A stretch of 64,000 nt of DNA, taken from Cristatella mucedo. Taxonomy: Eukaryota; Bryozoa; Phylactolaemata; Cristatellidae. Location: positions 2,009,001 to 2,073,000 of the forward strand of contig WPIO01000010.1 of the NCBI GenBank assembly GCA_009760855.2, read 5' to 3'. Positions 1-64,000 of this stretch are shown piece after piece. The notes under the pieces were generated by a model. The model saw only the letters and a program-made list of their open reading frames with translations. It was not told where the DNA came from and searched no databases. The position numbers and the translations under genes are program-made. Within the stretch, counting starts at the first letter, position 1, and each line of letters opens with the position of its first letter.

Positions 1-340
1 CGCACCGCATATGCAGTGACCGCGGGTGATGAGCTAGCCCTACAGTGATCCATTACTTTGGGATTTACAACTGCTATTCAGGCCTTAGGCGGGATGCTGA
101 CTAGTCAATGTTTAGCCCACATCGTGGAAAGCGAATCGCGAAAAAGGGTGCCGCACAGGTACGCCGCAGGAGAATGCTTCCATTGACTTCCTTACCTCAA
201 AGGCCCCTCGCGGACGGCTGCCAGGCTTTCTGGCCGGGGCTACGTGGCTTCTGAAAGGTCTAGAGACTTGTCGGACTTCTGCTCACGGTGTTTTTCCAGG
301 AGTGACTACACCACACTTTTAGATGGACCTCAAAATTGGT
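1..340. other. Unassigned edge sequence
   Basis: I see no coding frame, RNA gene or repeat in this stretch before the first SINE. Confidence 0.5.
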
Positions 341-520
341 GAGCCGTGATGGCACACTAGGTAAGGTGGTTGCTTTCACGACTTCGGTCCCGACGTCGTG
401 GTTCGATTCCTGTGGTGGGCGATCCTTTATCGCCACTGCAAGCGGTGGCGATAGCCGTAAAGGCTCTTCTGTCGCTATACGAAAAGAGGCTGTTTAATCA
501 GCTAGGATTTATTTATTTAA
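341..520 (+). repeat. SINE-1 copy (tRNA-derived)
   Basis: An A-box-like element starts near 350 (TGGCACACTAGG) and a B box, GGTTCGATTCC, sits near 402. After the tRNA-like head comes a body shared with copies at 12748, 37790, 43005, 57148 and 60085: a conserved CTGCAAGCGGTGGCGATAG stretch, then GGCTCTTCTGTCGCTATAC, then AAAGAGGCTGTTTAATCAGC. That pol III promoter plus shared body defines a tRNA-derived SINE. The 3' flank is AT-rich (TTTATTTATTTAAT). Confidence 0.85.
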
Positions 521-794
521 TAGGCTGATGGTCCTTCGGCGCGCAAGTTCAGGGTCAATCACATACGGGTCTAATTTATTGAAAAGGTATCGTCGTATTA
601 TTTAAATTGCTGCAGAGGTCAATCTTTTTTAAAGTCGTCCAAAAAATGCTGACCGAGTGGCGCTCCTACAGCGAAAAACTCCAGGCTGTCTAAGTTGGGC
701 GAACATTTCCTTTGGTAGGAAGAAGGCATTGAATGACCCTTCCAGACTATGCGCCTTCAGATCACTAATATGGCGTCGTTTTGCATTGAACCCG

Positions 795-896
795 ATAAAA
801 CAGCCGCTGAAAAATAAAACAGCCCCGACAAAATAGACCCAACGAAATAGCGCCAACAAAATGACCCAGTATGATGGAGATCGACGCAATAGCCCC
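795..896 (-). repeat. Degenerate 14-16 bp minisatellite, left arm
   Basis: The motif AAAACAGCCCCGACAAAATA recurs in diverged form (ATAGACCCAACGAAATAGCG, CCAACAAAATGACCC). Read on the minus strand it is TTTTGTCGGGGCTGTTTT-like. A block of the same motif lies in the opposite orientation at 1893-1975, so the two look like inverted arms around about 1 kb of AT-rich DNA. Confidence 0.5.
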
Positions 897-1892
897 AAAA
901 AAAAGTGCCTAAAGTAATTGAAAGCATTACTTTTGCGAATCTGTTATATGGCCGTTAACTATAACATAGAATCTATTCCAGTACAATAATTAAACATAAA
1001 TTTTTAAAGCACGTTTTATGAACCATGTGTAAAAATGAAGAAACATCAAACATTTTATAATCTAAAGAATAACAAATAAAGTCGGCGTCCTACTTCAAAC
1101 TAGGAGGCGCGAGTTTGGTCGCACAAGAAATTAAAAATAAAAAAATATCAAGGAAAGCTGTCAAAATCCGCGCACGGTCGGTAGATTTGACAACGCCGCA
1201 AACAATGAGGAGCAAGCAATTTCTGCAGCGTCAGAACGTATCGTAGCAGAACGTTGTCTATACATTCTAAACTTACGAAAATTTGACTCACGACAGGCTA
1301 CCCGATCCCTATCTATTTCGTAAGCTGATGGTTACTGAAATTCAAGATTAACTTAATTATTAAACTAATAAACCTATTCCACATGTTTTCTTATTTATTT
1401 TTGTTTTTGTTTGCTGTCAATTTATTTTCACCCTCTCATGACACAGCGGCTGTCACCAGAGTATTGATTGCCATCATCTATCTGCATTCAAACTCATAGA
1501 AAAAGTTTGAAAGAAGCATGACAGAGTAGAGATTGATATTGCACGTTTCCAAGCGGGGAACCGACAACCGGAAGCATTGAAGGCGAAGAATGTGTAACTC
1601 AATCGGTGTCTTCAAACTCTTGTTCTAACCTACGATGATATAGAGTGTTTGGATTATCTTCATAGAATCGCACACAATCTGACAACATATACTGCGATTC
1701 AGATGATACAAAAATATATAGATCTTACATTTAAATATTTTGAATCGAATCCTAATAGCGTTTTACTTAAAGAAAAGTTCTTTACTACTTCAATTTTGTA
1801 TTTATTAGTTATTTATATATTACGTATTACTTAGGTACTAGCTATTTTTGTATTGTAGATACTCGAAAAGCATCGACCTTATAGAGCTGTTT

Positions 1893-1975
1893 TGATGAGG
1901 CTCATTTTCTTGGGCTGTTCGCAGGCTACTTTATCGGGGCTGCTTTGTCGTGGGATGTTTCGTCGGGTCACCGTT
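1893..1975 (+). repeat. Degenerate minisatellite, right arm (inverted relative to 795-896)
   Basis: GGCTACTTTATCGGGGCTGC and CTTTGTCGTGGGATGTTTCG continue the motif of the left arm in the opposite orientation. The 900-1890 interior holds only a short AT-rich 61-codon frame (1649-1834) that I do not recognise. Confidence 0.45.
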
Positions 1976-4390
1976 TGGCACACAGCCAGCTCACTTTCTG
2001 CCAGGGTATATTTTTAGGCCGTTCTACAAGGTCACTGGCGTCTGTTCATATTTACATTAAGTAAATACGTTGCATAGCCATATTTTTAGTTTATGTTTTA
2101 GGATTTTTGGTGCGGTGTTTACGGGGTGTATGTTATTGGGTCTACGGTTTCGTGGTTATATTTTGCATTTGTTGAGGTTTTGGGTTTAGTGTTTAGGATT
2201 AGTTAATGAGTTTGTAGGGGAAAATCTATCAGAAAACATATATTAAAACTTTGTTATTCAACGAAAATATTGATGTAAGAGCTTGCGACCAAGTTGAAGA
2301 TCCTACACTGAACAAAGCGCCCACAGGAGAAAGTGGGCTGTTCGGTATGCACGAATGACGCCACATTAACTATTCAGCTTGGAACTTCATGGTGGGAGCC
2401 TAATTTCTTATGGGATGCGATAATTGTATAGATTTTCCCAAAGCGATAGCTTTTTTATTCAGGTCAACAGAGACCTGTGAAGCGGAGCTCGTCTGACTCA
2501 TGCAGACTCTGCCTCGCCAAACGGTTGCTCGAGGCTTTTCTCAGGCGGCGAGACTGACGCCGAGCCTTGTAATCTACGAAAGTTATTTTGATTTTTTGTT
2601 GGAGGCGGCAATGCACAGCCTTTTCAATATGATTCTCCAAGAAAAAGCGTCGAACTTGTAGCACACACCATCGTCGAGATTGCGGTTTGTTCCCGTCGCG
2701 AAAACCTGGCTACGCCCTTCAGCACATGGCAGCCTGGCTAGCGAATTGTAGTAGCAGCATGCGAGCATTCAGGTAGGCGGACGATGGCTGAAAGCAGCTG
2801 ATATTGCCACTGCCACAAAAAGGCGCTAGGAAAGCTGCAGGCGAAAATCCGGCTTTATTTGACTTCAGTGGCTAAAAGACAAACAGTTTGTGCATGCAAC
2901 GGCACTAAATTATCCAGCCTGCTCAAAGATCTGCCGCTCTCTGAATGGCGTCGGATAATCGGGCACCCCTACGCTGCTGTGCAGAACACGCAGCTTGCGA
3001 TTCTTTTACCCGAAACGCTTCTCCCGGAACTTCGCTAGCAACTTCGGCGGTCAGCCGCCGAGTACAGATGCAAAATGCCGGAGCGAAAATGTCGAGCCTG
3101 CATGCATCTGCCGGAGCTAGACCATGTCCGGAAACAGACTCGTCCACAGTCACCCAGCCGCAGCTTTTTCAGCCTATGCTCTCGGTAGTCGTTCGGCACT
3201 CTGCTCAATCGGCTGCTCTGGGCGGGTCGACGGAAGAGCTGTCGCTGGTGCGCAACGGCGCTAGTTGCGTCAGCTGGTCTCAGCAGGTAGGCGAGTGGCA
3301 GCAGCACGATGAAGATAAACCCCGTGGCTCGTCTGCACTCGAAGGAGGCCTTGACCTTTGATTACGGCTGGAGGAGCAGAACTCTGGATAGCTGACTCTG
3401 ATAGGCTGACGCGAACCAGCTGTCGTAGGCATCCGATTGGATCGGGATCCCGTGCAGATCTTAATCCTAGCCAGATCTTGATCCTGGTGCGTAAGTGACC
3501 TTACTGCTGACGAGCCTGCCGTCTCTGTCCTGCGCCATTTTTCTCATCCTATTTCCATTCCCTTCAATCTCTCCGCTATTTATGCACGCCTGTTCGTGAT
3601 CGCCGCGTGGAGAATGCACACTCACGCGTATACGTATAAATCAGCATTCGTGGAGCTACGGGAAAATGTGCGCTGACCTATTTAAAACACATATCCAGCT
3701 TGTTATCTATTCGATGGAATGGGTGTCCATGATGGGCTTCCAACGAATGCCAGTGGAAAGGTTGGATAGACATAAATCATCAAAGCTACAGGAACGATCG
3801 TTTAAACCTCGGCGGACAATCGGCGACATTTTCATGCCGCCGATAGTCGGCTCGATCTCTCCTTTGATTTCAAGGATGCTAGCCCTGTAATGCAGCGTGC
3901 TTGGATTCCCTGTCTCCAAGAGATTTGTTCCTGGATGTTTTCAAATCTCAAAAATCAAAGCAATGAGCAAATTGAACTTCGAACAATTTGCGACCAACTT
4001 TAGGGGCCAACGGGCCTCCGACTTTTGGGGTGTGCGTAGATGAATTTCCGACGGACGGTGACGTAGACGTCTCTACGTGGTTGCACCTTGAGAATTGCGC
4101 CCGAAACATAGCTGCTACGGTTTACTTTGACCCGAGTCTAGAACGTTTTATTAACATTACGCTCACTGCATGCCGCCTACAGCTTTTTAATGTTACGGAT
4201 GTCATAGTCAACCTGGATCGCTCTATGACGGAGAGCCTGATGATACTTGCACTTTTTGCATCAAAATCAAGTCACTCCGATTCTCTCTGTAGCGGTTTGC
4301 TGACCAAGACGTTGCAAAGAAGTCTCTGCAGCCTACTGAATTTGATGGCCCAACGTATTGGAAACCGAAGCGTGTTCGAAATCGGTCGCA
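1976..4390. other. No recognisable gene
   Basis: Several unassigned frames of 60-140 codons occur (for example 2945-3361 + and 3988-4404 +) but none shows a family motif, and none could be linked by convincing splice sites. On the minus strand near 3325-3260 a hydrophobic run (GFIFIVLLPLAYLL) resembles a signal peptide, but a stop lies just upstream and no ATG opens it. Confidence 0.4.
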
Positions 4391-4393
4391 CCT

Positions 4394-4465
4394 TTGCAGA
4401 ATGATTATTACTGGCTTCCGATTGAACGGAGAATTCAGTTCATAAAGCTGCTCGCAGTCCGTACA
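4394..4465 (+). pseudogene. LINE reverse-transcriptase C-terminal scrap
   Basis: The frame reads NDYYWLPIERRIQFIKLLAV, which matches the LADLHWLPVKQRIDFKVLSL segment of the intact LINE-A frame at 47286-48686. Only about 24 codons remain, and the match ends abruptly near 4466 at short CACACGGATCATGTCA direct repeats. Confidence 0.6.
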
Positions 4466-6480
4466 TGTCAGTCACACGGATCATGTCACATGATCATGTC
4501 ACACGGATCAGGCCCACTTCTTTGCTGGCTGGTAAGGAAGCAGAAGCCAACTCTGCTCTCCTCCCGGATCTGCCGAGTTCAGTAGCAGTTGCTCCGACAG
4601 CTTGCTCAACAAGACAGCGGGAGATCCGTCATTTGCTGCGCTCCGCAATTCTTCTCCCGAAATGCACCGCTGGCTGCCTCCACGCTGACCTCCTCCTTAA
4701 ATCGGCTTGGAGGGGGAGACAGGACCCCTGCAAGTGGCATACGGGTCCTGGATCTTGGCTTGCACGGCAATGCAGAGGGGCAGGCACGGCCGCCAGGCGT
4801 GATTTTCGCAGACATTCGCTATGCCACGCGAAAGACGCAGACTAAACGAACAAAGGGCATACAATTCAAATCCAAACGCAATTTACACGTTGTGACCGAA
4901 GAAAATCCTGCGATTATCAATGCCACGCTGACAGGATATATATTCTTTACAGTATATGAGCACTTTGACGGGGCCGTGACCGCTCTAGTGCCGCGAACTC
5001 ACTACAAGTTTAAGCATAACCACTGTTGATGTAAGTTGCTGTAAGTTGCTGCTTTTCTTCTTCAGAAAAGTTCAAGGATAACGAGGCGTGGCTCACAGAT
5101 AGAGCTCGAGGGAGTAAAGCTTCCTAATTGCACGCTGCTTACGCGACCTAGGAACCAAATTAACTGTAGCCTTGCGACATGCTAACAAAATACATTTTCA
5201 AATAATCAGTCGCCGGCAGCCTAGGAGCAGCGTGAGCTAAAAACTGCTAGATGGGCACCTAGCCTAAAGATTTGACATCCTTTGTTGATTCAGCCGACTA
5301 ACGGGATACGGCCAGCGCACAGAAAAACCCTCAAAGGCTGCTAGCTATTTCACCTGTCACGCAGCGACAGCGATGATTGAGATTTTCTGATCTTGGCTGA
5401 CATTAATCGCAGAGCTGTCACCACCAACGGTTTGCTTGCTAGCCCCCGCCTATTCCAACGGTGAATCATACATGATTAGTTCGATCAAATGAGCCGGCAG
5501 GCGTTGGCGTGATTTATTTGCATTCGGTGCCAGCCACAAACGCCTGCTTTAAAGGCTTGTGGGTTGCGAATTTTGAACCGCTCACGGCAGCAGCGGACGT
5601 AAGCTTACTCTTGGCTAACGTAGTCCTCAAGGCAGGCTTCACTCTAATTCGATTAGAGAGTATAATATAATTCATTTGCAGAGAGCCCTAGGAGAACTTA
5701 ATCTCTAGCCCAGGCGCTTCGCATATGCCTTTACAACGACTTCGACTTGACTTGTCATCTAAATTCATTTCTCTGTTCCGGCATACTGCTGCCGTGACCG
5801 TGTCATGTTTTAATACCCTCAAGTACGTATCACTATCTAGAGTGTCAGCAGGTGCTATTACTTGATCACTGTTGCAGTGGTGCTATAATCTCTACCACAC
5901 TGGCTGTTGAAGCTCTACATAGATTCGGGAAACTTTCATCAGCTCCGTTCGAAAGTTCCAAAAATGCAGTGTTTCCAGGACGATTTCGCAGCCAATAGCC
6001 GGCAGAGTGAGCGGGCTGACACCCCTCCTGCACAGTGCGTCGTGTTGACTGTTGACATTTCGTTTGCTATCGGTGTCTAGCCTTAAAAGTAGCCGGCAGA
6101 ATGCAACTCGTGCCTACTGAAACCACAAATATCCTTTCATTGCTCGAGTTACAGCTAAATTGTTCGATTTGAAAATATTGAGCCAATGATAGTTTTTTTT
6201 TCCAAAAGCTAGACTTTGAGCCGAGGCTTTGCAGCGAGCTGAAGTGAAAGCCCGCGATATTGCACAGCCAACCGCATGTGGTAGGGTTTGGCTTGATAAC
6301 CCTCGAGGAAAGAAGGGACTCTCAACCAAGCGTTTTAACACTTGAGAAGGTTCATATGCCACTGAAAATTGACTTTCAGATGTACGCATAGCACCAAGAT
6401 ACGCAGGTACGCCGACAGCAGTAGGAAGGCGGCAGCGACCAAAGATCGCCCTCATCTTAGCATAATAAGTCCATATCCAT
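4466..6480. other. No recognisable gene
   Basis: Unassigned frames (4589-5029 +, 6114-6455 -) carry no motif I can identify. Low-copy GATCATGTCACACGGATCA repeats occur at 4466-4510. Confidence 0.4.
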
Positions 6481-6488
6481 AAATTTTG

Positions 6489-6529
6489 TAATATATATAA
6501 ATATTACGATATATATATATATATATATG
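6489..6529. repeat. TA microsatellite
   Basis: An interrupted (TA)n tract. It abuts the 3' end of the R2/NeSL-type element on its right, so it may be the insertion target or the element's tail. Confidence 0.85.
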
Positions 6530-6779
6530 TAAAGATTTATTGAAATGTTTAACTTACATATATACATTAACCGGCGGTGACCTGCCGGGGTCGCGGAGTT
6601 ATCCGGCATTTCGGTTCAGGAACTTGAACCGCACGGCGTCCGAGACGGAAATGGCGTCCGAGACGCAGAGCCACCTCAGTGGCCTTCTTCCCGCGAGTGG
6701 GATGCCGAGGAGGTCGGCCAGGCAAGCTGCCTTGTTTCTCCACCGGCTGCAGGTAGCCCCGAACCCGAAGAGTCACACG

Positions 6780-7150
6780 CCACTGCCGCCGACTGGTAGC
6801 CAGAGCTCAGGAAAGACCGGCCAACGGCCGCACACTTATTGGTCTTGTTCAGGGCCGCCACCATCAGAACATTCTCACTGCCATCGAACAGCACTGTCAC
6901 ATAAACGATTACCCTATCATTACCGTTGTTTATCACGAAGTCTAGCTTGAGACCCGGACCACCGGCAAGTGGGAGGGCGCGGCCTGTCGACAAGCTGGTG
7001 AGCACGTGATGGCCGGAAGAGCTTCGATTATGCGGCCCAGAACCAGCTGTGTCCTGCCGCGATTGCGTGCAGCATCGGCCGACAGCAGTAGGTCAGCACG
7101 TGACAAACGGTCTCTGCCTCCGTGTGGCATAGGCGGCAGCTGATAAGCAT
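6780..7150 (-). pseudogene. CCHC knuckle and restriction-like endonuclease of the R2/NeSL-type element
   Basis: One minus-strand frame (about 7150-7030) reads CRLCHTEAETVCHVLTYC, a C-x2-C-x8-H-x4-C knuckle as found after the RT in R2-group proteins. A second frame (about 7000-6780) continues with LKLDFVINNGNDRV, VIVYVTVLFDGSEN and LNKTNKCAAVGRSF. This follows the family pattern (R)PD-LVI...V-DVTVPFE...A...K..KY of the PD-(D/E)xK nuclease. The usual Asp of DVTV is Tyr here, and a frame change separates knuckle and nuclease, so activity is not expected. Confidence 0.72.
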
Positions 7151-7999
7151 CCCTGGTGCGCCCGACTCCTAGCAGCGGCCACTGACAGCTTGTCCAGGCG
7201 CTCGGTGGACGAACCGGCTAGCCCGGAACGGCAGGCCAAGACACGTGTTTTGGAAGTGACTGTGGCTGGCGAATCTGTCCGAGGCCAGCAAAGCGGCTGG
7301 CCATGCCTTTTGCTGGCTGGGCCGCCAAAGCCCGGCCCTCCATGAGCCTGGCAAACTCAGCCTCGTAATAACCACTCTCGGTGACCCAGAGTTCGATGTC
7401 GTCAGGGTCAGTGAACACAATCATTAATTTAGGGCTCGTCGGCAAGAGGCGGCTGGAGAGGCGGCTCGGGGCACTTACGTGCGTCCGACCGCAGCGAGAT
7501 TGGGTTGACTCTGTTGCCTGGGACGAAGGCGACTGGGCTAAGGTACCGCCAACCCTACTCGTCGGACGACGGCGTACCATCCAAGCTGGCGATGGCGCGG
7601 TCGAGTCGGTGATGGGTGAATTGCCTGACGCACGCGTCGGTCGGGCAAGCGCAGCTGGCGACAGGCTTGCGAAACACGTCAGATGGAGGCGCTCTCCCCG
7701 AAGCGGACCAAGCCAAGGCAGCCGCCGAGAGAAACGCGAACGGGAAATGCGCCGACCCGACGGTTCGGCAGACTGCACAAAGAGCGTCGTAGCTGCATCA
7801 GAGCCTTTTCTGCTGGCTGCAGGGCAGCGTTACGCACAAGCCGCACCCGACAAAGGAAGTAGAACTGTGGCAGGAAGAAAGTCCGCTAAGCGTCAAGCTT
7901 TGGCCGAGGGGCGAGAAGGCGGGCATGCAGCAGGTCATGTCTCTCGTAAGGAAGAGCAGGTCTGCTCTGTAGTTCAGCCCGAGGCTGGCCGAGACCCTG

Positions 8000-8745
8000 T
8001 GGGGCTCCGAGGTAGGCCACAGGCTCGTTATCCGGCAGCTCGGGGATCCGCCTCCAGTGCGGTGTGATTGAGACAGTCACTGCCTTTACACCCTCGGGGG
8101 CGACACACAGCACTTCGCCGGCCGGACTGCATGCCCGGCGTCCACGCACCCCGTTCAGCTGCAGACACGAGGACTTCCAGACCGGTAGACGTGCCTGAGA
8201 ACACGGTGAGGTCATCCGCCAAGGCGCAGACCGACAAGGAGGCTCTGCCATGCTGGATGCAGAACTTTCTGCGTGCTCGCAGAGAGTCTTACGACCGGTT
8301 CCATCGCCAGATCAAAGAGGATCGGCGATATAGCGTCGCCCCGCCGGACGCCGGCATTCGTAGGAAACGCCACCAGCGTCTCGTTGCGCACCCGAAGCTC
8401 CAGGAGTGAGCCGACATAAAGGCGCTCAACCAATCAGTACAAGCTCTCATTCGCTCCGGCATGCAGAAGTACACGAAGCAGGGAGACATGCCATATGCGT
8501 TCCACAGGTCGAGGAACGCTGAGTACACCACGCCAATGCCTTGATAATATCCGGCCTCGTCGAAGACGCACTCCAAAAGGAAGTACTGCTCTAGGCAGAC
8601 CTTAACACCCGGAACGAAGCCCTGCTACGGTGACAGCAGACCACAACCACCCTCGAGCTTGCACCGCTTTGCGGCCAGGCACACCGAGTGCCGCTTGTAT
8701 AGTGTGGCCAAGAGTGTGATGGGGGAAGTTACCGGGCATGCTTGG
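8000..8745 (-). pseudogene. Reverse transcriptase domain of the R2/NeSL-type element
   Basis: Successive minus-strand frames carry RT blocks in the right order: CPVTSPITLLATLYKR (compare NYRPITLLSTLYK, block 0/1, about 8740), YSAFLDLWNAYGM (motif A with the catalytic Asp, about 8520), NAGVRRGDAISPILFDLAME (motif B, about 8360-8300) and ALADDLTVFSG (motif C, ADD, about 8225-8190). At least two frameshifts separate the blocks. The FLDLxNAYG and GDxxSPILF wording is typical of R2/R4/NeSL enzymes and not of the YADDTQL wording of the L2-type copies elsewhere in the window. Confidence 0.75.
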
Positions 8746-9337
8746 GTCACCCTACTTGTGGGTAAGGATCGTGAAACCCATTTTACAATCGTTAATGATG
8801 TCCCGAAGTTGAGGCAGCCTGTCAGGATGCAGATAATGAGCCTGCATAGCGGAGACATTAGGCTGGTTCTGCTGAGTCGGGTGAAGGGTGGTCTAGCGAG
8901 TAGAGTGTGCGGAAGCTCATTTTCAACAGGACAGACCTGCGACTCGGTCAACCAGTGGGAGCGGCATGCTGCTAGGTCAGCGGTGAAGTACGTCTGCGCT
9001 GGCAGCAAAATCCCACGGATGGCCTTGGTGCGGCTGAGGATGCAGAGGCATTTCAGATGCGAGGGGCACCTTGAGTCCCATGGCTTCGGACCGCCGGATA
9101 CTGAGCCATCCGGTTGAGACAGCCGCATGCTGTCCTGTACGCAGGTAGCCATAGCGTCTGGAACTCGTGAGGAGAACGTGGGGCGTCTTCCGGAGCCGGT
9201 GACAGCTGTCCCGTACGCTAAGGTATGGGTACCTGTGAGACACAGGGCATCGTTGCCGGGGCAGGGATCTCCGATGGAGTGGCAGGTGGAGCAATGAAAG
9301 GGTGTCGTCAACGCGGAGGGGGTAAGGTCGAGGTGCC

Positions 9338-9526
9338 TCACTTGTCAAGCCTGAGAGATGTTAGGGGAGGAGGAACTTCTCCCACCGACGAGGCGTGGAG
9401 CATGTTGCGACAGTGTTTGCTGAGTACCGACGTTGATGAACTGACGTAGGGACAGTGGGTGCATCGGACGAGGAGCGATGAGCTGTGTCGGCGAGCAAGG
9501 TGAGACGAGAACGAGTGGATAGACAA
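9338..9526 (-). pseudogene. N-terminal C2H2 zinc-finger segment of the R2/NeSL-type element
   Basis: The frame contains RCTHCPYVSSSTSVLSKHC followed by RNMLH: C-x2-C-x12-H-x5-H, a regular C2H2 finger. It is preceded by SSHLARRH, which looks like the His pair of another finger. N-terminal C2H2 fingers that bind the target site are known for R2- and NeSL-type proteins. A frame change separates it from the downstream (8625-9341) frame. Confidence 0.6.
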
Positions 9527-9558
9527 TGTGTGCTATTGTACTGCTGACCTAAGCTGAG

Positions 9559-9589
9559 CTTTTTATGCGCATTTATTGTGCATAAAAAG
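9559..9589. other. Perfect hairpin at the 5' edge of the R2/NeSL-type element
   Basis: CTTTTTATGC at 9559-9568 and GCATAAAAAG at 9580-9589 are perfect complements. Three further pairs inside (one G-U) give a 13-bp stem with a 5-nt TTTAT loop. It lies directly 5' of the element's zinc-finger frame on the minus strand. Confidence 0.7.
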
Positions 9590-9820
9590 TAACTCTAAGC
9601 CTCTTGGTTGTTCTACCACATACCGAATCGGTTTCGCTGACTTGAAGTTCACGGACAGCTCTATGGCAGCCAAAAGACAGCTTAGATTCAAAGCTGTCGT
9701 GAAAGGTTCAAAGACACACTCCCCACAGAGGTCTTTCCGGCAGGTTCTTTCAACTGGCACCAACTGCTTCTAAAATCTTGTATTCGCAATCAGTTGGCTG
9801 CCCCGGCGATTACTAGAGAA
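9590..9820. other. Unassigned frames on both strands
   Basis: A 65-codon + frame (9576-9773) and a 66-codon minus frame (9563-9763) overlap. Neither matches a family I know. Confidence 0.3.
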
Positions 9821-9821
9821 C

Positions 9822-9948
9822 TTAAATTGGTCCAGCGGATAAGGTGATAGCCCCAACTAGGTCTGGCTGAGGTCATGGGCTCGAGCCCCAAGGCATAGCT
9901 CCTGAATAGAGATTAAGTTCTCTTGGGACACTATACAGATACTAATAA
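9822..9948 (+). repeat. SINE-2 copy (tRNA head, LINE-A-like 3' hairpin)
   Basis: The A box reads TGGTCCAGCGGATAAGGTG and the B box GGGCTCGAGCCCC. The 3' end TAGAGATTAAGTTCTCTTGG then GACACTATAC matches the LINE-A tail hairpin. It ends beside a large (TA)n array. Confidence 0.85.
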
Positions 9949-9950
9949 AT

Positions 9951-10855
<905 letters not shown>

Positions 10856-11687
10856 CGTCTCTCTCTCTCTCCTCCCTCCCTCTTTCTCTTTCTCTCGCTC
10901 TTTTTCTCTCTTGCTCTCTCTCTCTCTCTTTCTACCTCCCCCTCTCCCTCTCTCTCTTCTCCCTCTATCTTTCTCTCTCATTCTCTCTCTCTCTCTCCCC
11001 CTCTCTCTCTCTCACTCTCTCTCTCTCTCTTCTCCCTCTCCCTCTTTCTCTCTCTTTCTCTCCCCTCTCTCCCCCTCTCTCTTCTTCCTCTCTCTCTCTC
11101 TTCTCCCTCTCTCTTTCTCTCCCCTCTCTCTCTCTCTTTCTCTCTCCCCCTCTCCCTCCCTCTCTTCCCCCTCTTTCTCTCTCTCTCCCCTCTCTCCCTC
11201 TCCCTATTCTTCCTCTCTCTCTCTTTCTCTCTCCCCCTCTCTCTTCTCCCTCTCTCTCTCTCCCCTCTTTCCCTCTCTCTCTTCTTCCCCTCTCTCCCTC
11301 TCTCTATTTCTCTCCCCTCTCCCTCTCTCTCTCTCTAACTCTCTTTCTCTCTCCCCTCTCTCACTCTCTCTCTCTTCTCCCTCTCACTCTCTCTCTCTCT
11401 TCTACCTCTCTCTCTCTCTCTCTCTTCTCCCTCTCTCTTTTTCTCTCTCCCCTCCCGCCTTCTCTCTCTTTCTCTCGCTCTTTTTCTCTCTTGCTCTCTC
11501 TCTCTCCCTCTCTTCCTCCCTCTCTCTCTCTCTCCCCATCTCCATATCTCTCTCTCCTCTCCCGCCCTCTCTCTCTCTCTCTATCTCTCCTCTCCCGCCC
11601 TCTCTCTCTCTTTCTCTCGCTCTTTTTCTCACTTGCTCTCTCTTTCTGCCACTCTCTTTCTGTCTCTCCCTCCCTCCCTCTCGCTCT

Positions 11688-11723
<36 letters not shown>
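10856..11723. repeat. Polypyrimidine (CT-rich) array, about 870 bp
   Basis: The + strand is almost only C and T for about 870 bases: TCTC repeats broken by CCC and TTT. The block CTCTCTTTCTCTCGCTCTTT recurs near 10880, 11463 and 11605, showing higher-order duplication. Long Ser-Leu-Pro or Arg-Glu frames here are artefacts. Confidence 0.95.
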
Positions 11724-11727
<4 letters not shown>

Positions 11728-12649
11728 TGCTTGGCAGGCCCCGAGCTGTAGTTTTCTCGAAACAGCGGGCTACCGATGTACTTAATGCCACTTGAAATAA
11801 ACCGTAAGAACACAGCTCGTTTGATGAGTGCCTGAGATTGCAGAGTCGCTTTTGCATCGCCTTAAAATCGCTAGCGTCTGATCTGATTCAGGCCCCTTTT
11901 ACTGTGAGCTACCTCAACCTCGTACCATATATTATTGTGTTGATGAAGGAGAAACGGAGAATCTTCTTCCTTGGACTTGGGTGTTGAATCGACCGCCACA
12001 GAGAACGCGGTCGAAGGCCTTATCACTAAGGAGTTATGCCAGATTTGACTCGTAGTTTACTAAAACCGCGTTGCAGTGCCAGGCAGCTACGCTGTATACA
12101 ATTTCGCAAAGCGTGGCAGTTCCTCTAAAGTCCAGCAGCCGTTCAGTGCGTGAGCAGCAGGTGCTCGCACCGCCACTGCTGGATCGAAACTCTTATTAAA
12201 GTGCACTCGTATCCTCTACGCTCAAAACGAGATGACTGCAAAGCCGAACGCTTGCTTGTGCACTGCAGCTAGGCAGTAAAAAGAAGTTAGCAGGGCAGAA
12301 GCGGATTTGTTAATTAAACAAGAAGAAGAGCAAAAGACGAGGAACATGTAGTCCAACCTGGTTCAAGCTTGCGTCTATACCGTTGGTACACCAGCAGATG
12401 AGGGCACTTCAAATTGCCCAAAGAGCTGCAAAAGGCTCTTAAAATACGATTAGGGCTACTAACTTCAAATATGGAACACATCCGATTCTCTTCCGCATTA
12501 AGCTGGAAGATAATCCAAAGGAAATGGCTGGTCGAGGTATTTTGACTGGTAGAGATTCTGAGGATGAACGGTTACCAAGATTCTTACTAAGATTGACGAA
12601 GCTAGTTCGAGCTACTCATTCGTTGTCATCGTCTAACTATTTCTAAGTT
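11724..12649. other. No recognisable gene
   Basis: No coding frame or repeat recognised between the CT array and the next SINE scrap. Confidence 0.5.
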
Positions 12650-12747
12650 GAACGTGGTTGTGGGTTCAAGTCCTACATCAGGAAGTTTGGTATGGCCATC
12701 TACAGCTCAAGTAACTGCCGCTGAGGCTCGTCTGTCCTCATGTATAT
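12650..12747 (+). repeat. SINE-1-like fragment
   Basis: The B box GGTTCAAGTCC is near 12664. After it come a diverged AAGTAACTGCCGCTGAGGCT and CTCGTCTGTC, the SINE-1 body. It lies immediately upstream of a full SINE-1 copy, so the two are in tandem. Confidence 0.6.
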
Positions 12748-12960
12748 ACGATGAGCCGCGATGGCTCTCTAGGTAGGGCGGCTCTAGGTAGGGCGGCTCT
12801 AGGTAGAGTGTGCTTTTCACGACTTCGGCCCGAAGTCGTGGGTTCGAATCCTGTGATGAGCGGTCCTTTATTGCTCGCTGCAAGTGATAGTAAAGGCTCC
12901 TCTGTCGCTATACAAAAGAGGCTGTTGAATCAGCTTGTTCATCAAAGAGGCTATTGTATT
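12748..12960 (+). repeat. SINE-1 copy with triplicated A-box region
   Basis: The GGCTCTAGGTAGGGC unit of the pol III A-box region occurs three times (12763-12779, 12780-12794, 12795-12809). It is followed by the hairpin CGACTTCGGCCCGAAGTCG, the B box GGTTCGAATCC and the SINE-1 body and tail (GGCTCCTCTGTCGCTATAC, AAAGAGGCTGTTGAATCAGC). Confidence 0.85.
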
Positions 12961-14180
12961 GGCTGAATATACCTTTATTTCGTTAACCAAGAACGTGTAT
13001 GTACTTACGTAATTCCTGAGTAATGATTGTTTGCTACACATTTTTACGTGTAACAGGCAATATGTAGTAGCGTAGCTACACATATATTGAAATTTTCTTT
13101 TAAAATGCACTTTTCATTGTATCAAACGTATTTTCACTTGTTACTTGAGGATTTCAACTAGCTTGCCTAGTTAAAGATCATTCATATTGATTGCTCCCAG
13201 CCGCTAAAGTATTCGTTTTTTATTGCTAAGCTGCTTAATAAGCACTGGTATGCGCAGCTGTTTGGTAATTCCACCGAGAGGCGCAGTAGATAGAAACGGA
13301 GGCCGAGGAGGAGAGGAGGGCTCTTCTTAAGCGTCCCGCCCCTCCATTCTTTACCGATGCGATGCCCTAGTGATGGCGATTGCCGCATGATCAATGTGGA
13401 TGCGACATCAGTGGTTGACAGGCCTTGAGTGACAAATTGACCGACGAAAATATTTTGATGTCCTTGCCATCAACTGAAATAAATTTTCTGTGGTCGAGGT
13501 ACCTCAAGGAGGAATGCAGTTTTGGACTTGTCAATCAGAAGGATCCGCCTTCCGCTGACCAATGCAAGTTTGGACGGCGCTGTAGCATATGGGAGAGCAT
13601 GTTTGTTAATTATCGCATTTTGCCTAGCACACGTGATATTCCAGTTCGAAGTCGCTGTTGAAGAAATATTCTGATTGTATTGCACAGGGAGACAGCTGTG
13701 TCTGTACTCAAGTAATGCCTTTGTGCTAAATCTCAGCTTGTTAACACAGCCAAAGTGAATAAGTGCACTTCATCTACATATCTCGATATACCAGACTAAA
13801 CATTTCACTAAGTTCTTCAAATGAGTCCGTGTTATTGATGTCAAAACCAAGCCATGTCGCATGAGCCTGAAAGGGTTTTCTCTGGAAGGATAAATCTATA
13901 GCTTTGATAGAAAATTTTATTTATTCCGATTGTAATCCGATTTTTAAAAAATGCTGCCGCCGCAGCCCTGCCCTCCACCTGCAGTAGTAAGTGAGCCTGC
14001 CTCCAGTCTGACGAACTTTCTGCTTGGCGAAGACGCCAGCAAATGGGTTCTGCAATCACACAATGCCTTGCTGCTGCTACTCTGATCCGATGGTATATTT
14101 CATGAGCAGCGATGCGGCACCTTAATTTAGTTACATCCCCAGTTCAGCTGCATGGAAGCTTCAATGCCTTGCTGGTTGGC
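12961..14180. other. No recognisable gene
   Basis: Unassigned short frames only (13182-13394 -, 13425-13661 +, 13841-14059 -). Confidence 0.4.
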
Positions 14181-14189
14181 CCAGGGGTC

Positions 14190-14325
14190 AAGGTGCTAGC
14201 TCATCGCTCAATCAAGGTCAAGGTGAATTTATTTGATGGCCGAGGTCACGGGCTCGAGTCCCAAGGCATATATGAAGCACCTAAATAGAGATCAAATTCG
14301 CTTAGGGCGCTACATAAATGAATTA
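14190..14325 (+). repeat. SINE-2 copy
   Basis: A head with AAGGTGCTAGCTCATCGCTC, a B box GGGCTCGAGTCCC (near 14251), and a tail AAGCACCTAAATAGAGATCA then TTCGCTTAGGGCGCTACATA. It aligns with the copies at 9822 and 60478. The A box is eroded. Confidence 0.8.
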
Positions 14326-14596
14326 TAGGCTTCAACACCCGCTTACAGCTTACATGGCTGATCTTACTGGACTAGTACCACTTTAGTACAGGGATATTCC
14401 GGGCGGAGTTTTGTAGGAGCACATACTCCGAACGTGGCCAGAATTTTAGCATTGGCCTAAACTTCGTCTAGCATCAAGCCTACGCTGCCACTCGGAAGAA
14501 GGAACATGCCGACAACAAGTCCACGACGAGGCACTTCTTTCCAACAGCGCCAGCGGTGAGCATAAACATGGCCACACTCCACGGGGCGGATTATCA

Positions 14597-14778
14597 TCAC
14601 TCTCTCTCTCTCTCTCACTGTCACTCTCTCTGTCTCTCTGTCTCTGTCTCTCTGTCTCTCTGTCTCTCTGTCTCTCTGTCTCTCTGTCTCTCTGTCTCTC
14701 TGTCTCTCTGTCTCTCTGTCTCTCTCTCTGTCTCTCTGTCTCTCTCTCTGTCTCTCTGTCTCTCTGTCTCTCTGTCTC

Positions 14779-14817
<39 letters not shown>

Positions 14818-15143
14818 GTCTCTCTGTCTCTCTGTCTCTCTGTCTCTCTGTCTCTCTGTCTCTCTCTCTGTCTCTCTGTCTCTCTGTCTCTCTGTCTCTC
14901 TGTCTCTCTCTCTGTCTCTCTGTCTCTCTGTCTCTCTGTCTCTCTGTCTCTCTGTCTCTCTGTCGTCTCGTCTCTCTGTCTCTCTGTCTCTCTGTCTCTC
15001 TGTCTCTCTGTCTCTCTGTCTCTCTGTCTCTCTGTCTCTCTGTCTCTCTGTCTCTCTGTCTCTCTGTCTCTCTGTCTCTCTGTCTCTGTCTGTCTCTCTG
15101 TCTCGTCTCTCTGTCTCTCACTCTCTCTGTCTCTGTCTCTGTC

Positions 15144-15186
<43 letters not shown>

Positions 15187-15187
15187 G
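14597..15187. repeat. TCTCTGTC 8-bp microsatellite array, about 590 bp
   Basis: TCTCTGTC is repeated tens of times, with short TCTC and CTGT phase changes. Frames of alternating Ser-Leu or Arg-Glu/Thr-Asp across it are artefacts. Confidence 0.97.
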
Positions 15188-15189
15188 TA

Positions 15190-17700
15190 ACTCTGCTTCC
15201 TCGACCAGTAAAATCTGTATCATCATGATAGAACCCAGCGATAAATATAAATAAAAAGGCCAGTCCATTAGCAGAAGTTAAGGGCAACCACAAAAATCAG
15301 AATTTCCAACTAGCTCGACCACAAGCGAACAATCAAGATCCATAAATTGGCCAAATCGCGAACGAGCAATACCTTGAACTTAAGGGACGTAAAGTAAGGA
15401 CGAGGATTTATTTTTGTAATATCAGAAAAGTTCAGAAAATTGCTACAGTTACCTTTGTTGCTACGAGAGGACATGATGCCTCTTGCAAGCCTAACATAAG
15501 CCACCCAGTTGGGGCTTTAAGTGTAGCAGCACAAAAAAAGAAATTTTTCTGGTTCAAGCCGAGATTGACTCAAGCTGCAGTAGCCAACGTGTCAGTATCG
15601 GCTCGCTTGTTTTCAGCTCCCGTCCCGTCTCATCGTCTCACAGTTAAATAATTAAGATAGACAGCGGTACCGCGAGCAATAATTTTTGAGTGACGCACTT
15701 AATTTTTCGTAAACTCTACTTGCAGTCTTCATCAGCAGCTGTGACTGGACTGTCTTAAACTTCAAGTTGTATTTAGCTGTATTCCTTTTGTTCTTCCTCG
15801 TTTGGTATCAGCCGAATGTTGTGAGGTTATTATGGAATCTCTACTTCTGCAATCAGCATATCTGCATACGGAATCATGTACATGAAATCTGCACCTTGCT
15901 TAAAAATAGTTCTGTATCCCAAGGTTAAATTGTAAACATCAGCTTTTCAGATTTGACCGCTTAGCTCTCAGCTGCTCTGCAGACTAAACTGTAGCTCACT
16001 GTTTTAAAAAGTAATGTACATTTATCTTTACTTTACTTTGTACTCTTATTTTGCCCTAGCTTGAATTGATCTTAGGCAGATGTCTTAAGCCAGCCTACAC
16101 TATTTGATTCGGCACGGACTCCAGTTTCTGAATAGCACTAGATTGGCCCAAAATTAGTAAATTGGTTTCCTCACCATGCAATCAGAGGCAGCTTGCTGCA
16201 ATCCAGATGTAGCTGACAGCAATGCACGCTGCCTGAGAGCTGACAGATTTTGTTACTTTGGCAGGCAGCGCGTTAGCAGCAGACGCGTGTCATCGCGGTG
16301 GCTGGAGCTAGTAATGACGTACCGTTCAGCTGCCAAATGTGCTGGCAGGCCCAAGAACACTGGGGGGGGGGTGGGCTCTAGAGAAGAGGGGAGGGGCACT
16401 CACGCCATGTGGTCGCAGCGAGCCTCGACGAGAGGATGGAGTAGATAGACAGATAGGACGTAATCCGATGCAGATCCTAAGGAAATAGGTCGGAACTCTA
16501 GGTGGAGTGGCTAAAGGTCCAGGTCAAAAGAAGATGTTTCCATCGGAGCTTAAGGAGTAAGTTAATGTGTCATGATTCTTGGGAGAATCGCTTGGCTCGG
16601 CACTCGTTGGTCACACTTTGTTGGGTCCGTTGTATCATGAGAGCATACCACGTCGGTGAAAGTCGCCGAAGGAGAAAAGCGGACCCAATAATAGAGCTGC
16701 AGATTCCCCGGGCTAGGGTCGGTCATCGTGGTCACTAGGTCCAGCACGGTGTCCTGCGATTCTCAGTATACTGTCTGCCACCGCTTTGTCGATTCGATCT
16801 TCCGTTGTGTGATTGCTTACACTTTTATACATACATAACACACATATTCGCAGAATTAGAAGACTGTTTTTCAAATGTAAACTTTCGGGATATCCGTAGC
16901 TGCAGGGCTCCAAGAAATACACAAGCCCGACCTCAAGAGACCGGTGCGGATCAATAGCGCTCAGTATGCCAATTCCGAAATGCTTCGTTAGGTCCCCTGT
17001 AGGTCGACCAACCCAAAAGCTGGGCTCGGCGACGCTCCGCCGGCCGCCACTGTGGCGGCCACCCTATAAAGTAAACGAAGCTGCTCTGAAGAAGTGTTCG
17101 GTAACGTCATCTGCTTGCAGACCCCGGACGAATGTGCTTTCGGAAAACGCGGACGGAAGACCGATTAGTTCCTCTCTAAAAAAGAATCACCGACATTTGC
17201 GGATATTTTCAACCTAATCTCAAAAAAAACCTGGCCGCTTGGGAGCCTCCCGATCGTCTAAAAAGGAAGTTACGCTTCTCATCTGGAGCGCCACTAGCTT
17301 GCCTTACCAAATGACTTGCTGTGCCCGACAAGTACCATTGGGCAAACGCCTACGCTAAGAATCAGCAAGTGATCGCTTGGATGAAACATTACGTTCGCCC
17401 ACCTGAAAGATGGACGGCAACTTTCTACGATTGAGAGTGAAGCCGACGAGGCGAAGTCGCTGCGACACTGTGACTCGGTATACTCTGGCCTATGCCGCTC
17501 GTGCCATGCATTTAATGCTGTCGTCGCTCGTACGCATCCGACCCGCGAGACCATTAGTTCATGTCGCCGAACTCAAATGACAGAGCATTCTGTAGGCGCT
17601 GGACGGGGTCTCTAATTTATGCGGCACGGCACGGTAGAATGCAGTGAGCAGCGGCATGCTATCCCAATTGCCAAATAAAATTGTCGATAAAGTGAGATAC
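15190..17700. other. No recognisable gene
   Basis: Only short unassigned frames (for example 16176-16448 +, 16966-17217 +). A run of ten G occurs at 16362-16371. Confidence 0.4.
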
Positions 17701-17708
17701 TTGAAATA

Positions 17709-18084
<376 letters not shown>

Positions 18085-18241
18085 CTCAGGTGACTTCCTC
18101 ATTTGACAGTGTAAAAGCGCGTCGGCTGCTGGTGGCTCTGCGTCTTCACGGAGATCCAGGATATACGGCGAGAGCCTGCGTGTTGCCACAGCGCAGGATT
18201 GGCGACCGACCCACCTAGGCGGTGAGATGGACACCGACGCG

Positions 18242-18276
18242 GCACCGACAAAGCGCTTCTAGCGCTTTGTCGGTGC
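18242..18276. other. Perfect 16-bp hairpin upstream of GPCR 1
   Basis: GCACCGACAAAGCGCT (18242-18257) and AGCGCTTTGTCGGTGC (18261-18276) are exact complements around a 3-nt TCT loop. GAC/GTC outside adds three pairs across a bulge. It lies about 1.2 kb 5' of the GPCR 1 start. Confidence 0.85.
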
Positions 18277-18399
18277 GTCTACCGCAGTGCTCGCCTACCG
18301 AGCCTGCAGGCGGAGAGTGGGAGCGGGCGGAGAGGGTGACGGATGGCAGTTTCTCCAAGACGACCAACTGCCGACCGTAAATCAGGTCGGTAAGGTGTT

Positions 18400-19147
18400 C
18401 GGTCTGTGACGCAAAGGTTTTGGTCAATACCGCCATGGCCGTTTTTGGCGTTCGCGCGCGCGCAGTGCAGCTATCGCCTTCGAGGGTTGCGAAAAGCTTA
18501 TTCGAATGGAGCGACGGAGTGGCTGGAGCGACGGGTAGTGCCGATTTATCTCCCTACCTGAGCGTGGTCGCTACTCCTCTCCTGCTCTTTTAAGAGACGC
18601 CGCAAAGCGTCCCCCTTGCCAGCCACGTGACCTGCCTGGCTGGCCGCGCTGGGTGCGCCGGCGGCGCAAGTGCGGACGAGACCGTCGCGCGCGACTGGGC
18701 TGGCGCTCCGCGGGTTGTTATCGGAGCGACGGGAGTGGAGGCTCGCAATATTTGACCAGCCCCCCTTCCAGCGGCCCCCACCACACCGCTAGCCGACGAA
18801 TTCTTGCTGTTGAGGTTGCCAGAATTAGGGCGCGGCAGCTGGAATGTTCTCGGTGCCTGTCGCGCTTTCGCTGCAGGCGCCGCGCGAGCAGGCGCCGGGC
18901 GACTGGGCGGAGCGACGCTGGCAGTAGGCGACGAAGACTTCGGAGGAGAGCGCCCGGCCGGACTAGGCGCGCGCGCGGGTGTCGTTTCGCCGGCGGGCCT
19001 CGCCTTGACCCCTCGCTTTGCCGCTCCATCGTACTCGGACGGACGTCAATCGCGCCCGACCGCAGTCAGACAGCGCGCACCTGACGCAGCTGCAACGTCC
19101 CGGCGTCCTCGGCGGCTGCGTCGGCTCCCTCGATACCGAGGCCGGCG

Positions 19148-19203
<56 letters not shown>

Positions 19204-19462
19204 TGATGAGCGTTTTATTTTTAGCCACCGCGAGCTGCCTCGTTCGGCGGCGCGAAGCTGCGTCAGTCGCCGGGCAGCCTTCCACGCCGCAGCCGTGGCC
19301 CATTTCGACCCGTTCTCGCTCGCCGCGCAGGGATACTCCGATCTCGGTCGCTCTTCTGATTTCGACGCATCCGTCGCCGCCGCCGCCGCCGTCGTCGCCG
19401 CCGCCGCCGTCACCGCCGCTCGAGCTAGAGGTGACGATCTCTCCCGGACGTCGTCGCCAGCC
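18400..19462 (+). promoter_or_regulatory. CpG-rich upstream region of GPCR 1
   Basis: Base composition turns strongly GC- and CpG-rich here and stays so through the gene, as in CpG-rich promoter and 5' regions. A TATA-like TTTTAAGAG is at about 18587. No start site can be fixed from sequence alone. The open frame runs back to 19295 but contains no ATG before 19463. Confidence 0.4.
19151..19203. repeat. (GGC)n trinucleotide repeat
   Basis: About 17 uninterrupted GGC units in the probable 5' leader of GPCR 1. It could form G-rich secondary structure in DNA or mRNA. Confidence 0.95.
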
Positions 19463-20620
19463 ATGCACTGGCCACCGGCGGCGACCTGGCCGATGCCTCC
19501 TATGGTGGCTGTCGCAGACGGCGCCGGCGGCGGCGGCGCACATCGCCAGCGGACGGTCGAGCCGTCGCGACTGGAGACGAAGCAGGGCACCGGCGGCGGC
19601 GGCGGCGGCGGCGGCAACTCGAGCTCCGATTACCCGCTGCCGTTCTGCAACGAAAGCTGCGCGAGCGTGACCGTGCTCGTCCTGTCGAGCCTGCTGTCGG
19701 CGATCGCGGTGACGATAAACGTGTGCGTCGTCGTCATCATTCGCCGAACGCCCGAGATGCGCCGCCAGCCGTACGGTGTGCTCACGGTCAACCTGTGCGC
19801 CAGCAACGTGCTCGCGTCGCTCGTGCAAGGAGCGCTGAGCAACTCGGTCGCGCAGACCGGCGTTAGCTACAGCCTGACTGGCTGCTACGTCGGCGAGGTT
19901 GCGTACTCGGCGACGACGTTCGTGTCTCTGACCACTATGACGGCGATGTCGTTCGACCGCTTCCTCGGCATAGCGTATCACCTTCGGTATGCGACCGCCG
20001 TCACGCCGCTCAAATACGGCTTTTTCGCACTCCTGCAGTGGCTCGTTTGCTTCGCCCTCGGCGTCCTGCCGGTTGTCAAGGAGGGCGTCGGATGGTGCGT
20101 GCGCCGCTTCGGCGGCTGCAGTTACGTTCGCAGCGGCTACGTCATTTGGATTCACACGATCGTCGTATACGCGCCGTGCACTCTGCTGATCCTCTACTCG
20201 TACGTCCGCATCTGGATAGTGATCCGGCGGCTGACCCAAGGCGCGACTGACGACCGGAAAGAGCATGGCCGCGGCATCCGGACGACGCTCATCATCCTAA
20301 CGGCATTCGTCGTGACCACACTGCCGCGCTTGATAGTTGCTTTGGCGATGTACCCCAGCGCCGGCGTCGTCGGCGCAGAGGCGACCGATGATGTCAGAAA
20401 CGCTTTGGAGGACGCGACGTCTCTCTTTTTAAGCTGCAACGCCCTCGCGAGCCCGATTGTCTACAGTCTCACAAATGGGACTTTTAAGGATCGCCTAACC
20501 AGAATTGCGTCGGAAAAGTGCGGTGTCTCATCGAGCCCAGGAGATCGCTGCCCAGCACCACCAGCTGGTCACTCCCGGCGAACACTCGGGGGTGAAGGTT
20601 CTTGCTCTCCCAACCAGTAG
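19463..20620 (+). CDS. Class A (rhodopsin-like) G protein-coupled receptor 1
   Basis: A single-exon frame of 385 residues from the first in-frame ATG (context CCAGCCATGC). The extracellular N-terminus is Gly/Ala-rich with Asn-glycosylation sites (NSS about 52, NES 63) inside a short C-N-E-S-C loop. Seven membrane segments are visible: about 67-92, 104-124, 147-170, 186-205, 225-250, 274-296 and 315-336. Family marks seen: N86 (1.50), C141 with an ECL2 Cys (212 or 219), D165-R166-F167 at the end of TM3, W193 (4.50), P238 (5.50), P288 (6.50) and P331/Y334 in TM7. Oddities: N115 in place of Asp 2.50, T286 in place of Trp 6.48 and S330 in place of Asn in NPxxY. Ligand unknown. The cytoplasmic tail is about 45 residues. 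It is a paralogue of the gene at 44761. Confidence 0.92.
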   Translation: MHWPPAATWPMPPMVAVADGAGGGGAHRQRTVEPSRLETKQGTGGGGGGGGNSSSDYPLPFCNESCASVTVLVLSSLLSAIAVTINVCVVVIIRRTPEMRRQPYGVLTVNLCASNVLASLVQGALSNSVAQTGVSYSLTGCYVGEVAYSATTFVSLTTMTAMSFDRFLGIAYHLRYATAVTPLKYGFFALLQWLVCFALGVLPVVKEGVGWCVRRFGGCSYVRSGYVIWIHTIVVYAPCTLLILYSYVRIWIVIRRLTQGATDDRKEHGRGIRTTLIILTAFVVTTLPRLIVALAMYPSAGVVGAEATDDVRNALEDATSLFLSCNALASPIVYSLTNGTFKDRLTRIASEKCGVSSSPGDRCPAPPAGHSRRTLGGEGSCSPNQ

Positions 20621-21058
20621 CCGCCAGTAGCCGTCTTGGCCGGCGCAACTGCAAGAGGCAAAGTTTGCTCGAGTAATAATTCCAGACCAGACGCTGTGCC
20701 TGTTGCGACCATCTGGCCATCTGGCCATTTTGGCGCGAACCCTGTCACAATGGCAACTGACAGCTGTCGGATCCCAGAGGCGACGGCCTGCACGGACGGC
20801 TACGTGTCCGACGCTCACGGCCGGCTGCAAAAGACCAATCAGTTCGGCCAGTTCTCTTCGTCTGACTCTATATTGATACTTAATTAGTCTAACTGCACGC
20901 GAAGTCCACGTGTTCTCTCACATTTGAACCCCGAGATGAACTTTTGCCGACGAATTGCTTGTGTGGGCATACTTCAGACCGTGAGTAAACATAGGTGGGT
21001 AGCCAAGCAGTTGGTTCTACAGTGCACAAGACTTGACCTGAAATGGTGGCTTCTTGAA
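20621..21058 (+). other. Probable 3' UTR of GPCR 1
   Basis: Non-coding sequence between the TAG at 20618-20620 and the first AATAAA. GC content falls steadily across it. A short direct repeat, ATCTGGCCATCTGGCC, is at about 20711. Confidence 0.45.
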
Positions 21059-21064
21059 AATAAA
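21059..21064 (+). promoter_or_regulatory. Candidate poly(A) signal of GPCR 1
   Basis: AATAAA about 440 bases after the stop. It overlaps three AAACCTAT units (21061-21088), and a second AATAAA lies at about 21102. Confidence 0.45.
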
Positions 21065-21235
21065 CCTATAAACCTATAAACCTATAAACGCAATACGTGC
21101 GTGAATAAAATACCATCGATAGTTTCATCTTTATTTTGTTGCAAGCTGTGTGATATCGCAGCTGACATCTTTGCGGCCCAACAGATTCTTGCAATAGGCT
21201 GGCTTGTCGTGGTTTCTGTTCGATCTATGACCTAC

Positions 21236-21815
21236 GGCGAGGTTGCGGTTTTATGCATAAACTAGGGTGAGCTTGTTGTTCAATGCATTACCTAGAGTGA
21301 AGTCGAGGTTTGATGTATGAGCCATGCTGAGGTTTTGATTCAATGCGTGACTTGGGGTGAGGTTGCTGTGCGATGCAAAACATAAAGTGAGGTTTTGGAT
21401 TGAGGTCCCAGTGATATGCAAGACAAGGGTGATTTTGCGGTTCGATGCCTTACCTAGGGTGTGGTAGTCGTTCGATGCATAATCTAGATTGAGTGTGCGA
21501 TGCAATGCATAACCCACGATGAGAATGACTTTCAATACACGAGTGAGATTTTAGTGCGGTGGTTGAATAAGGTTGAGGTGCAAGGCATGATTTAGAGCGG
21601 GTTTAGGATTCAATGCTTGGCCTGAATTGAGTGTGGGGCTCGTTGCTTAATCCAGGGTGAGTTGAGGTTCTATACATGACCAAGAAAGCTGTGGATCGAT
21701 GCATGACCTAGCGTGAGGTTTCAGGTCAACGCATTAACTAGGTCGAAGTTTCGGTTTGATGTATGACGGGAGAGGTTTCGGCTCGTTGCTTGATCTAAGG
21801 TGACGTGTCTATCTG
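21236..21815. repeat. 30-bp minisatellite, about 18 diverged units
   Basis: The unit approximates GGTTGCGGTTCGATGCATGA then CCTAGGGTGA. The period is exactly 30 from 21241 to 21390 and drifts (29-33) after that. Units are diverged by roughly a quarter to a third of positions by eye. Confidence 0.85.
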
Positions 21816-21829
21816 TTCGATACTTGGCC

Positions 21830-24040
21830 TTCGGGGTGAGGAACGAGTAGACGAATATTCAACTCGTTACTGCGGCAGGCTCCATGAATCGACAGCTGGA
21901 CAGCGTCCCCAGCACGTGAAAAGAAGAACGAAGTAGGAACCATGAGTAAACTGCCACGATGTGTTCTAATATGGCTGAAGTTAAATGCTGATTGGTTGAG
22001 CAGCGCGGCTCGTCGGTTGGACCGACTTCGTTCCAAATGTCGAAACGTTTTGGTAAAACCTTGTAGTCATGGGATCTGAAGTTTGGCCAATCTCCGCATA
22101 CTCAGGAGAGCATTGTAAAAATGATATTGCAAACCATACCTAACTCGAAGATAAACTGGAAGTAGCATATCTACAAATGACAACTTTACCAAACTCAGCA
22201 TCCTATGTGACTTGTGCACCAACTTGTTGAACCTTGGTAAATCAAGGTGCGTGAACCCATCGTGTTGAGGTATACGCTTGTGAATTTTTAACAGCTCCAG
22301 CTAGATTTTAGCTTTATTTCTTCAAATTATATAACTCCGGCCAATACTTCATGGATTAACGTGATATTTCGAACGTGAGTTCAACTGTGCGTGTTAACCA
22401 CTGCAGGATTATATTTATCCTTCTGTTCGGAGGGAATGCACTATCAATTTCATCAAAGGTCCAAGAACTTATATTTAGAAATGATTGACGTATATAGCAA
22501 ATCTTATCTAACTAAAATCAGAAATGGACCACTCGAGCGTTGTACAAGCAAAGCTGACATCGCGATTAAAACTTCACGACGTGGATCCTTGTATTAGTGG
22601 CCGAGTTATGAAATTTCCTAGGCAGAAATTTTTATGCTTTGGAAATCCAGCTGTTACAAGTCACTGATGTGTAGCTCAACAAATTGAAAGCATGCTCCTC
22701 GACGTACCAAGGTTTAAAAGTTGGGACATGAGTGAAATATGATGCAGAGATCGTAAATTTGTCACTTTCAGCCATGCTTCTTCCTACTTACTCTGAGTCA
22801 AAAATGGTCTTAGTAATAGTTTTTAATGCTTTCCTTTTAAGTTTAATTCGCAAAAAATGTGATGACATTTTACACACGTTTGTCTTTTACAAGGTACGCT
22901 AAGATCTTTTCGATTGTTGGATATATTAGCATTTTCGTAGATTTTCCGTCAAAAATGCACTTTCAGAACTTCCGACAAGTATGATTGAGTATCCTGCCCA
23001 ATCAGACTTTGGCTTAGCTGCCCGTGTTGGTTACCCTGCTTCAGAAGTGTCCTACTAGAGGCTGTTGGCCAAAGTAGGAACACTCTGCTATGCCGGAAAA
23101 GCAGCCAGCCTGCCTTAAGACCATTGGGAGTGTAATACAACCATCTGGTATGCACGAAATCTTTTGAGAATTTCTGTAAAACAGCACTCATGATTTAATG
23201 CTTACAGACAAATAATCTGTAAGAATAATTGCGAATATCATGTACGGCCTAGCGAGAATAATGTACTACATTATCGCGGTACCATTTATTCATCAAATCA
23301 GTGAATAGTGCAAATGCCACAAAGATAAGTAAACAACATTATGCAATGTGAGCATGCTAAATCATTCGGATTTTGGCAGTGCTCGATACTGCTAGCAGCT
23401 AATGAATTTAATAAGAAACCTGATATTTTCTACTGCACTCTTTGGACAGTGTATACAAAGTAATCCCGAGTAACGGCACGGCCGTAATATGCTACGAATG
23501 GTTTTGAGCGCAAGGGCGTCTCTGCGACTAGGGAATATAAAGTAACAATCTAAGCAAGAGATTTGGACTTCTTATTTAAGTATGGCGTGAACTGCTGCGA
23601 CTTGGATCTAAAACTTGGCAGTATCTAAAACTTGTCAATCTTGTCTGAGGTACTTGCTCAACCAGCACCGGTCATACATTTGCACTGAATAGCAAGGTTA
23701 TCGAAATTTTGTTTCTGGCAATTCCTGTTATTGTGGTATTAACAACATTATTATCATAGCATAAGGTGTCAAGAAAAGGATCTGAAACTACCTGCTGCCG
23801 AAAATCGTCGAGTCTCCAGAAAAATAGAAGGTCATTTATCTGCTACTCATAAAGCATCTGACTCTATTGTCAAACAGCGCACATGAATGTTAGTCAGAAT
23901 AAAATCTCTAAAATCCCCCTAAGCGAAGGGAGATATAATAAGTATAATAATAAGTAAATCTCTTTCAGGGCACTTTAATACCTTGCAAAGAAGAAAAGTG
24001 ATTGGGTTAGTGATGGCATGCATAGCGTCAGCATACTTAC
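21830..24040. other. No recognisable gene
   Basis: AT-rich intergenic sequence. The 60-80-codon frames present (21809-22036 -, 22391-22597 +, 22949-23191 -) show no motif. Confidence 0.5.
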
Positions 24041-24044
24041 GCAC

Positions 24045-24335
24045 ATAAAGAAATTGGTTAATTCCGACCCGACAAAGGCTGCGCGTGGAAGAGATGTGCC
24101 TTTAGCTTCTCTTCAAAAGCCTTCGTGTCAGGAATTTTCGTAACGTCAGTCGTAAGGAGTTCCAGGCTTTCGGAGCAGAAAAACTAAAGGCATGGTCACC
24201 AAAGGATTGACTTTGCTTAGATGGAAAACTAAAGATATTGATTCAGAAGAGTGAGTAATATGATGCGTAGTAGCTAGATTCCAAAATATTTCGAATAGGT
24301 AGCCCGGAGCAAGAGAGGGAAAGAAGGTAAAAGTG
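24045..24335 (-). pseudogene. LINE RT C-terminal relic (LINE-A-like)
   Basis: On the minus strand the frames read SLAPGYLFEIF, then SFGDHAFSFSAPKAWNSL. These correspond to APAYLSEIL and SFGDRAFSSCAPKAWNSL in the intact LINE-A copy. The end reads LLKRS*RHISS, diverged from FKRNLKTYLF. Stops and a frameshift are present. It is a diverged subfamily without the LINE-A 3' hairpin. Confidence 0.7.
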
Positions 24336-24339
24336 ATTA

Positions 24340-25030
24340 ATACGATCATTTAGGTTAACCTTGATCGCAACAAGCAAGGCTTGTACTGATAGAAGAACTG
24401 AATGTCTTACATCTAAATCATCCGATGCTGTTTTCTCATTTATGCTGCAATGATTAGCAAAAAATGGCTAATTACAGGACAGTGGGTAGACCTAGTGCAG
24501 CGATTCTCTAAGCTACGCGCATCGAAAATAGGTGAAGAAGGAATAAACTCAGCTGAGCTGAGCAGCAATCTGCGACTACTGTAAGTATTTTAATGACTGT
24601 TTGGTGAGTCTCGGCGGAGATGTAGCCTGACGTCTAGAGAAAATAAAATATTAATTTTGTATAAATGAAACATCGCAGCTAGCCTGAAGTCTGCTGAAAC
24701 GGCTGAGACTATTACGAGTCAGGAAAATTCACGTGCCAAATATAGCAGCAGAAATGCAAGAAATGTGGTAAATCTCGTGAATTTCAAGGCTGAAAAGGTG
24801 ACCATATGTAGCACACGTGCAGGCCACAGCTGAAGCTCCATGTGGTGAAATCTTAAGATATGTTATACGGCTTGAGGAGCCTGATTTCGTGATTTATATG
24901 AGAGTACGGAAATGGCTGCAGGTAACACGGAGATCTGTGTGTTGGATTTAGATTTGACCGAAGATGAGAGTATCAAAGCCATCATCACTCCATCACTGGT
25001 TATTACCGCTGCCAGGCTTATGAACTGCGA
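24340..25030. other. No recognisable gene
   Basis: AT-rich, unassigned. Confidence 0.5.
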
Positions 25031-25035
25031 TTAAA

Positions 25036-25084
25036 ATAAATAAATAAATAAATAAATAAATATATATATATATATATATATGTA
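25036..25084. repeat. (AAAT)n then (TA)n microsatellite
   Basis: About seven AAAT/TAAA units followed directly by about nine TA units. Confidence 0.95.
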
Positions 25085-26089
25085 CATATACAGCTTCTCA
25101 TATGCCTTTCAGTGTGACAGTTACAAATCGAAGAACTGCTAAGCAGCTTGTCTGTTGAACTGGTGCTGATAAAGCTGCTTTGACTCTTTATGACCTTACT
25201 GATGGGCGTACTGATGGGGTCATCATACGATCGTACCATCGCTACGATCGCGTACCATCGCTACGAGGAGACGTTGAGATAAGAGAAACCATCGAGAAAC
25301 CGGTCTCCCCGCTGAGCAGATGTGAGATATTTTAGACGGACGCCATACTTCTATGACGTATTATTGTTAGCCGATGCCTTGCTATTACGAAGACGATTAT
25401 TGCTGGTCCGTCTTATAATTTTTTTGTGAGTGAAGCTGCGTTTCTGAAAGTCAGTCATTTAAAAAAAGCTGTTTCGCGTTTTCAATTTTAAAATAAGAGC
25501 TGTTAATAGCTATTTGTCACTGTTTTTCCCCATTTTACACTAATTTTACGGTCAAAAACTTATTTTTGTGATGAACGAAGTTTTACTACATATCTTCCGT
25601 GATAAGTTCTAAATAAATTAATTTTTACTTCATTTAATAATATTTTAAGAGTACAAGTGCATTGACTTGTCTGATAGAAGAGATTATTAGTAAAGAAATT
25701 CGTACAGATCAAAATAAACCTTTCGACGTCCGTTGATGTCGGTTTAATGAACAGAGTTTTGCTATAAATTTCTGGAGATTTTCAGTGCACTGACCAGAGT
25801 TTCTGAAAAAGCTTGAATTCAGACTTCTGCCATTTGAAACTATTTTGCTCTCCTACTGCAATTGGTGATCTATCTTTTTGAAGCAACGAAGTCGATTCAT
25901 CTTGAAGAGACAAGTTCACACTTTCAGCGTCATTTGATGACTATTCGACGACAACTCCTACATAGTTGACTCCAAATACACGCTAAATTTCCTGCAAACA
26001 ATAGCCTAGTTTTGATGGCGCGACAGATGGATCTTTGACACTCCTCAAGAGGTTCACGACATCCTTGTTCAATCGCTCACCAACGCACA

Positions 26090-27391
26090 ATTAAATTCTT
26101 TCCCGACCTTGGTACTAATATATCATTATTTATGTTAGAGAGCTTGTTGACCATGAATTTTTATATTATGTCAGCACTCATCAACGTCGCGTTTTCTCGA
26201 CTTAAGGCCTTAACAGCAAGTTTCACTGGTTTTATTGCAATCGGGATAGTTTTGAGAGGGTCCACATTTAATGTCTTAACCATTTCCAGTGCCCCGAATT
26301 TGGTTAGTGTCTCGTGGATGGCGACTTCAGTCGTTCCTAGCGGCTTCAATATTGTTGTGACGGAGTTTCAGCGCGTATTCTCGTCAAGCTGCAGTTTAAT
26401 CTCGCGTTCTGACTCAGCTTTTACTTTGGATTGAAGAAATTATTTAGAACAGTTGATTTTTTGATGAACTAGAAAAGCTTTAGCGATTTCGTGAGCACAT
26501 TGTGGCAATCGACGTTTCCTTCTATCTGCTTCAAAATTGTTCATTTTTATTAATATCGTCACTATGTCGGTTTAAATCGTTCATCTCAATACGCTTCTTC
26601 TAGTGCAACGTGCACATACTCCAAGGTGCAGACTATGGCTTACGTACAATTATCCGATGGCATCTATGTGGCTAATGCATTTCTTATTTACTGCAGCGCC
26701 TTCCTAAGTAAATTCCGCCAAATTTATCTCCACGAAATTCTAAAAACGCTCCAATACTGTTTCATTGATTTGACCCTATCGAGAGAGCAGTTCGTGAGCC
26801 AAATATGCAAAAAAGACCCGTCTTGATTGTTGTTTTATCGCCGCTATAAATCACAAATGTTGACTCCAAAGAATCGACGTCCTCTCACGGTTGTGTAGTC
26901 ATCCACATTCATGTTAAATTTAACTCCACTCTCGAATTTTCCTTGATGTCGGCAATCACTTTGTTTCTCTTGTCTTCATAATCATAATGCACCAGCTTCA
27001 TCAAATCGCTTTCGCTCGTTGGAAGTTTGAATACGTTCCGTGAGATTGACTGCCGTATATACTTGTTTCTAGTAATAGCTCTAATCAACATTCCATCAGC
27101 AGCCAGATCATTAACAATCTCCTTCAGACTATTTCGCCCAAGGAAATTGACTATTGGTTTTGTTCTTTTACTGTTCACGGGCTCTTCCTTGCATGTACAC
27201 CCTTCAGATGGTTTATCAAAATCGATTCCATTTATTTTCAGATTATTCTTCAACTTTGTCATTGAGTTTCCAGAACATTTGATGATTTTATTGCTCCATC
27301 CACATTGACCTTCGAGCTCTTCTGTAATTGCATTCTTTTGTTTTGCGGCGTACTCCCAAACTGTATACATGGCTGAAGAGAAAAATAGCAT
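26090..27391 (-). pseudogene. Decayed hAT-superfamily transposase with BED finger remnant
   Basis: The longest minus-strand frame (27391-26909) begins with VWEYAAKQKN and SGNSMTKLKNNLK. This is the shape of a BED zinc finger (VWxYF ... SGNSTSNLKRHL) whose metal ligands are mostly lost. It then continues through RNKYIRQSISRNVFKLP to LTMNVDDYTTVRGRRFFGVN, the hAT catalytic-core motif (S-L-T-x-D-x-W/Y-T-S ... RRYLNIN). After stops, another frame (about 26405-26100) carries KLQLDENTR-stop-NSVTTIL, the C-x-T-R-W-N-S motif with its Trp codon turned into a stop. So the copy is dead. Terminal inverted repeats were not found by eye. Confidence 0.75.
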
Positions 27392-27399
27392 TTGTCAAT

Positions 27400-28585
27400 G
27401 CCACAAGATCAATTTGATTAATATTTTGCTAAAAGTTTGCAAAATCCGCACTTTAATTATAGTTTATGGCCAATCTAATAAGAATCATTATAGCAAGTCA
27501 CTAACACGATCAAAAGAAATTTTTAACATTTGCTTTTCATTACATACTTCATACCCAAAGTGAACGTTGGAGCTTCAGTTGTAGTATCTTTTTTAAATTT
27601 TTATTGGAAGCAGTAAGACAGTTGTTTGCATTTTTATTTTGTGCGAAAAAGAGATCTTATGCTGTTATCGTTAAACAGTTACCGGAAATCCTAGAATAGT
27701 TACTTAAAACTTGTTGTGGAGGGGTGAATCTCTTTCTATTTCGTGTCATTATGTCAAGTGACTTCTTATGTTATGTCATTGTCAATTTTACGTGGTGAAT
27801 GTCATACTGTGATCTCAGCCTGTGCCTGCACGTCACCCGACTTAGTGATGTTACTACCTTGGCAGTTTCCAAGTCAGCGTGTAGTAAAATGCAAGTAGTT
27901 TGGTCTTCCTTATCCAAATTGAAGTAACTTAATTGTTCAATTTCTACTTTTTAAAGTCTGCCCTTGAGTGAGTGTATGCGCAATTGAAAGCTTTGCTAGA
28001 CATTACTCATTTTAGCGAGGATAAGATGGAATCGGCGAGAATAGAGCAATGAACATATGTCGAAGACAGGGGTGCTTATCCGACGGTGCAATGAGCTTGG
28101 TCCTCCTCATTTTGTGCGCGCTAATCAGGTTTTAATCGAGGTCTCGTTTTGAGATCGCTTCAAGTAGCGCATGCAACAAGGCTGTAGCTAAGGGAGTTCG
28201 CTTCTCAGCAGCCAAGTTTTGTGTTTGCCGAATGAGCACCAGCGAAGTCGAGGCTTTAGAAAGAGCACCAGAACCCCGATTCTACGTTCGACGGTAGTGA
28301 AAATAACGAGGAGACGGCGTCAAGAAACTGATGCGAAGAAGGCGCGTGTGAATCGCTACTATCATTTTCGAGGAGGCTGACCGTGGGAGTTGCCAAACCG
28401 GGTAAAAGCCAGCGCATGCTGCAGACGCTTATGTTACTTTTTTTTTTATTATCAACGCTGAGGCTAGCTCCTGTTTACTTAGTTGGAAAAAAACGTGAGC
28501 ATGCTTAGTTCGGCACATTTAGATTGGAGTTGAATTGCTGAAGATTCCTGATTTCTTTAGTCACTACGAACATGGCAGTGCTCGG
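27400..28585. other. No recognisable gene
   Basis: AT-rich, then neutral composition; no motif. Confidence 0.5.
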
Positions 28586-28589
28586 GTTC

Positions 28590-31265
28590 GACGAATCACC
28601 GCAATCCATCGAGATCCAGTCTAATAAGGCTAACATCGACCAGACATTAGCGTTGCCGAGCTCAAATTTTAGCTCTAATTGTAGTAGACGTTTAGTTTTA
28701 TCTATCCACTAAATTTCACGTCGCTGCGCCCACGCGAACTTATGCAAACGAGCTTTGACGCCGGACGCTTGTACCGCAATCCATTCCAGTTCCCTCAAAT
28801 CCACCACAAATCAGCTGCGCACAGCTCCGAAAAGTTTGAAATATCAAACTACGTTACACGTTCAATATACCCAGAGATTTTCGCGTGATTCCGCTTACGC
28901 ATTCTCACAAAGTCTACTGAAATACATTACAGTGGCCCAGGCCAATACAAATGCAATCCACTGCATTCCACCATGAAACAAAAGAAATCCTGTTCGGAAA
29001 GTTCCTTTTTGATTGCATATGACAGCACACTCTGCGAAAATTGCACTTAATTTTTTTAATTTGCGTTGGCACGGCCGTTCTCGTGCAATGTGCTGTAATC
29101 GACTGCAGTAGCCCGGGCCAAAACCACAATCCTCTTCAATCCACCAAATACACCACAAAAAATCAAAATAGATTGCGCAGAGCTTCAGTTTACATATTAA
29201 ATTGCACCGTGCTGTGTGCACAACACGTAAAATAAAACAAATTGTGCATCCTTGCAGTGTGGTTATGGGTACCAATCGCCCGAAATGACCTGGGAAACTA
29301 CAGAAACCACTCTATTTCACTACAAATCATCCTCAAATCGCCATCACGAAGCTCTAATTGATATTGCGTATAGAAATAGACTCAGCTGATTTCAACATGC
29401 ACCCACACAATTTCGCTCCATTGTGCACACGCTTTCTCATGCAATGAATTGCAATCGACTGAAACGGCCCGGTCCGATACCTCACTCCGCCAAACTTCTC
29501 TGCAATCCACCGCACAGCGACCAGAACGCGTACACTAGAAGCTCTACTTATGATTGTACACTGCTCTACTCTTCGACTATTGTGTACTCGCGCATATCTT
29601 CACTGTAATGGCCTCGACCATTCTGCACCAATGCACTGCAATCGACTGCAACTGTCCGGGCAAGTACGTCAATCCACCACAGCCCACCGCAAAATGACCA
29701 GAATATGTACACTTTAAGCTCTAATAGTGATTGCACGTTGCTCTAATCTTTGATTATTGTGTAATCGCACAATTTCCCTGCAATTGCCTCAAACATTCGG
29801 CACCAATGCACTCAGTACAATTGACTACAATGGCCAGGGCCAATTCCACAATCAGCACCAATATGATGCAAAATGCCCTGAAATCGGGTTTCGAAATGCT
29901 CCAATTTTGAATGCATGTTAAAATGCACACTGTTTAAGGTAAACCTCATTATTTGAAGCAATTGCGCTCGTGCAATTTCGGGCAGTGTACGGCAATCTAC
30001 GGCAACGGCTCAACTCGAAGCAGCAATCCACTACAATCCGTGGCAAGTCGACCATAAATTGGCTGCACGAAGTGTCAATTGTCAGTCGCATTTTACATTT
30101 CTGTGTGCTAGAAGTAAAATCGTAAGACTTTCAAGCTATTTTGCACGTTAATTGTCAACAATGCACGGCAATCGACCGCAATGGCAGGGACTAAAACCGC
30201 AATCCATGGCAAATCGACAAGAAATCGGCTGCACCAAACTCCAATTCTCATTCCACGTAACATCTCACTTCGCTCGCACATATTTTAACCCGCTCTAATC
30301 ATTCAATCTTGGGCAATGGACGGCAACAGACGGCAATGGCCCGGGCAAATACGGCAATCTATTATGATCCATCGCAAATCATTGGGAAGTGACTAGGCTA
30401 AGATTAAATTTATCTTACCTGTCACAGTGAACTGTGTTTAAAGTGTAATCACATCCTTTCAACCAAACGCGAACGTACAATCGCGAGCAATAAATGGCAA
30501 TCGACCGCAATGGCCCGGGCAAATACCCCAACTCGCGGTAAATTGACGAGAGATTGGTAGTGCGAAGCCTAAATTATCATTACATATAACACTCCGCTGC
30601 GTCCAATGTAAAACCGTGGCATTTTTAAGATGCTTTGCTCGTTAACTGTCAGCAATGCACGCCAATCCACAGCAATGGTAGGGGCCGATAGCCTAATCCG
30701 GGGAAAATTGACAGGATTGGCTGCAATAAACTGCCACTCGCATTCCACGTAACATGTACCTGTGCAAGCGCACAATTTTCACCCATTGTGCGCGTTCAAT
30801 CGACGGCAACGCACGGCAATTGACGGCAATGGCCCAGAGAAATACGCCAATCCACAACGGTCCTTTACAAACGGACCGACAGTTGCTGAGAGAAGCGCCA
30901 GCTTTTCTTGCGTATTGCACTACACTGCTTTAAAAGTGCAACCCCATCTTTTTAAACAATCGACAAAGACACAATCGAGGGCATTGCACGGCAATCGACG
31001 GCAATGACCCGGCCTCTACCGCAATATGTTTCAAATTTGCTGGAAATCGGCTGCTTGAATTTGTAATGATCCTACCACATAAAGCTCACTGTGGGCGCAC
31101 ATACTGTCATTTTCCGCGTTCAACCTTGGGTAATGCATGGCAATCGACGGCAATTGCCCCGGACAATACAGCAATCTATGATTGTCTGCTGCAATTAAAT
31201 ACAAAGCTGGTGGGACAAGATCCGCAATCGAAGGCAACGGTCTAGGAACATACGGAAATCTATCC
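28590..31265. repeat. Diverged tandem satellite, period about 150-190 bp, about 15 units
   Basis: A core near CAATCGACNGCAATGGCCCG recurs at anchors 28931, 29106, 29282, 29461, 29649, 29828, 30003, 30179, 30334, 30508, 30673, 30828, 31002, 31151 and 31235. Each core is followed by CAAATACGGCAATCCACCGC-like and AAATCGGCTGCACGAAGCTC-like blocks and then CACTTCGCTCGCACA-like blocks. Spacing is 175-188 in the first half and alternates between about 150-165 and 174 in the second. Older partial units are visible back to about 28590. No unit is coding. Confidence 0.85.
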
Positions 31266-32160
31266 GTCGTAGGTGTACATACTCAACTCAAGTCGTGAGA
31301 CCAGGGGTATGTGTCAAGCGATCGTACCAGGTGAGGGAGACCTTGTGGTTGGAGGGAAAAATATGTCATCGGCCCTCCACAGCCAGGTGTGGTGAGCAAG
31401 CTGTTGCTATGATCCGCGTCTTGAGGCATTCGTTACATCATAGGCGATTAGCGGCAGTGAGCTCTAGTTTCCTTACTTAGAGCAGAGTCGTGCGAAAGCC
31501 CTTGTCACGAGTCAGTCCAAATGCTTATATCGCCTTGCAATGCCGTCGTATATCCTCGAGAATATTACTGTTCTGCCCACTGGTAATGTTCGATTGCAAT
31601 CTTGCATTAGGACGTTATTAAGCTAATAGCAAACTAACGAATTTAATGGCACACAGATACTGCCTTGACTAGACTAATGCTGCTCAGTATTAGCAGGGCT
31701 ACCGAACATGTCCGGGAATAGACAGTTGCGCTTGCGACTTTAAAATTTTATTCTCCTGCAAGATGCTTGAGGCTACGCGTGTGCGTCCATGTTTTCACGC
31801 GCGGGTTCTTGCACCAGCATGCATTTGTAAACAAGGCTTGGGCTCCTACTTGGCCTGTTTTTGTCGTGAGCAAGAGGCAAGTGGCCACATATCCACAAAG
31901 CATTGCTGCATGCAGTGTTATGCGTGCAGCAAGCGTTCACTTCAATGGGCATTGGACGCGATCAGCGTATTAGCACACTTGCAAGTCTTCCAAATGCTTC
32001 GAGAAGGGTCGTCGTTAATAAGAATTGCGCTCCAGCATTTGCGTTTCATCCTTTCAAGCCTATATGCCAGTGTTAATGTAAATGATTCATTATTTTTTAA
32101 GGACATCTCTTCCAGAAAGCTTCTCTTCCGACAATTCCCGACTAAACATACTCCTTAGTA
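31266..32160. other. No recognisable gene
   Basis: A 131-codon + frame (31763-32158) and others show no motif I can name. Confidence 0.4.
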
Positions 32161-32241
32161 ATTGACGGCCAGATATTCAGCTCGGAAATTGTACATTCAA
32201 CTATGGCGTCGGAGGCGGCTAGAGAAATCCCAACGTTTTAT

Positions 32242-32350
<109 letters not shown>

Positions 32351-32449
32351 CAATACATGTGATATAGCACCCTCAGAGGACTCATTCTCTTTCTATGCAC
32401 TTTACATTTGCTGCACAGGAAGCACGATCGAATTGTTAGTGGTAGCATG

Positions 32450-32728
32450 TGTTGTGTGTGCCTGTTGCTTCTCGGCCACTGGTGTGTGCCCTGCTCTCGG
32501 CGGGTGGTTGGGCGGTTGGCTCGGTGCGGCCTTTGATGTGGGCACGTGGCCCACCACGGTGGCTCACCACGGATGCACTCCCTTATCTGTGGTGAGTCAG
32601 CCCCTAGCTCATACATGTACCCGCTGGGGGAATAAAGACGAGAGTCTCGTTCATCGCTCACGTTCGCCTGCTCGTGTCTTCGTGTCTCCGTGAGACTCCA
32701 CCAGCGCCGGAGACACAGTAACGTAACA
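32450..32728 (+). mobile_element. Solo LTR of an LTR retrotransposon, inserted in the LINE-A 3' UTR
   Basis: The segment is absent from the other LINE-A copies. It begins TGTTGTGTGT and ends AACGTAACA (TGTT...AACA terminal inverted dinucleotides and more). It is flanked by CATG (32446-32449) and CGTG (32729-32732), a 4-bp target duplication of the LINE sequence GCATGCTTGATAAAC with one change. An AATAAA lies at 32631, about 100 bases from the end, as in the R region of an LTR. Orientation follows that signal. No internal gag-pol is present. Confidence 0.75.
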
Positions 32729-32828
32729 CGTGCTGAATAGACAACCAGAATAACATGATTAGGGGTGACATGCACAGAGGCAGCATGCAAGTGTGCTTAG
32801 TGGCAAAATGCACGGTGTCAGGACGCAT

Positions 32829-33025
32829 AAGGACACTACTAACTACCTCAACTGTCCTCCTGACTCTGCTATGCTTCCCACTTTCACTTTGTTGCGTTAG
32901 ACGAAGTCTGTTGGCTACCGAATGCGTACCGAAAGCCGCTTAGGCTGTGAGTGCACTATAGAAAACTCTCCTGCGTAACATCCACGTGGTCTTTATGACT
33001 TTGTGGAGGTACAGACGGAGATACA
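32829..33025 (+). mobile_element. LINE-B 5'-truncated 3' fragment, nested in LINE-A
   Basis: It carries CTATGCTTCCCACTTTCACT, GACGAAGTCTGTTGGCTACC and GCGTACCGAAAGCCGCTTAG, and ends ACGGAGATACATTACAT. This is the 3' end seen, on the minus strand, at 39145-39310 and 62365-62530. Flanking GCATAAGGACA and CATAAGCATGC look like a target duplication of the LINE-A sequence GCATAAGCACAC. Confidence 0.75.
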
Positions 33026-33084
33026 TTACATAAGCATGCAAAGGTCGAATTGCAGGGACAAATTAATGCTGTGATAAATAGGTG

Positions 33085-35880
33085 CGTTTTAGTTTCTTTT
33101 TAAATGTGGTCAAGTCAGGAGATGTCGTGACGAAAGTGGGGATCGAGTTCCAGGCTTAAGGAGCATATGAATTAAAGGCATGGTCTCCAAAGGAATTGAG
33201 GTTTAAACAAGGTATTGGTAAACAATTAGATTCCAAAATGCTGGTGGTACGATGCTTAGCCTAGTGGGGCATCAGATCTAATAGGTAGGCCAAAGAATGA
33301 AGGGACCTAGAAGTGAGTGAAAAAACCTTGAAGTCATTGGTCGACTGGGAGCCAATGCAGGTCAGCGAGAAGTGGTGTGATGTGGCAACTGCAACGTTCA
33401 CGACTGACAAGCCTAGCTGCAGAATTTTGCACCAGCTGTAAGCGCCTGAGTGCACCGGCCGGTAGACCAGCAAGTAGTGAGTTACAGAAGTCAAGACGGA
33501 ATGTCACAGATGCATGGACCAATTTAGATGTGGTATTCCTTTCTAAACAAGCACGAATTTAGCAATGCTATGCGGCTGAAAGTAGGCAGACTTGACTATG
33601 AAGCTGATGTGGTCGTCTAGTGGAAGGTCACTTCGGAACATGACACCTAGATTTCGTGCAGATTCAAGAGGAGATATGATGGCAGAACCGATCATTAGCG
33701 GCAGCCTTTCCAATTTCTGAATCACACTTGGTTTGTCTGTAACTACCAAGTTGGTTTTATTGTCATACCATTTAAGAAAGTTTGCTGTCATCCATGTGCG
33801 GATGTCATCAATACATGCAGCAAGGTTGTTGAGAGAATTCGACGTGCTGGAGGTCTGGGAGGAATTAAAGCAAAGATACAACTGATAGTAATCTGTAAAG
33901 AAGTGAAAGCTTATGCTGTGCCTGGCAATTGCATCGGCAAGATAGGGAATATAAACCGTGAAAGGAACTGGACCAAGCACCATACCCCGAGGTAGTCAAT
34001 ATTTCAGAGGTTCCTCGGATGATCTTTGTTCATTCACGTCAGTACTCTGGAGTGTGTCACTGAGTAAGGACCTGGATCATTGCAATGCAGTGCCAGTGAT
34101 CCCCAGTTGAGGTGAAAGGCACCCAAGAAGGACTTAGTGATCGATAGGATCAAAAGCTGCCGAAAGATCCAGCAAAAAAGAGCAGAGATACTCTAAGTTT
34201 GCATTCCTAAGTAGGTCGTTATACAACTAAAGTAATGCTGACTCGGCAGTGATTAGCTCTAAAACCAGACTGAATCTTACTAGCAAGGCTTGAAGTTTCA
34301 ATATATGAGTTCAGCTCGTCTGCCAAGAATCGTTCTGGTGTCTTTGATAGGAACAGTAGAAGTGAGGCTGGGCGGAAGTTGCTCATGTTCTGTCGGTCTG
34401 GTGTCGCTTTCTTGAATAATGGCCTGAATACAGCCTTTTTTGAAAGGGCTGGGACATGACCTGAGGCTACTGACATATTGATGATGTTAGTCTATGCACG
34501 GCAGCTGCAGATCAGTGTATTGTAGAAGCAGCACAGTTGGAATAGGGTCCAGAGGACTATTTGTCTTCTTTGATTAAGACATGAACCTCAGGACGAGGTC
34601 ACTATTGACCTCCTCGAATGTTGAAACTGAGGTGCTGCATGCAATCGAGGGATATGATTTCAGGGGGGATGCTGCCATCTTAGGGATGGACTCCCGGATC
34701 TTATCTATCTTGCTGGCAAATAAGCTAGAGAAGCGATGAGCTAGATCGTCGCAAGGACCACTAGGTAAGGAGCAAACCTGGGGGGCGGTTAAGGAGATGG
34801 TTGATTGCCGACATCAGCATTTTTGGATTGTGCTCCTGTGATTCAGCAATGTTTTTTCCTAGAAGCTAGACTTAGCCTTGCTAGGATTGGTTAGTATGAT
34901 CCACATTAGTCATCGCACGCCTGCTGATGGACAGTCGTGCCTGATCTCTAGTGTACGCTTTTTCAAGCTGAGCTTTGCAGACCTGGCTAGTTTAATGGCT
35001 GTGGTAAACGATAGGCCGCCTGCGCGAGGGTGCACAGTGCGCTTAGTCGGGGGTGAAAAATCGTCGAGCGTGTCAGCTAATTCGTGCTGTAGCAATCTAC
35101 CAACGATAAAAGGTCGGAAGGCGTATTGAGCAGCAGAGGTGAAGCAGCTATCCTAGCATGGACAGCATCGATGTCAAGGGTCTTGAGCTTTAGCGATTCA
35201 CATGTTATTTTAAATGTGGAGGAGGAGGGCAAACCTTGTAGACTGAATGAGATCTGCAAGTGGTCAGATAAGCAGGTAATAATGGTTGATACCATAGTGC
35301 AGTTGTATGAGAACATTCGGTCGAGTGTGTGACCCTTGATGTGAGTAGGGCCATTCAAATTAGCCACAAGAGACAATGAGTCAGTCAGTCCACGAAATTC
35401 AGTGACGAAGGCGTCAGTGAAGTTATCGGAATGAATTTAAAATCACCCTAGCGAATAAAGATCGATTTCTTGCACACTTAATCGAAATGATATCCGAGAT
35501 AAAGGAGGACTTGGTTCCTGGTGGGCGATGGACAGCTACGACCATCGGTAGCTTGTTGTCGGGTGCCATCAAGACAATAGATTCGATAGACTGCTTCGAG
35601 GGTTCTACAAACGGCTTGAAGTTGAAGTTCGAGCCTGCAATATTAGCAACTCTACCAACAGGTGTGGTTGATTAAAGAAGCGTAAAAGAAAGAGAAACCA
35701 GCCGGGGTAGCGCCTTTAATTGTCGGGAAGTTTACCGATTTCAGTCAAGTTTCGGTCAGGGCTAGCAGGTCGAGATCTTTTTCAGAAATAAGGTCGCTTA
35801 TTACTGGGTCTTTCTTACACATTGAGAGAGGATTCTAAAGAGAAGCATTTAGTTGAGCCACCGGAGCTATAACAGGCCTG
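33085..35880 (-). pseudogene. LINE-A ORF2 (APE endonuclease + reverse transcriptase), decayed
   Basis: Endonuclease marks on the minus strand: EKDLDLLALTETW near 35795-35755, and THIKGHTLDRMFS with LSDHLQISFSL near 35345-35240. RT marks: LFLSKTPERFLADELNSYIE and QSGFRANH (about 34370-34255), LGPVPFTVY, FHFFTDYYQLYLCF (motif C, the YADD Asp pair lost, about 33900) and NFLKWYDNKTNLVV. The C-terminal third lies near 33490-33100. Many stops and frameshifts occur. The order and wording are those of the CR1/L2 group, and the copy at 47286 supplies the intact comparison. Confidence 0.85.
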
Positions 35881-36019
35881 ATGACTACTAAGTCGGAGAG
35901 ATTCACAGTAACGCTCGAGGGAGAACGTGCTTAGCGGCTCGAGACAATGTTAGGAATACCAAACGAGTGGGAACTCAGCTCGCAGCTCCCGCCAAACGAG
36001 CGGCGTCTCAGCTCACGGC

Positions 36020-36049
36020 CCCGGAAGCCTCCGCAAGGAGGCTTCCGGG
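36020..36049. other. 13-bp hairpin with GCAA tetraloop at the 5' end of the LINE-A copy
   Basis: CCCGGAAGCCTCC and GGAGGCTTCCGGG are perfect complements around GCAA (a GNRA-type loop). It sits at the apparent 5' boundary of the minus-strand LINE-A copy, about 150 bases upstream of the endonuclease frame. Confidence 0.75.
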
Positions 36050-36283
36050 ACGCTTGCCTTTTGTTAAATGCATAATTAACGGATCTTAGCAACCGCAATA
36101 ACATCTAGGAATGCATTTGAACTACAATTACGAAGCGATAATAGGTACGCACGATCGTAACTAGCATGCAGGCCACTAGCCGCCGGTGATTCTAAGGCAG
36201 CCGCAGGCATGGCACACCCAGGAGCCCGAAGCGATAAGCGTTTAGATGTCCATAGGCATGAAATTCCTTACGCGCTACTGTTA
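36050..36283. other. Short unassigned spacer
   Basis: Nothing recognised between the LINE-A 5' end and the next LINE-A tail. Confidence 0.5.
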
Positions 36284-36392
36284 ATTGTAATAATAATAAT
36301 ACACTTGACATAGTGCCCTCAGAGAACTCGATCTCTTTCTAGACACTTTACATTTGTTGCAAAGGAAGTACGATTGAATGGTTAGTGGCTAA
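36284..36392 (-). mobile_element. LINE-A 3' tail fragment
   Basis: (AAT)n at the left end, then GACATAGTGCCCTCAGAGAA and TCTCTTTCTAGACACTTTAC. This is the reverse complement of the LINE-A tail hairpin, extending only about 100 bases before the match is lost, so it is a severely 5'-truncated copy. Confidence 0.85.
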
Positions 36393-37140
36393 ACAACAAA
36401 CAGATAAGCTTTAAACAGTCTTAGCTGTATCAGTTTCCGTATACGATGTTCGCAAGAACTTTGGTTTACGGAAGAATTCTGCAACGGACGAGGAACGTGT
36501 GTAGTGCGCACAAACTGAAGCCTTTAGCAAGGTGTGCTTGCCTGCCCAAACCAGAATTAAGAAACTGGCGATACTAAGATGTGATTCAGCTGCAGCAACC
36601 GGTCTCTTTCATCAAAAGCAAGCACACACTGATGTTAGTAAGACAAGGCCAGTTAGGATTTAATTTAATTTAATTGATGATTTATTACGAAATATTTGCT
36701 TTTTTGCGTATACATCGTCTTTAACTTGTGTTGCTGTGTTTATGTTAAGAACCGTGCTGTGCTCTTTTGTGAACTACAAAAGAACAACTGGAGCCGGGTT
36801 TTATCGTGACGTGACAGTCAAGAACCTGCATCAAGAAACCCTGATTGAAAACGCAGCCGGTCATTGATATTTTTAATTTTCTCTTTCCGAGACAGGTGAA
36901 GCACCTGGAAAGCATGACCAAGGCTGAAAACTTCGGCAGCGAATCTATTTAGGGAGTCCTAACTAATGCAACTATGACAGCAAAGCCCAAAATAACATTC
37001 GGTAACCATAGATCCCCGAACTCATCTTAGTGGCACCGAGATGTGGAGGGTGATGGATGATGCTGTCTGTGTGATGGCATTCTTTGGCTGCTGATGATTA
37101 ACTGATTTTCACCGTTAAGCCTAGCTGCATAGAGCTTCCC
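36393..37140. other. No recognisable gene
   Basis: Unassigned, AT-leaning sequence. Confidence 0.5.
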
Positions 37141-37149
37141 AACATTAAA

Positions 37150-37990
37150 CAAAATTTGGGCCTACTGAGAATAACACATCCAACAAGTCCATACATTTTC
37201 GGGGACATCCGTCTCGAATTCTGAAGCTTACTACTCGCAGGTTTTTTGGCTAGTGCAATATGGATTTTGCAGTTGGTGTATAACTCTGCAGCTAGGCTTG
37301 TGTGTTTTGAACGTTGAAATTGCCGCATTTCAACAGCTCTCATCCGCCTGCACTGGCTCCCTGTAAAAAAAGCGTATGGACTTACAGATTCTGTGACTGA
37401 AGTTCAGGCCCCTTACTACTCTTGCTCCAGCCTGCTTATCGGAACTACTTCACAACTAGGCTAGACTTCATACCAGCCGCTTTCTGAAACAAGTCGTTTA
37501 GCTTTGCCTCGAGCCAATCGCAAATCCTTTGGAGACCGTATCTTTAGTCCCCATGCTTTCTAAAGCCTTGAACTCATTACCGACTGACGTTGCAATATAT
37601 TCTGACATGCCAACATTCAAGAGAAAGCTAAAACCAGACCTGTTCATTACAGCATTTGCTGGATCCTTGTGAATAGTCTTTTGTATGCTTATGCGTGCTG
37701 ACACTGTTCGCTCGATCACTGAGCAATTAACATGCTTAAATATAAATACCAGCTGACTATAATAACGAATATATGAATATAAATAACAGCCTCTTTTGTA
37801 TATAGACAGAAGAGCCTTCACGATTATCACTACCGCATGAAGTGGCAATAACGGATCGCCCACTGCAGGATTCGACGCCATGACTTCGGGACCGAGGTCG
37901 TGCAAAGCAACCGCCTTACCTAGCCTGCCATGACGGCTTATGCTTCATTTGCAGCATATGTGAAGTGCCTTAGAAGGAGATTTAGTTATA
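37150..37990 (+). pseudogene. LINE-A RT C-terminal relic with 3' tail, split by a SINE
   Basis: It carries CTGCAGCTAGGCTTGTGTGT, TGCACTGGCTCCCTG, CAAATCCTTTGGAGACCGTA and the 3' UTR GCTTATGCGTGCTGACACTG, in LINE-A order with many stops. The tail hairpin (GTGCCTTAGAAGGAGATTTA) resumes at about 37960 after a minus-strand SINE-1 at 37755-37935. So the SINE went into an existing LINE-A 3' UTR. Confidence 0.8.
37755..37935 (-). repeat. SINE-1 copy nested in LINE-A 3' UTR
   Basis: Its reverse complement gives an A-box region TGGCAGGCTAGGTAAGGCGG, ACCTCGGTCCCGAAGTCATG, a B-box region GGCGTCGAATCCTGCAGTGG and the SINE-1 body with GAAGGCTCTTCTGTC. The 3' end is followed by AT-rich sequence and then by LINE-A 3' UTR. 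Confidence 0.85.
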
Positions 37991-38180
37991 TTGGGTCGCG
38001 ATGCAACTGTTTTATAGTTATTATTAGCATTAGCTTAACTTACGCAGCCTCATTGTATCCTTTTGATTGTCACAATGTGGCAATGTACTCCTGCTGGTTA
38101 TCTCCAGCTGGTGCCACAGTGAAGTAAGATTAAGCGATTCACACAGTGAGCTATTAGGCGCGACGCAAAAAGACACGAAC

Positions 38181-38312
38181 TAAATTGGATTGATTAGGCT
38201 CAGCGTGTTTAGCTAGGCTAGCATCGTGAGGAGCTATACTGCTCTACACGACGCTAAGGCGTGCGAGCCAAGAAAAATGCTTTTTTAATGACTTATCAAT
38301 TCTCCTCACAGC
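38181..38312 (+). repeat. 132-bp duplicated element, copy 1
   Basis: Nearly identical (one visible substitution) to 42311-42442 in the same orientation. It contains the complementary 8-mers GTGAGGAG (38226-38233) and CTCCTCAC (38302-38309), plus a local GACGCTAAGGCGTGC hairpin. It is not coding and I do not know the family. The unit could be a small mobile element or a structured RNA gene. Confidence 0.8.
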
Positions 38313-38589
38313 TTTTCTAGCTGCTCAGGTCACTCGGCCCTTTTGACAAACAGCAGCTCTAAGTTATGCTAAGCTGTCGCGTTGGGTGATGCGCAGTAGT
38401 CGTCCGATGTAGTACTGGCAGAGGCGGAGCCGAATTTTCAAGTAGAGGGCACGACCCGCTAGATTTTTTTCATGTTGGGAGACGGCGGGCAGTCACTAAA
38501 ATATTATACCTTAAAACGATGGCGTTTATTCGTCAAGAACTTTTTCGGTTGATCATTCAGTGCAATTAGGGTGCATAGTTTCTTCGCTT

Positions 38590-38703
38590 GTGTGTGTGTG
38601 TGTGTGCGTGCGAGCGCGCGAGTGTGTGTGTGTGTGTGTGCGAGTGTGCGTGTGCGCGTGTGCGCGTGTGCGCGTGTGTGCGCGCGCGTGTGTGTTTGTG
38701 TGG
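38590..38703. repeat. GT/GC alternating purine-pyrimidine tract
   Basis: GTGTGTGT mixed with GCGTGTGCGCGTGTGCGC for about 110 bp. Strict purine-pyrimidine alternation is favourable for Z-DNA. Val-Cys frames across it are artefacts. Confidence 0.9.
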
Positions 38704-39144
38704 GGAGGAACCGTCGGTATAGAGAGGAAATGGCCCCCCTGCCCTGTCGCTGCCCGGCTCCTGCACTGGCCGCCACGGGTGACAGCATGCACGTTCGTTC
38801 ATATGTCGCAAACACCTCGGAAAATGTCTGCAGAAGGCAATAGTGTGTCCTACCAATAGGATTCTGCCTTTCGGCCCTTCTTGCAGAGAACGCTACGCAA
38901 GCAGCACCCTTGCGGTACTTTAACTATAAGCATTCGTCTCAAAAGCAATCGTGGAACGAGCTGGGAAAGGCGGTCACCAGTGCATGTCTGGAGGACGCAG
39001 CGACTGCGAACGCACCGCTCGGTAATGATGAAGTTGCTCCTCACACAGTGCAGCAGCTAGCTCAGGCTCAGCCCGGGCTCTGCTAAAAAGATCAATTAGT
39101 TAATTAGCCTCGCCTATTTAGCGGCAGGAGAGCCTCTAATGCTA

Positions 39145-39517
39145 TTTAATGTAATGTAATGCATCTCCGTCTGTAACTCCACAAAGTCATAAAGACTATG
39201 TGGGTGTTACGCAGGAGAGTTTTGTATAGTGCACTCACAGCCTAAGCGGCTTTCGGTACGCATTCGGTAGCCAACAGACTTTGTCTCACGCAGCAAAAAG
39301 AGAAAGTGGGAAGCATAGCAGAATCAGGAGAGCAGTTGAAGTAGTGAGTAGCATGGAAGTAGCAGCTCAAGACCGCTAGAAAGGATGTGCCATAGTGGGC
39401 AGCAGGAGAGTAGTTGTCGTTGCGTAAGAATTGTGGAAGCGAATTCCACAGTCTAGGACCTGCAGAGTAATGGTCATTAAATAGTTGCCAACTCCTGGAC
39501 TCGAAACAAAGCCCCAA
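39145..39517 (-). pseudogene. LINE-B RT C-terminus and 3' end
   Basis: The minus frame 39517-39242 reads NDHYSAGPRLWNSLPQFLR, HYGTSFLAVLSCYFHATHY and NCSPDSAML. The same residues with few changes occur at 62440-62730. The 3' end on the minus strand is ACGGAGATGCATTACATTAC, an ATTAC-type tail. It is 5'-truncated. RLWNSLP and the C-terminal placement fit the CR1/L2 group, as in the APKAWNSLP segment of LINE-A. Confidence 0.8.
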
Positions 39518-39519
39518 AA

Positions 39520-40065
39520 CCTCACCCCTGGGTTAAGACCAAGGGGAGAGCCAGTTGGACGGGATTAGCACCGCTAGGGTCGGCTGCATAAAACTCATTT
39601 CACTTGATGCCGCAAGTTCAGCTAAATGACAGAAAATTAAAAATCCAACTTGCACGGGTATGGTCAGGTTGGGCCGTCGAGCTACTTTGCATAGCTGCGG
39701 CATGTCACGTGCTTCAGTGACCATTCTTCTCTCTGGATTTGGAATTGGGACTCAAAAAAGAGACCCTACTAAGTGTTCAGGGCCACTAGTTACTTGCCAT
39801 ATTTATTCTCGAACACACAAGTTTTCAACTCGGCATTAGCCACTGGTCTGCAAGTAGTCAGCACGTGACCTAGGCGGGATCTTCCCATAGAGAAAGTAAA
39901 TCAATTTTAAACTTTTAATGGTCGAGTCTGAGTCTTTATAAATTAAAAATCCTTGAGAATTTTCTGTTTAGTACTTGATCATGTTTATTGTGCCCTAACT
40001 GAAATAAGCGTCTGTAAAGGAGCTTTCCAAATCGCTGTAAGAGAATCAGTAACCGCGGCTTAATA
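39520..40065. other. No recognisable gene
   Basis: Unassigned. A short minus frame (39533-39724) shows no motif. Confidence 0.45.
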
Positions 40066-40067
40066 CG

Positions 40068-40258
40068 AATAATAATAAACTTGATATAGCGCCCTCATAT
40101 AACTCAATCTCTTTCTAGGCATTTTACGTTGGCTGAAAAGAAAGCATGATCAAATGGTTAGTGGTAGCATGCTCAATGACAGTAAGCATAGCATGGTTAG
40201 GGGTGGAATGCACAGGGTCAGCATGCAAGTATTGTTAGTGGCCGCACGCTTGGTATAG
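40068..40258 (-). mobile_element. LINE-A 3' UTR/tail fragment
   Basis: (AAT)n, then TTGATATAGCGCCCTCATAT, TCTCTTTCTAGGCATTTTAC and GTTAGTGGTAGCATGCTCAA, as in the LINE-A tails at 36284 and 49960. No RT remains. Confidence 0.85.
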
Positions 40259-40699
40259 TTCTTGGACATCAATTAAAAAACAAGCCAACACCATGCTTCA
40301 GCTAGCATGCATCACACAAGTCATTCGGGGCCACCTGTTATGTGTACCGCTGGCTAGACGACGTGAACTGAATCGTGCACGGGTAAGCACTCCAAGTACA
40401 CAGGCACAAAGCAGACATGTTCGCTTCGGCTCAGAGAAATTTGAGTGGAACAGACGAGTCTTTAGCGTCAGACACAATTCAAAGTCATGGCAAGTAGTGA
40501 CCAAAGCCGGAAGCTAGCTGCAAAATTTTTGCGGTCGTACGTCGTACTTCGGCCCAATCCCCAAAAGGCTTAACTTCAGTGCTCACGAGACGACTGGCAG
40601 CCGAGGAGCGGCAGTGCTGGGAGAGCTCAGTGCTGGGAGCCAAGTAAATGCACCGGATAGGTAGGCCGGTGCAAGCTAGTGAAGCGACCTGCATACCAG

Positions 40700-41391
<692 letters not shown>

Positions 41392-41399
41392 TCGATCGA

Positions 41400-42270
41400 T
41401 TCGAGTCAATCCTATGCTAGATGGATGGCCATTGCAGTTCAGACAGAAGTGGCAGCAGCGCCCTTTACGAACGAGACCAGTAGCAGCCGGGTATTCAACT
41501 CGTTGCACACGAATATGGCACCCGAAGAAACTGCTGGATATCAGTAGTAGCGGTAATCTAGACACATAGTCACGAATGCCTGATTGTTATTGCTTGTCTA
41601 CTCGTGTCTCACCAGGCATTGATTTTGGCGAAGCTCCTTCGCTGAAAGTAGGCCGAATCGACACGGAAGGCAACGAGCTCATCCGATGACAATTTGTTTT
41701 GATCTCAGACGCCCAGACTACGAGCTGGTGTAACTAGAGTGACGCTAGATGAACAAATTTTGAGGAAGAGGGGTTTTGAAACTTGAGAGTAGCGCTCTGC
41801 TTTTTGACTATGAATTTTAGGTTGGTCATTCTTTTGCTACGCTTGAGAAAGTCAGTGGCCATTCCTTCAAGTGCAGATGTCAATGGTACTGGAAGGGCTG
41901 CAGGAGAACTAGCTGAGTTGGATGAGGAGCAAGCTAATAGCGATCAAAGGAAAAACAGAACTGAGTTTCACTGAATTATAAATACAAGCCAAGATTGCGT
42001 TAAGCGATACTTTCGACGAGAGAAATGGAAAAAAGCTGGCCAAAAGACCAAACAACGATATATCCCACATGTTAAGGGGTCCCCGGATGACCGACAGCCA
42101 TTTATAGCTATACTTTTAAATCTTACACCGACTTTGGATAGTAACCCAGTTTAGTTCTGTGCCAGTCATACACAGACTTGCGGAGAGACACTCAAAAATA
42201 ATGCGGCGGCAAAGTGTGTCGTGTACTGCTGAGGAGATCCAGGAGAACCAGCAAAAAATCCTTTCCAAGA
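41400..42270. other. No recognisable gene
   Basis: Unassigned sequence. Confidence 0.5.
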
Positions 42271-42271
42271 T

Positions 42272-42307
42272 CAGCATCGGTGGAAGCACGAAGCAAAGCA
42301 GTTTTCG
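42272..42307 (+). repeat. Direct repeat flanking copy 2 of the 132-bp element (left)
   Basis: CAGCATCGGTGGAAGCACGA then AGCAAAGCAGTTTTCG. The same sequence with a 7-base CAGAAGT insertion follows the element at 42439-42481. Confidence 0.8.
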
Positions 42308-42310
42308 TTT

Positions 42311-42442
42311 TAAATTGGATTGATTAGGCTCAGCGTGTTTAGCTAGGCTAGCATCGTGAGGAGCTATACTGCTCTACACGACGCTAAGGCGTGCGAGCCA
42401 AGAAAAACGCTTTTTTAATGACTTATCAATTCTCCTCACAGC
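42311..42442 (+). repeat. 132-bp duplicated element, copy 2
   Basis: As copy 1 at 38181-38312, with a single visible T/C difference (AAAAATGC to AAAAACGC). Here it is bracketed by a long direct repeat of the host sequence (42272-42307 and 42439-42481), unlike the usual short target duplications. Confidence 0.8.
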
Positions 42443-42844
42443 ATCGGTCAGAAGTGGAAGCACGAAGCAAAGCAGTTTTCGAGAAATGGTCAGCTCTAAA
42501 ACCCGACTGTAATTTTCAAGATGCGATGATGATTTTACGTAGTCGTGTTCAGTAGACGTATCCAGTAGCAAATATAATCGCTTAATAGTATGCTTGTTTA
42601 TAAGCGGTTGAGAAGATGGTCGATTGTGGATGTACAAGCTTTTTGTTGTTGATCTGCAATTCCAATACTTAGGTACAAAGTATTGGACTTCATCTTCGCA
42701 AAAATGGATTAATTAAGACCTAAAATGATCCTCAAGCTTCAGGCAGTGGGCAGGAAGTTTTGACATTTTGATGGCCTTCTTAAGTTTACTTTTAGTACTC
42801 CTTGCTTTTGCCTTCAATATGTCAGATATAAAATAATACTGGAG

Positions 42845-42930
42845 TTGGTAGCAGGAAAGAAATTCGCTACGTAAGAGTTGTTGAAGCGAGTTTCACATTC
42901 AGAAACCTGCGGAGCAGTGTCAGACCATTG
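42845..42930 (-). pseudogene. LINE-B RT C-terminal scrap
   Basis: GTAGCAGGAAAGAAATTCGC, TACGTAAGAGTTGTTGAAGC and GAGTTTCACATTC align with the LINE-B segment at 62600-62660 (AGCAGGAGAGTAGTTGCTGT, GCGTAAGAATCGTGGAAGCG, GAGTTCCACAGTC). Confidence 0.65.
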
Positions 42931-43004
42931 CTCCAGATTTTCGAGTAAAAATCCAGTGGCTGACTTGTATTTGGTGGGTCATTGAGAGTTTGAGTTCCTT
43001 ATTA

Positions 43005-43165
43005 AGGACCATGATAGCCCTGGAGGTAAGGCGCCAGCTCTTCACGACGAAATCTTGGGTTCGAATCTTACAGCCAGCAATCCTGTATTGCCAACTGCAA
43101 GCGGTGTTGATAACCGTTTAAGGCTCTTCAGCCGCAAGACAAATGTGCCTGTTAAATCCGGTAAT
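43005..43165 (+). repeat. SINE-1 copy
   Basis: A-box region GATAGCCCTGGAGGTAAGGC, B box GGTTCGAATCTT, body AACTGCAAGCGGTGTTGATA, GGCTCTTCAGCCGCAAGAC, tail GTGCCTGTTAAATCCGG. Diverged from the other copies. Confidence 0.75.
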
Positions 43166-43950
43166 AATTTGTGTCTAGCGTACCCACACATTGGACGGGA
43201 CTCCAAGCACGGCCGTGCTGGAGGCGAACTTGAAAGGCGCATGGCCATCCGGTGGTGTTGTGCACAGCGACGAAACTACTGTCCTTTCGTAAAGCGTGCT
43301 CGATGCTTGAATTTGAATTCGATGCTCGAATTTGCCCACAGAAAGGCATTCTGTAGCATGATTTACCGTTTTACCTGAGATGGTGGAGTTCCGGTACGTT
43401 ACGGCACGGTAAGAGCTTCCTACATATTGCGCATGAACTTGCAACTGTGCCCTCTTTCGTAGCGCTGGCTCCGAATGCCTTATTTTGCAATGCCATGCAT
43501 TCTGCAAAGCCTTTAACACGCATCCTCGCCGCTCTCCATGGCTACCGAGGGCTATTACCGCGTTCGGCTTACCGCCCCACTAGCTCACTCAACTTCCTCA
43601 TCGGCTCGAAGCGCCTCGGAAGTTGTCTCCCCGGCAGCCCGTAGACGGCGATCGCTCGCTCGCTTAGAATCCGTAAGAGGTGGAACAACGACTTGTGGGC
43701 GGCGGTCAGGCACAATGCGGATCTAGCAGTCGAGCGCAAGCGCGAGACGCCGTTCGCATAGCGGAAGCAATCGCGCGAGGGTCTCCGAATCCGTGCTCGT
43801 CGGTAATAAGTTAGCGATGATCGGCTAGCGGTGCAGGTGGCGAATGCTGCCAGCTGTAGTGACCTGGTCCTGCTGACGGGTAAATTTCTATCAAACGCAG
43901 CTGCAATTTTTGAGAGACAGAGGGAGTAAGAGAGAGGAGAGAAATAAAGA

Positions 43951-44081
<131 letters not shown>

Positions 44082-44427
44082 ACGCGGGCAGAGCGTACTC
44101 ACTTTTCCCGTTTACAAGCTTGAGGCCACACGTTCGTGGAATTCTCACCTCTTCGAGAATCCGATGAGCTTCGACAACGAACTCGGCGGAAGCGGAAGCT
44201 TCGCCGCAAAGTCGCGTGTGCGAAGCCTGGCACGGAGTTCGCCACTTGCGCTCAGGCGATTAATCACCTTTGCGCCCGAAACCAAACGGGCGAAGCGAAC
44301 GTGTCAGCGTCAGCGCGGCGGGGACAAGTGAATCAGCTGCGGCCCTAAATCCTTAGATAAATCCTTAAGATATATTTCTGGCTGGCGATCGGGTCGCCGA
44401 TAATTACCGCTCCGATCACTCTGGGGC

Positions 44428-44434
44428 TATAAGG
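44428..44434 (+). promoter_or_regulatory. Candidate TATA box of GPCR 2
   Basis: TATAAGG in a GC-rich context (GGGGCTATAAGGCC), about 330 bases upstream of the ATG. If used, transcription would start near 44458. A pyrimidine-rich TTCTTATTCTCTCAG just before 44700 could be a 3' splice site of a 5'-leader intron. Confidence 0.4.
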
Positions 44435-44760
44435 CCAGAGCCTGCTGCCCGCTCGCCGGCAGACCGTGAAGCCACCTGCACGCGACACGATCAACAGCCG
44501 GGTAGGCAGTGCGTGATCAAGGCATCAAAGGTGACTAGCACCGCCGCTGCTGCCGCTTAGTGCTCGCGGCAGTCAGCCTGCGCCAACCTTAACGGCGCCT
44601 GCGAACCCTTTACTACTTAACCCTTAAGCCTGCGAGCTCTTCTACTCTTGAGAAACTCAGCCTCGTCTTCGCTTTTAGCGAGGTTCTTATTCTCTCAGGT
44701 TTGCCAGCATCTGATCGCACAGAAGGCATTATCCCTTTCTCCCCGGAGCTTCAGATCAGC

Positions 44761-46008
44761 ATGCTAGATAACGCGACTGCGACTCAGCCGCCTACGCTCA
44801 TGGCCGCCGTCGGCGCATTCGTCGGCGAATTCGACGGTGCATTCGGCGGCACGCCCGGCGGCACGTCCGGCGGCGCGTCCGGCGGCGCATTCGGCGGCAC
44901 GTCCGGCGGCGCTTCGTCGACGATTGAAACCTTACGCGTGGCTAAGGGCACGATCGACGACCCGCTGCCTTTCTGCAATGGCAGCTGCTCCTGGACTGTC
45001 GTATTTGCCATCTCGGGCATCATTTCGATAGCTGCCGTCGCCGTGAATGCGTGCGTCATCGCCATTATCCGGCGGACGCCCGAGATTCGAAAGCAGCCGT
45101 ACAGCGTGCTCATGGTCAGCATGTGCGCCAGCAACTCGCTGACCTCTCTCGTGCGCGGCGTACTTAGCAACTGCGCCATGCAGACGCTCGTCAGTCGCTC
45201 GCTGCCCGGATGCCACGTCGGCGACATCGTCTACAATACGACGACGTTCGTGTCGCTGACGACCATAGCGGTCATGTCGTTCGACCGCTTCCTCGGCGTA
45301 GCGTACCACCTGCGCTACGGCGCCTTGGTGACGACGCGCAAGTACGGCATTTTCGTCGTCGTGCAGTGGCTCGCTTGCGGAGTGCTCAGCGCTGCGCCCG
45401 TGATCACCAAGACGGACCTGTATTGGTGCGTCCGCCGCTTCGGAGGCTGCAGCTACTCCAACAGCGGCTACATCCTGTACGTCCAATCGGTCGCCGTGTA
45501 CGTGCCCTGCGCATGCGTGATGCTCTTCTCGTACGCACGCATCTGGATGGCGATCCGAAGGCTCTCCTCGCGCGCGGCCTCCGCCCCCGACCGGAAGGAG
45601 CGAAATCGAGGCATCAGGACGACAGTCATCATCTTGTCGGCTTTCGTCGTCACGACACTGCCGCGCATCATCGTGGCCTTTGTCATGTATCGCAACACGG
45701 GCGGAATTCCGAGCCGTCGTGACGACGTGGGCAACGGAGTGGAGGACGCCACGTCGCTCTTCCTCAGCTGCAACGCGCTGGCCAGTCCTATAATCTACAG
45801 CCTCACGAACAGGGCGTTCAAGGAGCGCCTGGCAAGGCTCTCGCAATCGGCCGCCAGAAGGCGTTCGCTCTCGAGTGTCGACGCAGCGCCTTGCTCGACG
45901 CCCTCGTCCGGCAGCACGTATGTGCTGAGCAAAGAGCAGCTGAAGCCCCCCGTAGCCGAAAGCCAAAGCATGAATGGATGCTCTGGGAAGAATAGAGTAT
46001 CAGAGTAA
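44761..46008 (+). CDS. Class A (rhodopsin-like) G protein-coupled receptor 2
   Basis: A single-exon frame of 415 residues from the ATG at 44761. The frame is open upstream to TTG 44701 but has no earlier ATG. The N-terminus is about 75 residues with NAT and NGS glycosylation sites and a low-complexity GGTSGGASGGAF-type run (26-52). Membrane segments lie at about 77-102, 114-134, 157-180, 196-215, 237-262, 287-309 and 328-348. Conserved marks: N96 (1.50), C151 with an ECL2 Cys (223/230), D175-R176-F177, W203, P249, P301 and P343/Y346. The same departures as in GPCR 1: N125 at 2.50, T299 at 6.48 and S342 at 7.49. The C-tail has about 60 residues, rich in Ser and basic residues, with probable kinase sites. 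Ligand unknown. It is a same-strand paralogue of 19463-20620. Confidence 0.92.
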   Translation: MLDNATATQPPTLMAAVGAFVGEFDGAFGGTPGGTSGGASGGAFGGTSGGASSTIETLRVAKGTIDDPLPFCNGSCSWTVVFAISGIISIAAVAVNACVIAIIRRTPEIRKQPYSVLMVSMCASNSLTSLVRGVLSNCAMQTLVSRSLPGCHVGDIVYNTTTFVSLTTIAVMSFDRFLGVAYHLRYGALVTTRKYGIFVVVQWLACGVLSAAPVITKTDLYWCVRRFGGCSYSNSGYILYVQSVAVYVPCACVMLFSYARIWMAIRRLSSRAASAPDRKERNRGIRTTVIILSAFVVTTLPRIIVAFVMYRNTGGIPSRRDDVGNGVEDATSLFLSCNALASPIIYSLTNRAFKERLARLSQSAARRRSLSSVDAAPCSTPSSGSTYVLSKEQLKPPVAESQSMNGCSGKNRVSE

Positions 46009-46102
46009 GCCGAGATCGGGAGCGAGCCGTCATGGCCGACTGTGCCTCGCAAGCCGCCACGGCTGGCCGAATCCCGGAACCGACTATTCCGGAACCGACT
46101 AC

Positions 46103-46149
46103 TCTGGCTCAGAAGCGATTCTGCTCTGCGGAATCGCTTCTGAGCCAGA
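46103..46149. other. 22-bp hairpin downstream of GPCR 2
   Basis: CTGGCTCAGAAGCGATTC and GAATCGCTTCTGAGCCAG pair perfectly. Extending both ways gives 22 pairs (one G-U) around a 3-nt TCT loop. It starts 95 bases after the stop codon, so it is probably in the 3' UTR. Confidence 0.85.
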
Positions 46150-46297
46150 TCGATAGAGGAGACTGACTGGATGACCAGCCGCGTCGCGGGTGCCGCTCCG
46201 GCGCGGCCGCACTACTCTGCTCTGATGTGCTCCAGTCAGCTTAAGTCCGTGCCTGTCAGTGCTGAGTCCGCTCCTCTCCAGTTGGATCGTCGGAGCT

Positions 46298-46333
46298 GCT
46301 CCATCCTCCACTCTGACGAGTGGAGGATGGAGC
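46298..46333. other. Perfect 16-bp hairpin downstream of GPCR 2
   Basis: GCTCCATCCTCCACTC (46298-46313) and GAGTGGAGGATGGAGC (46318-46333) are exact complements around a TGAC loop. It is the second hairpin within 330 bases of the GPCR 2 stop. Confidence 0.85.
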
Positions 46334-46433
46334 TTTGCTTTACCCGCAGAAGCTGATAATTTACTTTTCTGACAGTTTAACTGCCCAGCCGGAAGCGGCA
46401 CAGCTGCAGGTCCGCGCGTCGCCATGCTCTTCC

Positions 46434-46437
46434 TCTC

Positions 46438-46506
<69 letters not shown>
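46434..46506. repeat. CT microsatellite (about 70 bp)
   Basis: Pure (CT)n with one CA interruption. Confidence 0.95.
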
Positions 46507-46509
<3 letters not shown>

Positions 46510-47130
46510 TGAACTCGGCTGAATGCGTGAAGTTTTCTTTTCGCTTTTTTCTGCGTATCTCCCCCCCCGGAGCTATCGAGCATAGAGCGAACAGCTGCTG
46601 CTTCTAAGGCCGTTCTTTCTGGTAGCCTGCCGCCAGGAAGTAGCCACGCCCCTGGAGGCGTCTAGCGGCGGCAGCTCTCCAGACTGCTCTCCCAATGCAG
46701 CATTGAGCGCAGTAGAAATACGCCGCGTCGCCGGTAAGCTATTGCGTAGCGGACGACGACGTCGGCGGCGGCGGCGGGTGGCCAAGCTGAGACGCGCGAG
46801 CGAGACGAGCCAACCTGTCACTTAAACACGAATTGAGACATCGTGCTTATCTTGATTTGATGCCGGCATGCGCGTCTTAGAAAAAGCGATCGCTCGTGCG
46901 TCCACGCGACGCGGCGCGGGCTTCCGCATTGGGGAATCCACTAGTCATCCCTAGGAAGCAGCCAGCGCTATGGACCCGAGCGTCCAGATTACGGTTGCCG
47001 TCTCCGACGCATTCGCCGTAAATTGCACGAAGCAGCGTGTCGAACGGCCCGATATAGCGGCGCGGCGCAGGATACAAGGTGCCTTGCGATTGAAAGCGCA
47101 ACGTCTTGAGCCCGACAGAGGGACCTAGGA
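46510..47130. other. No recognisable gene
   Basis: GC-rich, CpG-containing; no motif. A run of eight C is near 46561. Confidence 0.5.
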
Positions 47131-47132
47131 CG

Positions 47133-47223
47133 AGTGATAAAGTGATCACTTGATCCCGTGATCAAGTGATAAAGTGATCACTAGGATCACTTGATCACAA
47201 GGGAATCCTAGGACTTGTCCTAG
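47133..47223. repeat. Nested palindromes and 18-bp direct repeats
   Basis: AGTGATAAAGTGATCACT occurs at 47133-47150 and 47165-47182. GTGATCAAGTGAT (47158-47170) and ATCACTTGATCAC (47186-47198) are perfect complements. CTAGGAC-TT-GTCCTAG follows at 47208-47223. The cluster lies just upstream of the LINE-A copy. Confidence 0.85.
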
Positions 47224-47285
47224 CGATTGCCAAGCACAAGATTGGCTTTCGTCTCCATTGATTCGTTCGTTCAGCTAAAATAGCT

Positions 47286-48686
47286 GTGCCACTCCGGGGC
47301 ACTTCGATCTCTCCACGTCTTCAGCGCCTTAACTACTCTAAACTCCTTTTAACTCCCGGGAGGCTTGTATTACCAACATCCGCACTTAAGACTGGAACCT
47401 ATTTGAACTCGTATATCGAAACCTCACACCTTGCTAGTAAGTTCCAGTCTGGCTTTAGAGCTAATCACTCCACAGAGTCAGCATTGCTTCGGGTATACAA
47501 CGACCTACTTAGGAATGCAGACATGGGTAGAGTGTCTCTTCTTGTTTTGCTCGATCTTTCGGCAGCTTTTGATACCATCGATCACAAAGTACTTCTAGAG
47601 CGCCTCTCATCTCGCCTGGGCATCACTGGCACTGCTCTGCAGTGGTTCAGGTCCTATCTCAGTGGGAGACTCCAGAGTGTTGACGTGAATGGACAAAGAT
47701 CATCTGAAGTACCTCTAAAATATGGAGTACCTCAGGGCTCTGTGCTAGGTCCGGTCCTTTTCACCGTTTATACTCTCCCTCTTGCTGATGTGATTGCCAA
47801 GCACAATCTAGGCTTTCACTTCTATGCGGATGACACTCAGTTGTACCTTTGCTTTGATCCCTCCCAGCCTTCGAGCACCTCAAATTCTCTCAACTCACTT
47901 GCTGCATGCATTGATGACATCCGATCATGGATGGCAGCAAATTTTCTAAAACTAAACGATGATAAAACTAACTTACTAGTTATGGGCAAACCTAGTGTTA
48001 TTCAGAAATTGGAAAGGCTGACTTTCAAAATTGGCTCTGCCAGCATATCTCCAGTTGCATCAGCTCGAAATCTAGGTGTCATATTCCAAAGCGACCTCTC
48101 GTTAGACGACCTTATCAGCTCCACAGTCAAATCAGCCTATTTTCAGCCTCATAACATTGCTAAAATTAGGGCTTGTTTAGATAAGGATACCACGTCCAAG
48201 TTGGTCCATGCATTCGTGACATCTCGTCTCGACTTCTGCAACTCACTGCTTACTGGCCTACCAGCATGTGCGATCAGGCGATTGCAGCTGGTGCAAAACT
48301 CTGCAGCTAGGCTTGTCTGTCGTGAGCGTCGCAGTTGCCACATTACTCCACTTCTCGCCGACCTGCACTGGTTACCAGTCAAGCAACGGATTGACTTCAA
48401 GGTTTTGTCGCTCACTTTTAGGTCTCTTCATTCTATGGCTCCAGCCTATCTTTCAGAGATACTACCCCATCAGGCAAAGCATCGTACCACTCGCTTTTCG
48501 GAATCCAACAGTCTACAAATACCTCGTACAAACCTTAAATCCTTTGGAGACCGTGCATTTAGCTCGTGTGCTCCCAAAGCCTGGAACTCCCTCCCGACCT
48601 GCATCAGAACATCCCCTGACCTGACCACATTTAAAAGAAACTTAAAAACATACCTATTTAGGACAGCATTTAGTGGGTCCTTGTGA
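47286..48686 (+). CDS. LINE-A reverse transcriptase, 5'-truncated open frame
   Basis: An uninterrupted 466-codon frame of which LINE homology starts near 47400 (NSYIETSHLASKFQSGFRAN). RT blocks are intact: VLLDLSAAFDTIDHKVLLER (motif A), KYGVPQGSVLGPVLFTVY (B), FHFYADDTQLYLCF (C, catalytic Asp pair), FLKLNDDKTNLLVMG (D) and SARNLGVIFQSDLSL (E). Then come the conserved C-terminal LADLHWLPVKQRIDFK, CAPKAWNSLPTCIR and TFKRNLKTYLF. This wording places it in the CR1/L2 group. The endonuclease half is missing, so it cannot move on its own, but the lack of stops indicates a recent insertion. The natural start codon lies outside this copy. Confidence 0.9.
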   Translation: MPLRGTSISPRLQRLNYSKLLLTPGRLVLPTSALKTGTYLNSYIETSHLASKFQSGFRANHSTESALLRVYNDLLRNADMGRVSLLVLLDLSAAFDTIDHKVLLERLSSRLGITGTALQWFRSYLSGRLQSVDVNGQRSSEVPLKYGVPQGSVLGPVLFTVYTLPLADVIAKHNLGFHFYADDTQLYLCFDPSQPSSTSNSLNSLAACIDDIRSWMAANFLKLNDDKTNLLVMGKPSVIQKLERLTFKIGSASISPVASARNLGVIFQSDLSLDDLISSTVKSAYFQPHNIAKIRACLDKDTTSKLVHAFVTSRLDFCNSLLTGLPACAIRRLQLVQNSAARLVCRERRSCHITPLLADLHWLPVKQRIDFKVLSLTFRSLHSMAPAYLSEILPHQAKHRTTRFSESNSLQIPRTNLKSFGDRAFSSCAPKAWNSLPTCIRTSPDLTTFKRNLKTYLFRTAFSGSL

Positions 48687-48922
48687 TTCTTCCTTGATGT
48701 GCTTATGCGTGCTGACACTGTTCATGCTGCCACTAACCACATTTGCATGCTGACCCAGTGCATGTAACCCCTAACCATGTTATTCATTTTGTTTGTTTTT
48801 CAAGCATGATTTTACTTACTATTCTATTGCGTATCACTTTGCAGCAAATGTAAAGCGCCTAGAAAGAGATTAAGTTCTCTGAGGGCGCTTTATCAAGTGC
48901 AATATTATTATTATTATTATTT
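47395..48922 (+). mobile_element. LINE-A copy, best preserved, 5'-truncated
   Basis: The element contains the RT frame above and a 240-base 3' UTR with GCTTATGCGTGCTGACACTG and CATGCTGACCCAGTGCATGT. The terminal bipartite hairpin is at 48852-48891: AAAGCGCC/GGCGCTTT outer stem, AGAGA/TCTCT inner stem, TTAAGT loop. It is followed by (ATT)n. The other LINE-A relics in the window align to this copy. Confidence 0.9.
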
Positions 48923-49190
48923 CCTCAAACTGATTGGCAAAGAGACCAGCTTAATACTTATGGGGCACACCTAGTGTCAGTCCTTGTGGATCAACGCAAG
49001 AACTTTGCTCTGTATCCGTCGGTCAACCGGCTGCCATCCTAGCCCTTTCACCAAAAAGGACACGTGATCAAACTTCTAGAATTTATAAACTAGCCTTGCA
49101 GCCGTATTTCTCGCCAGCTGCAGTAGCCTCGTGGTTTTTTCGGTATCGCATCCAAAAGGGAATTAAAAAAATCCAGCTCAAACAGAAACA
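48923..49190. other. No recognisable gene
   Basis: Unassigned spacer. Confidence 0.5.
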
Positions 49191-49194
49191 GGGA

Positions 49195-49485
49195 GCTAGT
49201 TAAGTTCTTTGCAAGCCACCGTCGAAGACAGTTCCTAGCCTTAAATAGGGATCAGTGGTGATGGCTAGCTGCGGAAGCAGTCTTCTTTACAAAACTTTCA
49301 AACTGTAGGCAGTTTCGAAGACGACACCTCCTACATTTAGAGCCCGTGGTGACGGTCACACAACAGCATCACCTGTTAGTAGAGCAAAGTCTTCTAGTCC
49401 AGCCACACGCTCGGGGTGTCCTATGAGTAGCAGTTTCTTTTTATCGTCGTTCGGTTTAAAAAAAAATCGGCCGACTTCCAGGATC
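49195..49485 (-). pseudogene. LINE-B RT relic
   Basis: TTTGCAAGCCACCGTCGAAG, CTTCTAGTCCAGCCACACGC and GGGGTGTCCTATGAGTAGCA match 62850-63080, which encodes motif D (NFLKLNGDKTKLLLVGHPK) onward of LINE-B on the minus strand. Frames are broken. Confidence 0.75.
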
Positions 49486-49619
49486 GAGTATCTGCAAAGC
49501 AAGCATTTAGTTTATCAGTCGCCACTCGCTAGATGATCACCTTAGCTAAAAATCATTCACGTTTTATCACGCATAATTGTGTAGAGAAAAATACATGTAG
49601 ACGGAGCGGAGCAGTACGG

Positions 49620-49930
49620 AGCATGTAAGCTAATAGTTGTCTTTTTAAATGTGATTGATTCAGGGGATATAGCGATGTCCGTCAACAGTCAGTTAGCAAC
49701 AGTCTTTATCGGCAGCATGGGAGCTGCAGGCACTTTCTCCAAAGGATTTTAGGTTGCTTAGTAACGCAGCTAAATGACGAGTAGGAGGGGCCGTTTGTCT
49801 AAAGCGAAGCCTGGTGGGTGAACTTTGCTGGTCGCGATAAGCTAAGAAGAAGCCCAGCGAAAGATTCTCTTGAGCTAATTTGAGCCTTTGGAGATGGAGG
49901 TAAAGTTTGACACCTAAGCCAAACACTGGT
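49620..49930 (-). pseudogene. LINE-A-like RT C-terminal relic, diverged
   Basis: The minus frame ends with LSNLKSFGESACSSHAADK, corresponding to PRTNLKSFGDRAFSSCAPK of LINE-A. It is directly followed on the + strand by the tail of another minus-strand LINE-A copy. Confidence 0.6.
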
Positions 49931-49954
49931 TATCTAAGAATGTAATATCAATAG

Positions 49955-50417
49955 CAATGGTAATCATATACTTGATAAAGCGCCCTCGGAGAACTCATTC
50001 TCTTTCTAGGCGCTTTACATTTGCTGCAAAGGAGACACGATCGAATGTTAATTGGTACCATGCTTGATAAACAACATGAATAACATGGTTAGCGGTGACA
50101 TGCACAGGGTCAGCATGCAATTGTGGCTAGTGGCAGCACGCAACAGTGTGAGCACGCATAAGCACACAAAAAACGAAACGAATCACAAGGACTGACTAAG
50201 TGCTGTTATAAATAGGCGCGTTTTTAATTTCTTTTTAAATTTGATCAAGTCAGGGGATGTCGTGACGGAAGTCGGTAGTGAGTTCCAGGCTTTGGGAGCA
50301 TACGAACTAAAAGCACGGTCTCCAAAGGATTTGAGGTTTGTACGAGGTATAGTTAAACAGCTAGATTCCAAAAAGCGGGTGGAACGATGCTTAGCCTGGT
50401 GGGGCAGCAGATCTCAT
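49955..50417 (-). pseudogene. LINE-A 5'-truncated copy: RT C-terminus and tail
   Basis: The tail hairpin (GCGCCCTCGGAGAACTCATT, CTCTTTCTAGGCGCTTTAC) is at the left end. The minus frame 50371-50183 reads SSCLTIPRTNLKSFGDRAFS, SYAPKAWNSLPTSVTTSPDL and KFKKKLKTRLFITALSQSL, with no stop. It is truncated near 50417. Confidence 0.88.
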
Positions 50418-50446
50418 AGCTCGGAGCAGCCCATTGGCAGTAACGA

Positions 50447-50565
50447 CTGCTGCAAATGTCCAGCTGCAAATGTCCAGCTGCAAATGTTCAGCTACAAACG
50501 TCCAGTTACAAATGTCCAGCTACAAATGTCCAGCTACAAATATCCACTACAAATGTCCAGCACTG
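50447..50565. repeat. 12-bp minisatellite (CAAATGTCCAGC)n, about 9-10 units
   Basis: CAAATGTCCAGC with a T/G/A linker is repeated, with G/A and T/C variants. It lies just beyond the 5' truncation point of the minus-strand LINE-A copy. Frames across it (Cys-Pro-Ala and similar) are artefacts. Confidence 0.9.
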
Positions 50566-50649
50566 GCCATAGCGTACAGAACTCGCAGGTCGAAGCCAGT
50601 GCACAACTGTCTGGCTCAAATCCGTGGGCAATCGAGTGACTAGTTTACA

Positions 50650-52215
50650 TAGCTTCGGCTGCTATGACGCCCAGCCCGAGATTGCAGCGTAGCCAACTGC
50701 GAACCAATTATCGTCCGGGAATCGCAAATAAAATATTAACAGTTGCAATCTGGATGGTGAAGCGCACGTACGTTTCACTTTGCAAATCGCTGCAAGAGAA
50801 TTAATATCCAGGATTTAATGACGTGCGTGGTATCATTCTTATGCCAGCATACTAAAGCTCGCAAGAAATTCATAAGGGCTTCTGTTTAGCTGGACACCTG
50901 GATAGTAACTATCTTTGAATCCTGTACGGTTACCGTTCTAAAAAGTAGGAGGGAAACCGAAGTAAGAACTAATGCAGTTGTCCAAATTTCGTGGGTGCCT
51001 AAAGTGAAGCTCACTTGGACTCACATGTTCTATAGTCATTGCCACGTCTGACACATCTGGCTTGTGAAAGGTTCAGGTGCAGCTGCTGATTAGGAGTCAG
51101 TTGTGGGTGCTTCATTTGGCAATCACACCCTGGTCGGATTACCAAGGGTGGCTAACCACCTATTTAAATATTTTTTAAATTCACCATTTAAATGCAAGCA
51201 TTCTTTATTAGCAAGATTATGACCGGAAACTGGCCTGAAAATTCATGTGATAGTTGACCTACCCAGCGAGGAAAGGCGTTCTGATAATTTACAGCGTCGG
51301 GACAATGATGCATGCTATATCGCGACGTGCATTGCGGAGAGGACTTCTTACAGAATTCATCCCTTCTATTTTTTCACGATACCTTATGCACTTTAGCCAA
51401 CTCAAGAAAGCTTATAGCGTTCGCTTCCAATTCTGCTCTTATTAAAGTATGGATGCATAAGATGGCAGCACTGCTCCAGGGCAGTTGGCGAGCATTTGCG
51501 AACTTCGATGCAGCAGCAACTGCAACTCGCTAGCTGTGCTTGGTGAGACCTCAAATTACCGGTATTTGTCTATTGACGGCGAAGACTAGCACCCTTTCGA
51601 GTGCTGTGCTTTTGGCCCAAGGAACTTCGTGCAGAAGCGATTGCAGCGCTTATAGCAACCGTGTGAGCCTCACCGGAAGTCTGAAAGCTAAATCAAAGGC
51701 GAGGCCGCCCTGTACGGATAGCAAGGGCAGGAACAAGCTGGTTTCGTCGGTGCAATCTATGAAGGTCTAGTGACGCTTCACTTCTTTGCCACGTGGCAGG
51801 CAAAGGATATAGGAACGCTGCGGCGAGCGCCATGAGCCGCAGCAGCTAAAAGGCCGTTGCCGAACCTCAGAGTTCACTGAGTTCAGAGTTCGCAGAGTGG
51901 CGCTAGTCCATGCAGACGCGATACTTGTAGACGCACGTGCCTACAGTAGATGGTTCTCGACTACAAACGGGTATGCCGACTGGGTAGCAGAACGCGGAAA
52001 CAATCCGGAGAAACAATCCTGCACGTTAATGCATTAGGTTCGTGACGTTAGTGCAGGGCAGCTTATTTCACAGCCAAGGGATGGCAAAAGAGTAGGCAAT
52101 TAAATGCTTTTCACTAGCTAGGAGCCCAAATTAACGCTCACAATCGGCCCTGTTAGCATATGCCCTGTTGAATCTGTACACAATTTAGTTTACCTATTTA
52201 AAAGTGACCGTTAAT
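50650..52215. other. No recognisable gene
   Basis: Short frames (51254-51770 +) without motifs. Confidence 0.45.
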
Positions 52216-52221
52216 TAGAGG

Positions 52222-53035
52222 ACCACTTCAGCTCCACAGTCAAGTCGGCCTACTTCCAGATACATAACATTACTAAAATTCTGGCTTGTTTAGACAGGGA
52301 TACCACATCTAGAGTGGTCCATGCATTTGTGCCATCCAGTCTTGACTTCTGCAACTTAGTGTTTGCTGGTCTACCAGCCTATGCACTCAGGTGGTTTCAG
52401 CTGGTGCAAAACTCTGCAGCTAGGCATGTCTGTCGTGAGCGTCACTGTTGCCACAAGACAGCACGTCTTGCAGACATGTACCTGCTACCAGTCAAACAAC
52501 GCATCGACATCAAGGTTCTGTCACTCACATTTAGGTCCCTTTATTCTTTGGCTCCAGGATATTTATCAAATCTACTCCTCCACTCGGTTGAGCAGCGTTC
52601 CACTAGCTTTTCGGAATCTAATCATGTATCTATAATTCATACGAACCTCAAATCCTTTTGAGACCGTGCCTTTAGTTGCTTCGTATGGTCCCAAAGCCCG
52701 GAATTCACTTCCGACTTGCGTCACGAAATCTGACTTGACCAAATTTGAAAAGAAGCTAAAAACACATCTATGTGTCATGCCATTTAGTGACTCCATGTAA
52801 TCCGGCCTCTACGCGCTTATGCGTGCTGACACTGAGCGTTCTGCCACTAATCATATTTGCATGCTAGCCTGTGGATGCCACCCCTAACCATGTTATGCAT
52901 GTTGTCATTGAGCATGTTCCCTCTAACCTCGATCGTGCTTCATCTTTAGAAAATATTAAGTACCTAGAACGATATTGAGTTTTCTGCGGTGGGCGGGGGA
53001 GCTATATCAAATATATTATTATTACCATTATAAAT
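52222..53035 (+). pseudogene. LINE-A RT C-terminal relic and tail
   Basis: The frame 52314-52661 reads LQ-type VQNSAARHVCRERHCCHKTA, MYLLPVKQRIDIKVLSLTFR and YLSNLLLHSVEQRSTSFSES, then a TGA stop interrupts NLKSF-DRAF. The 3' UTR (GCTTATGCGTGCTGACACTG, CACCCCTAACCATGTTATGC) and a decayed hairpin follow, and the copy ends (ATT)n at about 53020. Confidence 0.88.
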
Positions 53036-53039
53036 TAAA

Positions 53040-55500
53040 ACTGGCTAAAAGTGACGACAGATTTTAAGTTTAGGTGGTCTAAGCCAAAGATCATCAAACC
53101 TATATGGTTCCTAATTATTGGAATTCATGACCTAGAAATAATATAATATAGCAGACGATGCAGCATTCCAAAGTTGAGCCATACTTTCTTAAATTAAGGC
53201 CGTTCTTGGCCCGGATAATTTAGGAAACATAAGTTAACCAAACTTAGTTAGACCGTAAGTCATTCAGCTTCATAGCTCGTCGGACTCAAGCGTAAATTAC
53301 GATTGATGAGGATTTTTTACATTTTTTTCTTCACAGCCGGAACCACCGAAACCAACTCGTCCGCAAAGGTATTGGGGACAGCCACTACAGTGCCAAGTTT
53401 GGCTCAAATGCTTCTCTTAAACGTTGGCCTTCCAGAGATGCTGATCATAAGAACATCACTTGGCAGGAGACAGGCGAGCATTTTAAATTATACTCGTGTC
53501 TCAAAGGATAACCAAAATTACCTCGAAAATAAGAGCATGATTAGTGCAAAAATCACACGGAGGAGCAAAACTTCATGCACCTGTGCAAAAACAATTTTAA
53601 CTGCGACTTATCGTCTATAAACACTGGCATCGTCTCACTCATTTCCTCGTGTCTGCCGCGCTCAGCTATAACTCTGTGAGGTATGGTGGGCAACAAGAAG
53701 ATCTATTAGGTGAGCATTCGCCCACTAGCTGACTTTCGAAACCCAGGGAACAATTAAGTTTAAGCAACTCGGAGCACACAGTTCAATTTTCTTCCTTTTG
53801 CAGAATGCGGAATTTTAAGAAACTCTTTCGTGGGCGTGACCATACATATTCGGTCGACAGGAAGAGTTGCTAAGATAACAACATAGCGCTCATCGATTTA
53901 AAATCTCATCGACATGAACACTGAGGACACGCGTCCATCACGACACGCAAAGCAGATGCTTTCCCATGCCCACCAAAAGGTGACGACGAGTGGTGGTCGG
54001 AATAGAGGACGCATGAAATCAAGTAGCAGTCTTTAACAAGTATCATATAGAACTGCCACCGCATTGAACTTTAGAAACTCACGGCACCTCTTTGATTACA
54101 GTAACGATGGTTGTCAATTTTCCATGACTTCTAGTGCGTGCCCAGTGCAGCAGCAATATTGCAGATTGTAAAGCCAGTCAACTCTCATATAAGAAGCAAT
54201 CCATCACAGAAGCTGTGTGAACAGGGGCGAAGCAAGTTTACGAGTCATGCTACAGGCCGTATGCCGATAATTTATGGAGAAGCTCCTACCTAGGAAAGCG
54301 GTCCTAGTCTGCATCGAGGCCACGGGTAGATATTAATCCAGAATTGTAGCACACGGCACGAAAATTTATCGCACTTTATCAAACCACGGACCCTGAAAAC
54401 CATATATCTTCACTGTACATGCAAACCTCCGCAAGCTCGGCTAAGATATCAGTAATGATGCAATTGTGTACTTCTAGAACTGGGGATACCCAAAGGCAAG
54501 CGCAGAAACTGACAGTGACAGACGGGCGTTGCCATAGCGGCGCGTCAGAACGCCGACAGCCGTATGGCGGAGTACTTTAAGGAGACCAGACTTTATACGT
54601 CAAGTCTACAGAAGTAATTACGTCGATTTAGGCTGGTGAAGAACTGACCAGGTGCCAACAATTTTTTAATGCTTGAAGTGTATAAAATTAAGAAGGAGAG
54701 AGAACCTAGAACAAATTGCCTCTGGTCCACGCTTGGCGAACAGCAAAGAAATCAGAATTAACCCGGTCACTGGCCTCAGTGACCGGAGCCAATATGCCAT
54801 CTAGAACTATTTCGTCAAGCTGACAAAGCATCCGGTCATTTGCAAGGCATGCACGTGCCATCGGTATCATAGGCTTACATTGGAATGAAGGTTAGTGGTG
54901 TAAGCACACGCAAGCTCGCCGACTTTTCCAAAGACACCCGCAAATTCAAATAGAAAAAAGATTTCGGTGGTGGTGTAGGCCATATTGGCGGGTGCAGAAG
55001 CAGTTATTCTCAAACTCCACAGGATAGGCGGCGGTAGGAGTGATGCGACGTCGCTCTCCAGAACGAAATAAATTCTAGTCAATGCTATTCCGGCGGTCCT
55101 TGTAGGCGACATGGAACGAAGCATGACTAAAAATGTTGAGAATTTCTATGCCATCAAAACAAAAAAGCTCAGTGCTCGCCATTTGTCGCATCACGTCGGC
55201 AAAAATCGGGGCAGGTAAACGAGGATTCAGATTACGCGAAGCGTAGGTCAGAGTTAGAAGATGCACCGGTGCACCGAGCATGACATACCACGAGCCTGGG
55301 TCATCGGCTTCGAAAGTGTGAAGAAACTTTGCTGCAGCGATTCATAATTTATAGTTATGACGGCTGACTGTTGATCTCCTTGTCGCTCGGTCGTCCGGAA
55401 ATGGTTAAGCTCACAATTTCCCCGCATAAGTCTCTTTGATGCTAGAGCCTATGGTAACTAAAAGACTGTTGGAAATGGAGAGCCTTGGATGAGGCATTCT
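53040..55500. other. No recognisable gene
   Basis: Two overlapping minus frames (55281-55075 and 55124-54867) may be one decayed coding stretch, but no family is recognised. A 105-codon + frame at 53303-53620 is also unassigned. Confidence 0.35.
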
Positions 55501-55522
55501 TTGCAGTATTTATCAATATAAC

Positions 55523-55830
55523 CTGTCATTAACTCCACAAAAACAAGTGGTGTTACGCTGGAGAGTTTTCGGCAGCGTACTCAAAACCTAAATGGCTTGA
55601 TGTGAATAGAGAATCGTACAGAATCCATTTCACGAAACTGAGAGATAGTGAGATGCATAGCTGTTTCAGGCGGGCAGTCAAGGAATTATTAGTAGACTTT
55701 AACTAGCACTGCTACGCGGCTGGAAAGGATCTTCTAGTGCTGCAGTAGATAGAACAAATATTCGTTCGTTCGCATCGTAAAGTGAGCTCGACGATCTAGG
55801 ACCGGAAGAGCGTTACGCTCTGTCCCTCTA
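55523..55830 (-). pseudogene. LINE-B 3' relic, strongly diverged
   Basis: AACTCCACAAAAACAAGTGG, TGTTACGCTGGAGAGTTTTC and CGGCTGGAAAGGATCTTCTA follow the order of the LINE-B 3' end at 39175-39440 with many changes. Confidence 0.6.
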
Positions 55831-55839
55831 TGCGGTTTC

Positions 55840-57145
55840 CAAGTGAAATCGTGGAGCAGCTAGTTTTTTTGTCCTGTGAGGAGCCAAGGGTTACAACTTT
55901 TGACAGAAGTTCCGCTGTTCGGCATGAATGAGCCCAAACTGTGGCGGGCCTCGAGCAAAGATATTTAGTCAGCCGCTGCGGTCGTTAGAATTAAGATCCG
56001 AGTCCTCATATCAGAAATTGGTCGAACGCGACGGCTAGATGTGTAAGCGTTCGTCTGAATGGACATTTTTTTAAATTTCAAATCAGCTATCTCATCGAGG
56101 AAAGATTATTTGCGGGCCCTCGACGATGGCCGGATAAATACGTGCTACGCAGCTCACATTGACGCGCCAGAGTTCGAATTGCTGATTCAATTGACGAGAA
56201 TTCTTTCGTTTCTACTCGCCTGTCGCCTTTTCGCTCGTAGATTTGAGCGCGGAGCGGCCGCACGTGCCGCCGCGGATCGGGTGAGCTCAGAAGATCGGGA
56301 TACTTTGCTGACTTCCGTAGCTCGCCGCATTGCGAATGTGCAGTCGCAACGGCTGAAGTGCAGCGCGTATTTCGATCGCAGAGTTCGCTCGCGGCACGTA
56401 ACGCAGACTTAAATTCGTCCGGCAGCTTAGCTCAGAATCTGGTCTCTCTCCGCTAGCCAGGTTAGTTACGCGGTTGCACACAAAAAATGGAAGCACGACA
56501 GCATTGCAAGCCCCGCGGACTTGCAAAAATGCTATTAGTTATCAACTCAGTGTTATTCGCGCTGGGGGCCGCTCTCGCTGCCCATGCTTTGCATTTTATT
56601 TTTCTTGTTTCTTCTACTGCCCACCGTTCGGCGCCAGTCTAGCGTTCCTCGCACTTGCTAGCTAGACCCTATCGCTTATTCACTCGACGCGCAAGCAAAG
56701 TCGCCGCCGTCACTTTCGACCTGGCCGCGCGGTGCGCTCGGTTGCCAAGTGGCGGCCAGTTCGCGAGGTGAGGACGCTGGAATCGGCTAGGCGAGCCGTA
56801 GAATGCCGCCAGCCTCGCTACTCATGCATCTTGGGGCGGCGCTGGCGGCGTTGCCGGAGCCCTAGCTGAGAGGCTGAGCGCGCGAAGCGTCTGAACGTTC
56901 GCCGCCGCGGTCTGCTGTCCATCGCTCTCGGTGACAAGTCTGGCCGTGACACTGGCCGTGACACTTAGGCGGCAAGCACCACCGGCGCCGTTAGATTAGT
57001 TGCCATGGCAAGGTCAAGGCATATTCATCCTCTTCCTCTTAATCCTGGCTACGCCTGCAACACCGATTACGCTGAGGCCCTATTGACCGCCGCTGCCGCC
57101 GCTTGGGAAGCATGGATTCAGTCGGCGGCCGTGAAAGCCCGAGAA
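55840..57145. other. Unassigned; CpG-rich from about 56220
   Basis: A 117-codon frame (56059-56412 +) and a frame opening at ATG 57005 (MARSRHIHPLPLNPGYACNT) lie in or beside CpG-rich DNA (about 56220-56420 and 56680-57000). The second frame runs into a SINE-1, so any gene here is broken or its first exon ends earlier. No family is recognised. Confidence 0.3.
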
Positions 57146-57147
57146 GA

Positions 57148-57300
57148 AAAGTGCTCACTCTTAACGACCGAGGTCGTGGGTTCGAATCATGCAGTGGGCG
57201 ATCCATTATTGCTAACTGCAATCGGTGGCGATGACCGTAACGGCTCTTCTGGCGCGCTATTCTAGACGAAACTGTTAAGTCAGCAAGTGTATATTTATAT
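57148..57300 (+). repeat. SINE-1 copy
   Basis: GACCGAGGTCGTGGGTTCGA includes the B box (GGTTCGAATCA), then ATTGCTAACTGCAATCGGTG, CGTAACGGCTCTTCTGGCGC and AAACTGTTAAGTCAGC. The A-box half is missing or eroded. Confidence 0.8.
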
Positions 57301-57309
57301 ATGCTTATG

Positions 57310-58150
57310 GCGCCACGCAACTCGCACTACCCGCTTTCGTTCTGAGACGGTGAAGGCTGCTTCCGGCTAAGGAGTGACTATGAATTACATGAATACATTG
57401 TGTCTTTGAGACTCTTAGTCCATATTCATTATGACGAATCCGTCTGTACGTCATGGCTTCGATCAAGAACTGTAGGCCTTCTGTGCTTTACTATGCAGTG
57501 AGCAGTCAGCAACATGCACAATCTCCCATTTTGTTGCACCATCGTCAGCAAGAAACGCGTCCGCCGGAAAAGCTCCGGCAAATGTCATTCACTCAATAGG
57601 GCCACAATGGTGTATTCGCAGCACGCCCGTTGTCGGGCCGGCAGACTTTCTCAAGAAATGAATGCTCTACCCCCCCCCCGATTGCTGCTTCCGCCCTCAT
57701 ATCCGCACCATCATCAAAATTAGGGTCATAGATGATCTCTTTCATCAACTGGATCTATTCCGTCGTTATGAAACGCCAGTGCGCCGTCGCAGCCACTGAG
57801 TCCCGACATGTGCGCGCGCATCATTTGCTAGCGGAATCGATCGGTTTTCACAGGAATTCTCGTTTTTCCCGGAATTCCCCTTGAACACTTTCAGCTGTGC
57901 AATTATGCTTACTTACATGACAGAAAGCTGTATCCTATTGAATGACGACAAAACCAAATCAATTTCTTTGATAAATTTGGTGTCGCTACGAAACTAGGAT
58001 GCCTACAGCTTATTTTATACAATCAATCTTTTGTACGACGATCAGGTCAAACTAGGTTAAACCTGACCATTTCCTGCTAGGTTGGAAGAGCTTAGGCAAA
58101 GATGGAGCATCACATGGCCAAGTAGTATGCTGCCACTTTGGAGCGACTGT
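57310..58150. other. No recognisable gene
   Basis: Unassigned. A run of about nine C is near 57671. Confidence 0.5.
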
Positions 58151-58159
58151 TTGACGGGT

Positions 58160-58301
<142 letters not shown>

Positions 58302-58735
58302 CCTTTAGTCAAAATGAATGCCGCCTTGGTAAACTTGTACTCCACGAACAGTCTTGCCTAAGGGGCACCAAAATAATTCGCAAAACATAATATCGTAATG
58401 TAGAAGAATGGGGCATTATAGAAGATTGCAACATAATGCGGAATTACTCAGTGGGCGTGGTAGTGCTATCGAGCGTGACTGCTGCAGCTCGCGCTCAGCT
58501 CCGGCTGCTCGTCTGACTGCTCACTGCTGGCAAGCGCTGTGCAGCTACTGTGTAGCTAGTAGCGGCGGCGGCGGCTGAACTCAATTTCCATTATCAGCCT
58601 CGCGTACGCCAATGCGCTGGGATCATCGCTGGACACCCGACGGTGGACGAGAGAGTGAGCTCTCTTTGCACTCGATTATCTCGATTCAGACCCTGACCGG
58701 CGAGCTTCTGACCCTGACCTGCGGGCTTCAGCGCC

Positions 58736-58795
58736 TTGCTCGTACGTTGAATCTCCGTGGATTTGGGCTGCAGCGGAGAATCAACGTACGAGTGA
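58736..58795. ncRNA. Candidate small-RNA hairpin
   Basis: CTCGTACGTTGAATCTCCG (58739-58757) and CGGAGAATCAACGTACGAG (58774-58792) pair with one mismatch. Outside, two wobble pairs and an A-U pair extend the stem to about 22 pairs, around a 16-nt loop. The size suits a microRNA-like precursor. Nothing beyond the fold supports expression. Confidence 0.35.
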
Positions 58796-59027
58796 TACGC
58801 TTACATTGGCGCCGCTTTCTAAAAAACGTTTTGCCGCACTTAGCTAATTACGTCGCGAAGCGAATGGTGCGTATTAAATCAGCACTAGTACGTATCCGCA
58901 TAGGTGCCTTACGCTTGCTTTTTTACTGCACTGCATTTGCCGTGGCTTTTCAGCAGTGGCCTTAAAATGCATACAACGCCGATCGCATTTTCCAATTCAC
59001 CAAGACTCTTGTGACGTGTGATTAAAC

Positions 59028-59054
<27 letters not shown>
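59028..59054. repeat. TA microsatellite (short)
   Basis: About 13 TA units next to the 3' end of the minus-strand SINE-2. Confidence 0.9.
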
Positions 59055-59058
<4 letters not shown>

Positions 59059-59084
59059 AATTAATACAAATGTATAATTTGTTT

Positions 59085-59240
59085 GTATGACGCCCAAAGA
59101 CAACTAAGCCTCTAATCAGGCGCTCCAAATATGCCACGGGGCTCGCTCGACCCCACAACCTTGGTCATCAAATAAATTAGCCCTGACCTGCGTTGTTAAA
59201 TACGAGCACCTTAACCGCTGGGTTAAACCATTGCAATTCG
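59085..59240 (-). repeat. SINE-2 copy
   Basis: The reverse complement has the A box TGGTTTAACCCAGCGGTTAA, AAGGTGCTCG, a B-box region TGGGGTCGAGCGAGCCCCG and the tail GGAGCGCCTGATTAGAGGCT then TAGTTGTCTTTGGGCG. Confidence 0.8.
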
Positions 59241-60080
59241 TCAATATTATAATAGTGCAGTCTGTACATAGCTACGGGGTAATCGCTGTTGAGTAATGCA
59301 AATTCTTTCTAGTTACCTAAACTGATGAAGCGAATGCAATAAAACTTACATCCGACTAATAATCGACGGCATTAGGCTCTCTCTGCTCTCTTTTATTTCA
59401 GATATATTGCGTTTGCTCATGTAGTGAGTCGTTTTCCTATTATTTAGGAGATCCTTATGAGACTTCTCTGTGCACTGACCCATTATTTCTTCCAGAGGAA
59501 TGGTGCTGCGGAATGAAAGGATGAGACTTTTACCAAACTAAGTGTAATGTTTTAACGAGCTAGAGACTAAAATTAATACACTCGCTGAGAATGTACTAAC
59601 GACGTGAGGTGGCGAAGTCGAGGCCAAGCGGTGCATCACTTGACGAGGTTTTCGTGTTGAGAAGGACTGAATTCAAATCCTTGACTTTATTATTTCACCA
59701 TATCACTTGTCTATTAAATTTTTCCAACCAGATGCTTTCAATGCAATGCATCGAACTCGTTTCTATTGGCATCATATTGCAAAGCCTTACGGGTCAGCCT
59801 CTTTTTTTGGTTTAGAAGCTGCTCAACACAAATAACAGCCGTATGAATATATTTTATCTGTTTAGGGAAGAATGCTCTGAAAAGTTACAAAAATTTGTTA
59901 TGCACTAGTTTTTTGCGATATCTTTGACATGATTTAAAGGTACATGGAAGATGAGATGTGATACTTGATAAACTTGATTAATCGATATAACGATTACGAT
60001 GACCAGTTTTCGAGTTTCAATGACTTTTTTAATCTTAGGCATGCGTCATCTGGACGTCATTTCATGAGACGTATAATAGT
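59241..60080. other. Unassigned, with a weak tRNA-like stretch
   Basis: At about 59605-59690 GGCGAAGTCGAGGCCAAGCG and GAATTCAAATCC resemble weak pol III A and B boxes about 60 bases apart. No cloverleaf can be drawn and no SINE body follows. Nothing else is recognised. Confidence 0.25.
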
Positions 60081-60084
60081 CAGC

Positions 60085-60235
60085 ATATTCCGATAGGAGT
60101 GAGGCGATCGCACCAGGTCTTGGGTTCGAGTGTTGCAGCGGGAAATTCTAAATTGCACACTGCAAGCGGCAGCCGTAGCTGCCAGGGCCCTTGTACCGCT
60201 ATATAAATGAAGCTGCTAAATAGAATAGCCTTTAT
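60085..60235 (+). repeat. SINE-1 copy
   Basis: GGTCTTGGGTTCGAGTGTTG (B box), ATTGCACACTGCAAGCGGCA, CCCTTGTACCGCTATATAAA and TGAAGCTGCTAAATAG. The head is partly eroded. Confidence 0.7.
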
Positions 60236-60477
60236 TAACCCCTGTACGTAATCCATGCTGCATGTTTCAAATGAAGCTTTCGCTAATTCATCCCATAAGC
60301 TCTCAGTCATAGTCGTCTTAATTTCAGTTACGTAGTACTGCAAAGTGTTAGCCTTGCTTATAGCAAGAATGGATGCCACTGCTAAGCTGGTTCCTGCATT
60401 TGTTACATCCCATCTGTAATTCAATTATTGTAAGTAATCCTGCCTGCGCAACCCGACGCTTGAAACTGGTGATAAAC

Positions 60478-60625
60478 TATGCCGAGCTGGTTTGGTCCGA
60501 CGGTTAAGGTGCTCTCGCCCCGACCAAGGTCAAGGCTGAGGTCGCGGGCTCGAGCTCCGAGGCACATGCGAAGCGCCTGAATAGAGGCTAAGTTCTCTTG
60601 GGGCGCTATACAAATTAGTTATTTA
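60478..60625 (+). repeat. SINE-2 copy, best preserved
   Basis: A box TGGTTTGGTCCGACGGTTAA with AAGGTGCTC, B box GGGCTCGAGCTCC, and the tail hairpin at 60572-60607: AGCGCC/GGCGCT outer stem, AGAG/CTCT inner stem, loop GCTAAGTT. It ends CTATACAAATTAGTTATTTA. Confidence 0.88.
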
Positions 60626-60774
60626 TTTCATTTACTTATGTACGCAGCTGACATCGTATGTCGAGATCATCACAACTACCACCGTACACTACTTCCCGTG
60701 ATCTTTGAACTTTATCCCGATCGAAATTCAATAGGCTTCACGGTCCCGTTACTCAATTTCCGTCCTTTCATTTT

Positions 60775-61130
60775 CCTACTCCCGTGTCTTTATCTGCAAA
60801 CATTGTTTTCCTAGGCTTTCTTCTCATCGCAGAACCAGCTCCTTTGACTGACTTACGGTAATTCTACGGAGGCCGTGCATTAGGCTCCCTATCTCCCAAA
60901 ACCTGTAACAAAATACTGACTGACTTGCGTTGCGAAATTACTTATTCTTGAGCGACGACGCCTGTAAATCAAGTTAATTTAACCACTTGGCTCTCTTAGC
61001 ATTCGCTCCGTCGCTCCATGAGTTGACGCTTGCATGCTAATGCGTGCCGATATTCTTCTTCATATCCAGCATCTGCCAAGTGCCTCGAGAGAAATTTTGT
61101 TCTCCTAAGGCACAGTGCAGATTTTTTTAT
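60775..61130 (+). pseudogene. LINE-A-like RT C-terminal relic with tail hairpin
   Basis: TTCTACGGAGGCCGTGCATT and TCTCCCAAAACCTGTAACAA correspond to the SFGDRAFSSCAPKAWNSL segment. The end AAGTGCCTCGAGAGAAATTT then TGTTCTCCTAAGGCACAGTG (about 61077-61112) is a decayed LINE-A hairpin. Confidence 0.6.
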
Positions 61131-61139
61131 CACTGTAAT

Positions 61140-61830
61140 TTTACTGTCATTGTCATCATTAAAGACGAGTGGCGTTAAATTGTCGCAAGGCTAGCAAAAA
61201 AGTAGGCACGATTGAGTCCAGCAGAACTAATCGCTAAATACGAAAATGTCTGACGCGGAAAATGCGGCCAACGATAAGGACTTTTGCAAGCCCCCCCCGG
61301 TCCGAACGTTGTGGTCACGCCACCAGACGTCTGGGTCACGAGTCCGTAGCTCCGAAGTCGACGCCTCCGCGGCGGCTTGGCCATTGCCTCGGAGGTGAAA
61401 AGAGCGACTTAGAGGGTTCGACAAGCGTAGCGGCGTCACTACTACGTCACTACTAAGCATCGAGTAAGAAACGCCGCCTACCTCGACCCGCTTGGACCCC
61501 GCATCCGTGAAGCTGCTGCCGCTCAAATGCGCAGCCCCCCCCCCCGCACCTCTCCACCGGCGCAGATCTCGGCTCCCCGGTGGGAAAGGGGCAGACCCCG
61601 TGCCATCGGCTGCGGCCGGCTTTCCGGAGAGGTCACCTTCGCCGGCCGCCTTCCTTCGTAATCTAGAGCTGCGCCAGCTCTCGCTAGCTCTCGCCAGCTC
61701 TCTCCGCGTCGCTGTTCGATGCGCCCAGACAGCGCGCTGTCGAGGCGGTGCGTGCCAGAATACGCAGGCTACCCGCGCAGCCAAGCAGCGCGTCTCGACG
61801 TCACGGTCACTGCTCACATTTAGATACTCT
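61140..61830. other. CpG-rich block, no gene recognised
   Basis: CpG density rises sharply at about 61260-61790. A minus frame of 196 codons (61817-61227) and a + frame of 122 codons (61492-61860) overlap, probably because stop codons are rare in GC-rich DNA. C runs of eight and ten are near 61290 and 61537. It could be a CpG-island promoter of a gene outside the recognisable part. Confidence 0.3.
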
Positions 61831-61834
61831 CGTT

Positions 61835-62215
61835 CTCTTGCTCCGGCCCTACCTATTTAAACGAACTACTTCACAGTGGCGCCAGGCTTCGTACCGCCCG
61901 CTCTTCTGGCTCAAGTTGTTTGGCTGCGCCTAAGCACAGCCTCAAATCCTTTGAAAACCGTACTTGTAGTTCGTATGCTTTCGAAAGCGTGGAGCTCATG
62001 CCTAACGGATGTAACAATATTCTCCAACCTGTTGGCATTTAAAATATCTAAAACTGCACATTTTTCAAAAGCATTTTTCTCGATACGCTTCCGTATAACT
62101 GAAGGAAATGTGCATTGTATAACTAATGAATAGATACGTTTCCTTTAGAGTTCTTGTAAGTTGCCTAAAAAGAAATTTAGATCTCTCAGGGGGCTATCAA
62201 TACGTCCTATTACTA
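61835..62215 (+). pseudogene. LINE-A-like RT C-terminal relic with tail
   Basis: CTCAAATCCTTTGAAAACCG, TTCGTATGCTTTCGAAAGCG and TGGAGCTCATGCCTAACGGA follow the SFGDRAFSS-APKAWNSLPT order. The tail AAAAAGAAATTTAGATCTCT then CAGGGGGC and TATTACTATTATTAATAG ends it. Confidence 0.7.
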
Positions 62216-62359
62216 TTATTAATAGCATGCACGCACCCGCAAAAATCTTGGAAAATTTCAACTTTGCTACGAAAGGCGGGTCAGAATGTCCACCAACCTA
62301 GCTAGAGAGTTCACCCTACTGGCAGCTTAGCTTGGGGGGGGGTTTATTTAGTAATATAA

Positions 62360-63500
62360 TGTAATGTATCTCTGTCTGTAACTCTACAAAGCGACAATGA
62401 CTATGTGGGTGTTACGCAGGGGACTTTTATGTAGCGCACTCACGGCCTAAGCGGCTTTCGGTACGCATTCGGTAGGCAAAAGACTTTCATCTCCCGCAAC
62501 AACAAAGTGGGAAGCATAGCAGAGTCAGGAGAGCAGTTGAGGTAGTGAGTAGCATGGAAGTAGCAGTTCAGGACTGCTAGAAATGATGCGCCATAGTGGG
62601 CAGCAGGAGAGTAGTTGCTGTTGCGTAAGAATCGTGGAAGCGAGTTCCACAGTCTAGCACCTCCACAGCAAAAGCTTCTGTCGCCAAAGGTCTTTAAGCG
62701 GATGAAAGGAGCAGCTAATTTATTTTTCATACAGGACCTGAGGGTGCGACGAGGCTGAAATAGGTGCAGCAGTTCAGCTAGGCATGGAGGAGACAGGCGA
62801 AAGGGAATTAAAATGACCTAGTCTCGACGCAATCAATGAGCTAGCAAAATATTTTGTAAGCCACCCTAGATGACAGCTCCTATTTTTAGATAGGGATCGG
62901 ACCAGCTGGCTAGCGGTGAAAGCAGTCTTCTTATCGAAGCTTTCATAAACTAAGCTGCTGTCAAAGACGACACCTACATTCCAAGCAGAAGTTGATGTTT
63001 GCACAACATGATCACATATTAGATGAAAAAAGCCTTCTAGTCCAGTCACACACTTGGGGTGTCCTACGAGCAGCAGTTTTGTTTTATCGCCGTTTAGTTT
63101 AAGGAAATTTGACGTCAATCAGGATAGAATGTCTTTAAGGCAACCATTCAGTTAACAGTCGCTGCAGCGGATTCCGGCGGTTTAAATGACAAAATACAGG
63201 TGAGTATTGTCAGCTTAAAAGAAATAGCTTATTTTATGAGCCCGAACTACTTTTCCCAGAGGTTGGTGGTACAACAGCTGGGAAACAACAAAGGACCGAG
63301 TACGGATTCTTGTCGGACTCCATAGGTGACTGGTCTGGTGGATGAGACCTGAACCCCACACGACACGAATTGAATACGATTGGACAAGTAAGATTTAAGC
63401 CACGCCATTTCCTCGTCTGCTAGACCCATCGTTGTTCTCAATCGTTCAAGTACGATATCGGGTGTAGAAAGAGATGTTGGAGCACGACATGGATACATAG
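62360..63500 (-). pseudogene. LINE-B copy: RT domain to 3' end
   Basis: The longest LINE-B copy in the window. On the minus strand: LERLRTTMGLADEEMAWLKS and TYGVRQESVLGPLLF (motif B, about 63330-63270), then ADNTHLYFVI (motif C remnant, YADD lost, about 63210), NFLKLNGDKTKLLLVGHPK (motif D) and WNVGVVFDSSL (E). Next come FGDRSFCCGGARLWNSLPRF and HYGASFLAVLNCYFHATHY, then a 3' end with CATTACATTATATTAC. Stops and frameshifts make it inactive. It is related to, but distinct from, LINE-A. Confidence 0.85.
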
Positions 63501-64000
63501 TGCCCGTAACTTAGTATAACAAATCCGTATATACAGCTTAGTTAAGTCTATTTGAAAGTGAAACAGGGTTACAGACGTTCAACAGAGGCTATGACATGCG
63601 AAACTCTCGTAACGGCTCAAAGCCTAGAACTCAGAAGCAGCTTAACGCCTACAGCACCAACTAACGGCCTCTTACATGGCTGTGGCATTTACGCTACATT
63701 GATTATAGATTACCGGAAACCTTCAGGAACAAAGATAATGAATATCAGTCATGATTTGACTGATTTAGCATGCAATCATCTCACCCGTGTCATCTAGACT
63801 TGAGCCGTAGGTTCGATTTTGTTATTTTATTGCTACATGTGTATATCAGGTGTATAGTATATAAGTTAGAGATGAGACAAGAGAATCACATATAAACCTC
63901 TCAAGTCAAGTTGACAGTTTATCGCTGCTCGCTGGATTTCAGATTAATTTACTTGGCTTCTTAAATGGTTATTGAAAAAAGTTCAAGCCGTTTTATATTT
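63501..64000. other. No recognisable gene
   Basis: One 81-codon + frame (63552-63797) without motifs. Confidence 0.45.

Follow-up and report, generated by a model that had tools for sequence, protein, structure and literature searches.

A young SINE of Cristatella mucedo shares its 3' hairpin with LINEs and, as sampled, lies nearest in that hairpin to an old LINE type

Results

Retroelements of the window

The stretch of DNA examined here ('the window') comprises 64,000 nucleotides of the Cristatella mucedo genome (C11:2009001-2073000), which was searched over 572,011,866 bases and 688 contigs. BLAST searches within the window recovered copies and tails of two retroelement families, termed SINE-2 and LINE-A. 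The window also contains two long open frames on the + strand (44593-46005 and 19085-20617) with matches to Pfam 7tm_1, the G protein-coupled receptors of rhodopsin type.

A young LINE-A copy is located at 47262..48925 (+ strand). It is 5'-truncated inside the reverse transcriptase (RT) and consists of a 474-codon frame with an RT domain, followed by a 3' untranslated region (3'UTR), a hairpin and an (ATT)n repeat. The open frame (47262-48683) matches the RT domain family RVT_1 (6.7e-25), and L1 and R2 proteins are among its 12 matches to solved structures; we take the element to be L2/CR1-like. Its tail hairpin (48852..48891, + strand), located both by reading the sequence and by BLAST, has exactly the two-step stem described in the original prediction. 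LINE-A-type tails that had been noted near 32355, 36284, 40068, 49960 and 53000 are likewise real. Four of them, all on the − strand, were found by both BLAST and a tail profile (32348..32411, 36288..36356, 40067..40133 and 49955..50024), while the fifth (52952..53027, + strand) is older and carries an insertion in its hairpin. A further decayed, LINE-A-related tail that was absent from the earlier list (37954..38025, + strand) has GCATATGTGAAG ahead of its stem, as in SINE-2.

The structure of SINE-2 can be followed in the copy at 60478..60624 (+ strand; BLAST match 60478-60620), which is composed of a tRNA-like head, a LINE-type tail and an A/T repeat. Three older copies are found at 9822..9940 (+ strand; BLAST match 9827-9940), at 14182..14327 (+ strand, with its start placed by eye; BLAST match 14238-14319) and at 59072..59220 (− strand, with its 5' end placed by eye; BLAST match 59145-59082), so that within-window BLAST recovered all four of the copies predicted near 9822, 14190, 59085 and 60478. 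A SINE-2-type tail with no recognisable head, also new relative to the earlier list, is present at 5664..5728 (− strand; BLAST match 5730-5674) and was classed as '?'.

Both families extend well beyond the window. A SINE-2 query against the genome gave 40 scored places among 4,053 first-look candidates, of which the 39 others are 89-95% identical to the query; SINE-2 thus exists as many dispersed copies. The LINE-A 3' end gave 40 scored places among 881 candidates, with five other copies at 99-100% identity. For each family, 20 of the 39 other matches were fetched and aligned. The window and fetched loci (279,651 bases) were scanned with the tail profile as a sample for incidental copies, yielding 193 places after removal of opposite-strand duplicates: 102 at the bait places of the loci and 91 incidental. 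The sampled flanks lie near elements of the SINE-2 or LINE kind, and we therefore state no copy number. Nineteen of the incidental tails are SINE-like, comprising 13 SINEs and 6 doubtful cases (one of them more LINE-like).

Several local arrangements were seen in the course of these searches. Four identical LINE-A-type tail matches occur at steps of ~1,490 bases at G000:C19:557133-561638, resembling a tandem array, and four more at steps of ~14-14.5 kb at G000:C183:64178-107217, where the series is perhaps a long tandem duplication. At G000:C592:1207673-1208005 (L169), three SINE-type tails ~150 bases apart form a local tandem array within an AT microsatellite. Six SINE copies (L088, L093, L098, L100, L102 and L105) have the junction TGCAGCATATG instead of GAGGCATATG, resembling the TTTGCAGCATATG of the LINE; this may mark a small subfamily or reflect chance variation, the search pattern itself having required TGCAGCATATG. 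Elsewhere in the assembly, the COX1 frame of contig C688 has AGR, ATA and AAA where serine, methionine and lysine, respectively, are the expected COX1 residues, a codon use as in the invertebrate mitochondrial code, which suggests a protostome or similar invertebrate as the host. COX1 fragments on contigs C166, C83, C549 and C299 (G000) are probably nuclear copies of mitochondrial DNA.

The head of SINE-2

The original prediction described the head of SINE-2 as being of tRNA type. Using the consensus of the pol III A and B boxes as a pattern, we located an A-box-like motif (60493..60503, + strand, one mismatch) and a B-box-like motif (60547..60557, + strand, three mismatches) in the copy at 60478. 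Both boxes are present in 13 of 20 SINE-2 heads at a spacing of 50-54, an outcome found in 0 of 1,000 shuffles. ARAGORN called no tRNA in the 20 copies or in the whole window, and Rfam gave no tRNA match in 8 SINE-2 copies; the 4 Rfam matches obtained in SINE-2 copies are all in one locus (L014), largely within its AT microsatellite. The description of the head is therefore borne out by its pol III boxes but not by either tRNA-finding method, and the boxes and their spacing suggest an origin from a tRNA to which no isotype was assigned. Target-site duplications, assessed in 19 of the 20 copies, gave a mean shared word of 5.6 versus 5.1 after permutation, which is inside the permuted range.

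A two-step hairpin shared by SINE-2 and LINE-A

The tail of the SINE-2 copy at 60478 forms a two-step hairpin (60572..60607, + strand), in which a 4/2 internal loop separates a 7-bp outer stem from a 5-bp inner stem closed by a 6-nt loop. The consensus tails of SINE-2 and LINE-A have one folded core in common, with these same dimensions in both, and differ in the pairing beyond it. The two consensus tails align over ~80 columns, including the A/T repeat, with a score of 78, as compared to 28 or less for 1,000 dinucleotide shuffles of SINE-2. That a LINE and a SINE in this window have a 3' hairpin in common, as originally proposed, is thereby confirmed. A stretch this short and palindromic, ending in a simple repeat, might be thought prone to convergence or chance likeness between A/T-rich palindromic repeats, but the shuffles rule this out as an account of the likeness. 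The two tails also have in common their loop and an asymmetric internal loop, and the lineages align across the entire tail; we regard a fortuitous resemblance as vanishingly improbable.

In the genome, a 35-base tail pattern matched 19,954 places (10,042 + 9,912) with up to 2 mismatches, and a reversed control matched 0. Most of the places that we read are LINE tails, and about 7 of 30 listed loci are SINE variants, as judged by eye. In the tail-profile sample the hairpin occurs in LINE-A copies of several ages and in a decayed type, LINE-B. Rfam, which contains a family for the UnaL2 3' element, returned no family in the window at the gathering threshold; with E-values up to 10, the LINE-A and SINE-2 stretches gave only three snoRNA matches, all at chance level (E 1.4-5.7) and all outside the hairpins. 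The relation of SINE-2 to LINEs through a shared hairpin is real, and of an already known sort.

Covariation within the stem, which had been suggested as a check, lends the hairpin mild support. Among 59 incidental LINE copies we counted 17 double-change cells, compared to a shuffle mean of 6.8 (reached in 9 of 500 shuffles), and among all 78 LINE copies 23 cells, compared to 16.4 (reached in 31 of 500). The most variable stem pair is C-G, which is also found as U-G and U-A. The signal seen in incidental LINE copies was not above chance in LINE-B (4 cells; reached in 268 of 500 shuffles) or in SINE-2 (2 cells; 286 of 500), for which the set was 18 copies, with the LINE-like L100:2956 retained. 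We set covariation aside as a deciding test, given the weakness of the signal and the unconstrained decay that dead copies undergo.

LINE-B and the origin of the SINE-2 tail

LINE-B is a decayed type with GAGTTGTAAAG ahead of the stem and an internal loop of GGAT/TA. A pattern for its tail matched 36 places in the genome, at least one of which (L117) is a SINE; 20 were fetched and, with L117 dropped, 19 were kept. Upstream of two of these copies (L112 and L115) there is sense-strand likeness to the LINE-A protein (53% across 74 residues in one case, 41% across 103 in the other), and in the 300 bases read upstream of most pattern-found copies there is no such similarity, the other matches being on the opposite strand. 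It is these two copies, and a 3'UTR that may be aligned to that of LINE-A with many gaps, that suggest LINE-B to be a LINE.

Because the first pattern had included the hairpin, a second search for LINE-B was made blind to the tail, with 256 bases that exclude the hairpin. This search scored 39 other places among 467 candidates, from which 20 were fetched; a tail was matched at E<0.01 in 19 of the 20, in two cases weakly, and L142, which gave no tail, was left out. Five columns distinguish LINE-A from LINE-B, and at every one of them the resulting LINE-B consensus agrees with SINE-2, its majority base being supported by 12 of 18, 12 of 18, 15 of 19, 14 of 19 and 16 of 19 letters. Across 45 core columns, the SINE-2 consensus differs from the tail-blind LINE-B consensus at 3 and from the young, incidental and old LINE-A sets at 7, 8 and 7, respectively, the old set being the remainder after sorting on upstream motifs, which may mix lineages. 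(Two copies that sorted as LINE-B on these motifs and look like LINE-A, L110:2697 and L069:630, are in neither the incidental nor the old set.) LINE-B was nearest to the SINE-2 tail in 1,000 of 1,000 bootstraps. Among 17 incidental SINE copies it was also nearest to 16 and tied for 1, in a set that omits two of the 19 SINE-like tails (L100:2956 as LINE-like, L051:2685 for an E-value above 0.001). The hairpin at 60572..60607 itself matches the LINE-B consensus at 39 of 44 columns, compared to 34-35 for the LINE-A sets.

These comparisons bear directly on the original prediction, which had LINE-A as the partner whose tail SINE-2 carries. In the genome-derived consensus, the 3' end of SINE-2 fits a different LINE better, an outcome that the prediction itself had named as refuting it, and LINE-A as the source of the tail is not supported by the copies sampled. 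Over the 12 columns 3' of the hairpin, SINE-2 differs from old LINE-A at 1 and from LINE-B at 3, and LINE-B is therefore not the exact donor. The donor would have been LINE-B-like in its hairpin, and was perhaps an ancestor common to the lineages or an unsampled sister.

Relative ages of the families

A comparison of insertion ages, also proposed earlier, showed that SINE-2 and LINE-A overlap. The Kimura two-parameter (K2P) distance of incidental SINE-2 copies to the young consensus is 0.03-0.39 (median 0.173, n=15), and for LINE-A copies of the incidental set it is 0.02-0.29 (median 0.172, n=25). Two SINE-2 copies (L020 and L023) are identical over 126 nt while lying on different contigs with different flanks, and pairs of LINE-A copies reach identities of 99.6% (251 columns) and 100% (238 columns), with gaps left out (L044 falls to 94% when they are counted). 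The best LINE-B pair, also with gaps left out, is 70% identical over 269 columns; local BLAST alignments between LINE-B copies reach 84.5% over 97, around the tail by which the copies were chosen. LINE-B copies are at K2P distances of 0.132-0.246 from their own consensus (19 copies), and the tail-blind search, in which 39 other places were scored from 467 candidates, gave 81% as its best match. As sampled, SINE-2 and LINE-A have young copies and LINE-B has none; LINE-B looks old and apparently dead.

Candidate helpers of SINE-2 at present

The loop of the youngest LINE-A is UUAAGU in 16 of 19 young copies, the same as in the SINE-2 and LINE-B consensus sequences. In 47 other LINE-A copies, a set made up without those from the LINE-A 3'-end search, inclusive of pattern-found ones and ordered by divergence to the young LINE-A consensus, the corresponding loop base is G in 26, A in 13, T in 4 and C in 2, with 2 gaps; all five of the youngest have A, and the eight further copies with A are older. 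The internal loops differ (GAAU/UG or UA in SINE-2, AGAA/GA in LINE-A), as does the 3' flank of the youngest LINE-A, and the internal-loop difference may be relevant to recognition. LINE-A-type upstream sequence followed by an [AG][AG]AT internal loop occurs at 91 exact places, 83 with A[GA]AT and 8 with G[GA]AT, and all 8 of the latter lie behind SINE upstream sequence.

The SINE hairpin with non-standard upstream sequence is found at 83 places. The 48 that were read (18 of them chosen for their un-SINE-like upstream) consist of 33 SINEs, 12 tails only and 3 tails in or behind LINE-A, and none of these 48 has a BLAST match to the LINE-B 3'UTR. Across the pattern searches for LINE-B tails, LINE-A upstream sequence and non-standard SINE tails, we saw no young LINE with the SINE-2 internal loop. 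Three loci in which a SINE tail sits within a LINE-A tail or immediately follows one (L170, L171 and L156) were considered as proof of template switching and rejected in that role. L170 is apparently a SINE tail nested within a LINE tail, L171 is a tail behind the repeat of a young LINE-A, and for L156 the remainder of the LINE tail is absent in the 361 bases fetched downstream; L171 and L156 are ambiguous between a nested insertion and a template jump.

For zebrafish L2 LINEs, a published study (PMC4176376) describes the loop as deciding recognition and the stem as exchangeable. Given this rule and the SINE-2 loop found in the youngest LINE-A, LINE-A is a plausible helper, and by analogy its youngest subfamily probably now serves SINE-2. 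The single G-to-A change in the LINE-A loop may also be a coincidence. The proposal that LINE-A is the partner of SINE-2 thus fails, as sampled, with respect to the origin of the tail, where LINE-B is nearer; with respect to present help it may hold, the young inner stem and loop being alike.

Discussion

SINE-2 combines a tRNA-like head with the 3' hairpin and A/T repeat of one LINE clade of the same genome. The hairpin would serve the reverse transcriptase of a LINE as a handle for gripping the RNA and beginning target-primed reverse transcription; this recognition by the protein we infer. The donor of the tail itself would have been not LINE-A but one of its relatives, near to LINE-B. LINE-B would have stopped long ago while SINE-2 kept copying, and the likeliest current helper would be the youngest LINE-A subfamily, with its identical inner stem and loop (AGAGA-UUAAGU-UCUCU). 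We favour this reading as a whole (a tail from a LINE-B-like relative on a SINE with a tRNA-like head, a LINE-B that ceased long ago, and the youngest LINE-A as helper) with moderate confidence.

Two other accounts of the mobilisation of SINE-2 deserve to be weighed against it. That LINE-A both donated the tail and has been the mobiliser throughout would fit the hairpin common to both, their overlapping ages, the young LINE-A copies with an identical inner hairpin and the 3' flank of SINE-2, which is nearest to old LINE-A; we nonetheless judge it quite improbable, since the core of SINE-2 is more than twice as many columns from each of the three LINE-A sets as from LINE-B, and since the G[GA]AT internal loop, where sought behind LINE-A-type upstream sequence, turned up exclusively with SINEs. 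A LINE with a LINE-B-type tail might instead be active yet rare, and itself mobilise SINE-2, which would account for a young SINE whose hairpin is still LINE-B-like. Set against this are the 36 places with that tail, none within less than 2 mismatches of the 41 positions and with no exact repeats among them, the ceiling of 81% identity in the 3'UTR search over the scored places, and the 48 of 83 non-standard SINE-tail places that lack a LINE-B 3'UTR. A rare active LINE of this kind seems to us unlikely, if conceivable.

Under the favoured reading, with its LINE-B-like tail donor and young LINE-A helper, a more specific course of events can be imagined. SINE-2 may have outlived the donor of its tail with that tail unchanged, as the youngest subfamily of a sister LINE came to match its inner hairpin, including the loop (UUGAGU to UUAAGU). 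We put this forward tentatively and consider it rather doubtful; if true, the helper was handed over through a change in the LINE and not in the SINE.

By accepted practice, the LINE serving a SINE is recognised by a tail common to the two. In SINE-2 that sign points to an old LINE though the SINE is young, and the genome therefore provides a natural experiment on the degree of tail mismatch that the enzyme of a LINE tolerates, and on whether the loop, the internal loop or the stem of the hairpin is decisive. The case also carries a caution, in that a LINE adjoining a SINE within one window is not necessarily its partner. The main point is that of a young SINE carrying the tail of an old LINE.

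The closest likenesses are with the L2-clade stringent LINEs UnaL2, with its eel SINE partner UnaSINE1, ZfL2-1 and ZfL2-2, where a LINE 3' hairpin is likewise common to a SINE and the extreme 3' end is likewise a simple repeat. The hairpins described here differ from that of UnaL2 in being without an Rfam match. The repeat differs as well, being TGTAA in UnaL2 (PMC3747384) and (ATT)n in LINE-A. Loop-specific recognition has been published for ZfL2-1 and ZfL2-2 (PMC4176376). A survey by Ohshima, as recounted in PMC3747384, lists 58 SINEs with 3' ends in common with LINEs; as in those pairs, the 3' end of SINE-2 is that of a LINE, but the nearest LINE found for SINE-2 is old while its sister LINE is young. 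The available portion of PMC6685494 contains no closer precedent. According to the Squam3 paper (PMC7983390), SINEs cease once their partner LINE family or subfamily becomes inactive and can be revived by swapping the recognised sequence; SINE-2, by comparison, kept its tail and stayed active.
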